Assembly (NCBI RefSeq): GCF_947490405.1 | Contig: NZ_CANLGU010000004.1 | Location: 124,001 to 188,000, forward strand | Direction: 5' to 3' | From: an uncultured Algibacter sp. | GTDB taxonomy: Bacteria; Bacteroidota; Bacteroidia; Flavobacteriales; Flavobacteriaceae | Length of the DNA: 64,000 bases | Shown: piece by piece, positions 1 to 64,000 of the stretch | Numbering within the stretch: the first letter of the stretch is position 1 | How the letters are laid out: each line of letters opens with the position of its first letter | Notes under the pieces: model-generated | What the model was told of the DNA's origin: nothing | Databases searched by the model: none | The model's input: only the letters and a program-made list of their open reading frames with translations | Program-made: the position numbers and the translations under genes

Positions 1-1677
1 AATAGCAACTACAATCATAAATGGAGCAGGAGACAGGTTGAGTGAGTTAGCTGCAAGAATTGCAATTGGAGCCATTAACACAGCTGTGGCAGAGTTGTTA
101 ATAACCTGACTAAATGTTGTAGTTAATAAAAACACGCAACCCAATAATAAAATGGGGTGTATAGCGCCTAAATAATCAACCAATGCATTTGCTATAAGTT
201 GTGCAGTTCCTGTTTTTTGGAGTGCAATACCCATAGGTATCATTGCTGCTATCATAACAACGCTTGTCCAACTAATCCCTTTATAAGCTTTAGAAATTGG
301 AACACAACCTGTTAGTAATACAACACCAGCAGAAATTAAAGCAGCCATAGCACCAGGGACAATTTTGAAAACCATAAAGATTATCATTAAAATCAATGCT
401 CCTAGTGCGATAAATGATTTATAACTGAGATTTTCAACATTCTTAGCCATTCCTTCAGGACTACCAATAATCACTAAATTTTCATGTTGTTTTTTTAAGT
501 CTTCAATATCTTCCCAAGTACCTCTTATTAGAAAAGCATCTCCGGATTTTACAGTAATTTCTTTATCTAATATGGGCTGTCTATTTCTAGAGGCTGCTAA
601 TAGTTGTATGCCAAATCGTTTAAAGTAATCACCTAGTTTGTAATGCCTTCCTACTAGCATAGAGTTGGGGTTAACAATAACTTCGGTCATACCCACCTCT
701 TGATTAATAAGATTGTTTTTGAGCTCATCTGCAATAGGTTCTAGAGGTAAAAGACCTAGCCTGAATGTTATCATCATTTTATTAATGGCTTCTGTATCTC
801 CTTTTACTGTGATAATATCATGGTATAAAAACTCAGTATTTGGGTCAGGAAACTCTATAAAACTGGGGACTTTTTTCAATAAACTAGGATGCCTTCTTCT
901 TATACGTATAATAGAAATATCATATTTTTTCTCAAACTGCCATTTTTGAATTTTTGTATTTAAGAGTGGAGAAATTGAACGCACACGTAATCGATAGTAA
1001 CCACTATCTACTTTATAAGCTTCAATCCAATTATGCAGAGTAGATTCAATATTTACAGGTTTGTTATTAGTTTTGTTTTTTGGTAAAAGTTTATAACCAA
1101 TATATCTAAAGTATAGTAATGCAATTATAAGTAACGGCAAACCAATTAAAGCAAATTCAAAGAATGAAAACCCTTCAAAACCAGCTTCAACTAAAGCATT
1201 ACTAGCAATAATATTTGGAGGTGTTCCGGTAAGGGTTAGAAGGCCACCAGTATTAGAACCAAAAGCAACAGGCATTAGCATTTTAGAAGGCAATGTGCCT
1301 ATACTCCAAGCAGATGAAATGGTTAGTGGCATAAGTGTAGCTACAGTACCAGTATTACTTACAAAACCAGATAAAATACCAGCGCCAAAAGTAATAATTA
1401 CAAGTAGCTTGGGTACACTTTTACCTGCCCATTCTACAAATTTCTTACCAGCAAGTGCTGTCCAACCTGTTTGTGCTATGCCTTCACCTATAATAAATAA
1501 AGCGGCAATCATAATCACAGTTGGGTTACTAAAACCACTTAAAGTTTCAGTAGCATCTAAAATCCCTGTTAAGAATAAACTCAACATAGAAATAAGGGCA
1601 ACAATATCAGGTGTAAACTTTCCCCAAACAAAGAGACCAATGGTAATAACTAAAATGGTTAGCATTAAATAGATCAT
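1..1677 (-). CDS. SLC13/DASS-type anion permease with TrkA-C domains, 3' end cut by window
   Basis: Inner-membrane carrier of the SLC13 (divalent anion:Na+ symporter) type; substrate could be sulfate or dicarboxylate and is not determined. I translated it by hand: 559 codons run open from an ATG at 1677 to the window edge. An N-terminal membrane half holds GFSNPTVIMIAALFIIGEG-like helices and a SNTGTVA motif near residue 103. A soluble pair of RCK/TrkA-C-like domains spans about residues 205-415. A second membrane half holds VINNSATAVLMAP near residue 530. Family members are roughly 590-620 residues, so only the last few dozen are missing. The coding strand is opposite to the two small plus-strand open frames seen here, which are shadows. 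Confidence 0.88.
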   Translation of the reverse strand, partial: MIYLMLTILVITIGLFVWGKFTPDIVALISMLSLFLTGILDATETLSGFSNPTVIMIAALFIIGEGIAQTGWTALAGKKFVEWAGKSVPKLLVIITFGAGILSGFVSNTGTVATLMPLTISSAWSIGTLPSKMLMPVAFGSNTGGLLTLTGTPPNIIASNALVEAGFEGFSFFEFALIGLPLLIIALLYFRYIGYKLLPKNKTNNKPVNIESTLHNWIEAYKVDSGYYRLRVRSISPLLNTKIQKWQFEKKYDISIIRIRRRHPSLLKKVPSFIEFPDPNTEFLYHDIITVKGDTEAINKMMITFRLGLLPLEPIADELKNNLINQEVGMTEVIVNPNSMLVGRHYKLGDYFKRFGIQLLAASRNRQPILDKEITVKSGDAFLIRGTWEDIEDLKKQHENLVIIGSPEGMAKNVENLSYKSFIALGALILMIIFMVFKIVPGAMAALISAGVVLLTGCVPISKAYKGISWTSVVMIAAMIPMGIALQKTGTAQLIANALVDYLGAIHPILLLGCVFLLTTTFSQVINNSATAVLMAPIAILAANSLNLSPAPFMIVVAI

Positions 1678-1952
1678 ATCTTGTAATTCTTTAGTAGCTT
1701 TAGCACAATGTTTACTATGCTTGTTAATTATGATGTAAAATTACCGTTGAATACTGCTAATTATTATGACGAAAGTCATGCTTTAAATTAATGCTTGATT
1801 TTTCAAGAATTATTATATTTAATAGGTGAAAAATGAAGAATGTTTCAGCGAATACGTTTTCGTTGTATGAAGTTTTAAGGTATTCTATATTTTGAATGAA
1901 TTGTGTAGTTTATTTTTTGTGTAAATCATTAATAAAAAATTAAAATTATTGT

Positions 1953-2669
1953 ATGAAATTAGATGTTTTAGCTTTTGGAGCACACCCTGATGATGTTGAA
2001 CTAGGTTGTGGTGGAACTATTGCAAAGGAAGTAGCTCAAGGAAAAAAAATTGGTATAATAGATTTAACAAGAGGTGAGTTAGGAACCAGAGGCACTGCCG
2101 AAACTAGGGATGAAGAAGCATTTAATGCGGCAAAAATTCTAGGTGTTAGTTTACGAACCAATATGAAGTTTAATGATGGTTTTTTTATAAATGATAAAGT
2201 GCATCAGTTAGCTATTATTAAAATGATAAGAAAGTATCAACCCGAGATAATACTTTGTAATGCCATTGATGATAGGCACATCGATCATGGAAAAGGAAGT
2301 GAACTAGTCAGTGATGCTTGTTTTTTAAGTGGATTACTTAAAATTGAAACTAAAGAAGACGGTATTTTGCAGAAACCTTGGCGACCAAAACAGGTTTATC
2401 ATTACATACAATGGAAAAATTTGGAACCAGATATAGTTATCGATGTTTCTGGGTTTGTAGATAAAAAAATGGAAGCTGTATTAGCCTATAAAACACAATT
2501 TTATGATGCTAATAGTAAAGAGCCTCAAACACCAATATCCAGTAAAAATTTTACTGATAGTATTGTTTATAGAGCTAGAGATCTAGGGCGATTAGTAGGT
2601 GTTGAATATGCTGAAGGCTTCACAGTTGAACGTTACCCAGCAGTAGATAGTTTATTTGATTTGAAATAG
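1953..2669 (+). CDS. bshB1: Bacillithiol biosynthesis deacetylase BshB1
   Basis: Zn-dependent LmbE/PIG-L family deacetylase that removes acetyl from GlcNAc-malate in bacillithiol synthesis (family knowledge). The zinc motif AHPDD is at residues 10-14, with a second metal/catalytic motif DRHIDH near residue 108. The length of 238 residues is normal for BshB1. The ATG at 1953 puts the conserved strand MKLDVLAFGAHPDD at the N terminus. It stands alone, divergent from the SLC13 gene across a 275 bp gap in which I see no clear promoter match, and upstream of tRNA-His. Confidence 0.9.
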   Translation: MKLDVLAFGAHPDDVELGCGGTIAKEVAQGKKIGIIDLTRGELGTRGTAETRDEEAFNAAKILGVSLRTNMKFNDGFFINDKVHQLAIIKMIRKYQPEIILCNAIDDRHIDHGKGSELVSDACFLSGLLKIETKEDGILQKPWRPKQVYHYIQWKNLEPDIVIDVSGFVDKKMEAVLAYKTQFYDANSKEPQTPISSKNFTDSIVYRARDLGRLVGVEYAEGFTVERYPAVDSLFDLK

Positions 2670-2761
2670 TTATAAAAACTTAATCAAAATATTAAAAAAG
2701 TCTTTGTAATAAAGATTGAAAACAATTACATTTGCACACGCATTACAAAATGCATTTACAC

Positions 2762-2836
2762 GGTGGTTGTAGCTCAGTTGGTTAGAGCATTGGTTTGTGG
2801 TACCAAGGGTCGTGGGTTCGAATCCCATCATCCACC
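2762..2836 (+). tRNA. tRNA-His (GTG anticodon)
   Basis: Cloverleaf read by eye: acceptor GTGGTTG preceded by G-1 at 2762, D-arm GCTC/GAGC, anticodon stem TTGGT/ACCAA with loop TTGTGGT (anticodon GTG), T-arm GTGGG/CCCAT with TTCGAAT loop, then CATCCAC and discriminator C73. The extra 5' G and C73 are the histidine identity elements. CCA is not encoded. Acceptor position 5:68 is a T:T mismatch, all other acceptor pairs being Watson-Crick. Confidence 0.95.
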
Positions 2837-2843
2837 CAAAAGT

Positions 2844-2876
2844 AAAAGCCTTTCAAGAGATTGAAAGGCTTTTTTT
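2844..2876 (+). terminator. Rho-independent terminator after tRNA-His
   Basis: Perfect 10-bp stem AGCCTTTCAA / TTGAAAGGCT with loop GAGA, extended by flanking A and T runs and followed by a T run. Confidence 0.85.
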
Positions 2877-2900
2877 GTAAAAAATTTTATTTTAGATGTT

Positions 2901-3291
2901 ATGAGATTTACAAAAATGGCTTTGATGCTTTTAGTTTTTTTATGCTTTAGTTGCCCTTCAGATGATTCTGTTGAAGAGGATATTGAGCCCAAAGCAGTTA
3001 CTTACGAACTTTTAAGTTTTGTTTTTACACAACAAACTGACAACAACTAAGATGCATTATCTTATGAAATAGAATTTTTTAACCCTAATCCTTTTGATGT
3101 AAAGGGGTTTCCTCAAGTTACTATTAGCATTGGAGGAGGAGCAACGGCTACAAATTCACCAAACGAAAAATGCAGAATTATTGAAGCTAATAGTTCATGC
3201 ATTCTTTCCTATAGTGTTATAGATGATAATCCTTTATTGTTTCCTACAGAACCTCTAGAATTTGTTTCTGCAGATTATATTTTGGAATAAG
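2901..3291 (+). pseudogene. Disrupted lipoprotein gene (internal stop plus likely frameshift)
   Basis: An ATG at 2901 starts MRFTKMALMLLVFLCFSC, a lipoprotein signal with Cys at residue 18. The frame stops after 49 codons at TAA 3048-3050. The same frame then stays open and coding-like (DALSYEIEFFNPNPFDV onward, through a Cys pair near 3171-3200). A CAA-to-TAA change would explain the stop. Near the T run at about 3240 the plausible C terminus (FPTEPLEFVSADYILE) continues in the +1-shifted frame and ends at 3291. I recognise no family. It could instead be a short 49-residue lipoprotein followed by noncoding DNA, but the continuous reading argues for a decayed gene of about 130 residues. Confidence 0.6.
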
Positions 3292-3292
3292 T

Positions 3293-4306
3293 TTAGTCTA
3301 GTTTAATGCGTTCGTCTCTATTTGCTAGTTCCCAAGCGGTATGGAAAATAAGTCTTGTACGAGTTTCTAAAAATTCATAGTTTATTTTATCTGGAGTATC
3401 AGAAGGTCTGTGATAGTCTGCATGAGTTCCATTAAAATAAAATATCACAGGTATATTGTTCTTCGCAAAATTATAGTGGTCTGAACGGTAGTAGAATCGG
3501 TTGGGGTCGTTATCATCATTATAAGTATAATCAAATTCTAAATTAAAATACTTTTCGTTTACCGCTTCAGATACATCATGTAATTCTTTACTTAGTTTAT
3601 CGGCACCAATAAGATAAAGATAGTTTTTTTCAGATTCTTTGTGTTTTGAATCTACTCGACCAATCATATCGATATTTAAATTAGCAACCGTATTTTTTAA
3701 AGGAAATATAGGATCTTCATCAGCATAGTAACGTGAACCATAAAGACCTATTTCTTCTCCAGTTACATGAAGAAAAACAATGGAACGTTTTGGTCCATTT
3801 CCATCTTTTTCAGCTTTTTTAAATGCCTCAGCAATTTCTAAAATAGCCACTGTTCCAGAGCCATCATCATCAGCTCCGTTGTTAATGTCTCCATTTTTAT
3901 CAATACCTATATGGTCTAAATGAGCAGAAATAATAATAACTTCATCAGGCTTTTCACGTCCTTTAATGTAGGCAACTACGTTTTCCGAATCCTTTATGCC
4001 GCTTCTAAAATAGCTGGAAGGAATTTCTTGAAAATAGTCACCATCAGCAATTGGAGAAGGGATGTTATTTGCTACGTAATGATTTTTTATAAACTCAATA
4101 GCTTTCTTTTGTCCAGGTTCACCAGTTTTTCTTCCTTCAAATTCATCTGAAGCATAGGCGTAAAGCATATCTTTAAGTTCTTCTGAAGTAATGGAAGCTG
4201 AATATCCTTTAATATTAACCTCTTTCCCATTTTTGTTTTTATTTTGAGAGGAACTACAAGATGATAAAAAGAGAGTTACGCAAAATAGAAGTACAAAATT
4301 TTTCAT
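3293..4306 (-). CDS. M28 family Zn-peptidase lipoprotein (copy 1)
   Basis: Secreted, lipid-anchored aminopeptidase of the M28 type. Signal peptide with lipobox LFLSSC, Cys17. The M28 metal ligands and catalytic motifs appear in order: SAHLDHIG (near residue 128), NGADDDGSGT (near 142), GEEIGLYGS (near 183), NIDMIGRVD (near 211) and THADYHRPSDT (near 296). All five zinc-site signatures are present, so it should be active. 337 residues, single catalytic domain. Copy 2 follows upstream on the same strand after a 64 bp gap; the two are a tandem duplication. Confidence 0.9.
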   Translation of the reverse strand: MKNFVLLFCVTLFLSSCSSSQNKNKNGKEVNIKGYSASITSEELKDMLYAYASDEFEGRKTGEPGQKKAIEFIKNHYVANNIPSPIADGDYFQEIPSSYFRSGIKDSENVVAYIKGREKPDEVIIISAHLDHIGIDKNGDINNGADDDGSGTVAILEIAEAFKKAEKDGNGPKRSIVFLHVTGEEIGLYGSRYYADEDPIFPLKNTVANLNIDMIGRVDSKHKESEKNYLYLIGADKLSKELHDVSEAVNEKYFNLEFDYTYNDDNDPNRFYYRSDHYNFAKNNIPVIFYFNGTHADYHRPSDTPDKINYEFLETRTRLIFHTAWELANRDERIKLD

Positions 4307-4370
4307 AAGTCTAAAATTTTAATATCTGCTATATTACGAAATTGAACTTATAGATGACGTAAAATTGAGT

Positions 4371-5423
4371 CTATTTTAACAGTTCATTGTTTTTATCAAT
4401 AGCCAGACGATGTTCTTGATTTGCTATTTGCCATAAGGTTGCAAAAATGAGCTTGATGCGTCTTTCTAATAATGGATAATCAATTTTATCTGCTGTATCA
4501 CTTACTTGGTGGTAATCATCATGCTCACCGTTAAAATAAAAAATTACAGGGATGTTATGATAGGCAAAATTATAATGGTCAGAACGTTCATAATAGTCAT
4601 TAATATCACCTTCGTCGTTAAACCGGTAGTCTAAATCAATATTAAAAAATTGATTATTTACTTTTTCCGAAATGTAATGTAACTCTTTACTTAACCTATC
4701 AGAACCAATCAAATATAAATAATCCCTGTTGTTTAAATGAAATTTATCAACCCTACCAATCATATCAATATTGAGGTTCGCAATAGTATTTTCAAGAGGA
4801 AAAACGGGATGAAGTGTGTAAAATTCCGAACCTCTTTTTCCAATCTCTTCAGCGGTAAGATGAAGGAATAAAATACTACGTTTTGGCTTGTATCCATTAT
4901 TTGCTGCTAGCTTAAAAGCTTGCGCCATTTCCATTAGAGCGACCGTTCCAGAACCATCGTCATCAGCACCATTAAATATTACACCATCTTTAGAAATACC
5001 CAGGTGATCCAAATGAGCAGAGAGAATAATAACGTCTTCGGGATATTCTGAGCCTTCAATATAGGCTAAAACATTTTCAGAATTTTTATATTTTTTATTA
5101 AAAAAATTAGAGGAAATAGTTTGATAATAATTTGAGTCTCCGTAGGGGGATGGAATATCCTCGTTTTGATAATAGGTCTTTAAGAATTTAGCTGCCAGTT
5201 TTTGACCTGGTTCTCCAACTCGTCTTCCTAGAAATTCATTTGAAGAAAATTGGTATAGATGTTTTTTTAATTCTTCTACGGTTATTGTATTTGCATATTT
5301 TAAAACAGCTGTTGTGTCTACTAGTTCTATACTATCTTTAACATCTTGTATTTTTGCCGTATATTTTTTTGAGGCACAAGTGCCAATCAAGGCAAATAAT
5401 GAGAGAATATAAAAGGTTTTCAT
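4371..5423 (-). CDS. M28 family Zn-peptidase lipoprotein (copy 2)
   Basis: Paralogue of the preceding gene, 350 residues, colinear throughout and with the same motifs: SAHLDHLG, NGADDDGSGT, AEEIGKRGS, NIDMIGRVD and DDYHQVSDT. Lipobox LIGTCAS places Cys16 at the mature N terminus. It differs mainly in a longer linker after the lipobox and a C-terminal extension (NKNELLK end). Zinc ligands are intact in both copies, so divergence may reflect substrate rather than decay. Confidence 0.9.
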   Translation of the reverse strand: MKTFYILSLFALIGTCASKKYTAKIQDVKDSIELVDTTAVLKYANTITVEELKKHLYQFSSNEFLGRRVGEPGQKLAAKFLKTYYQNEDIPSPYGDSNYYQTISSNFFNKKYKNSENVLAYIEGSEYPEDVIILSAHLDHLGISKDGVIFNGADDDGSGTVALMEMAQAFKLAANNGYKPKRSILFLHLTAEEIGKRGSEFYTLHPVFPLENTIANLNIDMIGRVDKFHLNNRDYLYLIGSDRLSKELHYISEKVNNQFFNIDLDYRFNDEGDINDYYERSDHYNFAYHNIPVIFYFNGEHDDYHQVSDTADKIDYPLLERRIKLIFATLWQIANQEHRLAIDKNNELLK

Positions 5424-5550
5424 GTATAATTAAGCAATTATTAATTACATGTAACTATAACCAAATCATTTCCTTAGGGAGGGGAATTATCAGTCTTTTA
5501 GTTTCATTTTAATTAACAACAAATATAAACAAATTATAAGACGAAATTAC

Positions 5551-5916
5551 TTACTCTTCAAATGAAATATCTTCTAATTCTGATTCATCAATCTCAATAT
5601 CAAGCTCTTCTAATTCTTGAATTGATTCTTCTTCTAGTTTTTGCTCTGTAGCTTTAATAGCATCTGTATCAGTAACTTTAGTTTCTGTAAATATAGATTT
5701 ATAGGTAGTAAGTAAAAGCGCTGCAATGGTTAAAAGGAAAGAAAACTGAATGATTTTTTTAACTTTTCCTGTTTTTTTTGATATGTAAAAAGCTATTAAT
5801 CCAAAAATTAATGCGGCAATAGCTGGAAATATAGATAAGTTTGATATTGGCAAAACAGCAAGAATAATAGCAAGAATAGATGCAATTAATGCCAGAATAG
5901 TGAATAATTTTTTCAT
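5551..5916 (-). CDS. Small membrane protein with acidic C-terminal tail
   Basis: 121 residues, not recognised. Three hydrophobic helices (about residues 5-25, 28-47 and 57-78) are separated by a basic SKKTGKVKK loop. A strongly acidic tail rich in E and D follows (from about residue 85), ending ESELEDISFEE. It lies 12 bp downstream of the DUF3108 gene on the same strand and is probably co-transcribed with it. Confidence 0.7.
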   Translation of the reverse strand: MKKLFTILALIASILAIILAVLPISNLSIFPAIAALIFGLIAFYISKKTGKVKKIIQFSFLLTIAALLLTTYKSIFTETKVTDTDAIKATEQKLEEESIQELEELDIEIDESELEDISFEE

Positions 5917-5928
5917 CTTAAAACAAAT

Positions 5929-6687
5929 TTAATTCTTTAAACCACTAGCAGATTTTATTTTTAATTCTCCAGTTCCAACAGGAATTTTAAATTTTCCATA
6001 AACAGGAATTTTATTTTCATCTGCACTTAACCATAATGTTGCATTTACAGTGTTTGAATTAACAGAGCCTAATGCTAATTTATAACACGTTTTCTTTCCT
6101 AATGCTGTAGAAATGGATTCTTTACCTAAGTAAGTTACTTTGGCTTTTACTTCTTCACGGTCAAATAAAATGGTAAATACTTTGCTTGTACCAGAACTTA
6201 AATTTGCCAAATCAAAAGTTCTTAAAGTATAAAGTGTTGATATAATATCTTTTGTGTCAGATTTAATGGGAACTGTTTTTTTCTGATTCCAATTACTCTT
6301 TTTCTTAGTCTGTACTGTTTTTACTGTTTTGGTTTTATGGCTAAATGTATATTTAACACTTTTTTGGTACCCACCTTCATTTATATCTCTGTTGTACAAA
6401 TATGGTTTAAGGCTTTTCGGGCTTACATAGCTTTCATATAAGTCTCTTATTTTAAAAAAGTTATCCCATTTACTGTAGGTGGTTGCTTTACATTTTAAGC
6501 GTAACAAAGTAGCTTTAGAAGTCTTAACAACACTTGTTTCCATGGTGATTTCAGCTAAATCGTTTAAAATGCCAGACATGTTATAGGAAGCTGTATAGGT
6601 TAGTTTTTCACCAAAACCAATAGCATTGTTTTGAGCTGAAAGTGAAATAGAAACAAGAAAAAGCAGACAAAAGTAAATACGTCTCAT
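5929..6687 (-). CDS. DUF3108 domain periplasmic protein
   Basis: Exported protein with a clear signal peptide (RRIYFCLLFLVSISLSAQ). The mature part matches the DUF3108 pattern: GFGEKLTYTASYNMSGI at the start, a central FKIRDLYESYV stretch, then the ending NATLWLSADENKIPVYGKF. Function of the family is unknown. I chose the ATG at 6687; the frame is open to 6717, but the added MVRYNQKHYF would precede the basic start of the signal peptide. Confidence 0.8.
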   Translation of the reverse strand: MRRIYFCLLFLVSISLSAQNNAIGFGEKLTYTASYNMSGILNDLAEITMETSVVKTSKATLLRLKCKATTYSKWDNFFKIRDLYESYVSPKSLKPYLYNRDINEGGYQKSVKYTFSHKTKTVKTVQTKKKSNWNQKKTVPIKSDTKDIISTLYTLRTFDLANLSSGTSKVFTILFDREEVKAKVTYLGKESISTALGKKTCYKLALGSVNSNTVNATLWLSADENKIPVYGKFKIPVGTGELKIKSASGLKN

Positions 6688-6864
6688 AAAATAGTGTTTT
6701 TGGTTATAACGTACCATTAATCATTTATTGTGCCGAAAATACAATGCTTAAAACTATTATGCTAATAATTATTCATATTGTATAGCCTATGTTTTACTGA
6801 TTTATGTCATAGTATTTGCATAAATATAGGTGTAAGTTTACTAGATAAACTAAACTTTGAAACC

Positions 6865-7707
6865 GTGAAGAATATATTATTACCAACTGATTTCTCTAAA
6901 AACTCAATGAATGCCATTTGTTACGCAATTGAGTTTTTGAAAAATCAAGAATGTAACTTTCATATATTGAATGTTCAGAAAGCATCTTCATTTATTACAG
7001 ACGATATGATGGTAGTTAATTCATCTACAACTATTTATAAGACACTAATAGATGCTGCGAAAAAGTCAATTGATAATATTATTACAACATTGAACGACGA
7101 GTTTAAAAATAGTAATCATAAATTTCATCCTATTGTTGATTATGATAATTTTATAGACTCCATTAACCAAGCTTGTAAAAAATATAGTATAGATCTAATA
7201 ATTATGGGTACTAAAGGAGCGTCAGGTTTAGGAAAAGTGCTTTTTGGTAGTAATACCGTTCGTGTTATGCAGCGCTGTAACGTTCCAGTATTAGCCATAC
7301 CTGACGGGTGCAAGTTTAAAAAAATAGTAAATCTTGCTTTCGCAACTACAAACTCAAAACAATTTAATCAAGAAGAATTAGAAGTTTTAAATGAAATACA
7401 AATATTAAATAAAGCCTCAGTACAAATTTTGCACCTTGCAGACCAAAACCATTTGGTTTATGATGCCCATGATAATGTCGACTTTCTAAGCAACAACTTC
7501 TTAAATGCAAAGCACGAATTTATTGATACTCCAAGTGATGATATGTATCATGTTGTGCATGATTACATTGAAAAAAATAATATTAACATGCTAGCAATTA
7601 TGAATAAAAGACACTCGTTTCTAGAGCGTCTTTTTAAAACACATACCGTGGAACGATTTGCTTTTAAAATTGATATTCCGCTATTGGTTATGCAAATAAA
7701 CATTTAA
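6865..7707 (+). CDS. Universal stress protein with two UspA domains
   Basis: Cytoplasmic tandem UspA protein. Domain 1 starts KNILLPTDFSKNS and ends with the nucleotide-binding motif MGTKGASGLGKVLFGSNT, matching G-x2-G-x9-G-S/T. Domain 2 (about residues 150-280) lacks a clear copy of that motif. The GTG at 6865 gives the standard N terminus and about 280 residues; the frame stays open upstream to a TTG at 6778, but that 29-residue extension does not look like a Usp. It is followed by a cytochrome c after 37 bp, perhaps in one transcript. Confidence 0.85.
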   Translation: MKNILLPTDFSKNSMNAICYAIEFLKNQECNFHILNVQKASSFITDDMMVVNSSTTIYKTLIDAAKKSIDNIITTLNDEFKNSNHKFHPIVDYDNFIDSINQACKKYSIDLIIMGTKGASGLGKVLFGSNTVRVMQRCNVPVLAIPDGCKFKKIVNLAFATTNSKQFNQEELEVLNEIQILNKASVQILHLADQNHLVYDAHDNVDFLSNNFLNAKHEFIDTPSDDMYHVVHDYIEKNNINMLAIMNKRHSFLERLFKTHTVERFAFKIDIPLLVMQINI

Positions 7708-7744
7708 ACACCACAAATAGAATAAGCAGTAAAAACTCTAAATA

Positions 7745-8212
7745 ATGAAAATCGTCCTAAAGCTCACAGTCCTTATTGTTTTATTATTCACAAGTTGTAA
7801 TAATACTAAAAACCAAGTATCGTATGCAACTGCCAATAATAATATTGAAAATGATACCATTCACCAAGGTAAAATACTCATGGAAACCTATTGCTATACC
7901 TGTCATGATGCGACAACAGTTGAAGATAAACGTGTCGCACCACCCATGATTGCCATAAAAAAACACTATATGTTTAAAGATACCTCAAAAGAAGAATTTA
8001 TAACGAGTATTCAAAACTGGATTAAAAACCCAAACGAAAAAGATTCAAAAATGTATGGTGCAGTAAGGCGTTTTGGAATCATGCAAAAAATGCCTTACTC
8101 AAAAGAAAATATCCAAAAAATTGCTGATTATATATATGATAATGAAATAGAAGAACCAGAATGGTTTGATGATCATTTTAGGCAAAGGGCAATGAACAAG
8201 GAAACTAATTAA
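7745..8212 (+). CDS. Lipoprotein cytochrome c
   Basis: Short monohaem c-type cytochrome anchored by lipid. Lipobox LLFTSC (Cys18) and a single CYTCH haem motif near residue 50. A Met-containing stretch FGIMQKMPYS near residue 118 could supply the sixth ligand. 155 residues. Its stop codon (8210-8212) directly abuts the stop codon of nifJ on the other strand, so the two transcripts converge without any spacer. Confidence 0.85.
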   Translation: MKIVLKLTVLIVLLFTSCNNTKNQVSYATANNNIENDTIHQGKILMETYCYTCHDATTVEDKRVAPPMIAIKKHYMFKDTSKEEFITSIQNWIKNPNEKDSKMYGAVRRFGIMQKMPYSKENIQKIADYIYDNEIEEPEWFDDHFRQRAMNKETN

Positions 8213-11200
8213 CTATTTAATTTTTTTTATTTGATTAATTTTGGATCTAAGCATAACAGGTAAAGAAGCTATAAATAAATATTTGGCAAACCGTTTGTCT
8301 ACTTGTTTTTGAATTTCTTTTACGAATAGATTAAAGTGTTTTCCGTCTTTCTTGAATAGTTTAGAAAAACGTTTTTCAAGTTCTAAATATTCTTGAATTT
8401 TAATATTAGGTCTTTTTGAATCTAATTGTAAAGTATTTAAGCTTTTTTCAGCTCTCCTAGGGTCATTTCTGTATAATAACCATTGCCCTGAATCTACTGC
8501 AGCCTTATGATATTTGCTAGGTTGTTTCATATCAATACCATGAGAATTGCTGTGACAATAAGCTATAATTATTGAAGGGCCACCAAAACTTTCAGCTTCA
8601 TTAAAGGTGCGTAAAGTTTGTTCTTGGTTTGCTCCAATAGCAACTGAGGCCACATAAACATTATCATAAGTCATAGCCAAAAGACCCAAATCTTTCTTCT
8701 GTTTTTGTTTCCCGTTGAAAGCAAATTTTGCTTCGGCTCCAACAGGTGTTGCTTTTGAGGCTTGTGCACCCGTGTTATCATAAACTTCGTTGTCTAAAAC
8801 CAAGATATTTACATTTTCTCCTGAAGCGATAACGTGGTCTAAACCTCCATATCCAATATCATATGCCCAACCATCTCCACCAACAATCCAAACACTTTTT
8901 TTAACTAAATTATCCGAAATATTTAAAAGTTGTTTCGCTTCGTTTGAATTCAATTTTAATAATTCTTTATTTAGTAATTCAATATTTTTTCGCTGTTTTG
9001 CTATTTCTAATTCTGTAGTTTGTTCAGTATTCAAAATAGCTTCAACTAAATCTGGGTTTAATTCAGGTTTTAGCTTTTTTAATATATATGTTGCTTGTTT
9101 TTCTTGTTGGTTTAAAGACATTCTGAAGCCTAAACCAAACTCTGCGTTATCTTCAAATAATGAATTTGACCATGCTGGACCTTGTCCGTCTTCATTTTTA
9201 GCCCAAGGTGTTGTGGGTAAAGCGCCTCCAAAAATTGAACTGGCTCCGGTTGCATTTGCTATTAATAACCTGTCTCCGAATAATTGAGACATCAATTTTA
9301 GATAAGGCGCTTCTCCACAACCTTCAACACCACTTGAATATTTAAATAAAGGTTCTTGTAATTGTTGCTGACTTACTTTTGAAACATCAATTTTTGTTCT
9401 GTCAAATTCTGGAATAGTTTCAAAGTAGTTCCAGTTTTTATTTTCATCCTTTTTATCATTTTTGTCAACCAAGGTTAAAGCTTTTACAGAACAAGCATCA
9501 ACACAATTATTACATCCATTACATTGTTCTGGGTTAATCTGAATCGTGTAATTCATCAAATGAAAATCTTCAGAAATGATATGTTTAAAAGTTTTTGGAG
9601 CATCGTTTAGATAAGCATCGTCATACACTTTAATTCTAAGTGCAGCTTGAGGGCAAGCCATACTACAAGCACCGCATTGTGTACATAAATCTGTATTCCA
9701 ATTTGGTAAATACGTGCTATTTTGAATTGGGTTAAATTGTGATGTGTTTGTTGGATATGTGCCATCAATAGGTAATAGACTAACAGGTACATCATTCCCT
9801 TTTTTTGCTAATAATTTACCTAAAAGGCTTTCGTTAAACGTATTGTCAAATGTTACAGGTTCTTCTGTTGTTATGCTTTCTGCAGAAGTGTTTACTTTAT
9901 ATATAAACCCATTTAAATCGATGCTATTTTCATCATAAAGTAAATCCTTTTTGATTGCTAAAAAGCAAGCGTGAAATTCAGAAATTTTTATGTCCTTTAA
10001 AACGTGATTTGCTTTTAATTCTTCAATGTTTACAACAAACACATTGATTTGTTTTTCATTGATTAGCTTTTGATTCTTAACCGATAACGACTGCCAAAAA
10101 GCTTTAGACGTTTGCGAAGTGTTAATTAAAAGTGTTCCCCTAAATTTTAATTTGTGTAATGTGTTGTCGTTTAAAGTGAAGTTTACATTTTGACAGCCAA
10201 TAAAATCAGCTTCTTCTATTAAATATGGTGCTTTAATTGGTGTGTTGCTAATTCTTAAATGAGCTGTGTTATATGAGTTTGATTTTTTATAATCACATTG
10301 CGTGTAGCCTTGAACAAAGGTGTTTTCTTTGTTACCTATAAGTTTCAAAGTATTTGAAAAACTATCATTTTCTGTTTTTTCTTGATAGAAAATAGCTTCG
10401 TACAAGTTGTTTTTTATTTTAATGGTTTTTGAAAAATCTAAGCTTAAATTTTTCACATCATCATTGATGCCAATTGTGAAATTGTTTTTAGGTTGTTCTT
10501 CTTTTAGATTATTGAAAATAGCATTAACCATAGATGGTGTAAATTCTTTTGAAGACAAGCCATAACGTCCACCAACTATTTTAGGAAAGCTAGATAGTCT
10601 GTTTTTTTGAAAAGCTTCAGAAATAGATTGAAGCACGTCTAAATATAAAGGTTCTCCTGTAGAACCTGGTTCTTTAGTTTTGTCTAATACAGCAATTGAT
10701 TTTACTGATTTAGGTAAAGCCTGAACTAAATGTTTTGTACTAAAAGGTCTAAATAATCTAACTTTTATAAGTCCGTATTTTTCGCCTTTTTCGTTAAGTT
10801 GATTGATGGTTGTTTCAATAGTTTCTGTTGAAGATGCCATTGAAATAATGAGGTGTTCTGCTTCAGGATGTCCAACATAATCAAAAAGCTTATAGTGTCT
10901 TCCTGTTAGTGAAGCGAAACTATCCATTGTTTTTTGAACGATTTCTGGACAGATATCATAAAAGGGATTGATGGCTTCTCTACTTTGGAAAAATACATCA
11001 GCACCTTGTGATGTGCCTCTTAAAACAGGTTTGTTAGGGTTTAAAGCTCTGTCTTTATGGCTCTTTATTTTATTTTGGTCTATTAAAGATTGAATAACAC
11101 CATCTGGAATTAATTTAATTGTATTGATTTCATGAGAGGTTCTAAAGCCATCAAAAAAGTGCACAAAAGGAATTGAAGATTCCAAAGAAGCCGCTTGAGA

Positions 11201-11668
11201 AATTAAAGCAAAATCGTGAGCTTCTTGAACTGATGCACTACCTAGCATCGCATAACCAGATTGACGAACCGCCATAATATCACTATGATCTCCAAAAATG
11301 GATAACGCATGAGTAGCAATACTTCTTGTGGCAACATGTATGACATTTGGAGTAAGTTCTCCAGCAATTTTGTACATATTTGGCAGCATCAATAATAACC
11401 CTTGGGATGCTGTAAATGTTGATGATAAACTTCCTGTTTGTAACGCACCATGCATTGCGCCTGCAACACCAGCTTCACTTTGCATTTGAAAAACAGAAGT
11501 CGAGCTTCCAAAAGCATTTGACTTTTGTTCTGCATGCCATTGTTCAACTAGTTCACTCATTTCTGAGGCTGGTGTAATGGGGTAAATGGGGAATACCTCA
11601 TTAGTTTTATAAGCAATTTGTGCCACGGCTTGATTTGCGTTTATGACGCTGTGAGTGGAAGTTTTCAT
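8213..11668 (-). CDS. nifJ: Pyruvate:ferredoxin/flavodoxin oxidoreductase
   Basis: Single-chain PFOR converting pyruvate and CoA to acetyl-CoA and CO2 with reduction of ferredoxin or flavodoxin. 1151 residues, close to the usual 1170-1190. The N-terminal domain has NEVFPIYPITPASEMSE. The central ferredoxin domain has two 4Fe-4S motifs, CTQCGACSMACP (near 661) and CNGCNNCVDACS (near 715). The C-terminal TPP domain has GGDGWAYDIGYGGLDHV (near 928) and DNEVYDNTGAQASK, with additional conserved Cys. All cofactor motifs are intact. It is the only gene in its transcription unit, downstream of osmC and separated from it by a terminator. Confidence 0.95.
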   Translation of the reverse strand: MKTSTHSVINANQAVAQIAYKTNEVFPIYPITPASEMSELVEQWHAEQKSNAFGSSTSVFQMQSEAGVAGAMHGALQTGSLSSTFTASQGLLLMLPNMYKIAGELTPNVIHVATRSIATHALSIFGDHSDIMAVRQSGYAMLGSASVQEAHDFALISQAASLESSIPFVHFFDGFRTSHEINTIKLIPDGVIQSLIDQNKIKSHKDRALNPNKPVLRGTSQGADVFFQSREAINPFYDICPEIVQKTMDSFASLTGRHYKLFDYVGHPEAEHLIISMASSTETIETTINQLNEKGEKYGLIKVRLFRPFSTKHLVQALPKSVKSIAVLDKTKEPGSTGEPLYLDVLQSISEAFQKNRLSSFPKIVGGRYGLSSKEFTPSMVNAIFNNLKEEQPKNNFTIGINDDVKNLSLDFSKTIKIKNNLYEAIFYQEKTENDSFSNTLKLIGNKENTFVQGYTQCDYKKSNSYNTAHLRISNTPIKAPYLIEEADFIGCQNVNFTLNDNTLHKLKFRGTLLINTSQTSKAFWQSLSVKNQKLINEKQINVFVVNIEELKANHVLKDIKISEFHACFLAIKKDLLYDENSIDLNGFIYKVNTSAESITTEEPVTFDNTFNESLLGKLLAKKGNDVPVSLLPIDGTYPTNTSQFNPIQNSTYLPNWNTDLCTQCGACSMACPQAALRIKVYDDAYLNDAPKTFKHIISEDFHLMNYTIQINPEQCNGCNNCVDACSVKALTLVDKNDKKDENKNWNYFETIPEFDRTKIDVSKVSQQQLQEPLFKYSSGVEGCGEAPYLKLMSQLFGDRLLIANATGASSIFGGALPTTPWAKNEDGQGPAWSNSLFEDNAEFGLGFRMSLNQQEKQATYILKKLKPELNPDLVEAILNTEQTTELEIAKQRKNIELLNKELLKLNSNEAKQLLNISDNLVKKSVWIVGGDGWAYDIGYGGLDHVIASGENVNILVLDNEVYDNTGAQASKATPVGAEAKFAFNGKQKQKKDLGLLAMTYDNVYVASVAIGANQEQTLRTFNEAESFGGPSIIIAYCHSNSHGIDMKQPSKYHKAAVDSGQWLLYRNDPRRAEKSLNTLQLDSKRPNIKIQEYLELEKRFSKLFKKDGKHFNLFVKEIQKQVDKRFAKYLFIASLPVMLRSKINQIKKIK

Positions 11669-11700
11669 TTTGTGGTGGTGTGTGAAATGAAGTTTTGAAA

Positions 11701-11745
11701 TAAAAAATGGCTACTCCTAATAGTTTTCGAGTAGCCATTTTTTAA
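11701..11745 (-). terminator. Terminator after the osmC-like gene
   Basis: Long inverted repeat AAAATGGCTACTC / GAGTAGCCATTTT around a 12-nt loop, with T runs on both sides. It lies between osmC and nifJ, so nifJ must have its own promoter in the 33 bp that remain, or depend on read-through. Confidence 0.8.
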
Positions 11746-11754
11746 AGGTGCTTA

Positions 11755-12309
11755 CTACTGCTTTACAATTTCAATTGAAATTGGAGTAGGGTTGCTAATC
11801 ATGTCAAATACAGGAGAGAACTTAGCAAAGTTTTCTAATTGTTCTGCAGTGGCATCAGATTTTACATTTAATCTGAATTTGATACCGTCAAATCCCATAC
11901 GTACTTCAGGATCTAATCCTAAGAATCCGTGTAAATCAGCATTACCTTGGATGCTAGATTCTGCACCTTCAATATCAACGCCGTTAGCTGCTGCATGATA
12001 AACCATAGCTCCAGTTAAGCATGAGCTTAATGCGTGTAATAATACCTCTGGTGGTGTAGCAGCTTCATCAGCTCCTAATAATACTTGTGGGTGGCTACAT
12101 TCCATTGTGAATGTTTCTTCACGAGTAGAATCTTCTTGTCCTGCACCATAAAAGCTTTTGATACTAGATACACAATGTCCGCCATCAATCCAGTTGTTTT
12201 TAGCTCTGAATTCAAATTTTGCTAATTCTGGCTGTTCTTGAATGTGGTTGATAGTTTCAACTAATTGATCTACGTTTACTCCGTTTTTTACATTTGCTGT
12301 TGTAATCAT
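11755..12309 (-). CDS. OsmC/Ohr family protein
   Basis: Member of the OsmC superfamily, small cytoplasmic proteins many of which reduce organic peroxides with a Cys pair. The conserved helix is ATPPEVLLHALSSCLTGAMVYHA. Other Cys occur in GGHCVSS and MECSHPQ, so the classical two-Cys spacing is not obvious and peroxidase activity is uncertain. ATG 12309 gives the usual start MITTANVKNGVNV; an alternative ATG at 12336 adds nine residues. The upstream region holds a sigma54-type promoter and a palindrome, and the next gene is a sigma54 activator. Confidence 0.88.
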   Translation of the reverse strand: MITTANVKNGVNVDQLVETINHIQEQPELAKFEFRAKNNWIDGGHCVSSIKSFYGAGQEDSTREETFTMECSHPQVLLGADEAATPPEVLLHALSSCLTGAMVYHAAANGVDIEGAESSIQGNADLHGFLGLDPEVRMGFDGIKFRLNVKSDATAEQLENFAKFSPVFDMISNPTPISIEIVKQ

Positions 12310-12355
12310 TTTTTCTAATTTTAAATTGTTAAACATTATTGTTTGGTTGGTATTA

Positions 12356-12371
12356 TGCTAATGGCATGCCA
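12356..12371 (-). promoter_or_regulatory. Predicted sigma54 (-24/-12) promoter of the osmC-like gene
   Basis: On the minus strand the sequence reads TGGCATGCCATTAGCA. It carries the invariant GG and GC separated by exactly 10 nt, and matches TGGCAyG-N4-TTGCA at all but one position beyond the GG/GC core. Transcription would start near 12345, just upstream of both candidate start codons. Confidence 0.6.
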
Positions 12372-12430
12372 AACATTTTAATCAATTGAAAATCATATAA
12401 TTACATGGTTTTTAGGCATAATTAAATGTT

Positions 12431-12460
12431 ACGATAATTCGAATATTAACGAAATATCGT
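12431..12460 (-). promoter_or_regulatory. Candidate upstream activator site for the sigma54 activator
   Basis: Imperfect inverted repeat ACGATAATTCG - 8 nt - CGAAATATCGT, 10 of 11 positions paired. Its centre lies about 75 bp upstream of the -24 element and about 100 bp upstream of the predicted start of transcription, which is the usual place for an enhancer-binding protein. Confidence 0.5.
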
Positions 12461-12487
12461 GATTAGATTTATGAAATGTCGTAAGTT

Positions 12488-14335
12488 TTAAATCGGACGT
12501 TCTATTTTCAGCGCCTTAATTCTAGAGGCCAATGTAGTAGGAGGTAAGTCTAATAAAGAAGCGGCACCATTAGCACCAGATATTTTCCATTTGGTTTGCC
12601 TTAATGCTTTCAGGATATTTTCTTTTTCCAAAGCCACTAACTCTTTTGAGGTTAGTATTTTTTCTTGAGGGGCTTCTTTTTGAATTTCAGTAATATCTGT
12701 ATTATTGGGTATAATAGCTTGCCAATTAATAGCTCCGTTTTGCGATACAATAACGGCACGTTCAATTAAATTTTGAAGCTCTCTAACATTCCCTGGCCAT
12801 TCATAGTTACTTAACAAAGCTTTGTCGTTATCAGATAAAGCCAGAATTTGTTTATTCAGTTTTTTAGAAAACTGCTGTATCATTTCTTCGGCAATTAAAC
12901 AAATATCGTTTCCGCGTTCTTTTAAAGCAGGCACGTTAATAGGAAATACATTCAATCGATAATACAAATCTTCTCTGAATTTACCTTCTTTAGAAAATTC
13001 AAAAAGATTTCTGTGTGAAGCGGCAATAATACGAACATCAACTTTAATAGTTTCAGAACTACCAACAGGATCAAACTCGCCTTCTTGTATAACGCGAAGT
13101 AGCTTGGGTTGCAATTCCAAAGGCATTTCTCCAATTTCATCTAAAAATATAGTGCCTCTATCCGCTAATAAAAAACGTCCTTTTCTATCTACTGTTGCTC
13201 CTGTAAATGCCCCTTTTTTGTGACCGAACAATTCACTTTCAATAAGATTTGCAGGAATCGCGCCGCAGTTAATCCTGATTAAAGGTTTGTCATTTCTATT
13301 ACTTTCTTTATGAATAGCACGAGCAACCAACTCTTTTCCAGTTCCGGTTTCGCCATGTATTAAAACGGTAGCATCAGTTTTTGCAACTTGATGAATAAGG
13401 TTTAATGCCTCTTTCATCTTTTTGTTTTCAGCTATTATCCCATAACTGCTGGTAAGCTCTTGGATTTCTTCTTCTAAATATTGCGTTTGTTTTGTGAGTA
13501 AACTTATTTTATCCTCAGCAATTAATCGCTCTTCAATATTTCTTAAAATAAGGGTGTAAAATGGATTAGTATCAGAACCATATTTGCTAATGGTACCTTC
13601 GTTTAAAGTTTCTGTATCTCCAGAACCTATTACTTTAACAACATCTGGAAGGTATGTATTAACGGCTTTATTGTTATCCTCAGATTTTACGATACCTTTA
13701 ATAATATCAGCACTTTCGTCATCAAAAAAGAATAAAACGTTACGTTGTAACACATCATCATTTTCTAATAACTTATTGGCAGAAGGATTGGTAAGAATAA
13801 TTTTAAAATCGTTACCAAACATAATAATAGCGTCCATAGCACCATTAATAAGGCCGCTTAATTTCCCATTAGCATTTTCAATTTCAATTTTTGAAGATGC
13901 TAAGCGCTCCTGAATGGTATCAAGATCACGATGCCGTTTTATCATTACCGATAAAATCCCTTGAGCAAAACCGCTATCATCTTGAAGCAAGTCAAGAAAA
14001 TGGTCGCGTTCAATTTTTAAAACCTTGGTTTTTTCTAAAGCAGTAACTGATGCAGAACGTGTTTCATTATCTATCAAAGCATATTCCCCAAAACAATCCC
14101 CTTTAGATAAGGTATCATAAACATAGGTTTTATCATGAATTTTTACCGAACCTTCCAAAACCGCATACATAGAATTGCCAATGGTATTCTTTTCAAAAAT
14201 CACTTCATTCTTAATGTATGTTTCTTCGGTAATGTGTTCAGATAAATGACGAAGCGACTCATTAGAAATTTCAGAAAAAAAAGGAATTTCAGATAAAAAT
14301 TGAATACTATTTTTGTCCACTATGTTAATAATCAA
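12488..14335 (-). CDS. Sigma54-dependent activator with cyclic-nucleotide-binding, PAS and Fis domains
   Basis: 615-residue bacterial enhancer-binding protein. Residues about 12-130 form a Crp-like cyclic-nucleotide-binding domain (EVIFEKNTIGNSMYAVLEGS, GDCFGEYALIDNETRSASV). Residues about 155-275 form a PAS domain. The AAA+ domain has Walker A GETGTGKE near 326, the sigma54-contacting loop GAFTGA near 375, and a Walker B-type FLDEIGEM. The C terminus is a Fis-type helix-turn-helix (SGANGAASLLDLPPTTLASRIKAL region, about 575-612). With GAFTGA intact it should activate sigma54 promoters. It lies between the osmC-like gene and a divergent adenylate cyclase, which suggests cAMP as ligand; this is inference. 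Confidence 0.92.
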   Translation of the reverse strand: MIINIVDKNSIQFLSEIPFFSEISNESLRHLSEHITEETYIKNEVIFEKNTIGNSMYAVLEGSVKIHDKTYVYDTLSKGDCFGEYALIDNETRSASVTALEKTKVLKIERDHFLDLLQDDSGFAQGILSVMIKRHRDLDTIQERLASSKIEIENANGKLSGLINGAMDAIIMFGNDFKIILTNPSANKLLENDDVLQRNVLFFFDDESADIIKGIVKSEDNNKAVNTYLPDVVKVIGSGDTETLNEGTISKYGSDTNPFYTLILRNIEERLIAEDKISLLTKQTQYLEEEIQELTSSYGIIAENKKMKEALNLIHQVAKTDATVLIHGETGTGKELVARAIHKESNRNDKPLIRINCGAIPANLIESELFGHKKGAFTGATVDRKGRFLLADRGTIFLDEIGEMPLELQPKLLRVIQEGEFDPVGSSETIKVDVRIIAASHRNLFEFSKEGKFREDLYYRLNVFPINVPALKERGNDICLIAEEMIQQFSKKLNKQILALSDNDKALLSNYEWPGNVRELQNLIERAVIVSQNGAINWQAIIPNNTDITEIQKEAPQEKILTSKELVALEKENILKALRQTKWKISGANGAASLLDLPPTTLASRIKALKIERPI

Positions 14336-14442
14336 TTTGGTTATTCAAGCTAAAGATATTAATTATTTTTAGTAGAATAATTTTAAACCTTACTGATTAA
14401 AGATATTTAATTAATTTAGTAGCACCTAATGCTATTATTAAA

Positions 14443-16482
14443 ATGTCAACCAACCGTCATCTAGCAGCTATTATGTTTACTGATATTGAGGGGTACACCT
14501 CATTAATGCAGCATAATGAAAAGGAGGCTGTACAAATGCGAGAGCGTCATAGAAATACTTTTGAAATGACGACCGAGGCATACAATGGTAAAATCATTCA
14601 ATATTTTGGCGATGGTACACTAAGTACTTTTAAAAGCACCGTAGAGGCGGTAGATTGCGCCATAGAATTACAAAAAGCATTTCTTGAAGACCCTAAAATC
14701 CCAATTCGGATTGGAATCCATGTAGGCGATATTATTCATTCTAAAGATGATATTATTGGAGACGCTGTAAATGTGGCTTCAAGAATAGAATCTTGTGCGG
14801 TATCTGGAAGCATTTTAATTTCAGATAAAGTTCACGATCAAATTAGAAGTCATAAACATATAAAAACAACGTTTTTAGACGCTTATGAGTTAAAAAATGT
14901 TGAAGATGCTATGCCATTATTTGCTATTTCAAATGATGGGTTAGTGGTGCCTAAGCCAGAAGAGGTTAAGGGTAAATTAAAAACGTTACCAAATAATAGT
15001 GAAAAAAACATTTCAAAAAAGAAGGCTTTAATTTTAGCAATAACCGCATTTGTAGTTTTATTATCTGCGTTAATAGTATACCAAAACTTTAAAGAAAAAG
15101 CTGAAATTTCTAACGACCTATCTATAGCTGTTTTGCCTTTTGATAATTTAAGTACAGATGATGATGCGGAATTTTTTAGGGATGGTATCACAGAAGATAT
15201 CTTAACCCAATTATCAAAACTAAAAGACTTACGCGTTATTTCAAGAACCTCGGTAATGCAATATAAAAACACCGAAAAAACAATTCCAGAAATAGCCGAA
15301 GAATTGGGTGTGTCTTATATTTTGGAGGGTAGTATTAGAAAGTACGGCGATGATGTTAGAATAACAGCACAATTGATTGATGCTGTAACAGACGAGCATT
15401 TGTGGGCAGAAAACTATGATAAAACCTTAACTAATATTTTCAGTTTACAAACCGAGGTTTCTGAAGAAATTGTTGATGCCTTAGAACTTAATTTGTCTTT
15501 TGAAGAACAACAAGGGTTAGCCATTGTGCCAACAAAAAATATTGAAGCCTATAAGTTGTTTTTAGAAGGTAGAAATGAAGCCGATAAGCGCAATAAAGAA
15601 AGTTTAGCAAAAAGCATTGTGTTTTATAAAGAGGCTATTGCTTTAGATCCTGATTATGCAGAAGCTTACGCAGAAATTGCCAATTCTATTTATTTAGAAA
15701 CCTATTATTCTGATAGAAACGTTAAAGAAGCCTCAGAATTATCGGCAAGTTATTTAGAAAAAGCAGAAGCTATTAATGATAAAGTATCAAGAATTTACTC
15801 CGTAAGAGGACTTATTAATAATTTTCAAGGTAATCAAGAAGCTGCCGATGCTGCCTTTAAAAAAGCCATTGCACTTTCTCCCAACGATTTAACGGCAAGA
15901 CATCAGTACTCTACATTTTTTATGTATACCAATCAAACTAAAAAGCAGTTAGAGCAAGCAGAAATTGCTTATAGATTAGATCCTTTATCCTTCCCAACAG
16001 CCAACAGTTATTTTAGAGCGTTAATGACGAATTACGAGTATCAAAGAGCAGAAACACTACTCAATAAAATTCAAGAATTACACGGTAGTAGTAATCAATT
16101 GGTTGTAGATCGTGCGTATTTTAATTTATATTTAGATCAAGATAAGTTTGATAAAGCCATCCCACATTTAGAAGATATTGTAAAAACAAAAGATGTTTTC
16201 AATCGCTTCTTGGGCTATTGTTATGTAAAAGTAGGCGACACGCTTTCAGGTTACAGAATACTAGATTCCATAAGAAAAAATGCGTACCGCACAGAAAAAA
16301 GCCATCAACTCGCCGTCGTTTTTTCAGCCTTAAAAGAAACCGATAGTGTTTTATTTCATTTAGATACTATAAGGAATAAGCAAACTAGAACTTTTCGCAG
16401 AGAAAGTAAATCATTCTTTAAGTATTTAAAAGACAATCCAGATTACCAGAAAATCCTAAAAGATCACGGCATCCAAAATTAA
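14443..16482 (+). CDS. Class III adenylate cyclase with TolB-like and TPR domains
   Basis: 679 residues. The N-terminal cytoplasmic cyclase domain (about 1-175) has both metal Asp (FTDI, D14; FGDG, D57), the adenine-specifying pair K50 and D103 (NGK, DIIG), and the transition-state pair N110 and R114 (VNVASR). This pattern predicts ATP rather than GTP as substrate. A membrane segment follows near 194-212. Then comes a TolB/FlgO-like domain (SIAVLPFDNLSTDDDAEF, residues about 228-345) and TPR repeats to the C terminus, probably periplasmic. It is divergent from the cyclic-nucleotide-binding sigma54 activator across 107 bp. The external domains may sense a ligand and tune the cyclase. Confidence 0.88.
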   Translation: MSTNRHLAAIMFTDIEGYTSLMQHNEKEAVQMRERHRNTFEMTTEAYNGKIIQYFGDGTLSTFKSTVEAVDCAIELQKAFLEDPKIPIRIGIHVGDIIHSKDDIIGDAVNVASRIESCAVSGSILISDKVHDQIRSHKHIKTTFLDAYELKNVEDAMPLFAISNDGLVVPKPEEVKGKLKTLPNNSEKNISKKKALILAITAFVVLLSALIVYQNFKEKAEISNDLSIAVLPFDNLSTDDDAEFFRDGITEDILTQLSKLKDLRVISRTSVMQYKNTEKTIPEIAEELGVSYILEGSIRKYGDDVRITAQLIDAVTDEHLWAENYDKTLTNIFSLQTEVSEEIVDALELNLSFEEQQGLAIVPTKNIEAYKLFLEGRNEADKRNKESLAKSIVFYKEAIALDPDYAEAYAEIANSIYLETYYSDRNVKEASELSASYLEKAEAINDKVSRIYSVRGLINNFQGNQEAADAAFKKAIALSPNDLTARHQYSTFFMYTNQTKKQLEQAEIAYRLDPLSFPTANSYFRALMTNYEYQRAETLLNKIQELHGSSNQLVVDRAYFNLYLDQDKFDKAIPHLEDIVKTKDVFNRFLGYCYVKVGDTLSGYRILDSIRKNAYRTEKSHQLAVVFSALKETDSVLFHLDTIRNKQTRTFRRESKSFFKYLKDNPDYQKILKDHGIQN

Positions 16483-16555
16483 TATTTCCCCACTCAAGGT
16501 GTAACATTTCAAACTTATATGCGTCATATAAGTATCAATCAATAAATCAATCATC

Positions 16556-16894
16556 ATGAGACAAGACAATCAATTATTAGTCATCACGCATTTAAGTCAG
16601 TTAATCACTTTGGTTACTGGTTTTGGTAGTTTATTATTACCGCTAGTGCTATGGCTTACACAAAAAGAAAAAGTGTATCAAATGGATACCCATGGAAAAA
16701 ACATTATAAACTTCCAGTTAAGTTTAATCGTGTATTGCCTCATCTGTATTCCGTTAATATTATTATTCGGTTTAGGCCTTTTAGGTTTTGTTATTTTAGG
16801 CGTTATATCAGTAGTATTCCCTATTGTAAATGCCATAAGAGCAAGCCGAGGCGAAGCACCAACATATCCTTTATCTCTTAATTTTATTAGTTAG
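16556..16894 (+). CDS. DUF4870 membrane protein
   Basis: 112 residues with hydrophobic helices around a conserved HGKNIINFQLSLIVY motif, which is the DUF4870 signature. Function unknown. It follows the cyclase gene after 73 bp on the same strand and may share its transcript. Confidence 0.82.
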   Translation: MRQDNQLLVITHLSQLITLVTGFGSLLLPLVLWLTQKEKVYQMDTHGKNIINFQLSLIVYCLICIPLILLFGLGLLGFVILGVISVVFPIVNAIRASRGEAPTYPLSLNFIS

Positions 16895-16897
16895 TGA

Positions 16898-16989
16898 ATT
16901 CCCGTGTAGACGGGAATCTTTTAAGGCAAATTCCTTAATCGATTTACGAGATAAACCAAAGCGCTCACTTTTAGTGGGCGTTTTTTTTA
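16898..16989 (+). terminator. Two hairpins downstream of the DUF4870 gene
   Basis: First hairpin ATTCCCG/CGGGAAT (16898-16917) is followed by CTTTT. Second hairpin CGCTCAC/GTGGGCG (16962-16980) is followed by eight or more T and looks like the effective terminator. Confidence 0.65.
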
Positions 16990-17018
16990 GTAAAACTTAA
17001 CTTTAAATAAAAACGACT

Positions 17019-17092
17019 TGTCACATTGAGCGCAGTCGAAATGTCTTGGAAAGTAGAAAACCTAAGAGGTTTCGACTGCGCTCAACCTGACA
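17019..17092. repeat. Long inverted repeat with GAGCGCAGTCGAAA arms
   Basis: Perfect 16-bp arms TTGAGCGCAGTCGAAA (17026-17041) and TTTCGACTGCGCTCAA (17070-17085), extended outward by matching TTGTCA/TGACAA. It would form a stable hairpin. From memory, this type of intergenic palindrome is common in flavobacterial genomes. I saw no second full copy in the window. Confidence 0.75.
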
Positions 17093-17168
17093 ATAATTAT
17101 TATCACAAATCCCAATTCTTGTGCTCAACTTGTTTCAGTATCAATCGGGAGATTTGTTTTAATGTTTT

Positions 17169-17370
17169 GGGCGTTACCTCAAAAAGGGTCAGACTTTTAT
17201 TCATGCATTTCTATTTTAAATTTTTGAATTCATGAACATAAATGTTTCGTTATATCTTTTTAAAACGTCATAGTGAGTCCGAGAGGACGTAACTATCTGT
17301 CAAATTCTAGTTGCTTCAAAAATTTATAGTTTCCAGCTTTTAAAAAGGATGCCACTGCAATCCTTAACGC
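17169..17370 (+). repeat. Dispersed repeat family R, copy 1
   Basis: Begins GGGCGTTACC, has a TCAGACTTT arm and a CGTTATATCTTTTTAAAACG core, and ends GATGCCACTGCAATCCTTAACGC. A nested CGTCATAGTGAG...ACGTAACTATCT stem lies inside. The whole gap 16895-17394 holds only hairpins and this repeat; I see no gene in it. Confidence 0.75.
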
Positions 17371-17394
17371 AGAAAGCACGTTTCCATTTAAGCA

Positions 17395-17679
17395 TTAGTC
17401 ATAATTAATACGCTCACGTATCCCTCCACTGGCGTGATGGATAATCACATCAGCATTACGGCGTTTAGCTATCGTTTTGGCTTTGTTTATAGCTGTACTT
17501 TGCTTTCGGTGTTTAGAGGTAATACGTTTATTACCCTCACGTCGTACAGCCCAACCATCTTCGTAAGGCACAACATGTTGGTGCCACGTTCTAGGTTTCT
17601 TATTAGCACTTTTAAAATAAGCGTCAATAAGGTCTTTTAAAACATAAATCCAAGAGGTTGGTTTATTTGTTTTTTGCAT
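17395..17679 (-). CDS. DUF2188 protein
   Basis: 94 residues. The second half matches DUF2188 closely: HVVPYEDGWAVRREGNKR, then a basic linker, AKTIAKRRNADVIIHHASG and the terminal GGIRERINYD. The family is small, basic and of unknown function, found scattered in many bacteria. The first 35 residues (ending KKPRTWHQ) are an extension. It lies directly downstream of cassette locus i on the same strand and could be read from its promoter. Confidence 0.8.
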   Translation of the reverse strand: MQKTNKPTSWIYVLKDLIDAYFKSANKKPRTWHQHVVPYEDGWAVRREGNKRITSKHRKQSTAINKAKTIAKRRNADVIIHHASGGIRERINYD

Positions 17680-17726
17680 AGGCTGCTAATTAAAAACTTA
17701 AAAGATTGTTTGTTTTTAGGGACAGG

Positions 17727-17865
17727 TTCGTTTAACGGTCTCGTATAACCGTCAGTTACGGGTTAATATGCGTTAATTTTCGGTTTGGCACAGACGTTAG
17801 CAATTCCGAGTGGATTCGGACGTAGTCGAATCCGCCGTAATTGCGGTTATACATTGTTACCATAC
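17727..17865 (-). repeat. attC-like hairpin site B4
   Basis: Outer stem GTATAACCG (17743-17751) with CGGTTATAC (17844-17852); apical stem GGATTCG (17812-17818) with CGAATCC (17827-17833). On the minus strand it opens at GGTAACAATG and closes at GTTAAAC, which fits the integron GTTRRRY box exactly. Confidence 0.6.
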
Positions 17866-17870
17866 GTTTT

Positions 17871-18389
17871 TTATTCTATCATTTTTTTTAACTCAACGAT
17901 ATCTTTTTTAGCATATTTAATATGACAAGATCTATCTCCACAATAAATATAAGGGTCGGAATGTCCTAAATATTTTTTTTCTCTTTTTGATACTTTTTTT
18001 GCATAAATCAAATATTCCTTATCTAAAACTAACAATGGAGAAGTACTGCTATAAATTCTTGCAAATATTTTAATATGTTTCTTGTTTTTTCCTTTAAAAA
18101 GTTTAGAAACTTCAAAAACATACCAGTACTTTTGAATTGGTTGGAAATCTGTTGGCCCATTTTCATCAATATCAGATGATTCAAGAGTCTCTTTTCGTAT
18201 AATTTCTATAACTTTTCCAGTGAATACATATTCAGATTTTTCAAATTCATCTGAAATTGTTGGAATATCAACTATTCCTGGGTATCCTAGACATAATCTT
18301 TTGGAATGAATACTGTCGATTACCTCCCTTTTTCTTTGTCCGTAACCAAGAAAAGAAATCAGTAATATTATTAATGTAATGTTCTTCAT
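17871..18389 (-). CDS. Secreted protein, possible TIMP/NTR-like fold (cassette cargo)
   Basis: 172 residues with a signal peptide ending near GYGQ (residue 17). No family is certain. The pattern SEYVFTGKVIEI ... YVFEVSKLFKG ... VLDKEYLIYAKK ... YCGDRSCHI ... DIVELKKM resembles the TIMP/netrin-like OB-fold proteins widespread in Bacteroidota: a V-x-G-x-V strand, a KLFKG turn, a YLIYA strand and paired Cys near the C terminus. It is the only gene of cassette locus i and is flanked by that unit's own 9-bp inverted repeat. Confidence 0.6.
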   Translation of the reverse strand: MKNITLIILLISFLGYGQRKREVIDSIHSKRLCLGYPGIVDIPTISDEFEKSEYVFTGKVIEIIRKETLESSDIDENGPTDFQPIQKYWYVFEVSKLFKGKNKKHIKIFARIYSSTSPLLVLDKEYLIYAKKVSKREKKYLGHSDPYIYCGDRSCHIKYAKKDIVELKKMIE

Positions 18390-18394
18390 CTAAT

Positions 18395-18481
18395 GTATGG
18401 TAATGTTCCGCGGATATGCGTCGTTTTAATGACTTATATCCGACGTTAAACGAAGTTAGCTAATTTTTCTGACAAAGTCAA
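18395..18481 (-). promoter_or_regulatory. Leader site A4 with conserved promoter-like motif
   Basis: On the minus strand TTG (complement of 18479-18481), 20 nt, then TAACTTCG (complement of 18451-18458). This is one base from the Bacteroidota -7 consensus TAnnTTTG, with a TTG at -33. The leader after it pairs CGGATAT with ATATCCG. The same layout and the same 20-nt spacing recur at 29189-29219 and 58132-58162. Confidence 0.55.
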
Positions 18482-18576
18482 CTATAACAATACATTCTTA
18501 AAAATCAATTCTAAATACTCACCAACTTAGATAAACCAATCCAAGATTTAGAGACATTGACTTAGCAGATTAGCCC

Positions 18577-18666
18577 GCGTTAGGGATAGAAGAGGAAAGC
18601 CCACAGCCCGACGTAGGAGGTGCGAGGACTTGTAACGGATAGTCCGACCCCTTGTGGGTAACGCCC
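18577..18666 (-). repeat. Dispersed repeat family R, copy 2
   Basis: Read on the minus strand it begins GGGCGTTACCCACAAGGGG, continues through GTCCTCGCACCTCCTACG and GGGCTGTGGGCTTTCC, and ends TATCCCTAACGC. The 18390-18802 gap contains leader A4, this copy and the dnaN terminator hairpins; no gene is seen. Confidence 0.75.
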
Positions 18667-18737
18667 AAATTAGTATTAATAGAACAGCACTTTTTTTATC
18701 ATTAATATAAACGTTGCGCCTTAGCGACTTTGCGAGA

Positions 18738-18802
18738 CAAAAAAAGCAGCAATCTATTTGAGATTACTGCTTATATTATGAGATTCCTGCCTTCGCAGGA
18801 AT
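18738..18802 (-). terminator. Terminator hairpins after dnaN
   Basis: Two stems downstream of dnaN on the minus strand. ATTCCTGC/GCAGGAAT (18783-18802) abuts the stop codon. AGCAGTAATCT/AGATTGCTGCT (18746-18772) is followed by a run of T on the minus strand and is the likely terminator. Confidence 0.75.
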
Positions 18803-19921
18803 TTAATTGTTTAACATTACTGGCATGACCAACATGGTTACTTGTTCGCCATCATCTAAACCATCTACAGGTGTTAAAATACCTGCTCTGTTGGGCATGC
18901 TCATTTCTAACTGTACATCATTGGCATTGAGGTTATTCAGCATCTCAGTTAAAAAACGCGAGTTAAAACCTATTTGCATATCGTCACCTTGGTAATCACA
19001 AGTTAAACGCTCTTCGGCTTTATTGCTGTAATCGATATCTTCTGCCGAAATATTTAATTCTGCACCTGCAATTTTTAAGCGTATTTGGTGTGTGGTTTTG
19101 TTAGAGAAAATACTAACACGACGCACAGAATTTAAAAACTGGTTTCTATCAATAACTAATTTATTTGGGTTCTCTTTCGGGATTACCGCTTCGTAGTTTG
19201 GATATTTTCCGTCTATCAATCGACAAATCAACTCAGAGTTTTCAAATGTAAATTTAGCATTACTATCATTATACTCAATGGTTACATCGTCTTCACTAGC
19301 AGCTAGAATACCTTTTAAAAGATTTAAAGGTTTTTTGGGCATAATAAATTCTGCCACTTGGTTGGCTTTTACATCTTCACGCGTGTATTTTACTAGCTTA
19401 TGTGCATCTGTTGCTACAAAAGTTAAGCCTTCTGTAGAAAATTGAAAAAACACACCACTCATTACGGGGCGTAAATCATCATTTCCAGCAGCAAAAATAG
19501 TTTTGCTAATAGCGGTTGCTAATACATCACCAGTTACAACAGTTTTACTTGGGTCCTCAAGCGCTACAGCCTTCGGGAATTCAGCACCATCTGCATAAGC
19601 TAGAGCATATTTACCGTGGTTAGAGCTTATTTCTACTGTATTATTGTCTTCGACAACAAAAGTTAAGGGTTGCTCTGGGAAGGTTTTTAAAGTATCTAAT
19701 AACAAGCGAGCAGGAATAGCAACGCTTCCTTCACTATCACTTTCAACATCTAAAGTTGATGCCATAGTGGTTTCTAAATCACTGGCCGAAACAGTTAGTT
19801 TACTGTTATCTAATTCAAATAAAAAATTATCTAAAATAGGTAAGGTGTTCGAGCTATTAATAACGCCACCTAAAACCTGTAATTGTTTTAATAAATAAGT
19901 ACTGGATACTATAAATTTCAT
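18803..19921 (-). CDS. dnaN: DNA polymerase III beta subunit (sliding clamp)
   Basis: 372 residues, the normal length, starting MKFIVSSTYLLKQLQVLGGV. Three clamp domains run through to the terminal TMLVMPVML, which resembles the usual MPMR(L) ending but is followed by NN. Other clamp hallmarks are SDLETTMAS and ATDAHKLVKY. It is not beside dnaA or an origin here; the neighbour upstream is gldG, an order I recall as common in flavobacteria. Confidence 0.95.
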   Translation of the reverse strand: MKFIVSSTYLLKQLQVLGGVINSSNTLPILDNFLFELDNSKLTVSASDLETTMASTLDVESDSEGSVAIPARLLLDTLKTFPEQPLTFVVEDNNTVEISSNHGKYALAYADGAEFPKAVALEDPSKTVVTGDVLATAISKTIFAAGNDDLRPVMSGVFFQFSTEGLTFVATDAHKLVKYTREDVKANQVAEFIMPKKPLNLLKGILAASEDDVTIEYNDSNAKFTFENSELICRLIDGKYPNYEAVIPKENPNKLVIDRNQFLNSVRRVSIFSNKTTHQIRLKIAGAELNISAEDIDYSNKAEERLTCDYQGDDMQIGFNSRFLTEMLNNLNANDVQLEMSMPNRAGILTPVDGLDDGEQVTMLVMPVMLNN

Positions 19922-20005
19922 GAAACCTGCTTCGTTTAATTTGTAATTATGCTACTTACAAATATATTCCAAAAGGCGGTTATTTGGAAACAAACTTATT
20001 AACAT

Positions 20006-21673
20006 TTAAGAAGCGTATCTTTTCTTTCTGAGGTAGTTGAAAACAAAACCAAAGGCAGCAAGTAATGTGAGTGGTAGTAAGATGTTTATAAGTTGCCATT
20101 TGGTTTTTTCTGAGGCTATTTTTTGCTGATTTAAGAAGGCTACCGCTATTTCTTTAGACCGAATGTTTATAAGTCCATTATCGTCTAATAAGTAATTAAC
20201 GGCGTTCAATAAAAATTCCTTGTTGCCATAAGTTTGTCCCGTCCATCTATCAAACCCTAGTTCTTGAGGGGTATTTCTTATCACGTCGTTTTTAATCACA
20301 TCACCATCAGCTATAACAATCATTTTTGTTGGCGGGCTTTTTATTTTAGCGTTATTAATATTAAAAGGTTTAATACGATTTTCGTAAACCGAAGGAAACT
20401 CGCCTTCTAATAGCACTGCAAGTGTTTGATTTCCCTTGTTAAAAACTTGAGGGTTTTGCTCTTTAGTAACCAATTCTAAACTTACTTCGCGTGGTGTACC
20501 TTCTAATTTTGTAAGTGGTGCACTTTGAAGTAGAATGGTTTTGTTAAGGTTGTTTTTAAGTGTGTCAATTTGGTTTGCAAAATCAAAACGTACCAAGTTT
20601 AAATTATTGACAATAGGATGATTGCTACTAGATCCCGCTAAAGGGGAATAGGGCCATTTTAAATGCTGGAATTGTGATTGACTGCCTTCTCCCATGGCCA
20701 AAGTAATAGGCGCAGAGTAAAGTGTACTTACCATATAAGGGTTGATGCGGACGCCATATTTAAAAAAGAAATCGGTTAAATTTAAATCTCTAGGCACCGC
20801 ATAGTTTTTTCCTGAAGCGTTATATAGACTATCTTTCTCCATAGCCACAGCGTCAATAAGCCAAAGGCTTTTTCCGCCATTCATTGTGTATTGGTCTAAA
20901 ACCAACTTTTCTTCTTCTGTAAAGGCTTTGGTGGGTTTTGCAGAAATAATTAAATCAAAAGCACCAATAGCTTTTAGGGTGTTTTGCGGATTTGAAGCCA
21001 CACTATCCAAAGTAAAAGGTGCAATGTAGTAGTATTCTTTTAGCTTTTTAGCGAAGTCTACTAAGTATTTATCCTCTAATTGGTTATTGCCTTTTAAGAT
21101 GGCTATTTTTTTTCGTTTTGGCTTTATAAGTTTACTAAAGCCATCAGCAAACGCATACTCCAAATGCTGAACAGAATTATTAACCAATTCTTGTTGCGAT
21201 GCACCAATTTTATTTTTTACTAACGGAATGGTAACTGTTTGCCCATTATAACTTGCTAATGCCCATGGAAAAATAACAGCTTGCGTAGATTTACCTTGCT
21301 CTTGTACACTTAATTGCATGGGTGTTAATCCACGTTGAGTAAGTTGTTGGATGTTGCTTTCTCGAGTTGATTCATCTTCAAGTGGATTCAAAAATTTAAA
21401 GACAATATTACTGTTTTCGGCTTGAAATTCTTCCAATAGCTGTTTGGTTTCATTTTTAAGTCGTCGAAACTCAGAAGGAAAATCTTCGCCTTCTAAAAAT
21501 ACATCAACTACAATAGGGGAGTCTGTATCTTTAATAATTTCTATAGAAGAATCGCTTAATGTATAACGATTGTCTGAAGTTAAATCGAAACGCTTGTAAA
21601 CCTTACTGCTAATAACGTTAAGAGCAATTAAAGCAACTACAAGGATTATTATATGTTTTAAATACTTATTCAA
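20006..21673 (-). CDS. gldG: Gliding-associated ABC transporter substrate-binding protein GldG
   Basis: 555 residues. An N-terminal membrane anchor (LKHIIILVVALIALNVISSK) is followed by FDLTSDNRYTLSDSSIEII, a typical start of the GldG/ABC-2 auxiliary family. A large periplasmic domain follows, then a C-terminal membrane helix (ILLPLTLLAAFGFVFNYLRKKRY). With GldF and GldA it forms an ABC-type complex implicated in gliding; the ATPase GldA is not in this window. Its start overlaps the preceding gene by 8 bp, indicating translational coupling. Confidence 0.93.
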   Translation of the reverse strand: MNKYLKHIIILVVALIALNVISSKVYKRFDLTSDNRYTLSDSSIEIIKDTDSPIVVDVFLEGEDFPSEFRRLKNETKQLLEEFQAENSNIVFKFLNPLEDESTRESNIQQLTQRGLTPMQLSVQEQGKSTQAVIFPWALASYNGQTVTIPLVKNKIGASQQELVNNSVQHLEYAFADGFSKLIKPKRKKIAILKGNNQLEDKYLVDFAKKLKEYYYIAPFTLDSVASNPQNTLKAIGAFDLIISAKPTKAFTEEEKLVLDQYTMNGGKSLWLIDAVAMEKDSLYNASGKNYAVPRDLNLTDFFFKYGVRINPYMVSTLYSAPITLAMGEGSQSQFQHLKWPYSPLAGSSSNHPIVNNLNLVRFDFANQIDTLKNNLNKTILLQSAPLTKLEGTPREVSLELVTKEQNPQVFNKGNQTLAVLLEGEFPSVYENRIKPFNINNAKIKSPPTKMIVIADGDVIKNDVIRNTPQELGFDRWTGQTYGNKEFLLNAVNYLLDDNGLINIRSKEIAVAFLNQQKIASEKTKWQLINILLPLTLLAAFGFVFNYLRKKRYAS

Positions 21674-22151
21674 AGGTCTTTTCTAATTGATAAGGTCTTA
21701 CAGATGTAACCATATTATTTTTAAACTGTAGTTCTATACATTCTTGCATATCGTTGAATGCACCGGGTTTAAAACCTAAATTGTAATTCCATTTTTGTTC
21801 TGAGTTAGCTTTTATAGCGTTGTCCCAACCATACCATTCTGGTTTTCCTAAAAGGACTTTAATATCATTTTTGTTTTTCCCTATAAACAAACTATCCGTT
21901 AAAATTTGATTTGTCATTTCGTAACGTAATGCCGGTTTGTCTTCCCAAGCTTCAGCATCAAAATATTTTTCGTGATGGTAGCTACTAAATATATTTAACA
22001 TCGGATAAAACAAATAAAAATATACAACAGGAGTTAATACTAAACTGACTAAAAATGTCAACCATTTGCGTTTATCTATGGTATTTACAAATAACCAAAC
22101 GACTATAAAAACCACCACTAGAAAAATGACAAATAAAGGTGATACAATCAT
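21666..22151 (-). CDS. Membrane-anchored BamE/SmpA-like protein between gldF and gldG
   Basis: 161 residues, two N-terminal membrane helices (about 5-23 and 32-54). A periplasmic domain follows with DSLFIGKNKNDIKVLLGKPEW, the SmpA/OmlA (BamE) pattern seen in many small outer-envelope proteins, and a later IELQFKNNMVTSV strand. It begins 1 bp after gldF stops and overlaps gldG, so the three are one translational unit. The name is by resemblance; no function is established. Confidence 0.65.
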   Translation of the reverse strand: MIVSPLFVIFLVVVFIVVWLFVNTIDKRKWLTFLVSLVLTPVVYFYLFYPMLNIFSSYHHEKYFDAEAWEDKPALRYEMTNQILTDSLFIGKNKNDIKVLLGKPEWYGWDNAIKANSEQKWNYNLGFKPGAFNDMQECIELQFKNNMVTSVRPYQLEKTFE

Positions 22152-22868
22152 TTATTTTACTTTGTTAATATTTAGTTTAGTTAGCATTAAAAAGAACAAC
22201 GTAACGCTTAAAAAGTAGATGATATCTCGGGTATCTAAAACACCACGGCTCATACTTTTGTAATGCGTACTCATGCCTAATTGCTCTATAAAATCACTTG
22301 AGATAAACTCTGCAACACCTTCAAAACCAATATAAAAGATAAAACAAATAAAAACCGCAGATATAAACGCTACAATTTGATTATCTGATAATGTTGAAGC
22401 GCATATACCAATAGCTGTATAAGCCGTTACTAAAAATAATAAGCCAAAATAAGAGCCCCAAATGCTTCCCATATCCAGATTGCCAATAGGGTTACCCAAT
22501 TGATAAACGGTGTACACATATAGCAAAGTGGGCAAAAGCGCAATTAATATTAAAACAAGCGCACCAAAATATTTACCTAAAACAATATTAAAATGGGAGA
22601 TAGGTTTTGTTAAAAGCAACTCCAAAGTGCCTTGTTTCTTTTCATCTGAAAAGCTTCGCATAGTAACAGCAGGAATTAGGAATATCAAAATCCAAGGTGC
22701 CAATAAAAAGAAGGATGATAAATCTGCAAATCCGTAATCTAAAATATTGAATTCACCTTTAAATAACCAAAGGAACAACCCATTTAAAACTAAAAAAATA
22801 GCAATAACCAAATACCCTATTGGAGAAGCGAAAAATGAGTTTATTTCTTTTTTTAAAATTGCTAGCAT
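22152..22868 (-). CDS. gldF: Gliding-associated ABC transporter permease GldF
   Basis: ABC-2 type permease, about 238 residues with six predicted helices. Start MLAILKKEINSFFASPIGY is the usual GldF N terminus; the frame is open to 22910 but the added 14 residues lack family character. The motif MRSFSDEKKQGTLELLLTKPIS is the conserved ABC-2 loop (residues near 78-100). First gene of the gldF / BamE-like / gldG unit. Confidence 0.93.
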   Translation of the reverse strand: MLAILKKEINSFFASPIGYLVIAIFLVLNGLFLWLFKGEFNILDYGFADLSSFFLLAPWILIFLIPAVTMRSFSDEKKQGTLELLLTKPISHFNIVLGKYFGALVLILIALLPTLLYVYTVYQLGNPIGNLDMGSIWGSYFGLLFLVTAYTAIGICASTLSDNQIVAFISAVFICFIFYIGFEGVAEFISSDFIEQLGMSTHYKSMSRGVLDTRDIIYFLSVTLFFLMLTKLNINKVK

Positions 22869-22932
22869 TTCTTTTTCGATATGTATGCCATTACAAGGAG
22901 GTAACGACATGGTAATCTTTCTATAATTTAAC

Positions 22933-22974
22933 AGATTGTCACAACAAATTTATTAATTTGTTTCGCAATGACGG
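22933..22974. repeat. Intergenic hairpin related to the CGTCATTGCGA family
   Basis: AGATTGTCAC ... CGCAATGACGG surrounds a perfect AACAAATT/AATTTGTT hairpin. The same CGTCATTGCGA and GCAATCT ends occur at 25403-25497 and inside family R copies 1 and 6. Confidence 0.6.
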
Positions 22975-22982
22975 TTCATTTG

Positions 22983-23279
22983 TTACTCCAAACTTTCCAA
23001 CTTATCAACACTCCAAGCTTCAGGCCTAATACTAAAAAGGGGTTTTACTTTACTCCAAACCGTATTAAATAATTCCGACTTTCTATAATTTTCCAAGGCT
23101 TCTTCAGACTCCCAATGACTGTAAGTAAAAAATATACTAGGATCGTTTTTATCTCTATACAATTCTAAAAATCCGCAACCTTCAAAAGCTCTAATTTGGG
23201 TTTTTGTATTGTCAAAATTCTCAAGAAATACTTCTACATTTTGTTTGTAAAATCCCATTTTTACTATTCTTACTAGCAT
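22983..23279 (-). CDS. Antibiotic biosynthesis monooxygenase (ABM) domain protein
   Basis: 98 residues, single ABM-type ferredoxin-like fold: MLVRIVKMGFYKQNVEVFLE start, a FEGCGFLELYRDKNDP turn and a FFTYSHWESEEALENYRKS motif. Members act as small quinol monooxygenases or haem-handling enzymes; this one is not assigned. It lies 14 bp downstream of the SAM hydrolase-like gene on the same strand, so the two are probably co-transcribed. Confidence 0.85.
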   Translation of the reverse strand: MLVRIVKMGFYKQNVEVFLENFDNTKTQIRAFEGCGFLELYRDKNDPSIFFTYSHWESEEALENYRKSELFNTVWSKVKPLFSIRPEAWSVDKLESLE

Positions 23280-23293
23280 AAATATTTTTTAAA

Positions 23294-24187
23294 TTAGTAG
23301 TCCGCAGCTTTAGTTATATTCTGCGGGATTTCAATACCTTCAGGTATAATAGGTTTTGCTACAAAACTAATACTCACAGCATCCATTAAACCTAAGCCTA
23401 AAAGTGTAGATGCACTTCCAACGGTATCACTATTACTTTTATAAACTGCAATTTCTAAAAAATCTCCAGAATTAAAAACCACAAGTTTTCTACCCTCATC
23501 GTTTCGTTTGTTTTCCGGAATTTCAAAATTTACAATATCACTGTATTTATTAAGAATCTTTTTAAAAGTGTAATTACGAGCCGAAATTTCAAAATCACGC
23601 CCTTTTTGAACAGTTTCAAAAAAACTACGCTTAATATTGGTTACTACATTGCCATAATTATCAATATATATTACGCTACCTATAATCTGTGTTTTGTCAT
23701 CATTAACGTAAGGCACAATGTTTTTAATAGGTTTTATCTCAGAAATGGTTTTTCCAATAACCTCTAAAGTACCACCACGGGCAATATGGCAGGCCACTTT
23801 TACAAAAACATCTAAAACAGGAAAACTAGTTTGAATTTTATCATGGATATTGATTTCAACAATTTTCTCTGGTGCAATTTCAGAGCATATCATACTCATA
23901 ATACCATTATTAGCACAAACAAAGTAGTGTTCGTCTAGCTTAATGGCAATATGTTTGTTCTCTGGGTTAATTTCAGAATCAATGCCTATAATATGAATGG
24001 TCCCTTTTGGAAAACTGTTATAAGCATTTTGAATAATGTAAGCCGCTTCAGGAATATTAAAAGGGGAAACAGAGTGTGAGATATCAACAATTTTAACATC
24101 GGGTAGTTCACTGTAAATAGCGCCTTTTGTCGCGCCAGCAAAGTGATCTTTTTCCCCAAAATCAGTTGTTAAAGTTATAATTGCCAT
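23294..24187 (-). CDS. SAM hydrolase / SAM hydroxide adenosyltransferase family (DUF62)
   Basis: About 297 residues. The N-terminal signature ITLTTDFGEKDHFAGATKGA and DISHSVSPFNIPEAAYI are hallmarks of the duf62 family, which cleaves S-adenosylmethionine to adenosine and methionine with water, as characterised members do. The C-terminal half has the YIDNYGNVVTNI stretch. ATG 24187 chosen; the frame reaches a TTG at 24193. Divergent from phoH across 156 bp. Confidence 0.88.
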   Translation of the reverse strand: MAIITLTTDFGEKDHFAGATKGAIYSELPDVKIVDISHSVSPFNIPEAAYIIQNAYNSFPKGTIHIIGIDSEINPENKHIAIKLDEHYFVCANNGIMSMICSEIAPEKIVEINIHDKIQTSFPVLDVFVKVACHIARGGTLEVIGKTISEIKPIKNIVPYVNDDKTQIIGSVIYIDNYGNVVTNIKRSFFETVQKGRDFEISARNYTFKKILNKYSDIVNFEIPENKRNDEGRKLVVFNSGDFLEIAVYKSNSDTVGSASTLLGLGLMDAVSISFVAKPIIPEGIEIPQNITKAADY

Positions 24188-24343
24188 AGGCAAAATTGTT
24201 GATATGTTTTTAATGTTAACTCACCCAAAATTATGTATTTTTGGGTTTGAGAGATGATATACAAAACTAATAAATCATTTTATCTAAGTAAACATTATTT
24301 CAATATATTATACTTGTAAATCTTTTAAACTTATAACACGCTT

Positions 24344-25297
24344 TTGAACGAAATTATTATTGAACTTGAAGAAATAACTCCAAAAGAATTTTTTGGAGCT
24401 CAAAATGCAAACATAGAACTTCTTAAAAAGTACTTTCCTAAATTAAAAATTGTAGCTCGCGGTAACAAAATTAAAGCCTTTGGTGATGAAGAATTATTAG
24501 AGGAATTTGATAGACGCATTACCATGCTATTAAAACATTTCGGGAAGTATAATAAACTTGATGAAAACACAATAGAACGTGTCCTAACGAGCCAAAGCAG
24601 TGATGATTATACAACGTCTAAAGCTAGTGGAGAAACCATAGTACATGGTGTAGGCGGTAAATTGATAAAAGCTCAAACGGCTAATCAACGCAGACTCGTG
24701 GATAGCATGCACAAAAACGATATGGTATTTGCTATTGGTCCAGCAGGAACGGGAAAAACCTATACAGGTGTTGCCTTAGCTGTACAAGCCTTAAAAAATA
24801 AAGAGGTTAAGCGTATTATTTTAACACGTCCTGCAGTAGAGGCTGGAGAGAATTTAGGGTTTTTACCTGGCGATTTGCAAGAAAAATTAGATCCCTATAT
24901 GCAACCGCTTTACGATGCATTACGAGATATGATTGCGCCAGAAAAATTAGCTAGTTACATTGAAAAAGGTACCATCCAAATAGCGCCATTAGCCTTTATG
25001 CGTGGACGAACCTTAGACAATGCTTTTGTGATTCTAGACGAAGCACAAAACACCACCCATGCCCAAATGAAAATGTTTTTAACACGTATGGGTAAACATG
25101 CAAAGTTTCTTTTAACAGGCGATCCTGGGCAAATTGATTTACCTCGTCGCACCATTTCTGGTTTAAAAGAAGCGCTATTAATTTTAAAAAATGTTGATGG
25201 CGTAGGTATCATCTTTTTAGATGACAAAGATGTAATTCGCCATAAACTTGTAAAGAAAGTTATTGAAGCTTATAAAAGCATAGAAAATAGAGACTAA
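24344..25297 (+). CDS. phoH: PhoH family ATPase
   Basis: 317 residues, normal length. N-terminal KH-like part, then the PhoH P-loop domain: Walker A GPAGTGKTYTGVALAVQAL near residue 133, LTRPAVEAGENLGFLPGDL near 160, FVILDEAQNTTHAQMKMFL (Walker B) near 228, and LTGDPGQIDLP near 257. Start codon is TTG at 24344; no in-frame ATG precedes the conserved NEIIIELEEI start. phoH is followed by purC, an order I recall from other flavobacteria. Confidence 0.92.
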   Translation: MNEIIIELEEITPKEFFGAQNANIELLKKYFPKLKIVARGNKIKAFGDEELLEEFDRRITMLLKHFGKYNKLDENTIERVLTSQSSDDYTTSKASGETIVHGVGGKLIKAQTANQRRLVDSMHKNDMVFAIGPAGTGKTYTGVALAVQALKNKEVKRIILTRPAVEAGENLGFLPGDLQEKLDPYMQPLYDALRDMIAPEKLASYIEKGTIQIAPLAFMRGRTLDNAFVILDEAQNTTHAQMKMFLTRMGKHAKFLLTGDPGQIDLPRRTISGLKEALLILKNVDGVGIIFLDDKDVIRHKLVKKVIEAYKSIENRD

Positions 25298-25308
25298 TGT
25301 TTTTTTTA

Positions 25309-25382
25309 GGAGCTATTTCCCGCTTTCCGCTATATCTTTTTTTTGTAGAAAAAAAGGATGCCGCTTCAATCGGGGCTAGGGC
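25309..25382 (+). repeat. Dispersed repeat family R, divergent copy 5
   Basis: GGAGCTATTTCCCGCTTTCC, then TATATCTTTTTTTTGTAG, then AAAAAGGATGCCGCTTCAAT and GGGCTAGGGC. The order (5' arm, TATATCTTTTT core, AAGGATGCC 3' arm) matches copies 1 and 6, but the outer GCGTTACC/TAACGC ends are replaced by GGAGCTA/TAGGGC. Confidence 0.55.
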
Positions 25383-25402
25383 TTTTTAGAATAAACAACG
25401 AA

Positions 25403-25497
25403 CCGTCATTGCGAATCACACTTTTTTGTGTGATGTGGCAATCTGTTAAAAAGGAAGAGATTACCACGTCGCAAAAAAATGCTCCTCGTAATGGCGA
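25403..25497. repeat. Intergenic palindromic repeat, CGTCATTGCGA family
   Basis: CCGTCATTGCGA ... GTGGCAATCT ... AGATTACCACGTC ... CTCGTAATGGCGA: two nested arms that pair with each other, plus a local ATCACAC/GTGTGAT hairpin at 25414-25433. It lies between phoH and purC. Confidence 0.65.
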
Positions 25498-25527
25498 TAT
25501 TAAATAAACTCATAAACATTAAAAAAA

Positions 25528-26475
25528 ATGAGTAACACCATAATAGACACCAATTTCAATTTCCCAGGACAAAAGAGTTTATATAAAGGAAAAGTTCGGG
25601 CCGTCTACAATATTAACGACGAAGAACTAGTCATGGTTGCCACCGATAGATTATCTGCATTCGATGTTGTTATGCCAAAAGGCATTCCGTATAAAGGACA
25701 AATTCTCAATCAAATTGCTACCAAAATGATGGCGGCTACCGAAGATTTAGTTCCCAATTGGCTAACCGCAACACCAGATCCTAATGTTGCTGTTGGGCAT
25801 TTATGCGACCCCTTTAAAGTAGAAATGGTAATTCGTGGGTATATGTCAGGTCACGCAGCTCGTGAATATAAAGCAGGCAAGCGTATGCTATGTGGTGTGC
25901 CTATGCCAGAAGGTATGAAAGAAAATGATGCCTTTCCAGAGCCTATCATCACACCAGCTACTAAAGCAGAAATGGGTGATCATGATGAGGATATTTCCAG
26001 AGAAGACATACTAGCAAAAGGTATTGTTTCAGAGGAAGATTATGTGATTTTAGAAGATTACACGCGCAAATTATTTCAGAGAGGTTCAGAAATTGCAGCG
26101 TCAAGAGGTTTAATTTTAGTAGATACCAAGTATGAATTTGGTAAAACAAAAGATGGCAAAATTGTATTAATTGATGAGATTCACACCCCAGATTCTTCAC
26201 GCTATTTTTATGCTGAAGGCTATCAAGAACGTCAAGATAGAAGTGAAGCTCAAAAGCAATTAAGCAAAGAGTTTGTACGCCAATGGTTAATTAGTAATGG
26301 GTTTCAAGGTTTAGAAGGACAAACGGTACCGCATATGAGCGATGAATATATAGAAACAGTTTCTGAACGCTATATAGAACTTTACGAAAACATCACAGGC
26401 GAAACCTTTGTAAAGGCAGATGTGTCCAATATTCAAGAGCGTATTGAAGCTAATGTTTTAGCGTATTTGAAATAA
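25528..26475 (+). CDS. purC: Phosphoribosylaminoimidazole-succinocarboxamide synthase
   Basis: SAICAR synthase of purine synthesis (CAIR + aspartate + ATP). 315 residues, the longer flavobacterial/eukaryote-like form. [14 protein letters not shown] with the ATP-binding Lys, [33 protein letters not shown], and [16 protein letters not shown] are all intact. ATG start at 25528. Confidence 0.95.
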
Positions 26476-26507
26476 TATACTAAAGTTAAAAAGTATGTTT
26501 GTAATTG

Positions 26508-26535
26508 TATTGGACTATAAATTATTTATAGTCCA
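26508..26535 (-). terminator. Palindrome overlapping the stop of the C-N hydrolase gene
   Basis: Perfect 12-bp arms TTGGACTATAAA / TTTATAGTCCAA around TTA. The stop codon of the minus-strand gene (26515) lies inside the stem. No clear U run follows, so it may serve as an RNA-stability hairpin or a weak bidirectional terminator. Confidence 0.55.
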
Positions 26536-27402
26536 ATCACTTACTCCATATTCTCTTGTGTATATAACTTTATTAATTAAATCTTTGATTATTTGTATTT
26601 GAGTATATATCGGTTTTCCACTAAAACTAGAACCACAATCAATACCCTTAATTAAGCTAGCGGAATCAATTATTTTTTTACTTAAATAAATTGCTTCAGA
26701 TACTCCAGTAACTAAATTTGTAGAATAGTTTAACATGGTATTTACTCTTGTAAATCTTGAAGTAGACATCCAATCTCCTGGTATTCCAAACATGCCTTGA
26801 CCGTGGAACTGATCGCCTGAATCAGGAAGCGTTGCTCCTGGAAACCAATTTTTACAATTTGCATAGTTGTTCTGGTTTTCTAACTGGAAATTTAAATCAG
26901 GGTTGTTTGTTAAAACTTTTGTTTTATTAGGTGTACAAATAACTTCTCCATTTTTGAATTCTATCACTAAACTATTACCAGAAGAATCAAACAAAATATA
27001 ATGGTATTGCCACTTACTATGTATATTTAAATTTGCAAGTAAGGATGATACTTGATTCAAGTTACCTACCTGAGCTAATATATAATTTACAAAGTCATCA
27101 GACGAAATAACATTACCAGATTTACTTGTAGGATATTGTGCATTGGCTAGATTACCACTTATCGAAATTCCAACAGAGTTCATACCTTCAAATGGAATTG
27201 GATAGTTGGAATCACTAACAACTGATGCAACAGTACAAATTTTATATAATGACGTCCAAGTAACACCATTGTTTAGAACAGAAGAAAAAACGTTACCTGT
27301 TGGTGTGATAATAGTCTTATAACTATTACTTTGATCATAATCAAGAGATCTGCCTGTTATGGCAAATAGATTGGATTTGTAAGCTAAAAATGATGTACAC
27401 AT
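26515..27402 (-). CDS. Choloylglycine hydrolase-type (Ntn) linear amide C-N hydrolase
   Basis: 295 residues beginning Met-Cys, so Cys2 becomes the N-terminal nucleophile after Met removal. Arg18 and Asp21 fall at the same positions as in bile-salt hydrolases (GRSLDYD). An Asn in the TNNPDL motif near residue 172 and an Arg in MSTSRFTRV complete the expected active site. There is no signal peptide. Substrate is unknown: penicillin V, bile salts and acyl-homoserine lactones are all used in the family. It is a single gene. Confidence 0.85.
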   Translation of the reverse strand: MCTSFLAYKSNLFAITGRSLDYDQSNSYKTIITPTGNVFSSVLNNGVTWTSLYKICTVASVVSDSNYPIPFEGMNSVGISISGNLANAQYPTSKSGNVISSDDFVNYILAQVGNLNQVSSLLANLNIHSKWQYHYILFDSSGNSLVIEFKNGEVICTPNKTKVLTNNPDLNFQLENQNNYANCKNWFPGATLPDSGDQFHGQGMFGIPGDWMSTSRFTRVNTMLNYSTNLVTGVSEAIYLSKKIIDSASLIKGIDCGSSFSGKPIYTQIQIIKDLINKVIYTREYGVSDWTINNL

Positions 27403-27802
27403 GTTTTTGTTTTTTAAATGATTACTTGGCTTTAGAATTTCATGTCACACTGAGAGTTTCAGTATGTGTTAAAATTAGAATTTTCCTACTTGTAAAACAA
27501 TACGTATTTGTACGTAATTTTTTATAATTATTTATGTTTTGTGAGATACCAAAAATCGTATGGATATACTAAGAGTAATTTTAGGATGTTTCAAGTAGTT
27601 TATTGAATTATTTCGAAGTATAATAAGAATGATAAATAAATCAAGTTATTTATTGTGTTACAATTTAGCGAATAACTTATCGGTATATGTGCTATTCTTT
27701 TTTGACATAGTTAATAAATAACACCTGTTAAATCACATTCGCGTAACACTAAAACGTGTTTTTAAGGTAGAGTGATGTTGTAATAAGTAACTTAGTTATA
27801 AG
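27403..27802. other. Intergenic region with no gene recognised
   Basis: 400 bp of AT-rich sequence upstream of the C-N hydrolase gene. The only local feature is a weak CACACTGA...TCAGTATGTG inverted repeat near 27446-27470. I see no coding frame with recognisable content, RNA gene or exact TAnnTTTG promoter match. Confidence 0.5.
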
Positions 27803-28204
27803 CTAGACTTTTTGCCACGTTTGGTCTGCATTTAAATAAAAACTGCCTAATGCGTTAAAGTTACACTCATTAGGTGCAATTAATGATAAAAACGTTTCGC
27901 CATTATCCCGCTTGTATAAATGATATACTTCACCAATAACAGGTTCAAACGTAAATTTAGCATCAAAAATAAGTTTGTTGTATTCAAACTCTTCCATCAT
28001 CTTTTTGTATTCGGCTTGGAGTTCTAAATATTTAGTTTCTATTTTATGGTTTATTTTGGTGATGCTTCTGTTTTTCCAAGGCGTGTTATCTGTAGAGCTA
28101 ATAACAGGTGCGCCAACTGAAGTTGCATAAGGCTTTAGCGCAGCGTCATAGGCTTCAGTTTCGGTATTAAACACAACGTTATCAGGCTTTTTGTCTGCTT
28201 TCAT
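27803..28204 (-). CDS. DUF2452 protein
   Basis: About 133 residues. KPDNVVFNTETEAYDAALKPY at the start, a middle helix with PWKNRSITKINHK and YLELQAEYKKMMEEFEYN, and the ending FEPVIGEVYHLYKRDNGETFLS are the DUF2452 pattern. Cytoplasmic, function unknown. ATG 28204 is preferred to the upstream TTG at 28213. It follows the Lacal_2735 gene closely and is probably co-transcribed. Confidence 0.82.
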   Translation of the reverse strand: MKADKKPDNVVFNTETEAYDAALKPYATSVGAPVISSTDNTPWKNRSITKINHKIETKYLELQAEYKKMMEEFEYNKLIFDAKFTFEPVIGEVYHLYKRDNGETFLSLIAPNECNFNALGSFYLNADQTWQKV

Positions 28205-28217
28205 GGTAAACAAAGGC

Positions 28218-28382
28218 TTAGCCTAATTTTTCAATTTGTTTCATAATCTCGTCAGCCTCATATGCTTTTTGGTCGCTCATCTTTCTATTGGTAGTAGAAA
28301 GTTTGTGCGTCTCTTCCAAAAGCTTTTTGTATTGATCTTGTAGTTTTTCTTTCTCTGATTTCTTTTTAAATAATCCAAACAT
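28218..28382 (-). CDS. Lacal_2735 family small protein
   Basis: 54 residues from ATG 28382: MFGLFKKKSEKEKLQDQYKK, then a helix LLEETHKLSTTNRKMSDQK and EADEIMKQIE. Highly charged coiled-coil-like protein known only as a named family in flavobacteria. The frame is open to 28421, but the conserved start is MFGLFKKKSEK. Confidence 0.8.
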   Translation of the reverse strand: MFGLFKKKSEKEKLQDQYKKLLEETHKLSTTNRKMSDQKAYEADEIMKQIEKLG

Positions 28383-28500
28383 ATATCGCTTTGCTAAATG
28401 ATTTTTTAAGACTAAAATCATAGTTATTTACACAAAGATACAATTTTGTTTAATTTTTGTAAAAATAAGTTAAACAAAATTGTTTTGGTGTTTGTTTTTT

Positions 28501-28642
28501 TTAGCGATTATCGGTCTAGTGTATGATTTCGTTGCGTGTGCAGGCACTAAAGTTAGCAAATAAATCAACAGATAGAAAGTCCGCAAGGACTTTCGTAAGT
28601 AGCCTTTACTAGCAATGAATTATACACAGTGTTGTTTGTAGT
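28501..28642 (-). repeat. attC-like hairpin site B3
   Basis: Outer stem GTGTATGATT (28519-28528) with AATTATACAC (28618-28627); apical stem GAAAGTCC (28575-28582) with GGACTTTC (28587-28594) closed by a GCAA loop. The stretch AATTATACACAGTGTTG is nearly identical to site B1 (AATTATACACGGTGTTG). Confidence 0.6.
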
Positions 28643-28645
28643 TAT

Positions 28646-29089
28646 TCATTCCACTTTTCCATTTAGTCCATTCCAAGTCAGAGTTTCTTTTTCCAATTTG
28701 GAAAATTCACGGAATAGTTGTCCAAGTTTTTTCAATTCCGCTGGTTTGCATTGTATATTAAATTCAGATATGGATTTTTCAATTCCGTCTTCATTATTAT
28801 TCAACCTAATTCCGACTAAACAGTCACTCGTTTGTTTTATTAATGAGAATTCACACTTAAAATAGAATGCAAATCTATCCTTAGGTTTTTCCGAACCCAA
28901 TTCCCATAAATATTTCTTCTCGTCTTTAAATGGGAAATCTTCAAGAACGTCCGCTAATTTTTTAAGCCTATCCGCATTGTCATAAATCTCAAGTTGTCCC
29001 ATACTGTCTCCATTTGAAGCCTTAAAAATCAAATTAATGTGATAAGGTTCTTCATAAGGATTTCGAGTTATTTTAATTGACTTTTCCAA
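28646..29089 (-). CDS. Hypothetical protein (cassette cargo)
   Basis: 147 residues, no signal peptide, not recognised. A beta-rich start (KITRNPYEEPYHINLIFKAS), a helix with DNADRLKKLADVLEDFPF, a strand FAFYFKCEFSLIKQT, and a C-terminal helix with ELKKLGQLFREFSKLEKE. The single-domain alpha/beta layout is like many small immunity proteins, but I would not assign one. The start is TTG at 29089, immediately preceded by an in-frame TAA. The gene ends 3 bp inside the edge repeat of site B3. Confidence 0.6.
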   Translation of the reverse strand: MEKSIKITRNPYEEPYHINLIFKASNGDSMGQLEIYDNADRLKKLADVLEDFPFKDEKKYLWELGSEKPKDRFAFYFKCEFSLIKQTSDCLVGIRLNNNEDGIEKSISEFNIQCKPAELKKLGQLFREFSKLEKETLTWNGLNGKVE

Positions 29090-29109
29090 TTATCAGTAGG
29101 TTCTATTTA

Positions 29110-29219
29110 ATTACACACAATGTTTAGATATGGTTTCGTTTTAATGAACTATATCGTTCGATACTGAAACAAGTTCAGCACAAGTAAGCGAAGTTATATT
29201 TTTCTCATTCAAAAATCAA
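29110..29219 (-). promoter_or_regulatory. Leader site A3 with conserved promoter-like motif
   Basis: On the minus strand TTG (complement of 29217-29219), 20 nt, TAACTTCG (complement of 29189-29196). The leader contains a CTGAA-ACAAG-TTCAG type hairpin; the surrounding 22 nt (29161-29182) are identical to 58087-58108 in leader A1. Confidence 0.5.
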
Positions 29220-29296
29220 TAAGCACAACTATTTATTTTAAAGCAATATTTTAATCTGTTTTAGAAATATTTTGAGCATCAATACGCTAATTGTAC

Positions 29297-29944
29297 TTAA
29301 ACTAGGTTAAGCAAATCCTTAGGCGTTTGCAATATAAAATCTGCACCTTGGGCTATTAATTCTTGCGGGTCTCTAAACCCCCACGATACCCCAACAACAC
29401 ACATATTGGCGTTTTTTGCTACTAAAATATCAACGTCAGTATCACCAACGTAAATGGCTTCTTCAGGGTTTATATTTAGCGTTTCGCAAAGTTGCAAAAG
29501 CACTTCTGGGTTTGGTTTTTTTAAGGCTTCGTCTTTTAATCCTAAAACAGGGGTAATATATTCTGGTAATAATGCTGAAGCTACTTTTTTAGTTAAGCCA
29601 TCCTCTTTGTTAGATAAAATGGCAAGTTTTAAACCTTTATTATGTAGCGTATCTAAAAGCTCTAAAATGCCTTGGTAAGGTTCTGTTTTATAAGTACAAC
29701 ATGCGCTATACACCTGCATCATATCGTTAAGACATAAATTTACCTCTGTTGTGCTGGTTTTATTTTTGGGTAAGGCTTTTATAACCAAGCTTTTTACACC
29801 GCTACCCACAAAGGTTTTATAAGTATCGTAATCGTAGGTGGGATAGTTTCGTTTTTGCAGTACAACATTCATAGCATCTGCGATGTCTTTTATGGAATTT
29901 ACCAGTGTACCATCTAAATCAAAAATAACAGCTTTATAAGTCAT
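29297..29944 (-). CDS. HAD-family phosphatase, phosphoglycolate phosphatase-like
   Basis: 215 residues, HAD subfamily with a helical cap. Motif I DLDGTLVNS (nucleophile Asp near residue 9), motif II Ser/Asn in LAILSNKED, motif III Lys in ALKKPNPEVL, motif IV VGDTDVDILVAKNANM. The sequence fits phosphoglycolate phosphatase or a similar small-phosphate hydrolase; the substrate is not determined. Confidence 0.85.
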   Translation of the reverse strand: MTYKAVIFDLDGTLVNSIKDIADAMNVVLQKRNYPTYDYDTYKTFVGSGVKSLVIKALPKNKTSTTEVNLCLNDMMQVYSACCTYKTEPYQGILELLDTLHNKGLKLAILSNKEDGLTKKVASALLPEYITPVLGLKDEALKKPNPEVLLQLCETLNINPEEAIYVGDTDVDILVAKNANMCVVGVSWGFRDPQELIAQGADFILQTPKDLLNLV

Positions 29945-30073
29945 AATTTTTTAATCAAAACTAATAATTAAACCTCATAATTCTGTAGTTTTTTGGTAGC
30001 CATTTCTATAATTATTTAAAGGCATGTTATCTTTAAGTTTGAGAACCTCTTCAATAGATAAAATAATACGTTT

Positions 30074-30445
30074 TTAACTATTTCGTTTTCTAGATTTACT
30101 TGCCTTAGCCAATGGATTAAAAGCTAAACATAAATCTATCCAATACGATAATTCACTTTCAGTATCAAAACCATCTGGAGTAACAAAAATATACCCTTTC
30201 ATTGGGCGTCCTGTAAAATCCATGGGTAAACATTCGGGTTTATCAATTACTTTTAAATAAGAGTCTTCGCCTATTCGAGCCATTAATAAACTGTCTCCAA
30301 ATTTTTTATCGATATGAATACCACAAAGCATTTTATCATCTACTTTAAAGCATAAACCTCCCATCATTTTTAGTTCTGAAAAACCAATATGTTTTTCTTT
30401 GAGTTGTTGACGGATTCTATCTGCTAAATATTCATCGTAAGCCAT
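30074..30445 (-). CDS. TfoX/Sxy N-terminal domain protein
   Basis: 123 residues: MAYDEYLADRIRQQLKEK, KMMGGLCFKVDDKMLCGI and MDFTGRPMKGYIFVTPDG are typical of the TfoX-N domain (the family includes competence regulators, but these stand-alone forms are of unknown role). C terminus is basic (SKSRKRNS). It overlaps the upstream membrane acyltransferase-like gene by 14 bp. After its TAA the same frame stays open for about 33 more codons (to roughly 29970) with coding character. Confidence 0.83.
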   Translation of the reverse strand: MAYDEYLADRIRQQLKEKHIGFSELKMMGGLCFKVDDKMLCGIHIDKKFGDSLLMARIGEDSYLKVIDKPECLPMDFTGRPMKGYIFVTPDGFDTESELSYWIDLCLAFNPLAKASKSRKRNS

Positions 30446-31541
30446 CTCTTTTAGTTTTAATAGTATCTACCAATTTTCGTATTAGATTATAAACAAAAGT
30501 ATTGGTTTTAGCATAGTGAAACGAAATAAAACAAACCATAACCATAAACAAGATGGCCCCAAATATTGCGGTAGATGGCTCTAAAGATTTACTTAAAAAC
30601 CTTTTTAATCCATAACCAGTAAAGCTTCCGTAGAGTAAAATAAAATGTATAACATAAATGGAAAGCGTTTTTTCACCAATTCGTGCAATAATAGATTGTT
30701 TTAAAAAGTTTTCGAAAGCATAAAATACTCCAAATAAGATAAGAACATTTCCTAAACGGGTGAATAGAAAATTATAATCGGCACTCAGTTTAAATAATTC
30801 AATATTTGTAAGATAGCTAAGTCTGGTAAGGAATAAAGAAGAAAAATAAATAAGAAATAAGCCTACAATAAAAAAGGTTATGATTGTTGAAATTTTGAAT
30901 CGTCCTCGATGTAGATGTCTGAAAAAGACAGTAGAAATAAAGGCTCCAAAAGCTGAATATCCAAACCAAGGTAAAATAGTAAATACCGATCCATGTGAAC
31001 TAGTAATGTAATTGGCTATAAATGTTGGTATAGTTTCTAAAGTTAGATTTCTGTAAAGTGGTTCTGTAACAAAACAAATACATCCTATGGAAAAAAGCAC
31101 TAGTGAAAAAAAGTAACTGTATTTCTTAAATAAGACGTGTAATATAATTAAGAAAATTAATGATAAACCGATGCATTGCAAGACATCTATTACAAAAAAG
31201 TATGGGTTAAAATATCCTGATAACCAACTTACTAAGTTAATTCGTAAACTATAGCCAATCCCTAGAAGAAGTAATCCTCTAAAAAGCCCTTTTTTAATTC
31301 TTGCCTTATCATTGCCTTTGGAATAAGCACGCAATAACAAGTAAGTAAAAACTAATCCAGATATAGTAAAAAAAGTTGGTGCTGTAATACCTCTAAAATA
31401 AGACCAGATATTGTATAAGGTGTTAGAATTATCTCTATAAGCAGGAGACAATAATGTGTCTATAAAATGACCTTGAAGCATCATTAAAATAGCAAATGCT
31501 CTAACAGCGTCAATAAAATATAGGCGATTAGATTGCACCAT
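30432..31541 (-). CDS. DUF1624-type membrane protein (HGSNAT-like acyltransferase)
   Basis: 369 residues, about ten predicted helices. RLYFIDAVRAFAILMMLQGH, ISGLVFTYLLLRAYSKGN and the GEKTLSIYVIHFILLY motif are characteristic of the DUF1624/heparan-alpha-glucosaminide N-acetyltransferase-like and OpgC-like membrane transferases. The conserved His is in QGHFID near residue 22. Substrate unknown. ATG 31541. The end overlaps the TfoX gene. Confidence 0.82.
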   Translation of the reverse strand: MVQSNRLYFIDAVRAFAILMMLQGHFIDTLLSPAYRDNSNTLYNIWSYFRGITAPTFFTISGLVFTYLLLRAYSKGNDKARIKKGLFRGLLLLGIGYSLRINLVSWLSGYFNPYFFVIDVLQCIGLSLIFLIILHVLFKKYSYFFSLVLFSIGCICFVTEPLYRNLTLETIPTFIANYITSSHGSVFTILPWFGYSAFGAFISTVFFRHLHRGRFKISTIITFFIVGLFLIYFSSLFLTRLSYLTNIELFKLSADYNFLFTRLGNVLILFGVFYAFENFLKQSIIARIGEKTLSIYVIHFILLYGSFTGYGLKRFLSKSLEPSTAIFGAILFMVMVCFISFHYAKTNTFVYNLIRKLVDTIKTKRDGLR

Positions 31542-31626
31542 AAGTTAGTTTAGTATGCCTAAATATACTTTATAATTAATTGAAATATTTGTAAAGTGAT
31601 ATATTTATAAAATATAAAACCTTTTT

Positions 31627-32991
31627 ATGGAGCAACTCATTAAAGATTTTTCAAATTATGCTTGGGGCTTACCCTTGGTAATTTTGTTAATAGGTGGCGG
31701 GCTATATTTATTGGTTTTGTCTAGGTTTTTACCATTTCGATACTTAGGTCATGCGATTGATGTACTTAGAGGTAAATATGATCACCCCAATGACCCTGGA
31801 CAAATCTCACACTTTAAAGCGTTAACTACAGCTTTGTCTTCTACAATTGGTATGGGAAATATTGCAGGTGTAGCTGTAGCTATTTCTATTGGTGGCCCCG
31901 GGGCGATGTTTTGGATGTGGATAAGTGCCATTGTGGGGATGTCCACCAAATTTTTCACATCAACTTTAGCTATTATGTATCGTGGAAAAGATACTGCTGG
32001 CGAGATTCAAGGTGGCCCCATGTATTTTATAACTGAAGGTTTAGGAAAGGCATGGAAACCTCTGGCTGTAATGTTTAGTTTATTAGGTATGTTAGGCGCA
32101 TTACCTGTTGTTAATGTTAATCAGTTAACACAAGCCATAAATGATATTGTATTAATTCCAAATGGTGTAGAAGTCGGTTTAAAATCGAATTTAATTTTGG
32201 CGTTCATTCTTGTTTCTTTAACGTCGGTAATTATTCTTGGAGGGCTAAATCGCATTAGTAATGCAGCTTCCAAAATGGTGCCTTCTATGGTCATATTATA
32301 TTTTGTTTTAGTGCTGTATATTCTAATTTCTAATTATGAAGTAGTACCAAAATATTTTATGATGATTTTTACAGATGCATTTTCAGCTGATTATTACAAA
32401 GGTGATGCGTTTATGGGAGGTGTTTTAGGTGCCTTAATTTTACTAGGAATTCGCCGTGGAGCATTTTCAAACGAAGCTGGAATTGGTACTGCGCCCATGG
32501 CTCATGGTGCAGCAAAAACTGATGAACCCGTTCGTGAAGGCTTAGTTGCTATGTTAGGACCAGCTATTGATACTTTAATAGTTTGTACATTAACAGCATT
32601 GGCTATTTTAGTTACAGGTGTATGGCAAACCACTTCGGATAATGGTGTAAGTTTAACAGCTTCTGCTTTTAATTATGCAATGCCTGTTTATGGTAAATAT
32701 TTGCTTATGGTTTGTGTGGCTATTTTTAGTATTTCATCATTGTTTTCGTATGCTTATTATGGATCTAAATGTTTGTCTTTTTTAATTGGCGCTGATAAAA
32801 AGCATTATTATAATTACATTTATATCTTGAGCATTATACTTGCTGCAACAACGCCTTTTAGTGTGATGTTAAATTTAATTGACGGTGTTTTTGCACTTAT
32901 GGCAATACCCACTATGTTGGCAACTATTATTATGGCACCTAAAGTGGTTAGAGAAATTAAGGCTTACTTAAAAAGATTAAATAAAACTTAA
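31627..32991 (+). CDS. Alanine/glycine:cation symporter (AGCS family)
   Basis: 454 residues, about ten helices. The AGCS signatures are present: FKALTTALSSTIGMGNIAGV, GGPGAMFWMWISAIVGM, MYRGKDTAGEIQGGPMYF and RRGAFSNEAGIGTAPMAHGA. It should take up Ala or Gly with Na+ or H+ at the inner membrane. It is separated from the next gene pair by repeat R copy 3. Confidence 0.93.
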   Translation: MEQLIKDFSNYAWGLPLVILLIGGGLYLLVLSRFLPFRYLGHAIDVLRGKYDHPNDPGQISHFKALTTALSSTIGMGNIAGVAVAISIGGPGAMFWMWISAIVGMSTKFFTSTLAIMYRGKDTAGEIQGGPMYFITEGLGKAWKPLAVMFSLLGMLGALPVVNVNQLTQAINDIVLIPNGVEVGLKSNLILAFILVSLTSVIILGGLNRISNAASKMVPSMVILYFVLVLYILISNYEVVPKYFMMIFTDAFSADYYKGDAFMGGVLGALILLGIRRGAFSNEAGIGTAPMAHGAAKTDEPVREGLVAMLGPAIDTLIVCTLTALAILVTGVWQTTSDNGVSLTASAFNYAMPVYGKYLLMVCVAIFSISSLFSYAYYGSKCLSFLIGADKKHYYNYIYILSIILAATTPFSVMLNLIDGVFALMAIPTMLATIIMAPKVVREIKAYLKRLNKT

Positions 32992-33042
32992 AATATTAAT
33001 AGATGTATAAATTCCATTCCTTGGAGGGGTTAGGAGTGGGTT

Positions 33043-33170
33043 GCGTTAGGGATTGCAGTGGAAATCCTTTTTGTGAGACTATCAAGACCAAAATATTTTT
33101 TGGTTGAAGATGACGAAGCGAAGCTTACAAAAAGATTGTAACGTAAAGCCCGACCCTTGTGGTAACGCCC
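33043..33170 (-). repeat. Dispersed repeat family R, copy 3
   Basis: Read on the minus strand: GGGCGTTACCACAAGGGTCG, GGCTTTACGTTACAATC, a variable centre (including AACCAAAAAATATTTTGGT, a local hairpin), then AAAGGATTTCCACTGCAATC and CCTAACGC. The open frame that seems to extend the DUF4212 gene upstream of 33185 is this repeat. Confidence 0.8.
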
Positions 33171-33184
33171 AAAAAATAAAAATC

Positions 33185-33442
33185 ATGACAAATAAAAAAA
33201 ATGCGAAAGCCTATTGGAAAGAGAATATAAAGTACGTTCTGATACTGATGACGATATGGTTTTTGGTATCCTATGGAGCTGGAATCCTGTTTAAAGATGC
33301 ATTAGACACCATTAAAATTGGAGGTTTTAAACTAGGGTTTTGGTTTGCACAACAAGGTGCCATGTACGTGTTTGTTATTCTCATTTTTGTTTATGTGAGA
33401 TTGATGAATAAACTCGATAAAAAATACGGATATGATGTTTAG
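33185..33442 (+). CDS. DUF4212 small subunit of a sodium:solute symporter
   Basis: 85 residues: KKNAKAYWKENIKYVLILMT, LVSYGAGILFKDALD and FKLGFWFAQQGAMYVFVILI are the DUF4212 family pattern (two helices). These proteins are encoded with, and thought to partner, VC_2705-type symporters. The start ATG 33185 lies just after repeat R3; the frame open to 33104 translates repeat DNA. It overlaps the symporter start by 11 bp. Confidence 0.9.
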   Translation: MTNKKNAKAYWKENIKYVLILMTIWFLVSYGAGILFKDALDTIKIGGFKLGFWFAQQGAMYVFVILIFVYVRLMNKLDKKYGYDV

Positions 33443-35159
33443 TTTGTTTCTCACAGAAGGTTTAGGTATTCAAAAATGGACTTATATTTTAGTGGGCCTA
33501 ACGTTTGCATTGTACATTGGTATTGCCATTTGGTCTAGAGCAGGATCAACAAAAGAATTTTACGTAGCTGGTGGTGGCGTTTCACCATTAGCCAATGGTA
33601 TGGCAACTGCTGCCGATTGGATGAGTGCCGCATCGTTTATTTCAATGGCGGGCATTATATCCTTTGCAGGGTATGATGGAGCAGTGTATTTAATGGGTTG
33701 GACTGGTGGTTATGTGCTTTTGGCACTACTTTTAGCACCCTATTTACGGAAGTTTGGAAAGTTTACAGTGCCCGATTTTATAGGCGATAGATACTATTCT
33801 AACACAGCACGATCTGTAGGTGTATTTTGTGCACTTATTGTTTCGTTTACCTATGTGGCAGGACAAATGCGAGGTGTAGGTTTAGTATTTTCTCGTTTTT
33901 TAGAAGTTGATATTAATACAGGGGTTATAATCGGTATGATTATCGTTTTGTTTTATGCCGTTTTAGGCGGTATGAAAGGCATTACCTATACACAAGTTGC
34001 ACAGTATTGTGTGTTAATTTTTGCCTTTATGGTACCCGCAATTTTTATTTCTATTCAAATGACGGGAAACCCAATTCCGCAATTAGGGTTTGGAAGTACA
34101 TTAGCAGATGGTTCTGAAACGTATTTACTAGATAAATTAGATGGTTTAAGTACCGATTTAGGGTTTACAGCTTATACAAAGGGCTCAAAATCTACTATAG
34201 ATGTTTTTGCAATTACCCTAGCCCTCATGGTTGGTACAGCAGGCTTACCACATGTTATCGTTAGGTTTTTTACAGTAAAGCGCGTAAAAGACGCCCGAAA
34301 ATCGGCAGGCATTGCATTGTTGCTTATTGTTATTCTATACACAGCAGCACCAGCAGTTGCCGTATTTGCAAGAACAAATATGATTGAAACGGTTTCAAAC
34401 CAACCTTACGCCAATGTGCCAGAGTGGTTTAAAAAATGGGAAACCACAGGTTTAATAACATTTACCGATAAAAATGGAGACGGTCGCATTCAATACCTAG
34501 CAGATACCACTAAAAACGAACTAGTTGTAGATAATGACATTATGGTGTTGGCAAATCCAGAAATCGCACAATTGCCAGATTGGGTTATCGCTTTAGTAGC
34601 AGCAGGCGCTTTAGCAGCAGCACTATCAACAGCTGCAGGATTGTTGTTAGTAATTTCAGCATCGGTTTCACACGATTTAATTAAAAAAATGATAAACCCT
34701 AACATTTCAGAAAAAGGCGAACTTATTGCAGCGCGCTTATCGGCAGTTGCAGCCGTTTGCGTAGCGGGTTATTTTGGCATAAATCCCCCAGGCTTTGTTG
34801 CAGCAACTGTAGCCTTAGCCTTTGGTTTGGCAGCAGCCTCATTTTTTCCAGCAATCATCCTAGGTATTTTTTACAAAAAAATGAATAAAGAAGGCGCCAT
34901 TGCAGGAATGGTTGTAGGTATAACAGCCATGTTACTCTACATGATAAAATATAGATTAGGTTGGTTTGATGACGTCACCCCAAATAAAAGCGAATGGTGG
35001 TTTGGTATATCACCCGAAGGTTTCGGCACTGTAGCCATGGTATTAAATTTCATAGTATCTGTGATTGTAATGCAGTTTACACCAGCACCTCCAGAAGATG
35101 TTCAAGAAATTGTTGAAAATATAAGAATACCAAGCGGTGCTGGCGATGCTACACATTAA
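33432..35159 (+). CDS. VC_2705-type sodium:solute symporter (acetate type)
   Basis: 575 residues, SSS family with about 13 helices: AGGGVSPLANGMATAADWMS, FISMAGIISFAGYDG, YVAGQMRGVGLVFSRFLE and GTAGLPHVIVRFFTVKRVKD. A DKNGDGRIQY loop near residue 350 resembles an EF-hand-type Ca2+ site. Upstream of acs with only repeat R4 between, so acetate is the likely substrate. Start overlaps the DUF4212 gene. Confidence 0.9.
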   Translation: MMFSLFLTEGLGIQKWTYILVGLTFALYIGIAIWSRAGSTKEFYVAGGGVSPLANGMATAADWMSAASFISMAGIISFAGYDGAVYLMGWTGGYVLLALLLAPYLRKFGKFTVPDFIGDRYYSNTARSVGVFCALIVSFTYVAGQMRGVGLVFSRFLEVDINTGVIIGMIIVLFYAVLGGMKGITYTQVAQYCVLIFAFMVPAIFISIQMTGNPIPQLGFGSTLADGSETYLLDKLDGLSTDLGFTAYTKGSKSTIDVFAITLALMVGTAGLPHVIVRFFTVKRVKDARKSAGIALLLIVILYTAAPAVAVFARTNMIETVSNQPYANVPEWFKKWETTGLITFTDKNGDGRIQYLADTTKNELVVDNDIMVLANPEIAQLPDWVIALVAAGALAAALSTAAGLLLVISASVSHDLIKKMINPNISEKGELIAARLSAVAAVCVAGYFGINPPGFVAATVALAFGLAAASFFPAIILGIFYKKMNKEGAIAGMVVGITAMLLYMIKYRLGWFDDVTPNKSEWWFGISPEGFGTVAMVLNFIVSVIVMQFTPAPPEDVQEIVENIRIPSGAGDATH

Positions 35160-35166
35160 TTTTTTT

Positions 35167-35252
35167 GGGCGCTCCCAGCGGGCGGGCTTTACGTTGCAAG
35201 TCCTCGCACCTCCTGCGTCGGGCTGTGGGCTTTCCACTGCAATCCCTAGCGC
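35167..35252 (+). repeat. Dispersed repeat family R, copy 4
   Basis: GGGCGCTCCCAGCGGGCGGG, CTTTACGTTGCAAGTCCTC, GGGCTGTGGGCTTTCCACTG and CAATCCCTAGCGC. Short form that shares the AAGTCCTCGCACCTCC centre with copy 2. It sits between the symporter and acs. Confidence 0.8.
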
Positions 35253-35379
35253 ATTTATCCGCCAAGGTAAGTACTTTCAAAAGCGTATAGCATGTTTGCC
35301 ATAAACACTAAAAAACCACTATATTTTGTTATTTTTAGAATTTTAAATTTTAAATGCACCACTATAAACCTAAAAACTA

Positions 35380-37287
35380 ATGAGCAATTACCATATAAAA
35401 CATTTAGAGGAATATTATCAAGTATACCGCAAATCGGTTAGAGAACCCGAAAATTTTTGGGAAGAAATAGCCGAAGAACATTTTATGTGGCAACGCAAGT
35501 GGGATAAGGTGTTACGTTGGGATTTTTCTAAACCCGAAGTAAAGTGGTTTGAAGGCGCTCAACTTAATATTACCGAAAACTGTATAGACCGCCATTTGGC
35601 AACGCGCGGTGATAAAACAGCGATACTTTTTGAACCTAACGATCCTAAAGAAGCGGCAGAACATATCACGTACCAGCAATTGCACGAACGTGTTAACAAA
35701 TTTGCTAATGTTTTAAAAAGTCAAGGCATAAAAAAGGGCGACCGTGTCTGCGTGTATTTGCCAATGATTCCAGAATTAGCAATTTCTGTTTTAGCATGTG
35801 CCAGAATTGGTGCCATTCATTCAGTAGTATTTGCAGGGTTTTCGGCAACGGCATTATCTACTCGAATTAATGATTCAGATTGTAAAATGGTAATCACCAG
35901 CGATGGGTCTTATCGTGGTGCTAAAACCATAGATTTAAAAGGTATTGTAGACGAAGCATTAGAAAGTTGCGCAGGTGTAGCTTCTGTTTTAGTTGCAAAA
36001 CGTATCCAATCTGATATTAATATGACCTCAGGACGCGACCATTGGTTACAACCACTTTTAGATACTGCATCAACACATTGCGACGCAGAAGTTATGGATG
36101 CCGAAGACCCATTATTTATTCTCTACACCTCTGGTTCTACAGGCAAACCAAAAGGTATGGTGCATTCTACAGCTGGTTATATGGTGTATGCAGCTTATAC
36201 CTTTAAAAACGTGTTTCAGTATAAAGAAGATGACGTGTATTGGTGTACTGCCGATATTGGTTGGATTACAGGGCACAGTTATATTGTTTACGGCCCGTTA
36301 GCAAATGGCGCAACAACCGTAATGTTTGAAGGCGTACCAAGTTATCCAGATTTTGGGCGCTTTTGGGAAGTTGTAGAAAAGCATAAAGTAAATCAGTTTT
36401 ACACCGCACCAACAGCTATTCGTGCCTTAGCAAAACAAGGTGCAGCATTGGTAGACGCCTACGATTTGTCTTCATTAAAAGTCTTGGGATCCGTTGGCGA
36501 GCCCATAAACGAAGAAGCGTGGCATTGGTATAATGATAATATTGGTAAAAAAAAGAGCCCTATTGTAGATACATGGTGGCAAACTGAAACTGGTGGTATT
36601 ATGATAACGCCAATACCATTTGTAACGCCAACAAAACCCACTTACGCTACCTTGCCATTTATAGGCATTCAGCCAGCACTTATGGATGAAAATGCTAAAG
36701 AATTAAAAGGCAATCAAGTAGATGGGCGACTGTGTATAAAATTTCCGTGGCCAAGTATGGCACGTACCATTTGGGGTAATCATCAACGGTATAAAGACAC
36801 CTATTTTTCAGCCTTCGAAAACATGTATTTTACAGGCGATGGTGCGTTGCGTGATGAGGTTGGGTATTACAGAATTACTGGGAGAGTAGACGATGTTATT
36901 ATTGTATCTGGACATAATTTAGGAACCGCCCCAATTGAAGATGCTGTAAACGAGCATCCTGCTGTGGCAGAAAGTGCAATTGTTGGCTTTCCGCACGATG
37001 TAAAAGGCAATGCGCTTTATGGCTATGTTATTCTAAAAGATACAGGAGAGTCTCGAAATCATGATAACTTACGAAAAGAAATTAATCAAATTATAACAGA
37101 ACATATTGGCCCAATTGCTAAATTAGATAAAATTCAATTTACATCAGGTTTACCAAAAACACGTTCTGGTAAAATTATGAGGCGTATTTTACGAAAAATA
37201 GCGCACAACGACACAAGTAATTTGGGCGATACTAGCACCTTATTAAATCCAGAAGTAGTGCAAGATATTATGGATAATGTACTCTAA
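35380..37287 (+). CDS. acs: Acetate--CoA ligase
   Basis: AMP-forming acetyl-CoA synthetase, 635 residues. LFILYTSGSTGKPKGMVHS (P-loop, near 246-264), TWWQTETGG (near 400), FTGDGALRDEVGYYRITGRV and the C-terminal PKTRSGKIMRR with the acetylatable Lys (near 603) are intact. With the upstream symporter pair it forms an acetate uptake and activation module. A terminator follows. Confidence 0.95.
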   Translation: MSNYHIKHLEEYYQVYRKSVREPENFWEEIAEEHFMWQRKWDKVLRWDFSKPEVKWFEGAQLNITENCIDRHLATRGDKTAILFEPNDPKEAAEHITYQQLHERVNKFANVLKSQGIKKGDRVCVYLPMIPELAISVLACARIGAIHSVVFAGFSATALSTRINDSDCKMVITSDGSYRGAKTIDLKGIVDEALESCAGVASVLVAKRIQSDINMTSGRDHWLQPLLDTASTHCDAEVMDAEDPLFILYTSGSTGKPKGMVHSTAGYMVYAAYTFKNVFQYKEDDVYWCTADIGWITGHSYIVYGPLANGATTVMFEGVPSYPDFGRFWEVVEKHKVNQFYTAPTAIRALAKQGAALVDAYDLSSLKVLGSVGEPINEEAWHWYNDNIGKKKSPIVDTWWQTETGGIMITPIPFVTPTKPTYATLPFIGIQPALMDENAKELKGNQVDGRLCIKFPWPSMARTIWGNHQRYKDTYFSAFENMYFTGDGALRDEVGYYRITGRVDDVIIVSGHNLGTAPIEDAVNEHPAVAESAIVGFPHDVKGNALYGYVILKDTGESRNHDNLRKEINQIITEHIGPIAKLDKIQFTSGLPKTRSGKIMRRILRKIAHNDTSNLGDTSTLLNPEVVQDIMDNVL

Positions 37288-37314
37288 TATTTACATAGAA
37301 AACAACACTTTTAT

Positions 37315-37341
37315 AAAACACAAGTTTAACTTGTGTTTTAT
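37315..37341 (+). terminator. Terminator after acs
   Basis: AAAACACAAG / CTTGTGTTTT (37315-37324 and 37330-37339) with a five-base loop; the 3' arm ends in a T run. Confidence 0.7.
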
Positions 37342-37354
37342 TGGTTTTATAAGG

Positions 37355-37383
37355 TTTGTAATCATAAAATAACCTTATTTTTG
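37355..37383 (+). promoter_or_regulatory. Promoter-like site before the Crp/Fnr gene
   Basis: TTTG at 37355-37358, 17 nt, then TATTTTTG at 37376-37383, an exact match to the Bacteroidota -7 consensus TAnnTTTG. The ATG follows 14 nt later. Confidence 0.45.
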
Positions 37384-37397
37384 ACCTTCAATACTAT

Positions 37398-37964
37398 ATG
37401 GAAAATATTAGAACATATTTGGAGAAAACAGTTGCTATAAGCGAGAGTGATTGGTTGTTATTTTCTTCAAAATTAAAATATAGTACTTTTAAAAAAAAGG
37501 AGAAATTGATTTCTCTAGGAGAAAAGGAGCATTACATTTCTTTTATTGAAAAAGGTGTTGCGCGTTTTACCATACCAAAAGCGGCTAAGGACATTACGTT
37601 TGGGTTTTGTTTTGAAAACGAATTTATAAGTGCTTACGATTCCTTTTTAACAAGAACACCATCTTTATATGACATTGAAGCGTTAACCGACATGTCGCTC
37701 TGGCGCATTTCTTATGACGATTTACAAGAAATTTATGCCAAAACCGCTGTGGGTAATACCATAGGTAGGCTCTCTACAGAGCGCTTATTTCTAATTAAAT
37801 CTAAACGAGAGCAATCGCTTTTAAACGAAACAGCTACCCAACGCTATCTTAACTTGTTTACCGAGCGCCCAAACTTGATAAAAGAAATTCCACTAAAATA
37901 TATTGCCTCTTACATTGGTGTTACAGCACAGGCATTAAGTAGAATTCGTAATGCCATTTCTTAA
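37398..37964 (+). CDS. Crp/Fnr family transcription regulator
   Basis: 188 residues. N-terminal cyclic-nucleotide-binding-like beta roll (YISFIEKGVARFTIPK, ENEFISAYDSFLTRTPSLYDIEALTD), a dimerization helix, and a compact HTH (EIPLKYIASYIGVTAQALSRIR). The effector-contacting residues of true cAMP-binding Crp are absent, so the ligand is unknown, and there is no Cys cluster for FeS. It is 55 bp upstream of the desaturase gene on the same strand and may regulate it. Confidence 0.87.
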   Translation: MENIRTYLEKTVAISESDWLLFSSKLKYSTFKKKEKLISLGEKEHYISFIEKGVARFTIPKAAKDITFGFCFENEFISAYDSFLTRTPSLYDIEALTDMSLWRISYDDLQEIYAKTAVGNTIGRLSTERLFLIKSKREQSLLNETATQRYLNLFTERPNLIKEIPLKYIASYIGVTAQALSRIRNAIS

Positions 37965-38019
37965 CATAGGTTCATTTTAGATATCAGCCACATTTAAGAC
38001 CTTTACCCAAAATGAAACT

Positions 38020-38754
38020 ATGAAAATTATTATTCTAATTATTGTGTTGTGGTATTCTGGTTTGTTTTTTCAAACATTCTTTTTACATCGCTACGCTGCA
38101 CACCAAACCTTTACCATGTCTAAATTAGGAGAGCGGGTTTGTTATGTGTTAACTTGGATATTTCAAGGTTCTAACTATTTAAGTGCCTATGGGTATGGTG
38201 TTATGCATAGAATGCACCATGCGTATGCTGATACCGAAAAAGATCCGCATTCGCCAAAATACGATACTAACGTTTTTGCGATGATGTGGCGTACAAAAAA
38301 CACATACCAAGATATTAATAGAAAACGTATTGCAGTACCAGAAAAATTTACCAAAAATGTACCACAATGGGAGTCGTTTGATAAATTTGCAAGCTCAAAA
38401 GGGTCTCGATTAGTGTTTACGGCTACATATATAAGTTTTTTTGTTGCTTTTGCAACAGCATGGTGGCAATGGTTGTTATTACCAATAGCCATTTTAATGG
38501 CGCCAATACATGGCGTAATTATTAATTGGTTTGCCCATATTTATGGGTATACAAATTTTAAAGTAAGTGATACGTCTAAAAACTTATTTCCTGTTGATGT
38601 ATTGATGATGGGCGAAGGCTATCATAACAACCATCATAAAAATGGAGGAAGAGCAAATTTTGGAGTGCGTTGGTTTGAGATAGATATTACCTACTGTATT
38701 ATGGTAGTGCTAGATAAACTTAAACTGATAAAAATTAAAAAGACAGCACATTAA
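38020..38754 (+). CDS. Fatty acid desaturase (acyl-CoA/acyl-lipid type)
   Basis: 244 residues, membrane di-iron desaturase. Three His boxes: HRYAAH (near 24), HRMHHAYAD (near 64) and EGYHNNHH (near 202). Several membrane helices. Probably introduces a delta-9-type double bond for membrane fluidity; exact position unknown. Gene order regulator then desaturase. Confidence 0.88.
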   Translation: MKIIILIIVLWYSGLFFQTFFLHRYAAHQTFTMSKLGERVCYVLTWIFQGSNYLSAYGYGVMHRMHHAYADTEKDPHSPKYDTNVFAMMWRTKNTYQDINRKRIAVPEKFTKNVPQWESFDKFASSKGSRLVFTATYISFFVAFATAWWQWLLLPIAILMAPIHGVIINWFAHIYGYTNFKVSDTSKNLFPVDVLMMGEGYHNNHHKNGGRANFGVRWFEIDITYCIMVVLDKLKLIKIKKTAH

Positions 38755-38765
38755 TATAAACATAA

Positions 38766-38796
38766 AAAAACCTGCGAAGTTTCATAGGTTTTTTTG
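38766..38796 (+). terminator. Terminator after the desaturase gene
   Basis: AAACCT / AGGTTT (38768-38773 and 38786-38791) with an inner GAA/TTC pair, then a T run. Confidence 0.6.
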
Positions 38797-38826
38797 TTTT
38801 GTGGCGTTATTCGTTTTTAAATAATA

Positions 38827-39441
38827 TTATATCAACTTAAAATCTAAAAGGAGTTCGCCCTCAACATAGGCCTGTAAATGGTCGCCTTTTACATTTTCTC
38901 CAGCACCAGTTGCGGGTGTTCCAGTAAAAATCAAATCACCAGGCTCTAATGTCATGTATTTTGAAACAAATGCGATAATTTCGGCGAAATTGTAAATCAT
39001 ATGACTTGTATTTCCATGTTGTACTTCCTTGCCATTAATGTTTAAGCTAAAATTAATATTATTTATGTCGCTAAATGTTGTAATGGCCTTAAATCCGTTT
39101 ACAGGCGATGCACCATCGAAACCCTTAGCTAAAGCCCAAGGCCCTTTGTTTTCTCTACTAGCACTCAACACATCTTTTGCAGTATAATCAATGCCTACAC
39201 CAATGTGGCTAATGTAAGATGCAGCATCACTTTTAGAAATATCCTTACCTGTTTTTCCTATTTTGGCCACTAGCTCTACTTCATAAATTAAAGCGTTTGT
39301 TATTTTCGGGAAAATCACATCTTTATTATCTGTTACAAGTGTGCTTTCTGCCTTAATAAATATAAGTTGATGCCCTGTTTTAAGTGGCGCAATATCAGCT
39401 GTGTTGTTTACGTAGTTTTTACCAATTCCAATTATTTTCAT
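38827..39441 (-). CDS. Fumarylacetoacetate hydrolase (FAH) family protein
   Basis: About 204 residues, single FAH domain. MKIIGIGKNYVNN start, YEVELVAKIGKTGKDIS with the metal-binding Glu pair, GIDYTAKDVLSASRENKGPW, and LEPGDLIFTGTPATGAG near the C terminus. Members cleave or decarboxylate 2-oxo acids; the substrate is unknown. ATG 39441 chosen over 39459. Confidence 0.88.
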   Translation of the reverse strand: MKIIGIGKNYVNNTADIAPLKTGHQLIFIKAESTLVTDNKDVIFPKITNALIYEVELVAKIGKTGKDISKSDAASYISHIGVGIDYTAKDVLSASRENKGPWALAKGFDGASPVNGFKAITTFSDINNINFSLNINGKEVQHGNTSHMIYNFAEIIAFVSKYMTLEPGDLIFTGTPATGAGENVKGDHLQAYVEGELLLDFKLI

Positions 39442-39670
39442 CTGTTCAGTTTGTATCAATGTTATGTTTCAAAAGTAATAAATGAAACCAGTATCACGAA
39501 TTTTTTTGCCAATATTTAGCTTGAATTTATGGATTGCTAGAACTAGATTGTTTGTTTAGAATATCATTTAAACGCGAGAGCGTAAACATTGCCAATATGT
39601 ATCATTTCTACCATGGTTTAATAGTATAGTTTTTAAGAAAAACTTACCTTTCAGGATTCAAAACTATAGC

Positions 39671-41443
39671 ATGCAGCATCTTCAAAACACATCAAAAACT
39701 AAGAGTAGATCTAAACCAAAAGTAACGATGGCGCAAGCCTTTAAAACAATTATTTGGCCAAGGCGAAAATTAGTGTTTTTGGGTTTGATACTTATTGTAA
39801 TTCGTAGTTTAGCTGGTTTAATTTTACCATGGCAAAGTAAGGTACTACTTGATGAGGTTGTCCCAAGTAAGGATACATCGCAAATTTATACGCTAATAGC
39901 TGTAGTAATTGCAGCCATAACAGTACAGGCCACAACATCATTTGCTTTAACTAGAATATTAAGTGTGCAAGCGCAATATTTAATAAGTGAGTTGCGTGCT
40001 CAGGTTCAAAAAAAAGTACTGTCTTTACCCATTAGCTTTTTTGATAATACAAAATCTGGCGCATTGGTATCAAGAATTATGAGTGATGTTGAAGGCGTTA
40101 GAAATCTTATAGGAACAGGATTGGTACAATTGGTAGGCGGCACATTTACTGCTATAGTTTCGTTGATTATTTTAATAAAATTAAACCCATGGATGACACT
40201 TTTTGTGTTTATCCCACTTTCAATATTCGGGTATATTGCGCTTAGAGCTTTTAAATATATTCGTCCTATTTTTAGAACAAGGGGTAAAATAAATGCAGAA
40301 GTAAAAGGGAGACTCACCGAAACTTTAGCAGGTGTTCGTGTTATAAAAGCTTTTAATGCAGAAGCCCAAGAAAACCAAATTTTTGAAAAGGGTGTAGATA
40401 AGTTATTTCAAAATGTAAAAAAGAGTTTGACCGCCACTGCGTTAATGACGAGTTCGTCAACATTTTTAATAGGTGTTGCCACAACCGGTATTATGGGTAT
40501 TGGAGGTTATTATATGATTCAAGAACAAATGACGACGGGTGATTTTCTGTTCTTTACGTTAGTACTTGGTTTTATGATAGCGCCCATAGTACAAATGAGC
40601 AATATTGGAAGCCAACTTACCGAAGCGTTGGCAGGTTTGGATAGAACCGAAGAATTAATGAATATGGCAGCTGAGGAAGATGACCAACAACGTACCATCA
40701 CACTAAAGCATTTAAAAGGTGATATAGTTTTTGATGACGTATCATTCGCCTATGAGGAAGATAAAACCGTACTACATCATATTAGTTTTAACGCGCCAGC
40801 GGGTTCTGTTACAGCTTTAGTAGGAAGTTCGGGTTCTGGAAAATCTACAATAGCTGGTTTATCGGCCACGTTTTTAAATCCGAAATCAGGAAAAATTACT
40901 ATTGATAATAAAGATGTATCAAAAGTAAAATTAAATAGCTACCGCCAATATTTAGGCGTGGTTTTGCAAGATGAGTTTTTATTTGAAGGCACCATTAGAG
41001 ACAATATTTTATTTCCAAGACCTAATGCTACTGAAGATGAATTGCAAAATGCAGTTAAAGCGGCTTATGTTGATGAATTCACCAATAGGTTTGATGATGG
41101 TTTAGAAACACTAATAGGAGAACGCGGTGTAAAATTATCTGGTGGACAACGGCAACGTTTAGCCATTGCACGTGCTATTTTGTCGAACCCTAAAATTATA
41201 ATTTTAGATGAAGCTACTTCAAATTTAGATACCGAAAGTGAGGCTTTAATTCAAAAAAGTTTAAATGCATTGGTGAAAGATAGGACTACAATAGTAATTG
41301 CGCACCGCTTAAGTACCATTAAAAAAGCAGACCAAATTTTGGTGATTGAAGCAGGAAAAATAGTAGAGCGCGGTACGCACGATACTTTGATAGAAAAAGG
41401 CGGACGCTATTATGATTTATACACCTACCAAGCAAAAATTTAA
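39671..41443 (+). CDS. ABC exporter, fused permease and ATPase
   Basis: 590 residues: six-helix exporter membrane domain (about 30-320) and an ATPase domain. Walker A VGSSGSGKST near 387, signature LSGGQRQR near 493, Walker B IIILDEAT near 513, and H-loop IAHRLST near 545. Homodimeric multidrug/lipid exporter type; substrate unknown. Followed 5 bp later by the DinB gene. Confidence 0.92.
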   Translation: MQHLQNTSKTKSRSKPKVTMAQAFKTIIWPRRKLVFLGLILIVIRSLAGLILPWQSKVLLDEVVPSKDTSQIYTLIAVVIAAITVQATTSFALTRILSVQAQYLISELRAQVQKKVLSLPISFFDNTKSGALVSRIMSDVEGVRNLIGTGLVQLVGGTFTAIVSLIILIKLNPWMTLFVFIPLSIFGYIALRAFKYIRPIFRTRGKINAEVKGRLTETLAGVRVIKAFNAEAQENQIFEKGVDKLFQNVKKSLTATALMTSSSTFLIGVATTGIMGIGGYYMIQEQMTTGDFLFFTLVLGFMIAPIVQMSNIGSQLTEALAGLDRTEELMNMAAEEDDQQRTITLKHLKGDIVFDDVSFAYEEDKTVLHHISFNAPAGSVTALVGSSGSGKSTIAGLSATFLNPKSGKITIDNKDVSKVKLNSYRQYLGVVLQDEFLFEGTIRDNILFPRPNATEDELQNAVKAAYVDEFTNRFDDGLETLIGERGVKLSGGQRQRLAIARAILSNPKIIILDEATSNLDTESEALIQKSLNALVKDRTTIVIAHRLSTIKKADQILVIEAGKIVERGTHDTLIEKGGRYYDLYTYQAKI

Positions 41444-41448
41444 AACCT

Positions 41449-41967
41449 ATGAAAGTAACAGATTTAAGTCCATTAGAGTGTAACGCTTATTACGAAACGT
41501 ATACCAATAAGGTTTCAAAAGACATCACATTAATTGATGGTTTTATTGATGCAAAAAATAGTGTTGTTGATTTTTTTAAATCTATTCCTGAGCATAAATT
41601 AGAATATCAATATGCCTCAGATAAATGGAGTATAAAAGAAATTCTTCAGCATATTATAGATACAGAGCGTGTTTTTATGTATCGTTGTTTTAGAATTGCA
41701 AGACATGATACTAAACCTTTGGCTGGATTTGAACAAGACGATTTTATTAATCCTTCAAACGCTAATAAAAAAACATTAGATGATTTATTGGAAGAATATA
41801 AAACAGTACGGCAAAGTTTTATTGAATTACTAAAAAGTTTAAATACCACCGATTTAAAATTTATAGGACATGCCAGCGGCAATCCACTTTCAGCAAGAGC
41901 TGCAGCGTTTATTATACTTGGGCACGAAATACACCATATTGATGTTATAAAGGATCGCTACTTATAA
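41449..41967 (+). CDS. DinB family protein
   Basis: 172 residues, four-helix DinB/YfiT-like fold. Metal-binding His spaced as in the family: EILQHIIDTERVFMYR (first His near 60) and LGHEIHHIDVIKDRYL at the C terminus. Probably a metal-dependent thiol transferase, maybe bacillithiol-dependent, which would fit the presence of bshB1; this is inference. Confidence 0.85.
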   Translation: MKVTDLSPLECNAYYETYTNKVSKDITLIDGFIDAKNSVVDFFKSIPEHKLEYQYASDKWSIKEILQHIIDTERVFMYRCFRIARHDTKPLAGFEQDDFINPSNANKKTLDDLLEEYKTVRQSFIELLKSLNTTDLKFIGHASGNPLSARAAAFIILGHEIHHIDVIKDRYL

Positions 41968-41968
41968 T

Positions 41969-43174
41969 TTATGAAATACTGGTGTTTAGATGCTTTTTCA
42001 TCATTAGAAAAACAGAAACGGATAGTAACCCAAAAATAGAAAAACCTATAAATAAGGGTAGGACAGAGGTAGAAACAAAACTACCAATATAATTTGCTAT
42101 TGGAACCGCTAAAACCGTACTGATAAAACCGTTTATTGCAGCACCTATACCTGCAATATGACCTAAAGGTTGCATAGCAATTGCGCGGAGGTTACCAAAT
42201 AAGAAGCCTACAGCAAAAAACTGTAATGCAAAAAAAGATAACAAAATTAAAATATCAGGGTTCTTACCTGAATGAAATAAAACAACATATAAAATAGACA
42301 CGATAGAGTAAGCAATAGCAGCTACATATGCCATATTCCACATTCCAAATCGTTCCACAAGCCTGCTGTTTAAATATGTTGCGAAACCTACTGATATGGC
42401 TAAACTTGCAAAAATGTATGGGAATAACTCTGCTAAATCGTATTGCTCTTGAAATATTTGTTGCGATGTGCTTAAATACACCATAAAAGATCCTGTTATA
42501 AACCCAGATACAAATGTGAATGCAACAGCTTCTTTATATTTAAAAAATTCTTTAGTGCCATCTATAAAAAGATGCAGAGAGAATTTTATTCGTTTTTCTT
42601 TCGGAAGCGTTTCCTCTTGTCGTAACCAAAACCAAATCATTATAATGACGCCAAATATCAAATTAAAGAAAAAAACAGATTGCCAATTGAAAATTTGAAT
42701 AATCCATTGCCCTAAGGTTGGCGCAACAACCGGAACTAAAATGAAAAACATAACTATAATTGACATTATTTTAGCCATATAATCGCCACTAAACAAATCT
42801 CTAATCATAGATAATGCAATACTTCTTGGAGACGATAAACCCACACCTTGTAGAATTCTACCCAAAATCATTACCTCAAAGTTTTTAGTAGACACACAAA
42901 TAATACTCGCAATTATAAAAAGTACAAAGCCAAAATACACCATAGGTTTTCTACCAAAACTATCAGATAAAGGCCCGAAAATTAATTGTCCGAAACCCAA
43001 ACCTAGAAATATCATGGTAATGAGTAATTGGTTATTGTTGGTGTCGGTCACTCCAAGATGGTTTCCAATTTCGGGAAGTGCGGGCAACAAAGCGTCAATA
43101 GATAATGCAACAATAGACATTAAAGACGCCATTAATGCTACAAATTCTAGTTTAAATTCATGGGGTTTTTCCAT
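41969..43174 (-). CDS. MFS transporter, Bcr/CflA drug-resistance type
   Basis: About 401 residues, 12 helices. FGPLSDSFGRKPMVYFG (MFS motif A), ILGRILQGVGLSSPRSIALSM, and SIDALLPALPEIG in helix 1 (the D-x-x-L-P-A-L-P pattern of Bcr/CflA). Drug or metabolite exporter. ATG 43174 chosen; the frame is open to 43192. Convergent with DinB with a 1 bp gap. Confidence 0.9.
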   Translation of the reverse strand: MEKPHEFKLEFVALMASLMSIVALSIDALLPALPEIGNHLGVTDTNNNQLLITMIFLGLGFGQLIFGPLSDSFGRKPMVYFGFVLFIIASIICVSTKNFEVMILGRILQGVGLSSPRSIALSMIRDLFSGDYMAKIMSIIVMFFILVPVVAPTLGQWIIQIFNWQSVFFFNLIFGVIIMIWFWLRQEETLPKEKRIKFSLHLFIDGTKEFFKYKEAVAFTFVSGFITGSFMVYLSTSQQIFQEQYDLAELFPYIFASLAISVGFATYLNSRLVERFGMWNMAYVAAIAYSIVSILYVVLFHSGKNPDILILLSFFALQFFAVGFLFGNLRAIAMQPLGHIAGIGAAINGFISTVLAVPIANYIGSFVSTSVLPLFIGFSIFGLLSVSVFLMMKKHLNTSIS

Positions 43175-43351
43175 GAAGCAAAAGTACTTCAATTAAAATC
43201 AAAATAAACATATCATTAATCTATTAATACAATATAGGCATTGATAAATAATATGTTTACTTTTTAGGGAATTTTATCTAAACTTTTTAATATTATATTT
43301 ACCGACGGATTTATTCGGATTAGTCATAATATCAAAATTATTAACATTTAA

Positions 43352-43993
43352 ATGAGATTAAGTTTTAGTATCGTTTTATTATTTGCAGGACTATTTGTTT
43401 TCAATACAAATCTTATCAATGCTCAAATTAAAAAGGAAAATTTAAAATTTGGATTTACTTATGGTACAGGTGCACAAGATAAATTTCCATTTAATGCAGA
43501 TGACTATATTCATGAAGTCGATTTTTATAAAATTCAAATTAATTATAGATTTAAAGATAAGCGAAAATGGGCTTTTGAAGTAAATTTAGAGCCTAGTTTT
43601 AATATCGTTGAACACCAACTTTTAAATAGATTTTATATTAAACCAAGTGATGCTGATAATTACGAGGAGTTAACCGAATTGTACATGCAGAGAAGAACTT
43701 TAAAAGAGTATGTTTTAAATTGTGGTTTTATCTCTAGGTATAAAATTTACAATGGAATAAGTTCTTATGCAATTATTAGTGTTGGACCAATGTATGCAGA
43801 TAAAGCAACTGAAAGATTAGCAAAAGGTTTTGCTTTTTCAGATATTTTTGGACTTGGCTTATCTTATGAGATAAATAAACTTCAATTTGATTTACGATAT
43901 TCTGTAAGACATACTTCTAATCTTGAATTTAAACAGCCCAATGGTGGGCATAATACCACCAATATGGAATTCTCATTATTGTTAAATATTTAA
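43352..43993 (+). CDS. PagL-like lipid A deacylase / acyloxyacyl hydrolase
   Basis: 213 residues with a signal peptide (cleaved after NAQ near 25). An outer-membrane beta-barrel pattern of alternating strands, and near the C terminus VRHTSNLEFKQPNGGHNTT, which matches the PagL active-site strand H-x-S-N. Predicted to trim an acyl chain from lipid A in the outer membrane. Single gene with its own leader. Confidence 0.75.
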   Translation: MRLSFSIVLLFAGLFVFNTNLINAQIKKENLKFGFTYGTGAQDKFPFNADDYIHEVDFYKIQINYRFKDKRKWAFEVNLEPSFNIVEHQLLNRFYIKPSDADNYEELTELYMQRRTLKEYVLNCGFISRYKIYNGISSYAIISVGPMYADKATERLAKGFAFSDIFGLGLSYEINKLQFDLRYSVRHTSNLEFKQPNGGHNTTNMEFSLLLNI

Positions 43994-44155
43994 AAAAACA
44001 CTTGCTTTTTTTATTATATTTTTAATTTTTGATTAAACAATATATAAATAAACTGATTTTTTAGAAAAACAGAGTTGCATTGGATGTAAAATTCAATATA
44101 TTCACTTTATAAGTTTCTAATTATTAAGGCGAATAAAACCATATATGGTATTTTT

Positions 44156-45712
44156 TTGTTGTGGATAGTATCACAACAATGCATAGGACAAAATGTTAGT
44201 CCTTATTTACGTTATATAGACGCTGCTTCAGATAATTTAGATGTAAGTTTAAAAACTGCTCAAACTTATCTGGACTCTATTCCCAAGCCACATGAAAATT
44301 ATATAAGTGGTCATTTAGATGAGTTTTATATCATCCAGGGACATATTTATGGTTTAAAAAATGAGGATGCTAAAGCTTTTCAATCCTTTCTTAGTGCACT
44401 AAAATATTCTGAAATTGATAAGGATTACCTTGTAGCAGGCGATGCGAATATTCAATTGTTTAGATGTGTTTTTCCTGATGTTAATGATAGTATTTCTTTA
44501 AACTATTTAAATCAAGCTGAGCATTATTTTAAACTTAGCAATGATGTTTATGGACTATATGAGGTTGAACTTATAAAATCTTACATAACTTACTTAAAAG
44601 AGGATTACTATGGGAGTATTTTAAAATTACTTCCAAATCTTGAAAAGTATAAAGCAGTGCTTAACGAAGATGGTTATATTTATATGGAAGCTAACGCACA
44701 AATAGCACTTAGTTATCTAGCTATAGATAGTTTGCCTAAGGCACAAGCATATTTTAAAGAGTTTAAAACAACAAAAGATAATCCAACAATTACCGCTTTT
44801 AATTATTGGTCATTTGAGGCTTCTATATATTTTGAGATGGCTGAGTATTTTTTTAGACAAAAGCAATTAGATTCATGTGAAAATTATTTAATCAATACAA
44901 AGGAGCAATTAAACTATTTAGATGACACCTATATTGCTAGTTACTATGCACTCAATATTGATTTACATAAAAAAAAGAAAAATTTTGATTTAGTTGAAAC
45001 ATATTTAGACTCTTTAAAAGATTTTCAATATGATATGCTAGAGATTAATAGAGACGCATCGTTATCAATTAACCAAAGTATTAATGATGTAGAATCAAAG
45101 CTAAAGCATAAAAATAGAATTACTAAGAAGCAAAAAACATTGATTTTTTTGTTGATATCAATTGTCCTTATATCTAGTTTTTTTTACTACTTATTTTATA
45201 AGAAGAAGAGTAATCAACTTAAAGAAGCATCAAAGGTAGTTGATTCTCTTTCGTATGTTAAGTCTAACAACGAGCAGTTAGCTCTTAAAATGCGTGGGTT
45301 TGAAGAGTATTTAACACATTTGAAAAATGAAGTAAAAGATATTTCTTCTCTAAAATGTTTAGAAATCCAAAAAACAAGAATAAAAGAATTATATGTAAGA
45401 CTACATGTTAATTCATCTACTATTTTAGATAAGAGCGAAAGCCATTTAGAATTGGTAAACCATCTAAATATTGAATTTTTTAAGAATATTAAAGAAGTGC
45501 ATCCAAAACTTAATAAATCTGAAGTTATAATTTGTTATTACTTATTCATGGGTTTTACAAATAAAGAAATAACTGTGTTTTTGAACACAACTATCAGATC
45601 AGTTGAAAGTAGACGATATAGAATTTCTAAAAAAATAAACCTTGTAAAAACGGACACAACACTTCTTGACTATTTGCAAGATACTTTTTCTTATACTTTA
45701 AAAGAGGCTTGA
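44156..45712 (+). CDS. TPR protein with C-terminal LuxR-type HTH (copy 1)
   Basis: 518 residues from the TTG at 44156. Signal sequence, a TPR-rich region (about 15-310), a membrane helix (KTLIFLLISIVLISSFFYYLF, near 325-345 with flanks), a coiled coil, and a LuxR-type HTH at the C terminus (KSEVIICYYLFMGFTNKEI, NTTIRSVESRRYRISKKI). Likely a membrane-bound regulator with periplasmic TPR and cytoplasmic HTH. The frame reads open upstream through KANKTIYGIFLLWIV, a better signal peptide, but no ATG/GTG/TTG is found there; an ATT at 44123 would fit. Tandem with copy 2. Confidence 0.8.
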   Translation: MLWIVSQQCIGQNVSPYLRYIDAASDNLDVSLKTAQTYLDSIPKPHENYISGHLDEFYIIQGHIYGLKNEDAKAFQSFLSALKYSEIDKDYLVAGDANIQLFRCVFPDVNDSISLNYLNQAEHYFKLSNDVYGLYEVELIKSYITYLKEDYYGSILKLLPNLEKYKAVLNEDGYIYMEANAQIALSYLAIDSLPKAQAYFKEFKTTKDNPTITAFNYWSFEASIYFEMAEYFFRQKQLDSCENYLINTKEQLNYLDDTYIASYYALNIDLHKKKKNFDLVETYLDSLKDFQYDMLEINRDASLSINQSINDVESKLKHKNRITKKQKTLIFLLISIVLISSFFYYLFYKKKSNQLKEASKVVDSLSYVKSNNEQLALKMRGFEEYLTHLKNEVKDISSLKCLEIQKTRIKELYVRLHVNSSTILDKSESHLELVNHLNIEFFKNIKEVHPKLNKSEVIICYYLFMGFTNKEITVFLNTTIRSVESRRYRISKKINLVKTDTTLLDYLQDTFSYTLKEA

Positions 45713-45874
45713 TAAATTATTTTTAGTAATATATGCTTATTTGTTATTATCAATAATTAACCAAGTGTAACTACTTGTTTTTGTTTTATAACCTTATTTT
45801 GTAATCCTTTACGCCTTTTATTTTTATTTGTATATTTTTACTGCGTTATTGACAAATAGTAAGAGTTAAAAATC

Positions 45875-47485
45875 ATGCTTAAAATTAATTTCTCTCTAAG
45901 GATTATAAGCTTGTGCTTGTATTTTTGGTTTATCGGTTTATTGGGTTATGGTCAGATAAATAATGATTATTTCAGGCTTATTGACTCTGCAGATATCCAT
46001 ATTGATACGGATTCGGAAAAAACGCTTTCCTTTCTCGAAGCTATTCCAAAACCACTTGAAGAATTTATTCCAGGAAGAGTTGCAGAATATTATTCTCTTA
46101 AAGCTCTAGTTCATGACGATTTTGATGAGTATACCAAATATCACCAATGCTGTATTTTAGCTATTAAATATGCGGAAAAGGAAAATACATTTTGCATTGC
46201 AGGGGAGGCTAGTGTTGGACTTTTTTCAAATCTATATTTTATAGGAAATATTAATGATGCCTATAAATACTTAAAAAAAGCCAGAGACTATTATGAAAAA
46301 TGCGACTATAAATATGGTGACGTTGAAGTGCTACAAGCAGAAGCCTATGCAAAATTTCTTGATGGGGATTACATAGGTTGCAACACATTTTTACTTAAAG
46401 AATTAAAAAATTATAAGAACATAAAAGATGATGCGTACTATTACATGTTCGCCTTGTATATGCTCTCTTCTAACTATATTTATTTAGACGATTTAAAAAA
46501 AGCTCATAAGTATTATCATGAATTTAAATCTTTAAAGAACGATACTACCATAACGAAATATAATTACTTCTCTTTTGAAGGTGCAATACAAACTTGTTTT
46601 GCTGATATTTATTTAAAAGACAAGGATATTGACTCAACAAGTTTTTATTTAGAATCATCTTCAAAGTTAACAAAATACATGTCGGAAGATGCATTAGAGG
46701 ATTATTATGGACTACATGCAGATCTTAACAAATACTTAGGAAACATAGAAAATTCAAAAATTTATATTGATTCTATGGTTTTTTTAAATAATAAAATACA
46801 TAGCAAGACAATTGAGGCTAGTTTTGATGTAAATGATTCTTTAGATAAAGCCGAATCAGAATTAATTTCTCAAAATAGAAAGAAGGCTTTTAATAGGTTT
46901 TTAGCAGTAACCATAGTTGTTTTTCTAGTATTACTTTCTTTATTACTATATATTCATTTTAAGAGGCAAAAAAATAAATTAGTTAATTATAATCAGGAAA
47001 CCAATACGAGCTTATCCTATTTAAAGACTAATAATGAACAGCTGGCTTTAAAAGTTCATGGATTAGAAGCGTATATAAAGAATCTTAAAAAAGAAGTAAA
47101 ACAGATTTCCAGAACTGAATGTATAAATCACCAGAAAGAACAGATTAAAGACTTATATAAAAACTTGCATATCAATTCTTCAACCTTGTTAGATAAAAGT
47201 GAGAGTCATTTGGATATAATGAATGAGTTAAATGTTGAGTTTTTTAAGAAAATTGAAGAAGTTCACCCTGAATTAAACAAGTCTGAAATCATAATCTGTT
47301 ATTATTTGTTTATGGGCTTTACAAATAAAGAAATAGCCGTTTTTTTAAATACCACAATCAGATCTGTTGAGAGTAGACGTTATAGAATTTCAAAAAAGAT
47401 ACATCTTGTAAAAACAGATACCACACTTCTTGAGTATATAGAAAACACTTTTTCTTATACCTTGAAAAATGGCTTAAACCATTAG
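45875..47485 (+). CDS. TPR protein with C-terminal LuxR-type HTH (copy 2)
   Basis: 536 residues, ATG start, same architecture as copy 1: signal peptide ending LLGYGQ, TPR region, membrane helix near 345-365, coiled coil and HTH. The C-terminal 130 residues are most conserved (NEQLALKVHGLEAYI against NEQLALKMRGFEEYL). The HTH core is nearly identical, so both may bind the same DNA site. TPR regions diverge more, suggesting different inputs. Confidence 0.85.
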   Translation: MLKINFSLRIISLCLYFWFIGLLGYGQINNDYFRLIDSADIHIDTDSEKTLSFLEAIPKPLEEFIPGRVAEYYSLKALVHDDFDEYTKYHQCCILAIKYAEKENTFCIAGEASVGLFSNLYFIGNINDAYKYLKKARDYYEKCDYKYGDVEVLQAEAYAKFLDGDYIGCNTFLLKELKNYKNIKDDAYYYMFALYMLSSNYIYLDDLKKAHKYYHEFKSLKNDTTITKYNYFSFEGAIQTCFADIYLKDKDIDSTSFYLESSSKLTKYMSEDALEDYYGLHADLNKYLGNIENSKIYIDSMVFLNNKIHSKTIEASFDVNDSLDKAESELISQNRKKAFNRFLAVTIVVFLVLLSLLLYIHFKRQKNKLVNYNQETNTSLSYLKTNNEQLALKVHGLEAYIKNLKKEVKQISRTECINHQKEQIKDLYKNLHINSSTLLDKSESHLDIMNELNVEFFKKIEEVHPELNKSEIIICYYLFMGFTNKEIAVFLNTTIRSVESRRYRISKKIHLVKTDTTLLEYIENTFSYTLKNGLNH

Positions 47486-47742
47486 TTTTATTGCTTTATA
47501 AGTGATGCGTATTGAATGCGTAGTCAATTATTGTGAGAATTTGTAAGTTTTTTTGATATTTGAATATTGCTATTATCAATAAATTAATTCATCAAGTTTA
47601 ATTATTTGTTCTTTTTTAAGGTTTGATTTAGTTCTATTTTGATATACTAGGTTGGTTGTATTTCAAATTAGTTTAAATTATCAAAACAAGTAAAATTTGT
47701 GATTAATTGAGAGTCCTTTTTGGATTCTGTAAATTGAAGTAA

Positions 47743-47775
47743 AATTAGGAGTCTAGAGATAGACTCCTTTTTTTA
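47743..47775 (+). terminator. Terminator after the TPR/LuxR pair
   Basis: AGGAGTCTA / TAGACTCCT (47747-47755 and 47760-47768) with loop GAGA and a T run after it. It separates the unit from the convergent carboxylase operon. Confidence 0.85.
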
Positions 47776-49323
47776 TAAAGGGATGTTTCCATGCTTTCGT
47801 TTTGGACTATCAACTTTTTTATTTTCAAGTATTGTAAATGCCTTTAAAAGTTTTCTCCTAGTATTTTTTGGTAAAATAACCTCATCTATAAAACCACGTT
47901 TTGCAGCTCTGTATGGATTTGCGAATTTTTCAGCATATTCAGCTTCTTTTTCGGCCAATTTTTCTTCTGGGTTATCCGCATCAGCTATTTCTTTTCTAAA
48001 AATAATCTCACTAGCGCCTTTAGCTCCCATTACAGCAATTTCAGCTCCTGGCCACGCATAGTTAAAATCAGCACCAATATGTTTGGAGTTCATAACATCA
48101 TAAGCACCTCCATATGCTTTTCTCGTAATTACAGTTACCCTTGGTACAGTTGCTTCACTCAATGCATACAGTAATTTTGCACCATGTACAATAATACCAT
48201 TCCATTCTTGATCGGTTCCCGGTAAAAACCCTGGAACATCAACTAAAACCAGTAAAGGAATATTAAAACAGTCACAAAACCTTGTAAATCGAGCAGCTTT
48301 TCTTGAGCTATTAACTCCTAATACACCTGCAAATGCCAAAGGCTGATTTGCTATAATTCCTATACTTCTACCACCTAACCTTGCAAACCCTACAATAATA
48401 CTTTCTGCATAATCTTTATGGATGTCATAAAATGAGTCATCATCTATAATACCTGAAATAACATCGTGCATGTTATATGGTTTATTTGGATTGTCTGGAA
48501 CAATATCTGATAAAACATCGCGAACCTCACTTTCAATCTTAATATCTATTTTTTTTGGTTTTTCCGTATTATTTTGAGGTAAATAGCTTAATAGTTTTTT
48601 TACATCCTCAAGACATGCAATATCGTTCTCTGAAGTTTTGTGGGCTACACCAGATTTTGAAGCATGGGTTTGTGCACCTCCTAGTTCCTCGCTGGTTACT
48701 TCCTCATTAGTTACTGTTTTGACTACATTGGGGCCAGTAACAAACATATAGCTTGTGTTCTCTACCATAATGGTAAAATCTGTCATCGCTGGTGAATATA
48801 CAGCACCACCTGCACATGGACCCATAATCGCTGAGATTTGAGGAATAACCCCAGAGGCTTGCACATTTCTGTAAAAGATATCGGCATAACCACCTAAAGA
48901 TCTTACGCCTTCTTGTATTCTAGCACCACCAGAATCATTAAGGCCAATTAATGGGCAACCTACTTTAACAGCCATGTCCATAATTTTACAGATTTTTTCA
49001 GCGTGTGTTTCGGATAAAGAACCTCCAAAAACTGTAAAGTCTTGAGCGTAGGCATAAACCAGTCGGTTGTCTATAGTACCATATCCTGTAATAACACCAT
49101 CGCCATAAAAGACTTGGTTTTCCATCCCAAAATCGGTTGTTCTATGGGTTACTAAAGCACCAATCTCTTCAAAAGTACCTTCATCAAACAAATATTCTAT
49201 ACGTTCTCTGGCAGTAAGTTTTTTATTAGCATGTTGTTTATCTATACGTTTTTGTCCACCTCCAAGTTTAGAAAGCTTTAAAGCTTCATTCAGCGTATTG
49301 ATTTTTTCTTGTTTGGAATCCAT
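47773..49323 (-). CDS. Acyl-CoA (propionyl-CoA) carboxylase beta subunit
   Basis: 516 residues, carboxyltransferase of the PccB type: NSRGGARI-like [55 protein letters not shown] and [20 protein letters not shown]. It should transfer CO2 from biotin to propionyl- or acetyl-CoA. Last gene of the BCCP - biotin carboxylase - carboxyltransferase operon (3 bp gap from accC). Confidence 0.92.
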
Positions 49324-49325
49324 AT

Positions 49326-50768
49326 TTAGTTGTTAGGTAAACGTAATAATTTTTGGTCTTCTATGTATTGTCTAAGAGCAATTAAAGTGGCAATTTTAGC
49401 TTCATTTTCTGTTTTTTCTTTTAAATGTTCAGGCGAATAATAGTTTTTCACAAAATGCGTGTCAAAATTTCCAGAACGGAAAGTGTGGTGTTCACATACA
49501 AACTTTCCGAATGCTAATGTGGTTTCAACACCTTTAACAATGTAATCATCTATAGCCTGTATCATAAGTTGTATGGCTTCTTCTCGTGTTTTGCCATAGG
49601 TGATCAGTTTAGAGAGCATTGGGTCGTAATATATTGGTATATCCATACCTTCCTCAAAACCATTATCAACACGAATACCCTTTCCTTTAGGTAGCTGATA
49701 GGTTTCTAAGTTTCCCACACTTGGCAAAAAATCATTTAGAGGATCTTCAGCATAAACACGTAATTCTAATGCGTGTCCATTAATTTTTAAATCGTCTTGT
49801 TCTATTTGAAGTGCTTCACCACGAGCTACTTTAATTTGAAGTTCTACTAAATCTACGCCAGAAATTAATTCTGTTACAGGGTGTTCAACTTGAAGCCTTG
49901 TGTTCATTTCAAGGAAATAAAAATTGTGGTCTGCATCCAATAAAAATTCTACGGTGCCTGCTCCAAGATAATCACACGAGCGCGCCACTTTTATAGCAGC
50001 ATCTCCCATTTTTTCTCTTAATTCAGGAGTAAGAAGCGATGATGGTGCTTCTTCAACTACTTTTTGATGCCGACGTTGAATACTACATTCACGTTCAAAA
50101 AAATGTAAAATATTACCATGACTATCGGCCATCACTTGGATTTCAATATGTCTTGGAGAGGTTACGTATTTTTCAATAAACACAGAACCATCACCAAAAG
50201 CAGAAGTCGCTTCACTGATAGCACGATGCATTTGAGATTCTAAATCCGTTTCTTTATTAACCACACGCATGCCTTTACCGCCACCGCCTGCTGAGGCTTT
50301 AATAAGTATAGGGTATCCAATATCATTAGCAATAGCTTTTGCTTTTTTTACGTCGGTAATGGCTTCATCAATACCAGGGACCATAGGGATGTTGTAAGCT
50401 TTAACAGCCTCTTTAGCAGCAAGCTTACTTCCCATGATTTTTATGGCTTTTGAACGAGGCCCTATAAATATGATATTATTTTTTTCGCACAGTTCTGCAA
50501 ACGTAGCATTTTCACTTAAGAAGCCATAACCAGGATGAATAGCATCAACATTCAAATCTTTTGCAACTTTAATAATTTTGTCTCCTCGTAAATAAGATTC
50601 GCTTGAAGGAGCCCCTCCAATACAAACGGCTTCATCGGCAAATTTAACATGGGGTGCATTTCGGTCTACAGATGAAAAAACAGCAACAGTTTTTATACCC
50701 ATTTTTTGAGCCGTTTTCATCACTCTAATAGCTATTTCCCCTCGATTAGCAACAAGTATTTTTTGCAT
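49326..50768 (-). CDS. accC: Biotin carboxylase subunit of acyl-CoA carboxylase
   Basis: 480 residues, ATP-grasp biotin carboxylase: [52 protein letters not shown] (glycine-rich ATP loop), [12 protein letters not shown], and [23 protein letters not shown] 50768 starts at the family N terminus; the frame extends five residues to 50783. It is transcribed between the carrier-protein and carboxyltransferase genes. Confidence 0.93.
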
Positions 50769-50769
50769 A

Positions 50770-51255
50770 TTATTCAAATTCAATTAAAAGTTGATTTTTC
50801 TCGACAGCACTTCCCTTTTTTACAGAAATAGATTTTATAATACCATCTCTTGGAGACGTAATCATATTTTCCATTTTCATAGCTTCTAAAATCAAAAGGT
50901 TGTCATTTTCATGGACTTCTTGACCAACCCTAGCATTAATTTCTAAAATTAACCCAGGCATTGGAGCTTGAATAGCATTGATTTGTTTGCTAGTTCCTAC
51001 GGAGAGTCCCATATCTTTAATAAGTAAATCTAAGGGGTTGGAAATAGAAACAGTGTATGTGTTGTTGTTAATTTTTACTGTATATTGTTTTTGATTGAAA
51101 TTAGCTTCAACGATTTCAGCTTTGAAAGAACTATTGTTATTTAAAACATGATACTTTCCTTTAGAAACTTGAAACGCATCAAGTTCTAAAACATCGGCTT
51201 CAGAAATATCAAAATCAATATTGTCATTGACTTTAGCTTTAAAATACGTATTCAT
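50770..51255 (-). CDS. Biotin carboxyl carrier-type subunit
   Basis: 161 residues. C-terminal biotinyl domain with EAMKMENM (biotin Lys near 124) and the preceding GLILEINARVGQEVHENDNL; N-terminal part is the longer linker/extension seen in the flavobacterial type. First gene of the carboxylase operon. The stop overlaps the start region of accC. Confidence 0.9.
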   Translation of the reverse strand: MNTYFKAKVNDNIDFDISEADVLELDAFQVSKGKYHVLNNNSSFKAEIVEANFNQKQYTVKINNNTYTVSISNPLDLLIKDMGLSVGTSKQINAIQAPMPGLILEINARVGQEVHENDNLLILEAMKMENMITSPRDGIIKSISVKKGSAVEKNQLLIEFE

Positions 51256-51290
51256 AATAAGAAAAATTAACTGTAGTAAATATAAGAATT

Positions 51291-51839
51291 TTAAAGCACT
51301 GATTTTACTTCATTTAAAATGAATAAGTAGTATGATTTATTAGAAGGCACGAAGTGGTTACCATTATTTTCAATCGTATTTATTAAAGATTCAAATTCTT
51401 CAAGAGTAACGAGTTTTAAAGCTTCAACTTCAGATTTTTGTGGTATTAATTGTGATCGTGGTACATTTAGTTTTGCAATAAATGTGTTATGAAATTCATT
51501 GTCAATAATACCATTTTCATAAGATTGAAAACACTCAAAAACACCTATTTTATTTAATTCGGTTTCAGATATAGTTAGACCAATTTCCTCTTGAGTTTCT
51601 CTTATAATGCCTTGTACAGGCGTTTCGCCAGCATCAATATGACCCGCAACTGAGACGTCCCACATCAACGGACAAATTGTTTTTTTTGCAGAACGCTGTG
51701 ATAATAAAATATCACCTTTATCAGTATATAACCATAGGTGTGCCGTATGATGATAATACCCTTTTTGGTGTATAACTGATTTGAGTTCAGTTTTTCCAGT
51801 TGGTTTACCTTCTTTAGTTACAATGTCTATATATTCCAT
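51291..51839 (-). CDS. Nudix hydrolase
   Basis: 182 residues. Nudix box GHIDAGETPVQGIIRETQEE followed by IGL fits G-x5-E-x7-R-E-U-x-E-E-x-G-U. Flanking DIVTKEGKPTGKTELKSVIH and YHHTAHLWLYT resemble the YfcD/isopentenyl diphosphate isomerase-like branch. Substrate unknown. It lies 35 bp upstream of the carboxylase operon and 12 bp after the T9SS gene, perhaps in the same transcript. Confidence 0.85.
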   Translation of the reverse strand: MEYIDIVTKEGKPTGKTELKSVIHQKGYYHHTAHLWLYTDKGDILLSQRSAKKTICPLMWDVSVAGHIDAGETPVQGIIRETQEEIGLTISETELNKIGVFECFQSYENGIIDNEFHNTFIAKLNVPRSQLIPQKSEVEALKLVTLEEFESLINTIENNGNHFVPSNKSYYLFILNEVKSVL

Positions 51840-51851
51840 TTTAATTTTGTC

Positions 51852-54020
51852 TTATTTTGTACCTAGATAAAGGGTTCCTGCAATAGGAGCTAATCCGCTA
51901 TCTCTCATATTAATAACATAAAAATAGGTGCCCGATGGCACTTGATTTGCAGCTCCAATAGCACTTCTAGATGCGGTTCCGTTCCAGTTGTTTTGGTAAT
52001 CCTCAGATTGATAAATAATAGCACCCCAGCGGTTAAAAATTTTTAAATCTACAGTAAATCCACAACCATTTATTTGATTAATAGTAAAGTACTCGTTCCA
52101 AGGGTCTTGATTGGGCGTTACTACTTTGGATATGGTGATGTCCTCACCATTAAAAAGTCTATTAGAACTCACAGATATTACTTGTACAAAGTCTTCAATA
52201 GTTCTACCACAAGCATCGGTAAAATTCCAAGTATTGGTATAAGTACCATTGTAATCACAATCGCTATTTTGAATAAACTCTCCAGAAGTTTTAATGATAT
52301 TAAAATTACAAATATTAGTAATAGGAAAAAGCGTTTGCGCCTCCAATAAAGCATTTGTATTACCCATAGCTAGTGTTCTATCCAAACTACCAACGGGTGT
52401 TTCCCATTGCGGAATTGGTTGATTTATTTCTATAGTCAAGGGGTTTCCTAGTTCACAATCATCCAAAACGCTAGAACTAGATGTAGTAAAATTGTTCGGG
52501 TTTTGTTCTCCGCTATAACTGGCTTCAAATTGCATATCAAAATCCAAATCACATTGGTCTTCCAAAAAATAACAAGCGTCTTTTACCATAACATCAAACG
52601 TAATATTTATTGGTGCATCACCAACATTTACTAAGCCATCTTCAACAAAAAACTCTAAAATTCTGGTGTCCACATCATAATTAAAAGCAACACCAATGGG
52701 TAAATTATTAGCAGAAACAAATTCAATATTTTCAGGAAGCGTTTCAGAAAACAACACATTCAAAGCATTATCATTTCCTGTATTAAGTACATTAAAACTA
52801 TAGGTTACCGTATCTGCGGCATTGGTTGTATTATCAACAACAGACGAACTCACAAGTATTGGGTACAAATCAGGCACCCAAACTTCAACAGATAATCCTA
52901 TTAAAAACAAGCCATAGGTTTCTTGATTTGAAGCTAGCCGAATAGAGGCAGACGATTGGTTGTTGCCAATAATACCATTATTCGTATTATCTAACTGAAA
53001 AACAGCAGCATCAAAGCCTAACGTATTTAAACTTGCAGGATTTCTATCCGTAAAATCTGTGTCGTTTATGGTAATTCTGCTATTAAAAAAATTTCCAGAA
53101 TCCCTTAAAGGTGCAGAAATATCAACATAATTACCCAAAGTATTTTGTATTTGAAACCGATCACCAATTAAGCTTCTGTCGCCTTCCAAAGCACCAATTA
53201 AGGTGTTTACATTTACAGGCCCGTTTGGGATGGTTCTAAAACCAGAAAACCCCACATCATAATTATTAAAATCTTTGGTAATATGTGCATAACCATCAAA
53301 TATGCTGATGTTTTTAGAAACAAGTTTTGGACTTTCATAAATAAAAACAACTTGCCAACCTCCAGAAGTACCCGTATTGCCTCCAGTATGCTGAAATAAA
53401 AACCCAGTTTGAGCTTCAATATTTGCTAATTGATAAGTACCATAGGGGCTATCTAAATCTAAAACTAAATCAGTAATATCTTTAAAACAAACATAGGGGT
53501 CGTTACTAAAGTGTGTATCTCGCCCTCTGTACAAAACTTCATCAGCAGTTAATGTATTATAATTGGTTTTTCCGGGAAGCATAAGTTTCACATCGTTAAA
53601 ACTCCAATCGGGTTGGTTGTCTGAACCATCATCATTTTCTTTATCAGCAGCAGCCCAATATAAATAAGCTTTTTTTATGCTTATACATGCCAATTGGGGT
53701 TCTGGATTCGTAAAATTGGCGTTGCTAGAGTTAAAGGTACTAGCATCATTATCAATATCTACATAAACATTATCAATAAAATCATGGTTATCGCCCTCTC
53801 CGTTATAAGCATCGGTAGCTGTTCTAGATAAAATAGTGTTGGCTATTATAGTAAAATCACCACGAACCATCTCGTTAAATCTGGGTAAAAATTCTTGTTG
53901 TATTTGGGCAAAAGCGTAAGGAGAACAACCAAACAAGGCAATAAATAGAAAAAATAAAGTCTGTTTGGTTAATGGGAATGTATTTGTATGTAAAATATAT
54001 TTACCCAAAAGAGGTAGCAA
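51852..54020 (-). CDS. Large T9SS type B secreted protein
   Basis: 722 residues. Signal peptide (FFLFIALFGCSPYAFAQ), several beta-rich regions, a DUF11-like domain (LYPILVSSSVVDNTTNAADT, TVTYSFNVLNTGNDNALN), and at the C terminus a gliding-associated CHU_C type domain: ISKVVTPNQDPWNEYFTI, LKIFNRWGAIIYQSEDYQNN, PSGTYFYVINM. This is the type B sorting signal for type IX secretion. The start is a TTG at 54020; no ATG lies before the signal peptide, so the exact start is uncertain. Confidence 0.88.
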   Translation of the reverse strand: MLPLLGKYILHTNTFPLTKQTLFFLFIALFGCSPYAFAQIQQEFLPRFNEMVRGDFTIIANTILSRTATDAYNGEGDNHDFIDNVYVDIDNDASTFNSSNANFTNPEPQLACISIKKAYLYWAAADKENDDGSDNQPDWSFNDVKLMLPGKTNYNTLTADEVLYRGRDTHFSNDPYVCFKDITDLVLDLDSPYGTYQLANIEAQTGFLFQHTGGNTGTSGGWQVVFIYESPKLVSKNISIFDGYAHITKDFNNYDVGFSGFRTIPNGPVNVNTLIGALEGDRSLIGDRFQIQNTLGNYVDISAPLRDSGNFFNSRITINDTDFTDRNPASLNTLGFDAAVFQLDNTNNGIIGNNQSSASIRLASNQETYGLFLIGLSVEVWVPDLYPILVSSSVVDNTTNAADTVTYSFNVLNTGNDNALNVLFSETLPENIEFVSANNLPIGVAFNYDVDTRILEFFVEDGLVNVGDAPINITFDVMVKDACYFLEDQCDLDFDMQFEASYSGEQNPNNFTTSSSSVLDDCELGNPLTIEINQPIPQWETPVGSLDRTLAMGNTNALLEAQTLFPITNICNFNIIKTSGEFIQNSDCDYNGTYTNTWNFTDACGRTIEDFVQVISVSSNRLFNGEDITISKVVTPNQDPWNEYFTINQINGCGFTVDLKIFNRWGAIIYQSEDYQNNWNGTASRSAIGAANQVPSGTYFYVINMRDSGLAPIAGTLYLGTK

Positions 54021-54031
54021 TTATTTAAAAA

Positions 54032-54066
54032 AATTAAGCCGATGATTATAAAATACCGGCTTAATT
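54032..54066 (-). terminator. Terminator after the M42 gene
   Basis: AATTAAGCCG (54032-54041) and CGGCTTAATT (54057-54066) with a 15-nt loop; on the minus strand a T run follows. Confidence 0.75.
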
Positions 54067-54090
54067 CTATGGTATTAAAACAACAGTAAT

Positions 54091-55179
54091 TTACTTAAAA
54101 TAACTGAATGTTTCGCCGTCTTTAATGTTTAATAACGATTCGTAAATCAATTTAATAACATTTTCAACATCTTCTTTATGCACCATTTCTACAGTTGTGT
54201 GCATATAACGTAGCGGTAACGAAATTAAAGCAGAAGCAACACCGCCATTACTGTAAGCAAAAGCATCTGTATCTGTTCCTGTTGCTCTTGATAGTGCAGA
54301 ACGCTGAAACGGAATCTTTTTAGCCTCAGCCGTATCTGTAATTAAATCACGAAGTTTCTGTTGAACTGCAGGCGCATAAGCCACTACAGGGCCTTTGCCA
54401 ATTTCTAAATGTCCTGCCTTTTTCTTTTCAATCATTGGGGTAGTGGTGTCATGCGTTACATCAGTAACAATCGCCACGTTTGGTTTAATAGTTTGGGTAA
54501 TCATTTCCGCACCACGTAGTCCAATTTCTTCCTGCACAGCGTTAGTAACGTAAAGTCCAAAAGGTAATGTTTTTTTGTTTTCTTTTAGCAATCGCGCCAC
54601 TTCAGCAATCATAAAACCACCCATGCGGTTATCAATGGCTCTACACACAAACTTATCGCCATTTAAAATATGGAATTCATCCGGATATGTAATTACGCAT
54701 CCTACATGCACGCCTAATTTTTCAACCTCATCTTTAGTAGCACACCCACAATCAATAAAAATATTATCAGGTTTAGGAGGCTCTTCCTTAGCGCGGTTTC
54801 TGGTATGTATGGCTGGCCAACCAAAAACACCCTTAACAATACCTTTTTTAGTATGTATGTTTACCACCTTACTAGGTGCTATCTGATGATCACTACCACC
54901 ATTTCTAATCACGTAAATTAGGCCATTATCAGAGATATAATTCACGTACCACGAAATCTCATCCGCATGCCCCTCAATAACCACCTTGTATTTAGCTTTT
55001 GGGTTTATAACTCCAACAGCAGTACCGTAGGTATCCGTAATAAACTCATCCACATAAGGTTTTAAATAATCCATCCAGATTTTTTGTCCGTCCCACTCAT
55101 AACCTGTAGGAGCCGCATTATTTAAATATTTTTCTAAAAAGTCCATCGACTTCTTGTTAAGTATGCTCTTCTTTGCCAT
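54091..55179 (-). CDS. M42 family metallopeptidase
   Basis: 362 residues, M42 (glutamyl/endoglucanase-type) aminopeptidase. Metal and catalytic motifs: VVIEGHADEISWYV (His/Asp near 70), CRAIDNRMGGFM (Asp near 180), VQEEIGLRGAEM (catalytic Glu-Glu near 215), VTDVTHDT (Asp near 240) and LRYMHTTVEMV (His near 330). Binds two divalent metals and forms large tetrahedral complexes in known members. Cytoplasmic. Confidence 0.92.
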   Translation of the reverse strand: MAKKSILNKKSMDFLEKYLNNAAPTGYEWDGQKIWMDYLKPYVDEFITDTYGTAVGVINPKAKYKVVIEGHADEISWYVNYISDNGLIYVIRNGGSDHQIAPSKVVNIHTKKGIVKGVFGWPAIHTRNRAKEEPPKPDNIFIDCGCATKDEVEKLGVHVGCVITYPDEFHILNGDKFVCRAIDNRMGGFMIAEVARLLKENKKTLPFGLYVTNAVQEEIGLRGAEMITQTIKPNVAIVTDVTHDTTTPMIEKKKAGHLEIGKGPVVAYAPAVQQKLRDLITDTAEAKKIPFQRSALSRATGTDTDAFAYSNGGVASALISLPLRYMHTTVEMVHKEDVENVIKLIYESLLNIKDGETFSYFK

Positions 55180-55260
55180 TTATAAAAGTTTTGCACTAAA
55201 ATAATAATATAAAATGTAAAAAATCAATTGAAAACCCTCTTATATTTTAAAATGTTTAGA

Positions 55261-55408
55261 GCGTTACCACAAGGGTCGGGCTTTACGTTATATCTTTTTA
55301 AAACGTCATTGCGAGGAGTGAGCGACGTAGCAATCTTTCAAATCTAAGCACAAATCAATCTTATAGTTCATTAAGTTTTAAAAAGGATGCCACTGCAATC
55401 CCTAACGC
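55261..55408 (+). repeat. Dispersed repeat family R, copy 6
   Basis: GCGTTACCACAAGGGTCGGG, CTTTACGTTATATCTTTTTA, then a nested CGTCATTGCGAGGAG...GACGTAGCAATCT element, then TTTTAAAAAGGATGCCACTG and CAATCCCTAACGC. It lies 53 bp beyond the boundary of cassette locus iii. The 55180-55589 gap consists of this copy and site B2; I see no gene. Confidence 0.8.
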
Positions 55409-55461
55409 GGGTGTGTTTGCTTGGGGTAATTTAAGACGAAACGCTTAGTTTTCTTGGAGGG

Positions 55462-55597
55462 TTCGTTTAACGTGATTGTGTATGATTAGTGGCGTGGTTT
55501 TGCACTTAACTTTGCAAGTACACACTAAGTTGGAAATTCCGCAGGAATTTCCAAAGTAGGGGAGAACAAGCAATTACTTATAGCCATTGTTATGTGC
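55462..55597 (-). repeat. attC-like hairpin site B2
   Basis: Apical stem TTGGAAATTCC (55530-55540) with GGAATTTCCAA (55544-55554), perfect 11 bp. On the minus strand it opens at GCACATAACAATG, which overlaps the stop codon TAA of the gene, and closes at CACGTTAAACGAACC, where GTTAAAC fits GTTRRRY. Confidence 0.65.
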
Positions 55598-56384
55598 TGA
55601 ATTTTTTATAATAATATTTTGTTTTCGAATCAATTTGGTCATTTACAATAACCACTTCTTCAACCAAATTATTTTCAGAGTCATATTTGTATTCAATTCT
55701 TTTCTTGACTTGAGAATATGTCATTTTAATGAGTTGTCCAATTTCGTTGTACTTTTTTATTAAATATAAATTACCTTTTCTCTTTTTGTTCTCATAAATA
55801 AAGAGCGTATTCTCTTTCTTGTTATGAATGTAAATAGAAGTTGAAGCTTTTTTTCCGTTTGCCTTAAACCTTTCGGTTTTCTTTAACAATCCTTCATTAT
55901 CATAGTAATATTTATAACTCAACCAGAAGTTGTCAAATTTCACATTTTTATTATACAGTTCAGTATTTAAGTTATTCTCATAAATTCTCTTTTGATGTAT
56001 TAATAATTTACCATCTGGACTATGTTGAAAATTCTCTGTTCTATTTCCGTTTTTGTCATAATTATAAGTTAGAATAGTGGATATTTCACCTGATTTATGA
56101 CCAGTTTGTTTATTCATTAATCCATCAGAGTTATATTCGATTATATATTGATAGTGTATTTCCCCATTTTCATTATATCTATTGTCTTTGATATGCTTTC
56201 CTTGTTTGTCATAAATGTCAATTTCTTTTAAAATACTATCATTACTATTTAAATCAAACTCATATTCAAGTCTTTCACTTATTTTATTATTCATTCGTAT
56301 TTTCTGTTCCTCATCAGTGCTAATCTGACTGAAAGCAAAACAAGAATTTAGTGTAAGAATTAATATTAGAAGGTTTATTTTCAT
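55590..56384 (-). CDS. Secreted RHS/YD-repeat-like protein (cassette cargo)
   Basis: 264 residues with signal peptide (KINLLILILTLNSCFAFS). The rest is a beta-repeat protein with YD-type motifs: IDIYDKQGKHIKDNRYNENG, YIIEYNSDGLMNKQ, YNYDKNGNRTENFQHSPDG, YYYDNEGLLKKTERFKANGK and YKYDSENNLVEEV. It has no catalytic or toxin domain, so the function is open. I use ATG 56384; the frame read upstream to 56489 is the translated B1 site. Its stop codon lies inside site B2. Confidence 0.7.
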   Translation of the reverse strand: MKINLLILILTLNSCFAFSQISTDEEQKIRMNNKISERLEYEFDLNSNDSILKEIDIYDKQGKHIKDNRYNENGEIHYQYIIEYNSDGLMNKQTGHKSGEISTILTYNYDKNGNRTENFQHSPDGKLLIHQKRIYENNLNTELYNKNVKFDNFWLSYKYYYDNEGLLKKTERFKANGKKASTSIYIHNKKENTLFIYENKKRKGNLYLIKKYNEIGQLIKMTYSQVKKRIEYKYDSENNLVEEVVIVNDQIDSKTKYYYKKFST

Positions 56385-56407
56385 AAGTTGTTCAATTTTG
56401 CACATAA

Positions 56408-56513
56408 AGTGATTGTGTATGATTATTAGTAAATAAAAACCGAATAGAAAATCCTCGCGGATTTTCGTAAGTAGGCGAGGACTAGCCATTAATTATACAC
56501 GGTGTTGGCAATA
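56408..56513 (-). repeat. attC-like hairpin site B1
   Basis: Outer stem GTGTATGATT with AATTATACAC (ending 56500); apical stem GAAAATCC (56447-56454) with GGATTTTC (56459-56466). Same fold as B3 with compensating base changes in the apical stem. Confidence 0.65.
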
Positions 56514-56528
56514 GTTATTTTCATTTTA

Positions 56529-58034
56529 TTAAAAATCACATCCTCCTAATATTGGTTTGTTTTCATCTGATAAATTTGAGTTTAAACTAAAGTCCGTACA
56601 TCCAATAACCTTGTTAGTATTCCAATTACTTAAATTTTGATTAAAAATAACTGAGCCATTAAACATTAAATGCATATGTGTTACATTGCTAACATTCCAA
56701 TTACTTATATTACTATTAAATGATATTGCATCACGAAACATTGAATGCATGTTGGTTACGTTACTAACATTCCAATCACTTAAATTGCCATTAAATGACG
56801 TAGCTCCACGAAACATGAAAATTGTATTTTTTACATTGCCTAAATTCCAATTGTTCAAATCTTGATTAAAAGATTTAGCTTCATAGAACATACCTTCCAT
56901 ATTTGTTACTTTAGTTACATTCCATTTGCTTATGTCTGAGTTAAAAGAACTTGCACTTGCAAACATATTAGTCATACTTATTACATTACTTACATCCCAG
57001 TTACTTAAATCTTGATTAAAAGAGCTAGCTTTATTAAACATGTTGTCCGTTGCTAAAAGACTACTTACGTCCCAATTACTTATATTTCCATTGAAGGAAC
57101 TAGCTCCGAGAAACATATCTTTCATATTGATTACTTTACTTACGTTCCAGTTATTTAAATCTTGATTAAAAGAAGTAGCCCCTTCGAAAGTAGCCCACAT
57201 GTAATCAATATTACTAACATCCCATGAGTTTAAATCACCATTAAAAGATGTAGCGTTCCTGAACATTTCACCCATACTTGTTACTTGGCTTAAATCAGGA
57301 ATATCTGTTGCGTTTAATTTTAAATTTGTACACCAGCTAAAGGCTTCAGACATACTTCTCCAAGATATGTTTCCCCAGTTTTCTATAGTTTCAATTTTAA
57401 CAGCGTTACTTCCTGTTCTGTTAAATATTGCAGGGAAATCTCCACTAATTTTTACGGTATGAATTCCAGTATCCGAATAATTATGTGTTATATCATTTGT
57501 AACTGATGAAGAAATAGTTCCATCTCCCCATTCAACGGTATAATTGTAATTAGAAGTAATAAAAGGGTTTATATAGATAGTAATATCTTCATTCTCTGTT
57601 GTAGTTTTCCATGTTGTTATAAATTTTGATTCATCAGTCTCAAATTCTTCAACATCAGTGATTGTAATTCTAAAATCAGCAGTTTCAGAAATATCATCAA
57701 TCGTGGCAATAATTTGTCCAGTAATTTCCATGTTGGTTTCAAAATCAAAATCTTTAGGGTTTGAAACAATAATATCATTACCATCTAAAACAATCGCTCC
57801 AGTAATTGATTGACTTGTAATTGTATAATTGGGAGTTTGATTTGAATTTTCAACTGTTGCATTTAGTGTATGAAGTATAAGATTTTCTACAGGATTTTCA
57901 TTTATAGATAATTCTATATCAGAAAAAATAATTGTAACGGTATCGATTTGTTCATTATCAACGCTATCGTTATTGTTTTCGCTAGAACAAGCGCTAAAAA
58001 TAAAAACTAATATTGATAAGTAAATAAATTTCAT
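56529..58034 (-). CDS. BspA-type (DUF285) leucine-rich repeat lipoprotein (cassette cargo)
   Basis: 501 residues. Lipobox LVFIFSAC, Cys16 or so. Residues about 30-135 form a cadherin-like beta domain (FDFETNMEITG, ADFRITITDVEEF). A PKD-like domain (YTVEWGDGTISSSVT) follows. Then about nine 24-residue repeats with consensus MFxxAxSFNxDLxxWxVSxV to the C terminus. Surface-exposed, probably adhesive. ATG 58034 chosen; the frame open to 58061 reads leader DNA. First gene of cassette locus iii. Confidence 0.85.
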   Translation of the reverse strand: MKFIYLSILVFIFSACSSENNNDSVDNEQIDTVTIIFSDIELSINENPVENLILHTLNATVENSNQTPNYTITSQSITGAIVLDGNDIIVSNPKDFDFETNMEITGQIIATIDDISETADFRITITDVEEFETDESKFITTWKTTTENEDITIYINPFITSNYNYTVEWGDGTISSSVTNDITHNYSDTGIHTVKISGDFPAIFNRTGSNAVKIETIENWGNISWRSMSEAFSWCTNLKLNATDIPDLSQVTSMGEMFRNATSFNGDLNSWDVSNIDYMWATFEGATSFNQDLNNWNVSKVINMKDMFLGASSFNGNISNWDVSSLLATDNMFNKASSFNQDLSNWDVSNVISMTNMFASASSFNSDISKWNVTKVTNMEGMFYEAKSFNQDLNNWNLGNVKNTIFMFRGATSFNGNLSDWNVSNVTNMHSMFRDAISFNSNISNWNVSNVTHMHLMFNGSVIFNQNLSNWNTNKVIGCTDFSLNSNLSDENKPILGGCDF

Positions 58035-58052
58035 GGATTTTGTTTTTTTAAT

Positions 58053-58162
58053 TATTGCCAATGTTTTTACGGATATCCGTCGTTTAATACTGAAACAAGT
58101 TCAGCACAGGTGACTTATATCCGACGTTAAACGAAATTATACTTTTTTTCTGACTAAGTCAA
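58053..58162 (-). promoter_or_regulatory. Leader site A1 with conserved promoter-like motif
   Basis: On the minus strand TTG (complement of 58160-58162), 20 nt, TAATTTCG (complement of 58132-58139). It then reads TTCGTTTAACGTCGGATATA, pairs CGGATAT with ATATCCG, and ends at the cassette edge ATTGGCAATA. Upstream TTGACTTAGTCAG is shared with leader A4 (TTGACTTTGTCAG). Confidence 0.55.
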
Positions 58163-58209
58163 GTGTTATAAAAATCAAAAATCACTTCATCAGATTATTA
58201 GAAATTCAG

Positions 58210-58217
58210 TATTTTTG
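58210..58217 (+). promoter_or_regulatory. -7 box before the DUF4294 gene
   Basis: TATTTTTG matches TAnnTTTG exactly, 27 bp before ATG 58245. No convincing -33 TTG was found. Confidence 0.35.
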
Positions 58218-58244
58218 GCATAATAAATGCCCCTTTTTATTACA

Positions 58245-58922
58245 ATGAACTACTTAAAATACATACTTGTAATTTTTCCTCTACTACTGTTTGCTCAGGT
58301 AAATGAGATTAAGCAGGATACCATACCCACAGAGTATATTATTATTGAAGGCGATTCAGTTCCAAGAGTATCTATCGATTTAGATGAAGTGATGCTCCTT
58401 CATAAATTGAAATTTGATAGCAGGAAAGACCGTATACGTTATTTAATTCTCAGAAGAAAAACTATAAAAGTATACCCGTATGCAAAAATGGCTGCAGAAC
58501 GTTTAGATTCTATGAATGCACGTATGGCAACCTTAACTAAAACCAGAGAGAAAAAGCGTTACACCAAACGCGTGCAAAAATATATTGAAGGCGAGTTTTC
58601 AGAGGAGTTAAAAAAACTAACCCGTACCGAGGGGCAAATTTTGGTGAAATTAATACACAGGCAAACTGGAAAAACAGCTTTTAATCTCATTAAAGAATTG
58701 CGTAGTGGTTGGCGCGCGTTTTGGTACAACACCACAGCGAGTATGTTTGATATTTCCTTAAAGCGAGAGTACAACCCTTTAAACGAAAAAGAAGATTATC
58801 TAATTGAAGATGTGTTGCAACGCAACTTCCAAAGCGGACGTTTGGAACGTCAAAAATCAGCTTTAGATTTTGATTTCTACGATTTAACCAACAAGTGGAT
58901 TTATAATAAGTCCACAGAATAA
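58245..58922 (+). CDS. DUF4294 protein
   Basis: 225 residues from ATG 58245 with signal peptide (NYLKYILVIFPLLLFAQ). IIEGDSVPRVSIDLDEVMLL, RIRYLILRRKTIKVYPYAKM, RTEGQILVKLIHRQTGKTAF and LRSGWRAFWYNTTASMFDIS are the DUF4294 pattern. Function unknown; family confined to Bacteroidota. ATG 58227 is an alternative but lies too close to the -7 box. The next gene starts right after its stop. Confidence 0.85.
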   Translation: MNYLKYILVIFPLLLFAQVNEIKQDTIPTEYIIIEGDSVPRVSIDLDEVMLLHKLKFDSRKDRIRYLILRRKTIKVYPYAKMAAERLDSMNARMATLTKTREKKRYTKRVQKYIEGEFSEELKKLTRTEGQILVKLIHRQTGKTAFNLIKELRSGWRAFWYNTTASMFDISLKREYNPLNEKEDYLIEDVLQRNFQSGRLERQKSALDFDFYDLTNKWIYNKSTE

Positions 58923-59549
58923 ATGCGTATTCAAACACCTTTTGAAGAAAAATGGAATGCGATATCTCATGGTATTGGTGCTTTGTTTGGTGTTGTTGCA
59001 CTAATTTTACTAATTGTAAAAAATACGAACAAGACAGATTGGAGCCTTTTTAGTGCTATTATTTATGGAATTTCAATCATTGTTTTATTCACAGCATCAA
59101 CATGTTATCATGCTGTAAAAGGGGAGAAACGTAAGCATTACTTCAGGATTCTGGATCATATTAGTATTTACTTTTTAATTGCAGGAACATACACTCCTGT
59201 TTGCTTAATAGTTTTAGAACAAAGTTTAGGCTGGACGCTTTTTTATTCCGTTTGGGGAATTGCTGCTTTTGGCGTGATTTTAAAACTGTTTTTTACTGGT
59301 AAATTTGAGCTGTTTTCAACCTTGCTCTATTTAGTTATGGGTTGGCTCATTGTGTTTGATTTTTCAAACTTATCAGATGCTATTACAGATCATGGTGTTC
59401 TGTTTTTATTCTCAGGTGGTTTAGCCTATACCGTTGGTATTGTATTTTATGCCATCCAAAAAATCCCATATAATCATGTAATTTGGCATCTGTTTGTATT
59501 AGCTGGAGCTATCTTTCACTTTTTTATGATTTACCTGTATGTGATTTAA
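58923..59549 (+). CDS. Hemolysin III / PAQR family membrane protein
   Basis: 208 residues, seven helices. Conserved residues of the family: EEKWNAISHGIGALFG (Glu, His), FTASTCYHAVKGEKR, LDHISIYFLIAGTYTP, and HVIWHLFVLAGAIFHFF at the C terminus. These His/Asp/Ser positions form the zinc site of PAQR proteins. Its role in bacteria is unclear. No spacer from the DUF4294 stop, so co-translated. Confidence 0.9.
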   Translation: MRIQTPFEEKWNAISHGIGALFGVVALILLIVKNTNKTDWSLFSAIIYGISIIVLFTASTCYHAVKGEKRKHYFRILDHISIYFLIAGTYTPVCLIVLEQSLGWTLFYSVWGIAAFGVILKLFFTGKFELFSTLLYLVMGWLIVFDFSNLSDAITDHGVLFLFSGGLAYTVGIVFYAIQKIPYNHVIWHLFVLAGAIFHFFMIYLYVI

Positions 59550-59555
59550 AAAGTG

Positions 59556-60308
59556 TTACTCTCTTTTAATCAACTTAAAAGTACGCTCTTTATCACCTTG
59601 TTTAATTTTTAGAATATAAACACCAAAGGATAATGTGTTTCCATTTAGAGGCAATGAATATGTATCGTTACTTTCTGTCATTGATAGGCTATTTTCTATA
59701 ACAGAGCGTCCTAAAATATCATATAACCTATACTCAATAGGTGCATTTTCATCTAAAGAAACGATTCTTAACGATACATTGTCAACAAATGGATTTGGAA
59801 ATACAGAAGCATTAAACCCATCTTCTTCTTCGATAACCAAAAACGGATCGGTAATAGAAATTTTCAATTCACTAAAGCCATAGCAATTGCCACCATAATT
59901 GGAGTTGGGTGTAATTAAAACATATCTCGCTTGAATTGAATTGAAATCTGGACCTTCATCACCTTCATATGTAGATAAACCCGAGGCTTGTTCCATATTA
60001 AATGCTCCTAAATGGGTCCATGTAACACCATCTAGCGAGTAATCTATATTGAATTCATTGATGCCGTAATCCAAATGTTTAGGTTCGTTAGCATTCCAAA
60101 ATTTAGTTTCATTTAAAACATAGTCATAACCTAAATCATACATAATCCAATGGGTTTCGCCATAAGAAGCAATTGGATTTGGCGAAGGATTACAAGATAT
60201 CCAACCATCGTACCAAGTTGTGCTATGCCTATCAGGATAACATTGTGCTTTTGTAAGTTGAAAACTTAATATGGCGATTAACGTTATGTATAAACTCTTT
60301 ATTTTCAT
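59556..60308 (-). CDS. T9SS type A secreted protein with discoidin-like domain
   Basis: 250 residues. Signal peptide (LYITLIAILSFQLTKAQ), then a discoidin/F5-8C-like region (HWIMYDLGYDYVLNETKFWN, FNIDYSLDGVTWTHLG, ARYVLITPNSNYGG). The C terminus is the type A sorting domain: ASVFPNPFVDNVSLRIVS, YRLYDILGRSVIENSLSM, LSFGVYILKIKQGDKERTFK. Third gene of the DUF1800 - DUF1501 - T9SS operon, with its ATG overlapping the end of DUF1501 by 1 bp. Confidence 0.88.
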   Translation of the reverse strand: MKIKSLYITLIAILSFQLTKAQCYPDRHSTTWYDGWISCNPSPNPIASYGETHWIMYDLGYDYVLNETKFWNANEPKHLDYGINEFNIDYSLDGVTWTHLGAFNMEQASGLSTYEGDEGPDFNSIQARYVLITPNSNYGGNCYGFSELKISITDPFLVIEEEDGFNASVFPNPFVDNVSLRIVSLDENAPIEYRLYDILGRSVIENSLSMTESNDTYSLPLNGNTLSFGVYILKIKQGDKERTFKLIKRE

Positions 60309-61720
60309 TATTGCATATTCATAAAACCTATGGGGTGTGTACCAGAAGCAGTATCGTAAAAATTTGAAATATTAGGAAAAATAGTGGGCAACTCTGATGC
60401 TGGAACACCAAACCATAAGGCTAATTCTGCCATATAGCTATCAGCTGCCGTTGTTGGTATAATAACACTATCATTTATATTTAAATCGCTATTTAAGGCT
60501 AAAGTTGGATAGTCTCCATAAATGTCTTTCCCATTTACAGCGCCACCCATCATAAAGGCATTTCCGCCCCAAGCATGGTCTGTTCCATTGCCATTAGAAG
60601 TAAGAGTTCTTGCAAAGTCTGAGACACTAAATGTAGTCACACAATCATTCACATTAAGTTCGGTCATTACATCGTTAAAATATTTTAAGGCGTCGTTTAC
60701 TTCAGTTAATTTATTGCTGTGGTTTACTAAAAGTTCATCATGGTGATCCCAACCACCAATTTGAACAAAAAATATCTGTCTTGAAAAGCCTAGAGTATCT
60801 CGGGATGCTATGGTTTTAGCAACCATGTTTAATTGCGCTGCAAGGTCATTGTATTCTGGTAATAGTGTGCTAAAATCTGAAATCCCATCAACAGCTGTTT
60901 GAAACTCTAAATTGGCATCATTTGAAGTTTTTATGGTGTTTTTATAGGCGTTTTTAAAAATATCTTGATAATCTCTTTCCAGCATGGTATTTAAAGCAGC
61001 TGTTTTTAATTGATTAAACTGACCAGATCCACCATAACCATTTATACCAATACTACCGTCGTTACTAATAGCATAAGGAATAATTTGATCGCCACGTTGG
61101 AAGATGTTACTCCCTCGTAAAGAGATATTCATCGAGATGTTTTGATTGGAGTTCATGGATTGAACTAAGTCTGCAATTCGTCCTCCCCAACCCGTATTAG
61201 TTCTTTCATGTGGGCGTCCTGTTTGCCACTGTTGTTGCTGATCTGCATGCGAAAATAGGCCTAAAGGTGTTTTAACAATACCGTTTAAAATATCAGTTTT
61301 ACTAGAAGGCTCTACAAGTGTTCCAACGTTAGAAAGAAAGGCTAAATTACCACTTTCAAAGAGTTGTTGCATATCTGGCATTGTGGGATGCAAACCAAAA
61401 ACACGTCCGTCTGAAGTATTAGGGTTTATTTGTAAAATATCATTCTGGGGAATAGCTAGGTTAGATCGCGTCGTTGCGTATTCGTTGTATTCATTATCAC
61501 CTTTAGGTATAAGCATGTTAAATGAATCGTTACCGCCACCTAGCAATACACAGACAAGTGCTTTGTAATCACCACCAAGTGTAATTAGTGATGAATTATC
61601 CATCGCTGAAGCTGCCATAGCCTTAAGGTTGATTAAAGAAGAAAATAGAGTAGTGTAGCCTAAAGCAGCACAGGAATCTCCAATAAACTTTCTTCTTGAT
61701 ATGTGTTTGTGTTTTGTCAT
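60308..61720 (-). CDS. DUF1501 protein
   Basis: 470 residues. SRRKFIGDSCAALGYTTL near the start resembles a twin-arginine signal. Family motifs: LVCVLLGGGNDSFNMLIPKG, FGLHPTMPDMQQLFESGNLA, SHADQQQQWQTGRPHE, NDCVTTFSVSDFARTLTSNG and GTDHAWGGNAFMMGG. An alkaline phosphatase-like fold has been suggested for the family; reaction unknown. It is paired with DUF1800 (9 bp gap), as in many Bacteroidota and Planctomycetes. Confidence 0.9.
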   Translation of the reverse strand: MTKHKHISRRKFIGDSCAALGYTTLFSSLINLKAMAASAMDNSSLITLGGDYKALVCVLLGGGNDSFNMLIPKGDNEYNEYATTRSNLAIPQNDILQINPNTSDGRVFGLHPTMPDMQQLFESGNLAFLSNVGTLVEPSSKTDILNGIVKTPLGLFSHADQQQQWQTGRPHERTNTGWGGRIADLVQSMNSNQNISMNISLRGSNIFQRGDQIIPYAISNDGSIGINGYGGSGQFNQLKTAALNTMLERDYQDIFKNAYKNTIKTSNDANLEFQTAVDGISDFSTLLPEYNDLAAQLNMVAKTIASRDTLGFSRQIFFVQIGGWDHHDELLVNHSNKLTEVNDALKYFNDVMTELNVNDCVTTFSVSDFARTLTSNGNGTDHAWGGNAFMMGGAVNGKDIYGDYPTLALNSDLNINDSVIIPTTAADSYMAELALWFGVPASELPTIFPNISNFYDTASGTHPIGFMNMQ

Positions 61721-61729
61721 TTTTTAAGG

Positions 61730-63538
61730 CTATTTAAGAATGGCATAGTCGGGGCTGATAAGTAAAAGATAAAGTGCCATTTTTACACGTAAGTCTGTAT
61801 ATTGAAAATCGTCGTTCCAATCGTTTACAATGGGGTCAATAGCATCTTTAATAAGGTTTTTGGTTTCTCTTGATAATTGGCCATGAGTAAACAGTTTGTC
61901 TAATTGATTAACTAAGACTTCGCTGTCTCTAGCATAGTATTTTAAGGCTTCAAAGTCTAAAGAGCGCTCTTCCATATCTATATCCCAAGTTCGTAAGATG
62001 GAGTAGTATTGTGGAAAGGTCCACAAGTCTACCTCATTTATAAAATCAATACTCGTTGCAGAATTATGAATTTCAAACTCTGGACCTACCAGTTTTGCAC
62101 TATCAAATTCTGAATTCGGTACATAGGCAGGTAAATAAAAGTTAAATACATGTGGTGCAGCAAGTGGAGATTGCCCTGTAGCTTGATAAAAGTTATAGGC
62201 AACATTCCAGTTTTCACTAGTTTCATTATCTAGGTCAAGTTGTCTTGCCACATTGAAATAGCGAATCATAGGTTCTACTAATTTTCCGTTTTTAGGATCG
62301 TCAATCCAACTACAACTTCTAGCTTCTTCATCTAATAAAATAGCTTTAATTACCGCTTTCATATCACCTCTAACACCTTTAGTATTATTAAAAGCAGCAC
62401 TTACTCTAGAGATATAAGCTGGTGATGGATTGGATTTTACAAGTTGTTGGATTAAGCGTATAGCAATAAATGGCCCCACATTTTGATGGTTGAATAGATT
62501 ATCTATAGCAGCATCAATATCTTGCATTCCAGATTGCCCACTAGGAACCACTTGACCGTTTAGTAAGCGTTTTTCACCAGGTTCATGAAACTCATCATAC
62601 ATGGCCATAGGTATATCTTTTATGGCTAGATAGTGATTTACACCAAAGCGAGGTGTTACGCCCCAAGGATTTTCCATAACATCAGCAGGACCAAGTCCTG
62701 TGAATATTTTTGCGAACTCTTTTATATCATTGTTGTTATAAGTAGGAACCCGGTCGCCGTTACCATCTAAAACATAACTACCATCTTGGTTCATTTCATA
62801 AAGACCTATAGTAAAAAGTTGCATGATTTCTCTAGCAAAGTTTTCATCAGGATGAATGTTTTCTTCTGGATTACTTCTGGGGTTATTATAATGACTTAGA
62901 TAAATCCCCATCATGGGATGAAGTGTTACCTCTCGCAGCAAATTCTTGAAATTCCCAAAAGCATTGTCTTTTAATACATCATAATAATCACCTAAGCCAA
63001 TACCATAATCACCAAGGTTAGACTCTCTAGAGATAACTAAAATTTCACTTAACGCCAGAGCAATTCGTTGTCTGAGTAAATCTTCATTTCCAATGTTGCT
63101 TTCCCACCATGCATATTGAAAATGAACCCAAAAAGGTCCAAAATAGTCATCCTCACTACCGCCATTAGCAACAAATCTATTTAAAGCTTTATCATAAACA
63201 GTTTGAGTTAAAGTACCCATAGATTGCGAATTCAAATCGAACTGCTGGTCAATCCAATCTTCATATGTGCCTTCAGCTACTGTTTTAATATAATCTAAAT
63301 CAGTACCAAAAGTGGCTTGCGCTAAAAATCGAGAGGTTTCAAGTAAACGTCCATCTAGCCCTGTGCCGTTTATTGTGTTGTTATCACTAGCTATTTCATT
63401 CCATCCTATACGATCTTCTTGACTGCTGGAAGTCACTGTTATACCATTACTATGGCCAGCACCTAAATAGTCACTGTATTGTTGCGAAAAGAAACAAATC
63501 GGTAAACATAAAAACAGGTAGAGTAGGTGGTGTTTCAT
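61730..63538 (-). CDS. DUF1800 protein
   Basis: 602 residues. Signal peptide (LLYLFLCLPICFFSQ), then ETSRFLAQATFGTDLDYIK, WWESNIGNEDLLRQRIALAL, ENFAREIMQLFTIGLYEMN, FAKIFTGLG and PFIAIRLIQQLVKSNPSPAY, all family hallmarks. Function unknown. First gene of the operon, which also encodes DUF1501 and a T9SS protein. Confidence 0.9.
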   Translation of the reverse strand: MKHHLLYLFLCLPICFFSQQYSDYLGAGHSNGITVTSSSQEDRIGWNEIASDNNTINGTGLDGRLLETSRFLAQATFGTDLDYIKTVAEGTYEDWIDQQFDLNSQSMGTLTQTVYDKALNRFVANGGSEDDYFGPFWVHFQYAWWESNIGNEDLLRQRIALALSEILVISRESNLGDYGIGLGDYYDVLKDNAFGNFKNLLREVTLHPMMGIYLSHYNNPRSNPEENIHPDENFAREIMQLFTIGLYEMNQDGSYVLDGNGDRVPTYNNNDIKEFAKIFTGLGPADVMENPWGVTPRFGVNHYLAIKDIPMAMYDEFHEPGEKRLLNGQVVPSGQSGMQDIDAAIDNLFNHQNVGPFIAIRLIQQLVKSNPSPAYISRVSAAFNNTKGVRGDMKAVIKAILLDEEARSCSWIDDPKNGKLVEPMIRYFNVARQLDLDNETSENWNVAYNFYQATGQSPLAAPHVFNFYLPAYVPNSEFDSAKLVGPEFEIHNSATSIDFINEVDLWTFPQYYSILRTWDIDMEERSLDFEALKYYARDSEVLVNQLDKLFTHGQLSRETKNLIKDAIDPIVNDWNDDFQYTDLRVKMALYLLLISPDYAILK

Positions 63539-63710
63539 GCATTTTTTTTTATTGTTAACTATTAAATTGTAGGTTTTTTAAACAGATAACGATTCAAATA
63601 TAGTTAAAAACCAGTCAACTAACTTATTTTTTCGATGAATGGTAAATTCACTTTATATTAACATCATAAATAGAGTTTTATTGTTTAATTTGAACATTAT
63701 AAAAGTATAT

Positions 63711-64000
63711 ATGTTAAAAATTGAAGAAGCAAATTCAATTCAAAATTTTATTGAAATTGAGAAATTGGCAGACATTATTTGGCGAGAACATTACATTCCA
63801 ATTGTTGGTAAACCGCAAATAGACTATATGCTTAAAAAGTTTCAGTCTGCTGAAGCTATTAAAGAACAAATAGAAGTAGGTTTTGAATATTACCTAATTT
63901 ATTTTGATGGCAAACCAGTGGGTTACATTTCAATTAAGCCAGAAATTAATGCGTTGTTTTTGAGTAAAATATATGTTTTAAGTAACCACAGGGGAAAGAA
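63711..64000 (+). CDS. GNAT acetyltransferase, 3' end cut by window
   Basis: 96 codons from ATG 63711 to the edge. The visible part has the GNAT N-terminal helices (ANSIQNFIEIEKLADIIWRE) and the central strands YYLIYFDGKPVGYISIKPE and FLSKIYVLSNHRGK, the start of the acetyl-CoA-binding V/I-x-x-x-x-RGKG segment. Substrate unknown. Confidence 0.8.
   Translation, partial: MLKIEEANSIQNFIEIEKLADIIWREHYIPIVGKPQIDYMLKKFQSAEAIKEQIEVGFEYYLIYFDGKPVGYISIKPEINALFLSKIYVLSNHRGK

Follow-up and report, generated by a model that had tools for sequence, protein, structure and literature searches.

On the minus strand of an uncultured Algibacter genome, within the 64,000-nt stretch of DNA analysed here (the window), two apparent gene cassettes lie in tandem in what we term a slot, that is, a promoter-like block followed by a hairpin. 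The features of the locus are as follows.

58136..58169, minus strand: promoter-like block (TTGAC... ...TA..TTCG) upstream of the slot, overlapping the start of the leader
58126..58135, minus strand: outer left edge of the slot, TTCGTTTAAC, identical or near-identical in 58 slots
58062..58135, minus strand: leader hairpin of the slot, the proposed landing site, with the insert CTGAACTTGTTTCAG in its loop
58054..58061, minus strand: 5' edge of cassette 1, TTGGCAAT
56529..58034, minus strand: cassette 1 gene, DUF285 repeat protein (Pfam), 501 aa from its ATG start
56406..56506, arm up to 56513, minus strand: attC-like hairpin site of cassette 1 (R1 model, 73.9 bits; the site belongs to the model's own alignment)
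56400..56407, minus strand: 5' edge of cassette 2, TTATGTGC
55590..56384, minus strand: cassette 2 gene, RHS/YD-repeat-like protein (Pfam RHS_repeat, 2.8e-5)
55469..55591, arm GCACATAAC to 55597, minus strand: attC-like hairpin site of cassette 2 (R1 model, 97.1 bits; likewise part of the model's alignment)
55462..55471, minus strand: outer right edge of the slot, GTTAAACGAA

The cassette 1 ORF (510 aa) matched DUF285 in Pfam at 1.2e-88. The longest ORF of the cassette 2 gene (299 aa, 55590-56489) begins within the hairpin site and crosses it, and the ATG at 56384 is its likely start. We take the upstream block to be a promoter, judging by the Bacteroidetes -33/-7 consensus, and in that role it would drive the cassettes of the slot. 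The initial annotation had read the locus as integron-like tandem cassettes, and its structural details were recovered at the following plus-strand coordinates. The hairpin sites share GTGATTGTGTATGATTA (55472-55488 and 56409-56425), cassette 1 is bounded by TTGGCAATA (56505-56513) and the inverse of that sequence (58053-58061), and cassette 2 in the same way by TTATGTGC (55590-55597) and its inverse (56400-56407). The inverted repeat described for the far ends joins 55462-55471 with 58126-58135, the outer pair being a 12-nt perfect inverted repeat, and the stop codon said to overlap the site, that of the downstream gene (55590-55592), sits within the gene's own inverted edge.

Parsing, in which the promoter-like block itself served as a filter, yielded 22 slots in this genome; the count for six genomes of the genus was 58. 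The leader motif was found in 20 copies in this genome with at most 2 mismatches, compared to 0 for a reversed control. The predicted empty sites, in which the leader is joined directly to TTAAACGAAC, exist in 11 of the 58 slots, and the remaining 47 hold cargo within the same outer flanks, which had likewise been suggested as a check. Empty slots keep the promoter-like block and both outer ends. Among cassettes with an ORF of at least 60 aa, the largest ORF lies on the sense strand in 40/40, with a mean coding share of 0.82. The cargo includes phage-defence-like genes; integron cassettes elsewhere are known to carry defence genes.

Slots were considered orthologous when both flanks could be aligned (74-99% identity), the comparison being between congeneric species and not strains. 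Such slots formed 13 groups, of which six were empty in one species and filled in another, six held unrelated cassettes (among them the window's own slot at 55462..58162) and one was empty in both. The empty/filled and swapped states on which the cassette reading had been staked are therefore present, and none of the orthologous pairs had more than 300 nt of cassette in common. A slot might instead be a MITE-like non-autonomous transposon that acquires cargo between TTCGTTTAAC terminal inverted repeats, as the near-identical outer inverted ends of the parsed slots and the 20 leader-motif copies in this genome would allow. However, a transposon moves with its ends and leaves an empty target, whereas the empty slots retain both ends; across species, orthologous slots keep their ends while the inside changes. 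In addition, the inner edges are cassette-specific, and the same site family builds tandem arrays with changing edges. We therefore regard a transposon origin as very unlikely.

The claim that each gene carries its own inverted edges held beyond chance. Before the terminal mate, 38 of 47 filled slots contained an exact 8-nt inverse of the cassette's own 5' edge, whereas foreign edges tried against these regions gave 104 of 1692; within the last 320 nt, the counts were 35/47 and 36/1692, respectively. The exact inverse is absent from nine of the 47 slots, and the position of five of the 38 suggests chance. In the tandem arrays of four loci (L101, L120, L140 and L117), the edge rule was kept over 8-9 nt in 9 of 13 consecutive steps. 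The 5' edge of a cassette is hence the other half of its own attC-like site, in slots and arrays alike. The proposed fit of GTTAAAC to the integron box GTTRRRY stood at the outer edge of the slot but not at the cassette edges, where TTRRRY occurs in only 1/47 overall and in 0/33 of those with a paired arm. The sites thus do not carry GTTRRRY/RYYYAAC R'/R'' boxes, while in an alignment of 30 sites AAC is invariant and GTT almost invariant.

The leaders tell against the cassette-exchange reading. A strictly conservative integron-type exchange should leave the leader unchanged, but the bridge before TT is palindromic in only 1/47 filled and 3/11 empty leaders, the commonest being TCCGTAAAAACA (13/47 filled, 3/11 empty), and the base preceding TT is A in 38/47, not G.

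The hairpins have the asymmetry expected of attC sites. In ring form, the bottom strand was the more stable in 31/31 sites by -4.36 kcal/mol on average (compared to 0.05 for random pieces, with an sd of 1.88), and this also applied to both sites of the locus. On the bottom strand, 97.0% of stem positions were paired and 11 of 19 pairs showed double changes; the covariation score of 0.363 compares with 0.091 in shuffles (0/500 reached 0.363) and at most 0.105 on sliding. Conserved stem mismatches read A.C on the coding strand in columns 16-122 (27/30) and 22-117 (29/29), and at arm position 10 an A stands opposite C in 29/33, equivalent to G.T on the bottom strand. The suggested covariance search returned matches genome-wide, including tandem arrays beside an integrase.

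These folds could also mean that the hairpins and paired ends act as RNA (UTR structure, terminator or riboregulator), with turnover by homologous recombination. The slot has a promoter-like block, the empty-slot leader folds on both strands, and a Flavo-1 RNA (RF01705) adjoins the locus at 55270-55416; the Flavo-1 covariance model matched only beside the locus and not within its sites. However, a constraint on the sense RNA would lead one to expect the opposite of what is conserved, namely A.C on the coding strand pairing as G.T on the bottom strand only, and the bottom strand was favoured in 31/31. An RNA function is in our view the least probable of the explanations considered.

The window holds two further sites of this type:

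18404..18454, minus strand: leader hairpin of a second slot, with a promoter-like block immediately upstream
17871..18389, minus strand: cassette gene of the second slot, 172 aa
17734..17858, minus strand: attC-like site of the second slot (R1 model, 77.9 bits), followed by the outer edge GTTAAACGAAC (17727-17736)
28510..28633, minus strand: solitary attC-like site (R1 model, 93.6 bits) behind a 147-aa ORF (28646-29089)

The 172-aa product had no match in Pfam and none at E<=1e-8 among nine other genomes of the genus. A search for a 5' edge matching the solitary site found none, and the site is therefore probably decayed. Hairpins lacking genes and edge repeats had been named as evidence against the cassette reading; this one hairpin of the window does stand without slot or matching edge, though behind an ORF. 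The named tests that were run were supportive.

Elsewhere, the genome encodes a tyrosine recombinase of 372 aa (C7:2421-3539), behind which lies a tandem cassette array with the same type of site. An integrase with a co-oriented array occurs in six of ten genomes of the genus (this one and G001, G002, G003, G007 and G008), and the pairing recurs at Algibacter, Zunongwangia and Lutibacter loci and on a Chryseobacterium plasmid. Of the 25 sites at the named loci, 23 are downstream of the integrase and co-oriented with it; only 11 of 80 such loci have R1 sites, and 10 of 80 have them downstream. No site was found in the short flanks searched around the integrases of G004, G005, G006 and G009 or the second integrase of G001; G004 and G006 carry sites but, for a recombinase, no more than the C4-type relative described below. 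A model-free chain scan for arrays in 19 named loci gave downstream links only, two on the integrase strand and five on the opposite one. Because the array of locus L101 escaped it, the scan was discarded as insensitive and replaced by direct R1 matches. Among the 11 loci whose first edge is defined, 7 have a stretch resembling ATATAA(A)C..AG|TT at that edge; this short pattern alone is unspecific, and a firm attI assignment was given up.

Two other recombinases were considered. An XerC-like gene beside a slot (C7:197375, locus L039), which had matched TIGR02249, is nearest to XerC (TIGR02224, 294.2 bits, cut-off 335) and was rejected as the integrase; its position by the slot is taken as coincidence. 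A C4-type recombinase (C4:1733-2884), next to what is presumably a secA-like gene, groups apart in the tree with the G004 and G006 relatives and was kept as the less preferred candidate. A single R1 site lies some 1.5 kb from it on the opposite strand, and the flanking stretch examined contains no array.

The array-linked integrase is not an IntI. It scored 191.9 bits against TIGR02249 (cut-off 265), compared to 508.6 for an IntI1 control protein, and has 30 residues in place of 73 in IntI 2a3v; a segment of about 42 residues of IntI1 is missing from all eight aligned Bacteroidota recombinases. The IntI-specific additional domain is accordingly lacking, and the protein carries about 100 additional N-terminal residues. 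The statement that the window contains no IntI stood, as no TIGR02249 match lies within it, and is to be qualified in that the genome has an integrase, though not an IntI, elsewhere. Given an integrase without the IntI-specific insert and edges that depart from GTTRRRY (1/47), this is therefore not a classical integron.

R1 sites were detected in 180 of 199 Flavobacteriaceae genomes and co-occur with the integrase (both in 135, sites only in 45, integrase only in 1, neither in 18; Fisher p 2e-9). The absence of both is confounded with small genome size, and excluding genomes below 2 Mb gave 134/42/1/7 (p 4e-4). Five viral contigs with the 17-nt motif showed by eye no surrounding site and were dismissed as chance matches.

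The window's slot, with attC-like sites and no adjacent integrase although the genome has an integrase and array elsewhere, could be regarded as a remnant of a classical integron (CALIN or single attC), its cassettes stranded after loss of a true IntI. Consistent with this, the slots are distant from the integrase, the window contains a solitary, apparently decayed site, and a strong integrase match is absent from 45 of the 180 site-bearing genomes. On the other hand, TTRRRY marks only 1/47 cassette edges, and slot positions are fixed between species while their contents turn over. Furthermore, none of the 199 family genomes exceeded the TIGR02249 cut-off, a result that falls short of proving absence as the control genomes did not exceed it either. 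Stranded remnants are an improbable explanation. Together, the tests that were run support the integron-like cassette reading as a whole, and we put at roughly 85% the probability that the locus is a slot in a divergent, non-IntI integron-like cassette-exchange system with dispersed, promoter-armed landing sites.

In the proposed mechanism, a cassette consists of one or a few sense genes and a 3' hairpin site, with TT-N6 at its 5' end and N6-AAC before the hairpin as the two halves of one site. As the halves are split between the cassette ends, a ring form would rebuild the whole site, and we infer that such rings are intermediates. The enzyme may recognise the site by its bottom strand, folded as a single-strand hairpin that has conserved G.T pairs at two stem positions and one arm position. 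A non-IntI tyrosine recombinase, for which the array-linked integrase is the candidate, would insert cassettes into about 20 dispersed slots and remove them again. Each slot comprises the promoter-like block and the hairpin with outer ends TTCGTTTAAC/GTTAAACGAAC, and would express the cassette that fills it.

The system resembles chromosomal integrons (IntI, attI and attC arrays) in its tandem sense cassettes, 3' hairpins with the other half at the 5' edge, AAC/GTT core, preferred bottom-strand fold and tyrosine recombinase beside the array. It differs in lacking the IntI-specific insert, in the N-terminal extension of about 100 residues, in edges off GTTRRRY, in an array that runs the same way as the integrase and lies on its 3' side, and in having, apart from the arrays, some 20 separate slots. 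Scattered single slots that bear a promoter-like block depart from the normal integron layout. CALIN and single attC sites are likewise remote from any integrase, but the slots here are conserved loci whose leader is promoter-like and whose outer edges are fixed, whether or not they hold a cassette. As summarised in passages of PMC12444791 and PMC11023631, insertion at attG (Loot et al. 2024) spreads integron cassettes broadly over many loci; cassettes also enter the chromosome outside the array there, whereas here a single conserved hairpin-plus-promoter-like module is repeated. Reversed-orientation integrons of Spirochaetota, in the part of PMC9668308 that describes them, seem to have integrase and cassettes in the same direction, a likeness drawn from description only. 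The closest match to the integrase core is to XerA-type simple recombinases (NF040815, 'site-specific tyrosine recombinase/integron integrase'; PDB 5hxy), and three of seven relatives of the integrase pass the NF040815 cut-off; XerA-type proteins differ in that the integrase has an N-terminal extension and linkage to cassette arrays.

According to a section of the IntegronFinder 2.0 paper (PMC9024848), Bacteroidetes earlier had only In0 elements and then one complete integron, in Salinibacter; of clades in general, it calls their lack of integrons intriguing and suggestive of some incompatibility. We lean towards the view that Flavobacteriaceae near-universally harbour a second kind of integron, based on a non-IntI tyrosine recombinase with its own N-terminal domain, which detection tools, as they depend on the IntI domain, would have overlooked. 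In some genomes the arrays would be joined by a fixed network of slots, about 20 in number, promoter-armed and single-cassette, which would allow many cassettes to be expressed at once and not the first few only.

If this is true, most of the genera sampled in one Bacteroidota family possess a divergent integron-like system. The IntI-specific insertion is, in the relevant part of PMC8138268, incompletely conserved in its subgroup yet essential for integron function; the present system would suggest that single-strand hairpin recombination is possible by other ways than this insertion. Parallel expression slots would make expression beyond the first few cassettes directly testable, and many orphan genes of these genomes would become readable as cassettes.

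A slot, namely a promoter-like block and a hairpin leader with fixed outer ends that is either empty or filled by gene cassettes, lies on the minus strand of the window. The features concerned are as follows.

55462-58162, minus strand: slot locus; order promoter-like block, leader (a TTCGTTTAAC hairpin), cassettes 1 and 2, GTTAAACGAAC
within it, minus strand, cassette 1: edge TTGGCAAT, gene for a DUF285 protein, ATTGCCAAC as the inverse edge, then its hairpin site
within it, minus strand, cassette 2: edge TTATGTGC, gene for an RHS-like protein, GCACATAAC as the inverse edge, then its hairpin site
58062-58135: leader, its loop with an extra CTGAACTTGTTTCAG-type hairpin, also found in slots L002, L040, L041, L059, L082 and L084
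17727-18454: second slot
55270-55416, minus strand: Flavo-1 RNA (RF01705), directly after the end of the cassette locus and on the same strand
25312-25381, minus strand, and 33040-33159, plus strand: the two other Flavo-1 RNAs of the window
28510-28633, minus strand: attC-like site standing alone behind an ORF of 147 aa, with no matching 5' edge; it looks like a stranded, decayed cassette

The initial annotation had read the two genes as integron-like tandem cassettes without a visible integrase. With both cassettes taken out, one hairpin with matched outer ends would be left; this predicted empty site served as the main test. The leader motif (at most two mismatches) occurred 20 times in the own genome and was absent from its reversed control; of ten genus genomes searched, the own one among them, seven had the motif, with 57 copies in total. 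We parsed 58 leaders from six genomes (G000, the own genome, 22; G002, 15; G007, 10; G009, 5; G008, 3; G001, 3), leaving out the single leader of G003. The slots share the promoter-like block, with TTGA[CTA] in 57/58 and TA..TTCG over the leader start in 54/58, frequencies that arise partly by construction because the block was also the parsing filter (58 leaders versus 5 reverse-strand matches to right ends).

Consistent with the prediction, 11 of the 58 slots were empty, the leader running straight into TTAAACGAAC (L040, L044, L045, the second of L047, L054, L060, L062, L064, L072, L075 and L080). Flank comparison sorted orthologous slots into 13 groups in which both flanks could be aligned, among them L047/L076, where the right flank is short because slots there stand in tandem; six more pairs could be aligned on one side only. 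In six groups one species had the slot empty and another had it filled, six groups had different cassettes and one was empty in both, and no pair among the 13 groups had more than 300 nt of cassette in common. The swapped and the empty or filled slots that the annotation had led us to expect are thus present, as differences between species rather than strains. The slot at 55462-58162 is orthologous to L059 of G002, where the cassette differs and carries two DUF6090-like genes, one above the Pfam cut-off. One slot had a different cassette in each of four species (L037, L057, L074, L079), and the same cassette family occurred at non-orthologous slots of two species (L001 and L076, 74% over 787 nt).

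The outer ends vary to some degree. In L002, L041 and L042, a left outer edge TTTACC was matched by a right edge GGTAAA at a distance of 1.0-2.2 kb, the right edge partly followed the left-edge change in L065, and the left-edge change TTTGAC in L067 had no matching right-edge change. The palindromic bridge before TT was kept in only 1/47 filled and 3/11 empty leaders, TCCGTAAAAACA being commonest there. These leader bridges, and the lack of integrase-site linkage in some genus genomes (below), slightly lower our confidence in the integron-like reading. Tandem slots were seen at L047 (G000:C2:662800-671600; three leaders in a row, one empty) and, at the orthologous place, L076 (G007:C11:71300-79500; two leaders). 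At L039, a slot leader (5550-5600) lies upstream of and divergent to a xerC-like gene (6112-7002).

The 5' edge of every filled slot was taken at the leader junction. Its exact 8-nt inverse preceded the terminal mate (the slot's terminal outer edge) in 38/47 filled slots, 35 times within the last 320 nt, versus 104 and 36, respectively, of 1692 control trials with the edges of other cassettes. It was missing in L038, L050 (6-nt match), L055, L063, L066, L073 (a near-palindromic insert), L082 (7 nt), L084 (7 nt) and L085. Thirty-one sites under 140 nt upstream of the mate represent 30 of the 38, with L041 counted with two leaders, plus L073. The remaining eight are the first cassettes of two-cassette slots (that of the 55462-58162 slot and L065), L071, whose site is longer, and L058, L068, L079, L081 and L086, whose place suggests chance matches. 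Among 33 arms, position 9 was complementary in 24, position 11 in 30 and position 12 in 31, and position 10 was A opposite C in 29.

Thirty hairpin sites were aligned, including the two of the 55462-58162 slot and leaving out L048, L073 and one duplicate. The bottom-strand stem was 97.0% paired with changes on both sides in 11/19 pairs, exceeding shuffled and slid controls. Two stem positions were G.T on the bottom strand (27/30 and 29/29) and A.C mismatches on the coding strand; together with one arm position, three conserved positions pair on the bottom strand only. When the ring form of 31 sites was folded as DNA, the bottom strand was more stable in 31/31 (mean 4.36 kcal/mol), and it was also the more stable one for the two sites of the 55462-58162 slot (-15.4 versus -12.6 and -22.1 versus -20.8). 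Pairing and stability both favour the bottom strand, and these features speak against a function for the sense transcript. For attC sites, only the folded bottom strand is described as recombined (PMC11023631).

An ORF of at least 60 aa was present in 40/44 filled slots with a defined end (missing in L038, L055, L058 and L073), and the largest ORF was in sense in 40/40. Cassette proteins were scanned with Pfam (30, the two of the 55462-58162 slot separately) and PADLOC (10). Matches included an AbiLi/RloB pair (L002), Fic (L003), a PARIS-AriA/Gabija-like ATPase (L037), a caspase-like protein (L046), NACHT (L067) and a Septu-like pair (L083); many scanned proteins had no match. The inserts of L055 and L058 of G002 are 225 nt long and agree at 220 positions; they have different edges and no 60-aa ORF, and may represent a gene-less cassette.

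A profile search of the own genome gave no match to TIGR02249, the IntI profile, inside the window. Contig C7 encodes a 372-aa tyrosine recombinase (2421-3539), preceded by what we take to be a pnp-like gene and followed by co-oriented cassettes with edges TTGCCAGT, TTGTGTGT, TTGGCAAT and TTGTACAC and three sites matching R1, our covariance model of the hairpin sites; the last cassette runs past the contig end. The protein of the window's second slot weakly resembles a cassette protein of this array (30% over 131). In an alignment of 11 sequences, the presumably catalytic columns (R, K, H-R, H and Y) were invariant.

R1 sites occurred in 10/10 genus genomes (14 to 71 each, E<=0.001), and an integrase adjoined co-oriented sites in G000, G001, G002 (where the integrase spans two frames and contains one stop), G003, G007 (with 21 sites listed over 35 kb) and G008; none lay within the ~1.5 kb flank searched around the integrases of G004, G005, G006 and G009 and the second of G001. 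Of 80 named loci retrieved by the integrase profile, 11 contained R1 sites, 25 in all, 23 of them downstream and co-oriented in ten (L101 Algibacter onchidii, L103, L110, L112, L117 Zunongwangia mangrovi, L118, L120, L131, L132 and L140 Lutibacter); L150 had two upstream on the other strand, and the other 69 had none. In L101, L120, L140 and L117, the inverse of the site arm equalled, over 8-9 nt, the edge that follows the preceding marked site in 9/13 consecutive steps; three of the remaining four steps had the edge elsewhere in between. On a Chryseobacterium plasmid (Weeksellaceae; L182, NZ_CP041688.1 7035-26048), the integrase is accompanied by four sites in its own orientation, of which two are clear and two weaker; two of the four are separated by a gene for a group II intron reverse transcriptase (15738-17054).

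Taking the family as Flavobacteriaceae, since its genome G134 agrees in site position and score with the genome of Algibacter onchidii, and scoring at most 17 sites per genome, we found R1 sites (E<=1e-6) in 180/199 genomes and 179/198 genera. A strong integrase match (E<1e-65, a cut set after seeing the two-humped distribution) accompanied 135/180 genomes with sites and 1/19 without (Fisher 2e-9; 134/42/1/7, Fisher 4e-4, minus genomes <2 Mb). Across the phylum, 58/247 genomes had sites, and so did 3 of the 14 genomes listed for g111, a genus of this family. Fifteen non-Bacteroidota control genomes had none, a control that is only partial because most come from groups that are typically high in G+C; five Bacteroidota genomes had 30, 23, 1, 0 and 0.

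The integrase is nearest to XerA-type enzymes (NF040815, 210.7 bits, cut-off 220; PDB 5hxy). Against TIGR02249 it scored 191.9 bits (cut-off 265), the genome search leaving part of the model between positions 178 and 240 without a match, and seven relatives scored 173-217 bits; the IntI1 control gave 508.6 bits in one stretch. Three of the seven exceed the cut-off of NF040815, a profile whose name includes 'integron integrase'. In the tree, the Bacteroidota recombinases stand apart from XerC and a XerD-like protein, the single long-branched IntI1 being unsure in place.

Published accounts list Bacteroidota among integron-bearing phyla (PMC8618304), with one complete integron, in Salinibacter ruber, in Bacteroidetes proper (IntegronFinder 2.0, PMC9024848), and attC models have been built for 11 taxa, Bacteroidetes not among them (PMC8352920); background on CALIN and attG is given in PMC12444791. 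The IntI-specific domain is treated as a mark of IntI (PMC9668308), its insertion being described as not fully conserved, yet essential for integron function (PMC8138268). Among the open-access papers searched, we found no description of the present system. The IntI-specific segment (~42 residues), a feature of IntI, is absent from the integrase, and only 1/47 cassette edges fits TTRRRY, whereas classical edges are of the GTTRRRY type. The system therefore lacks two features by which the known family is defined, and, with recombination inferred from sequence comparison, it probably works like an integron.
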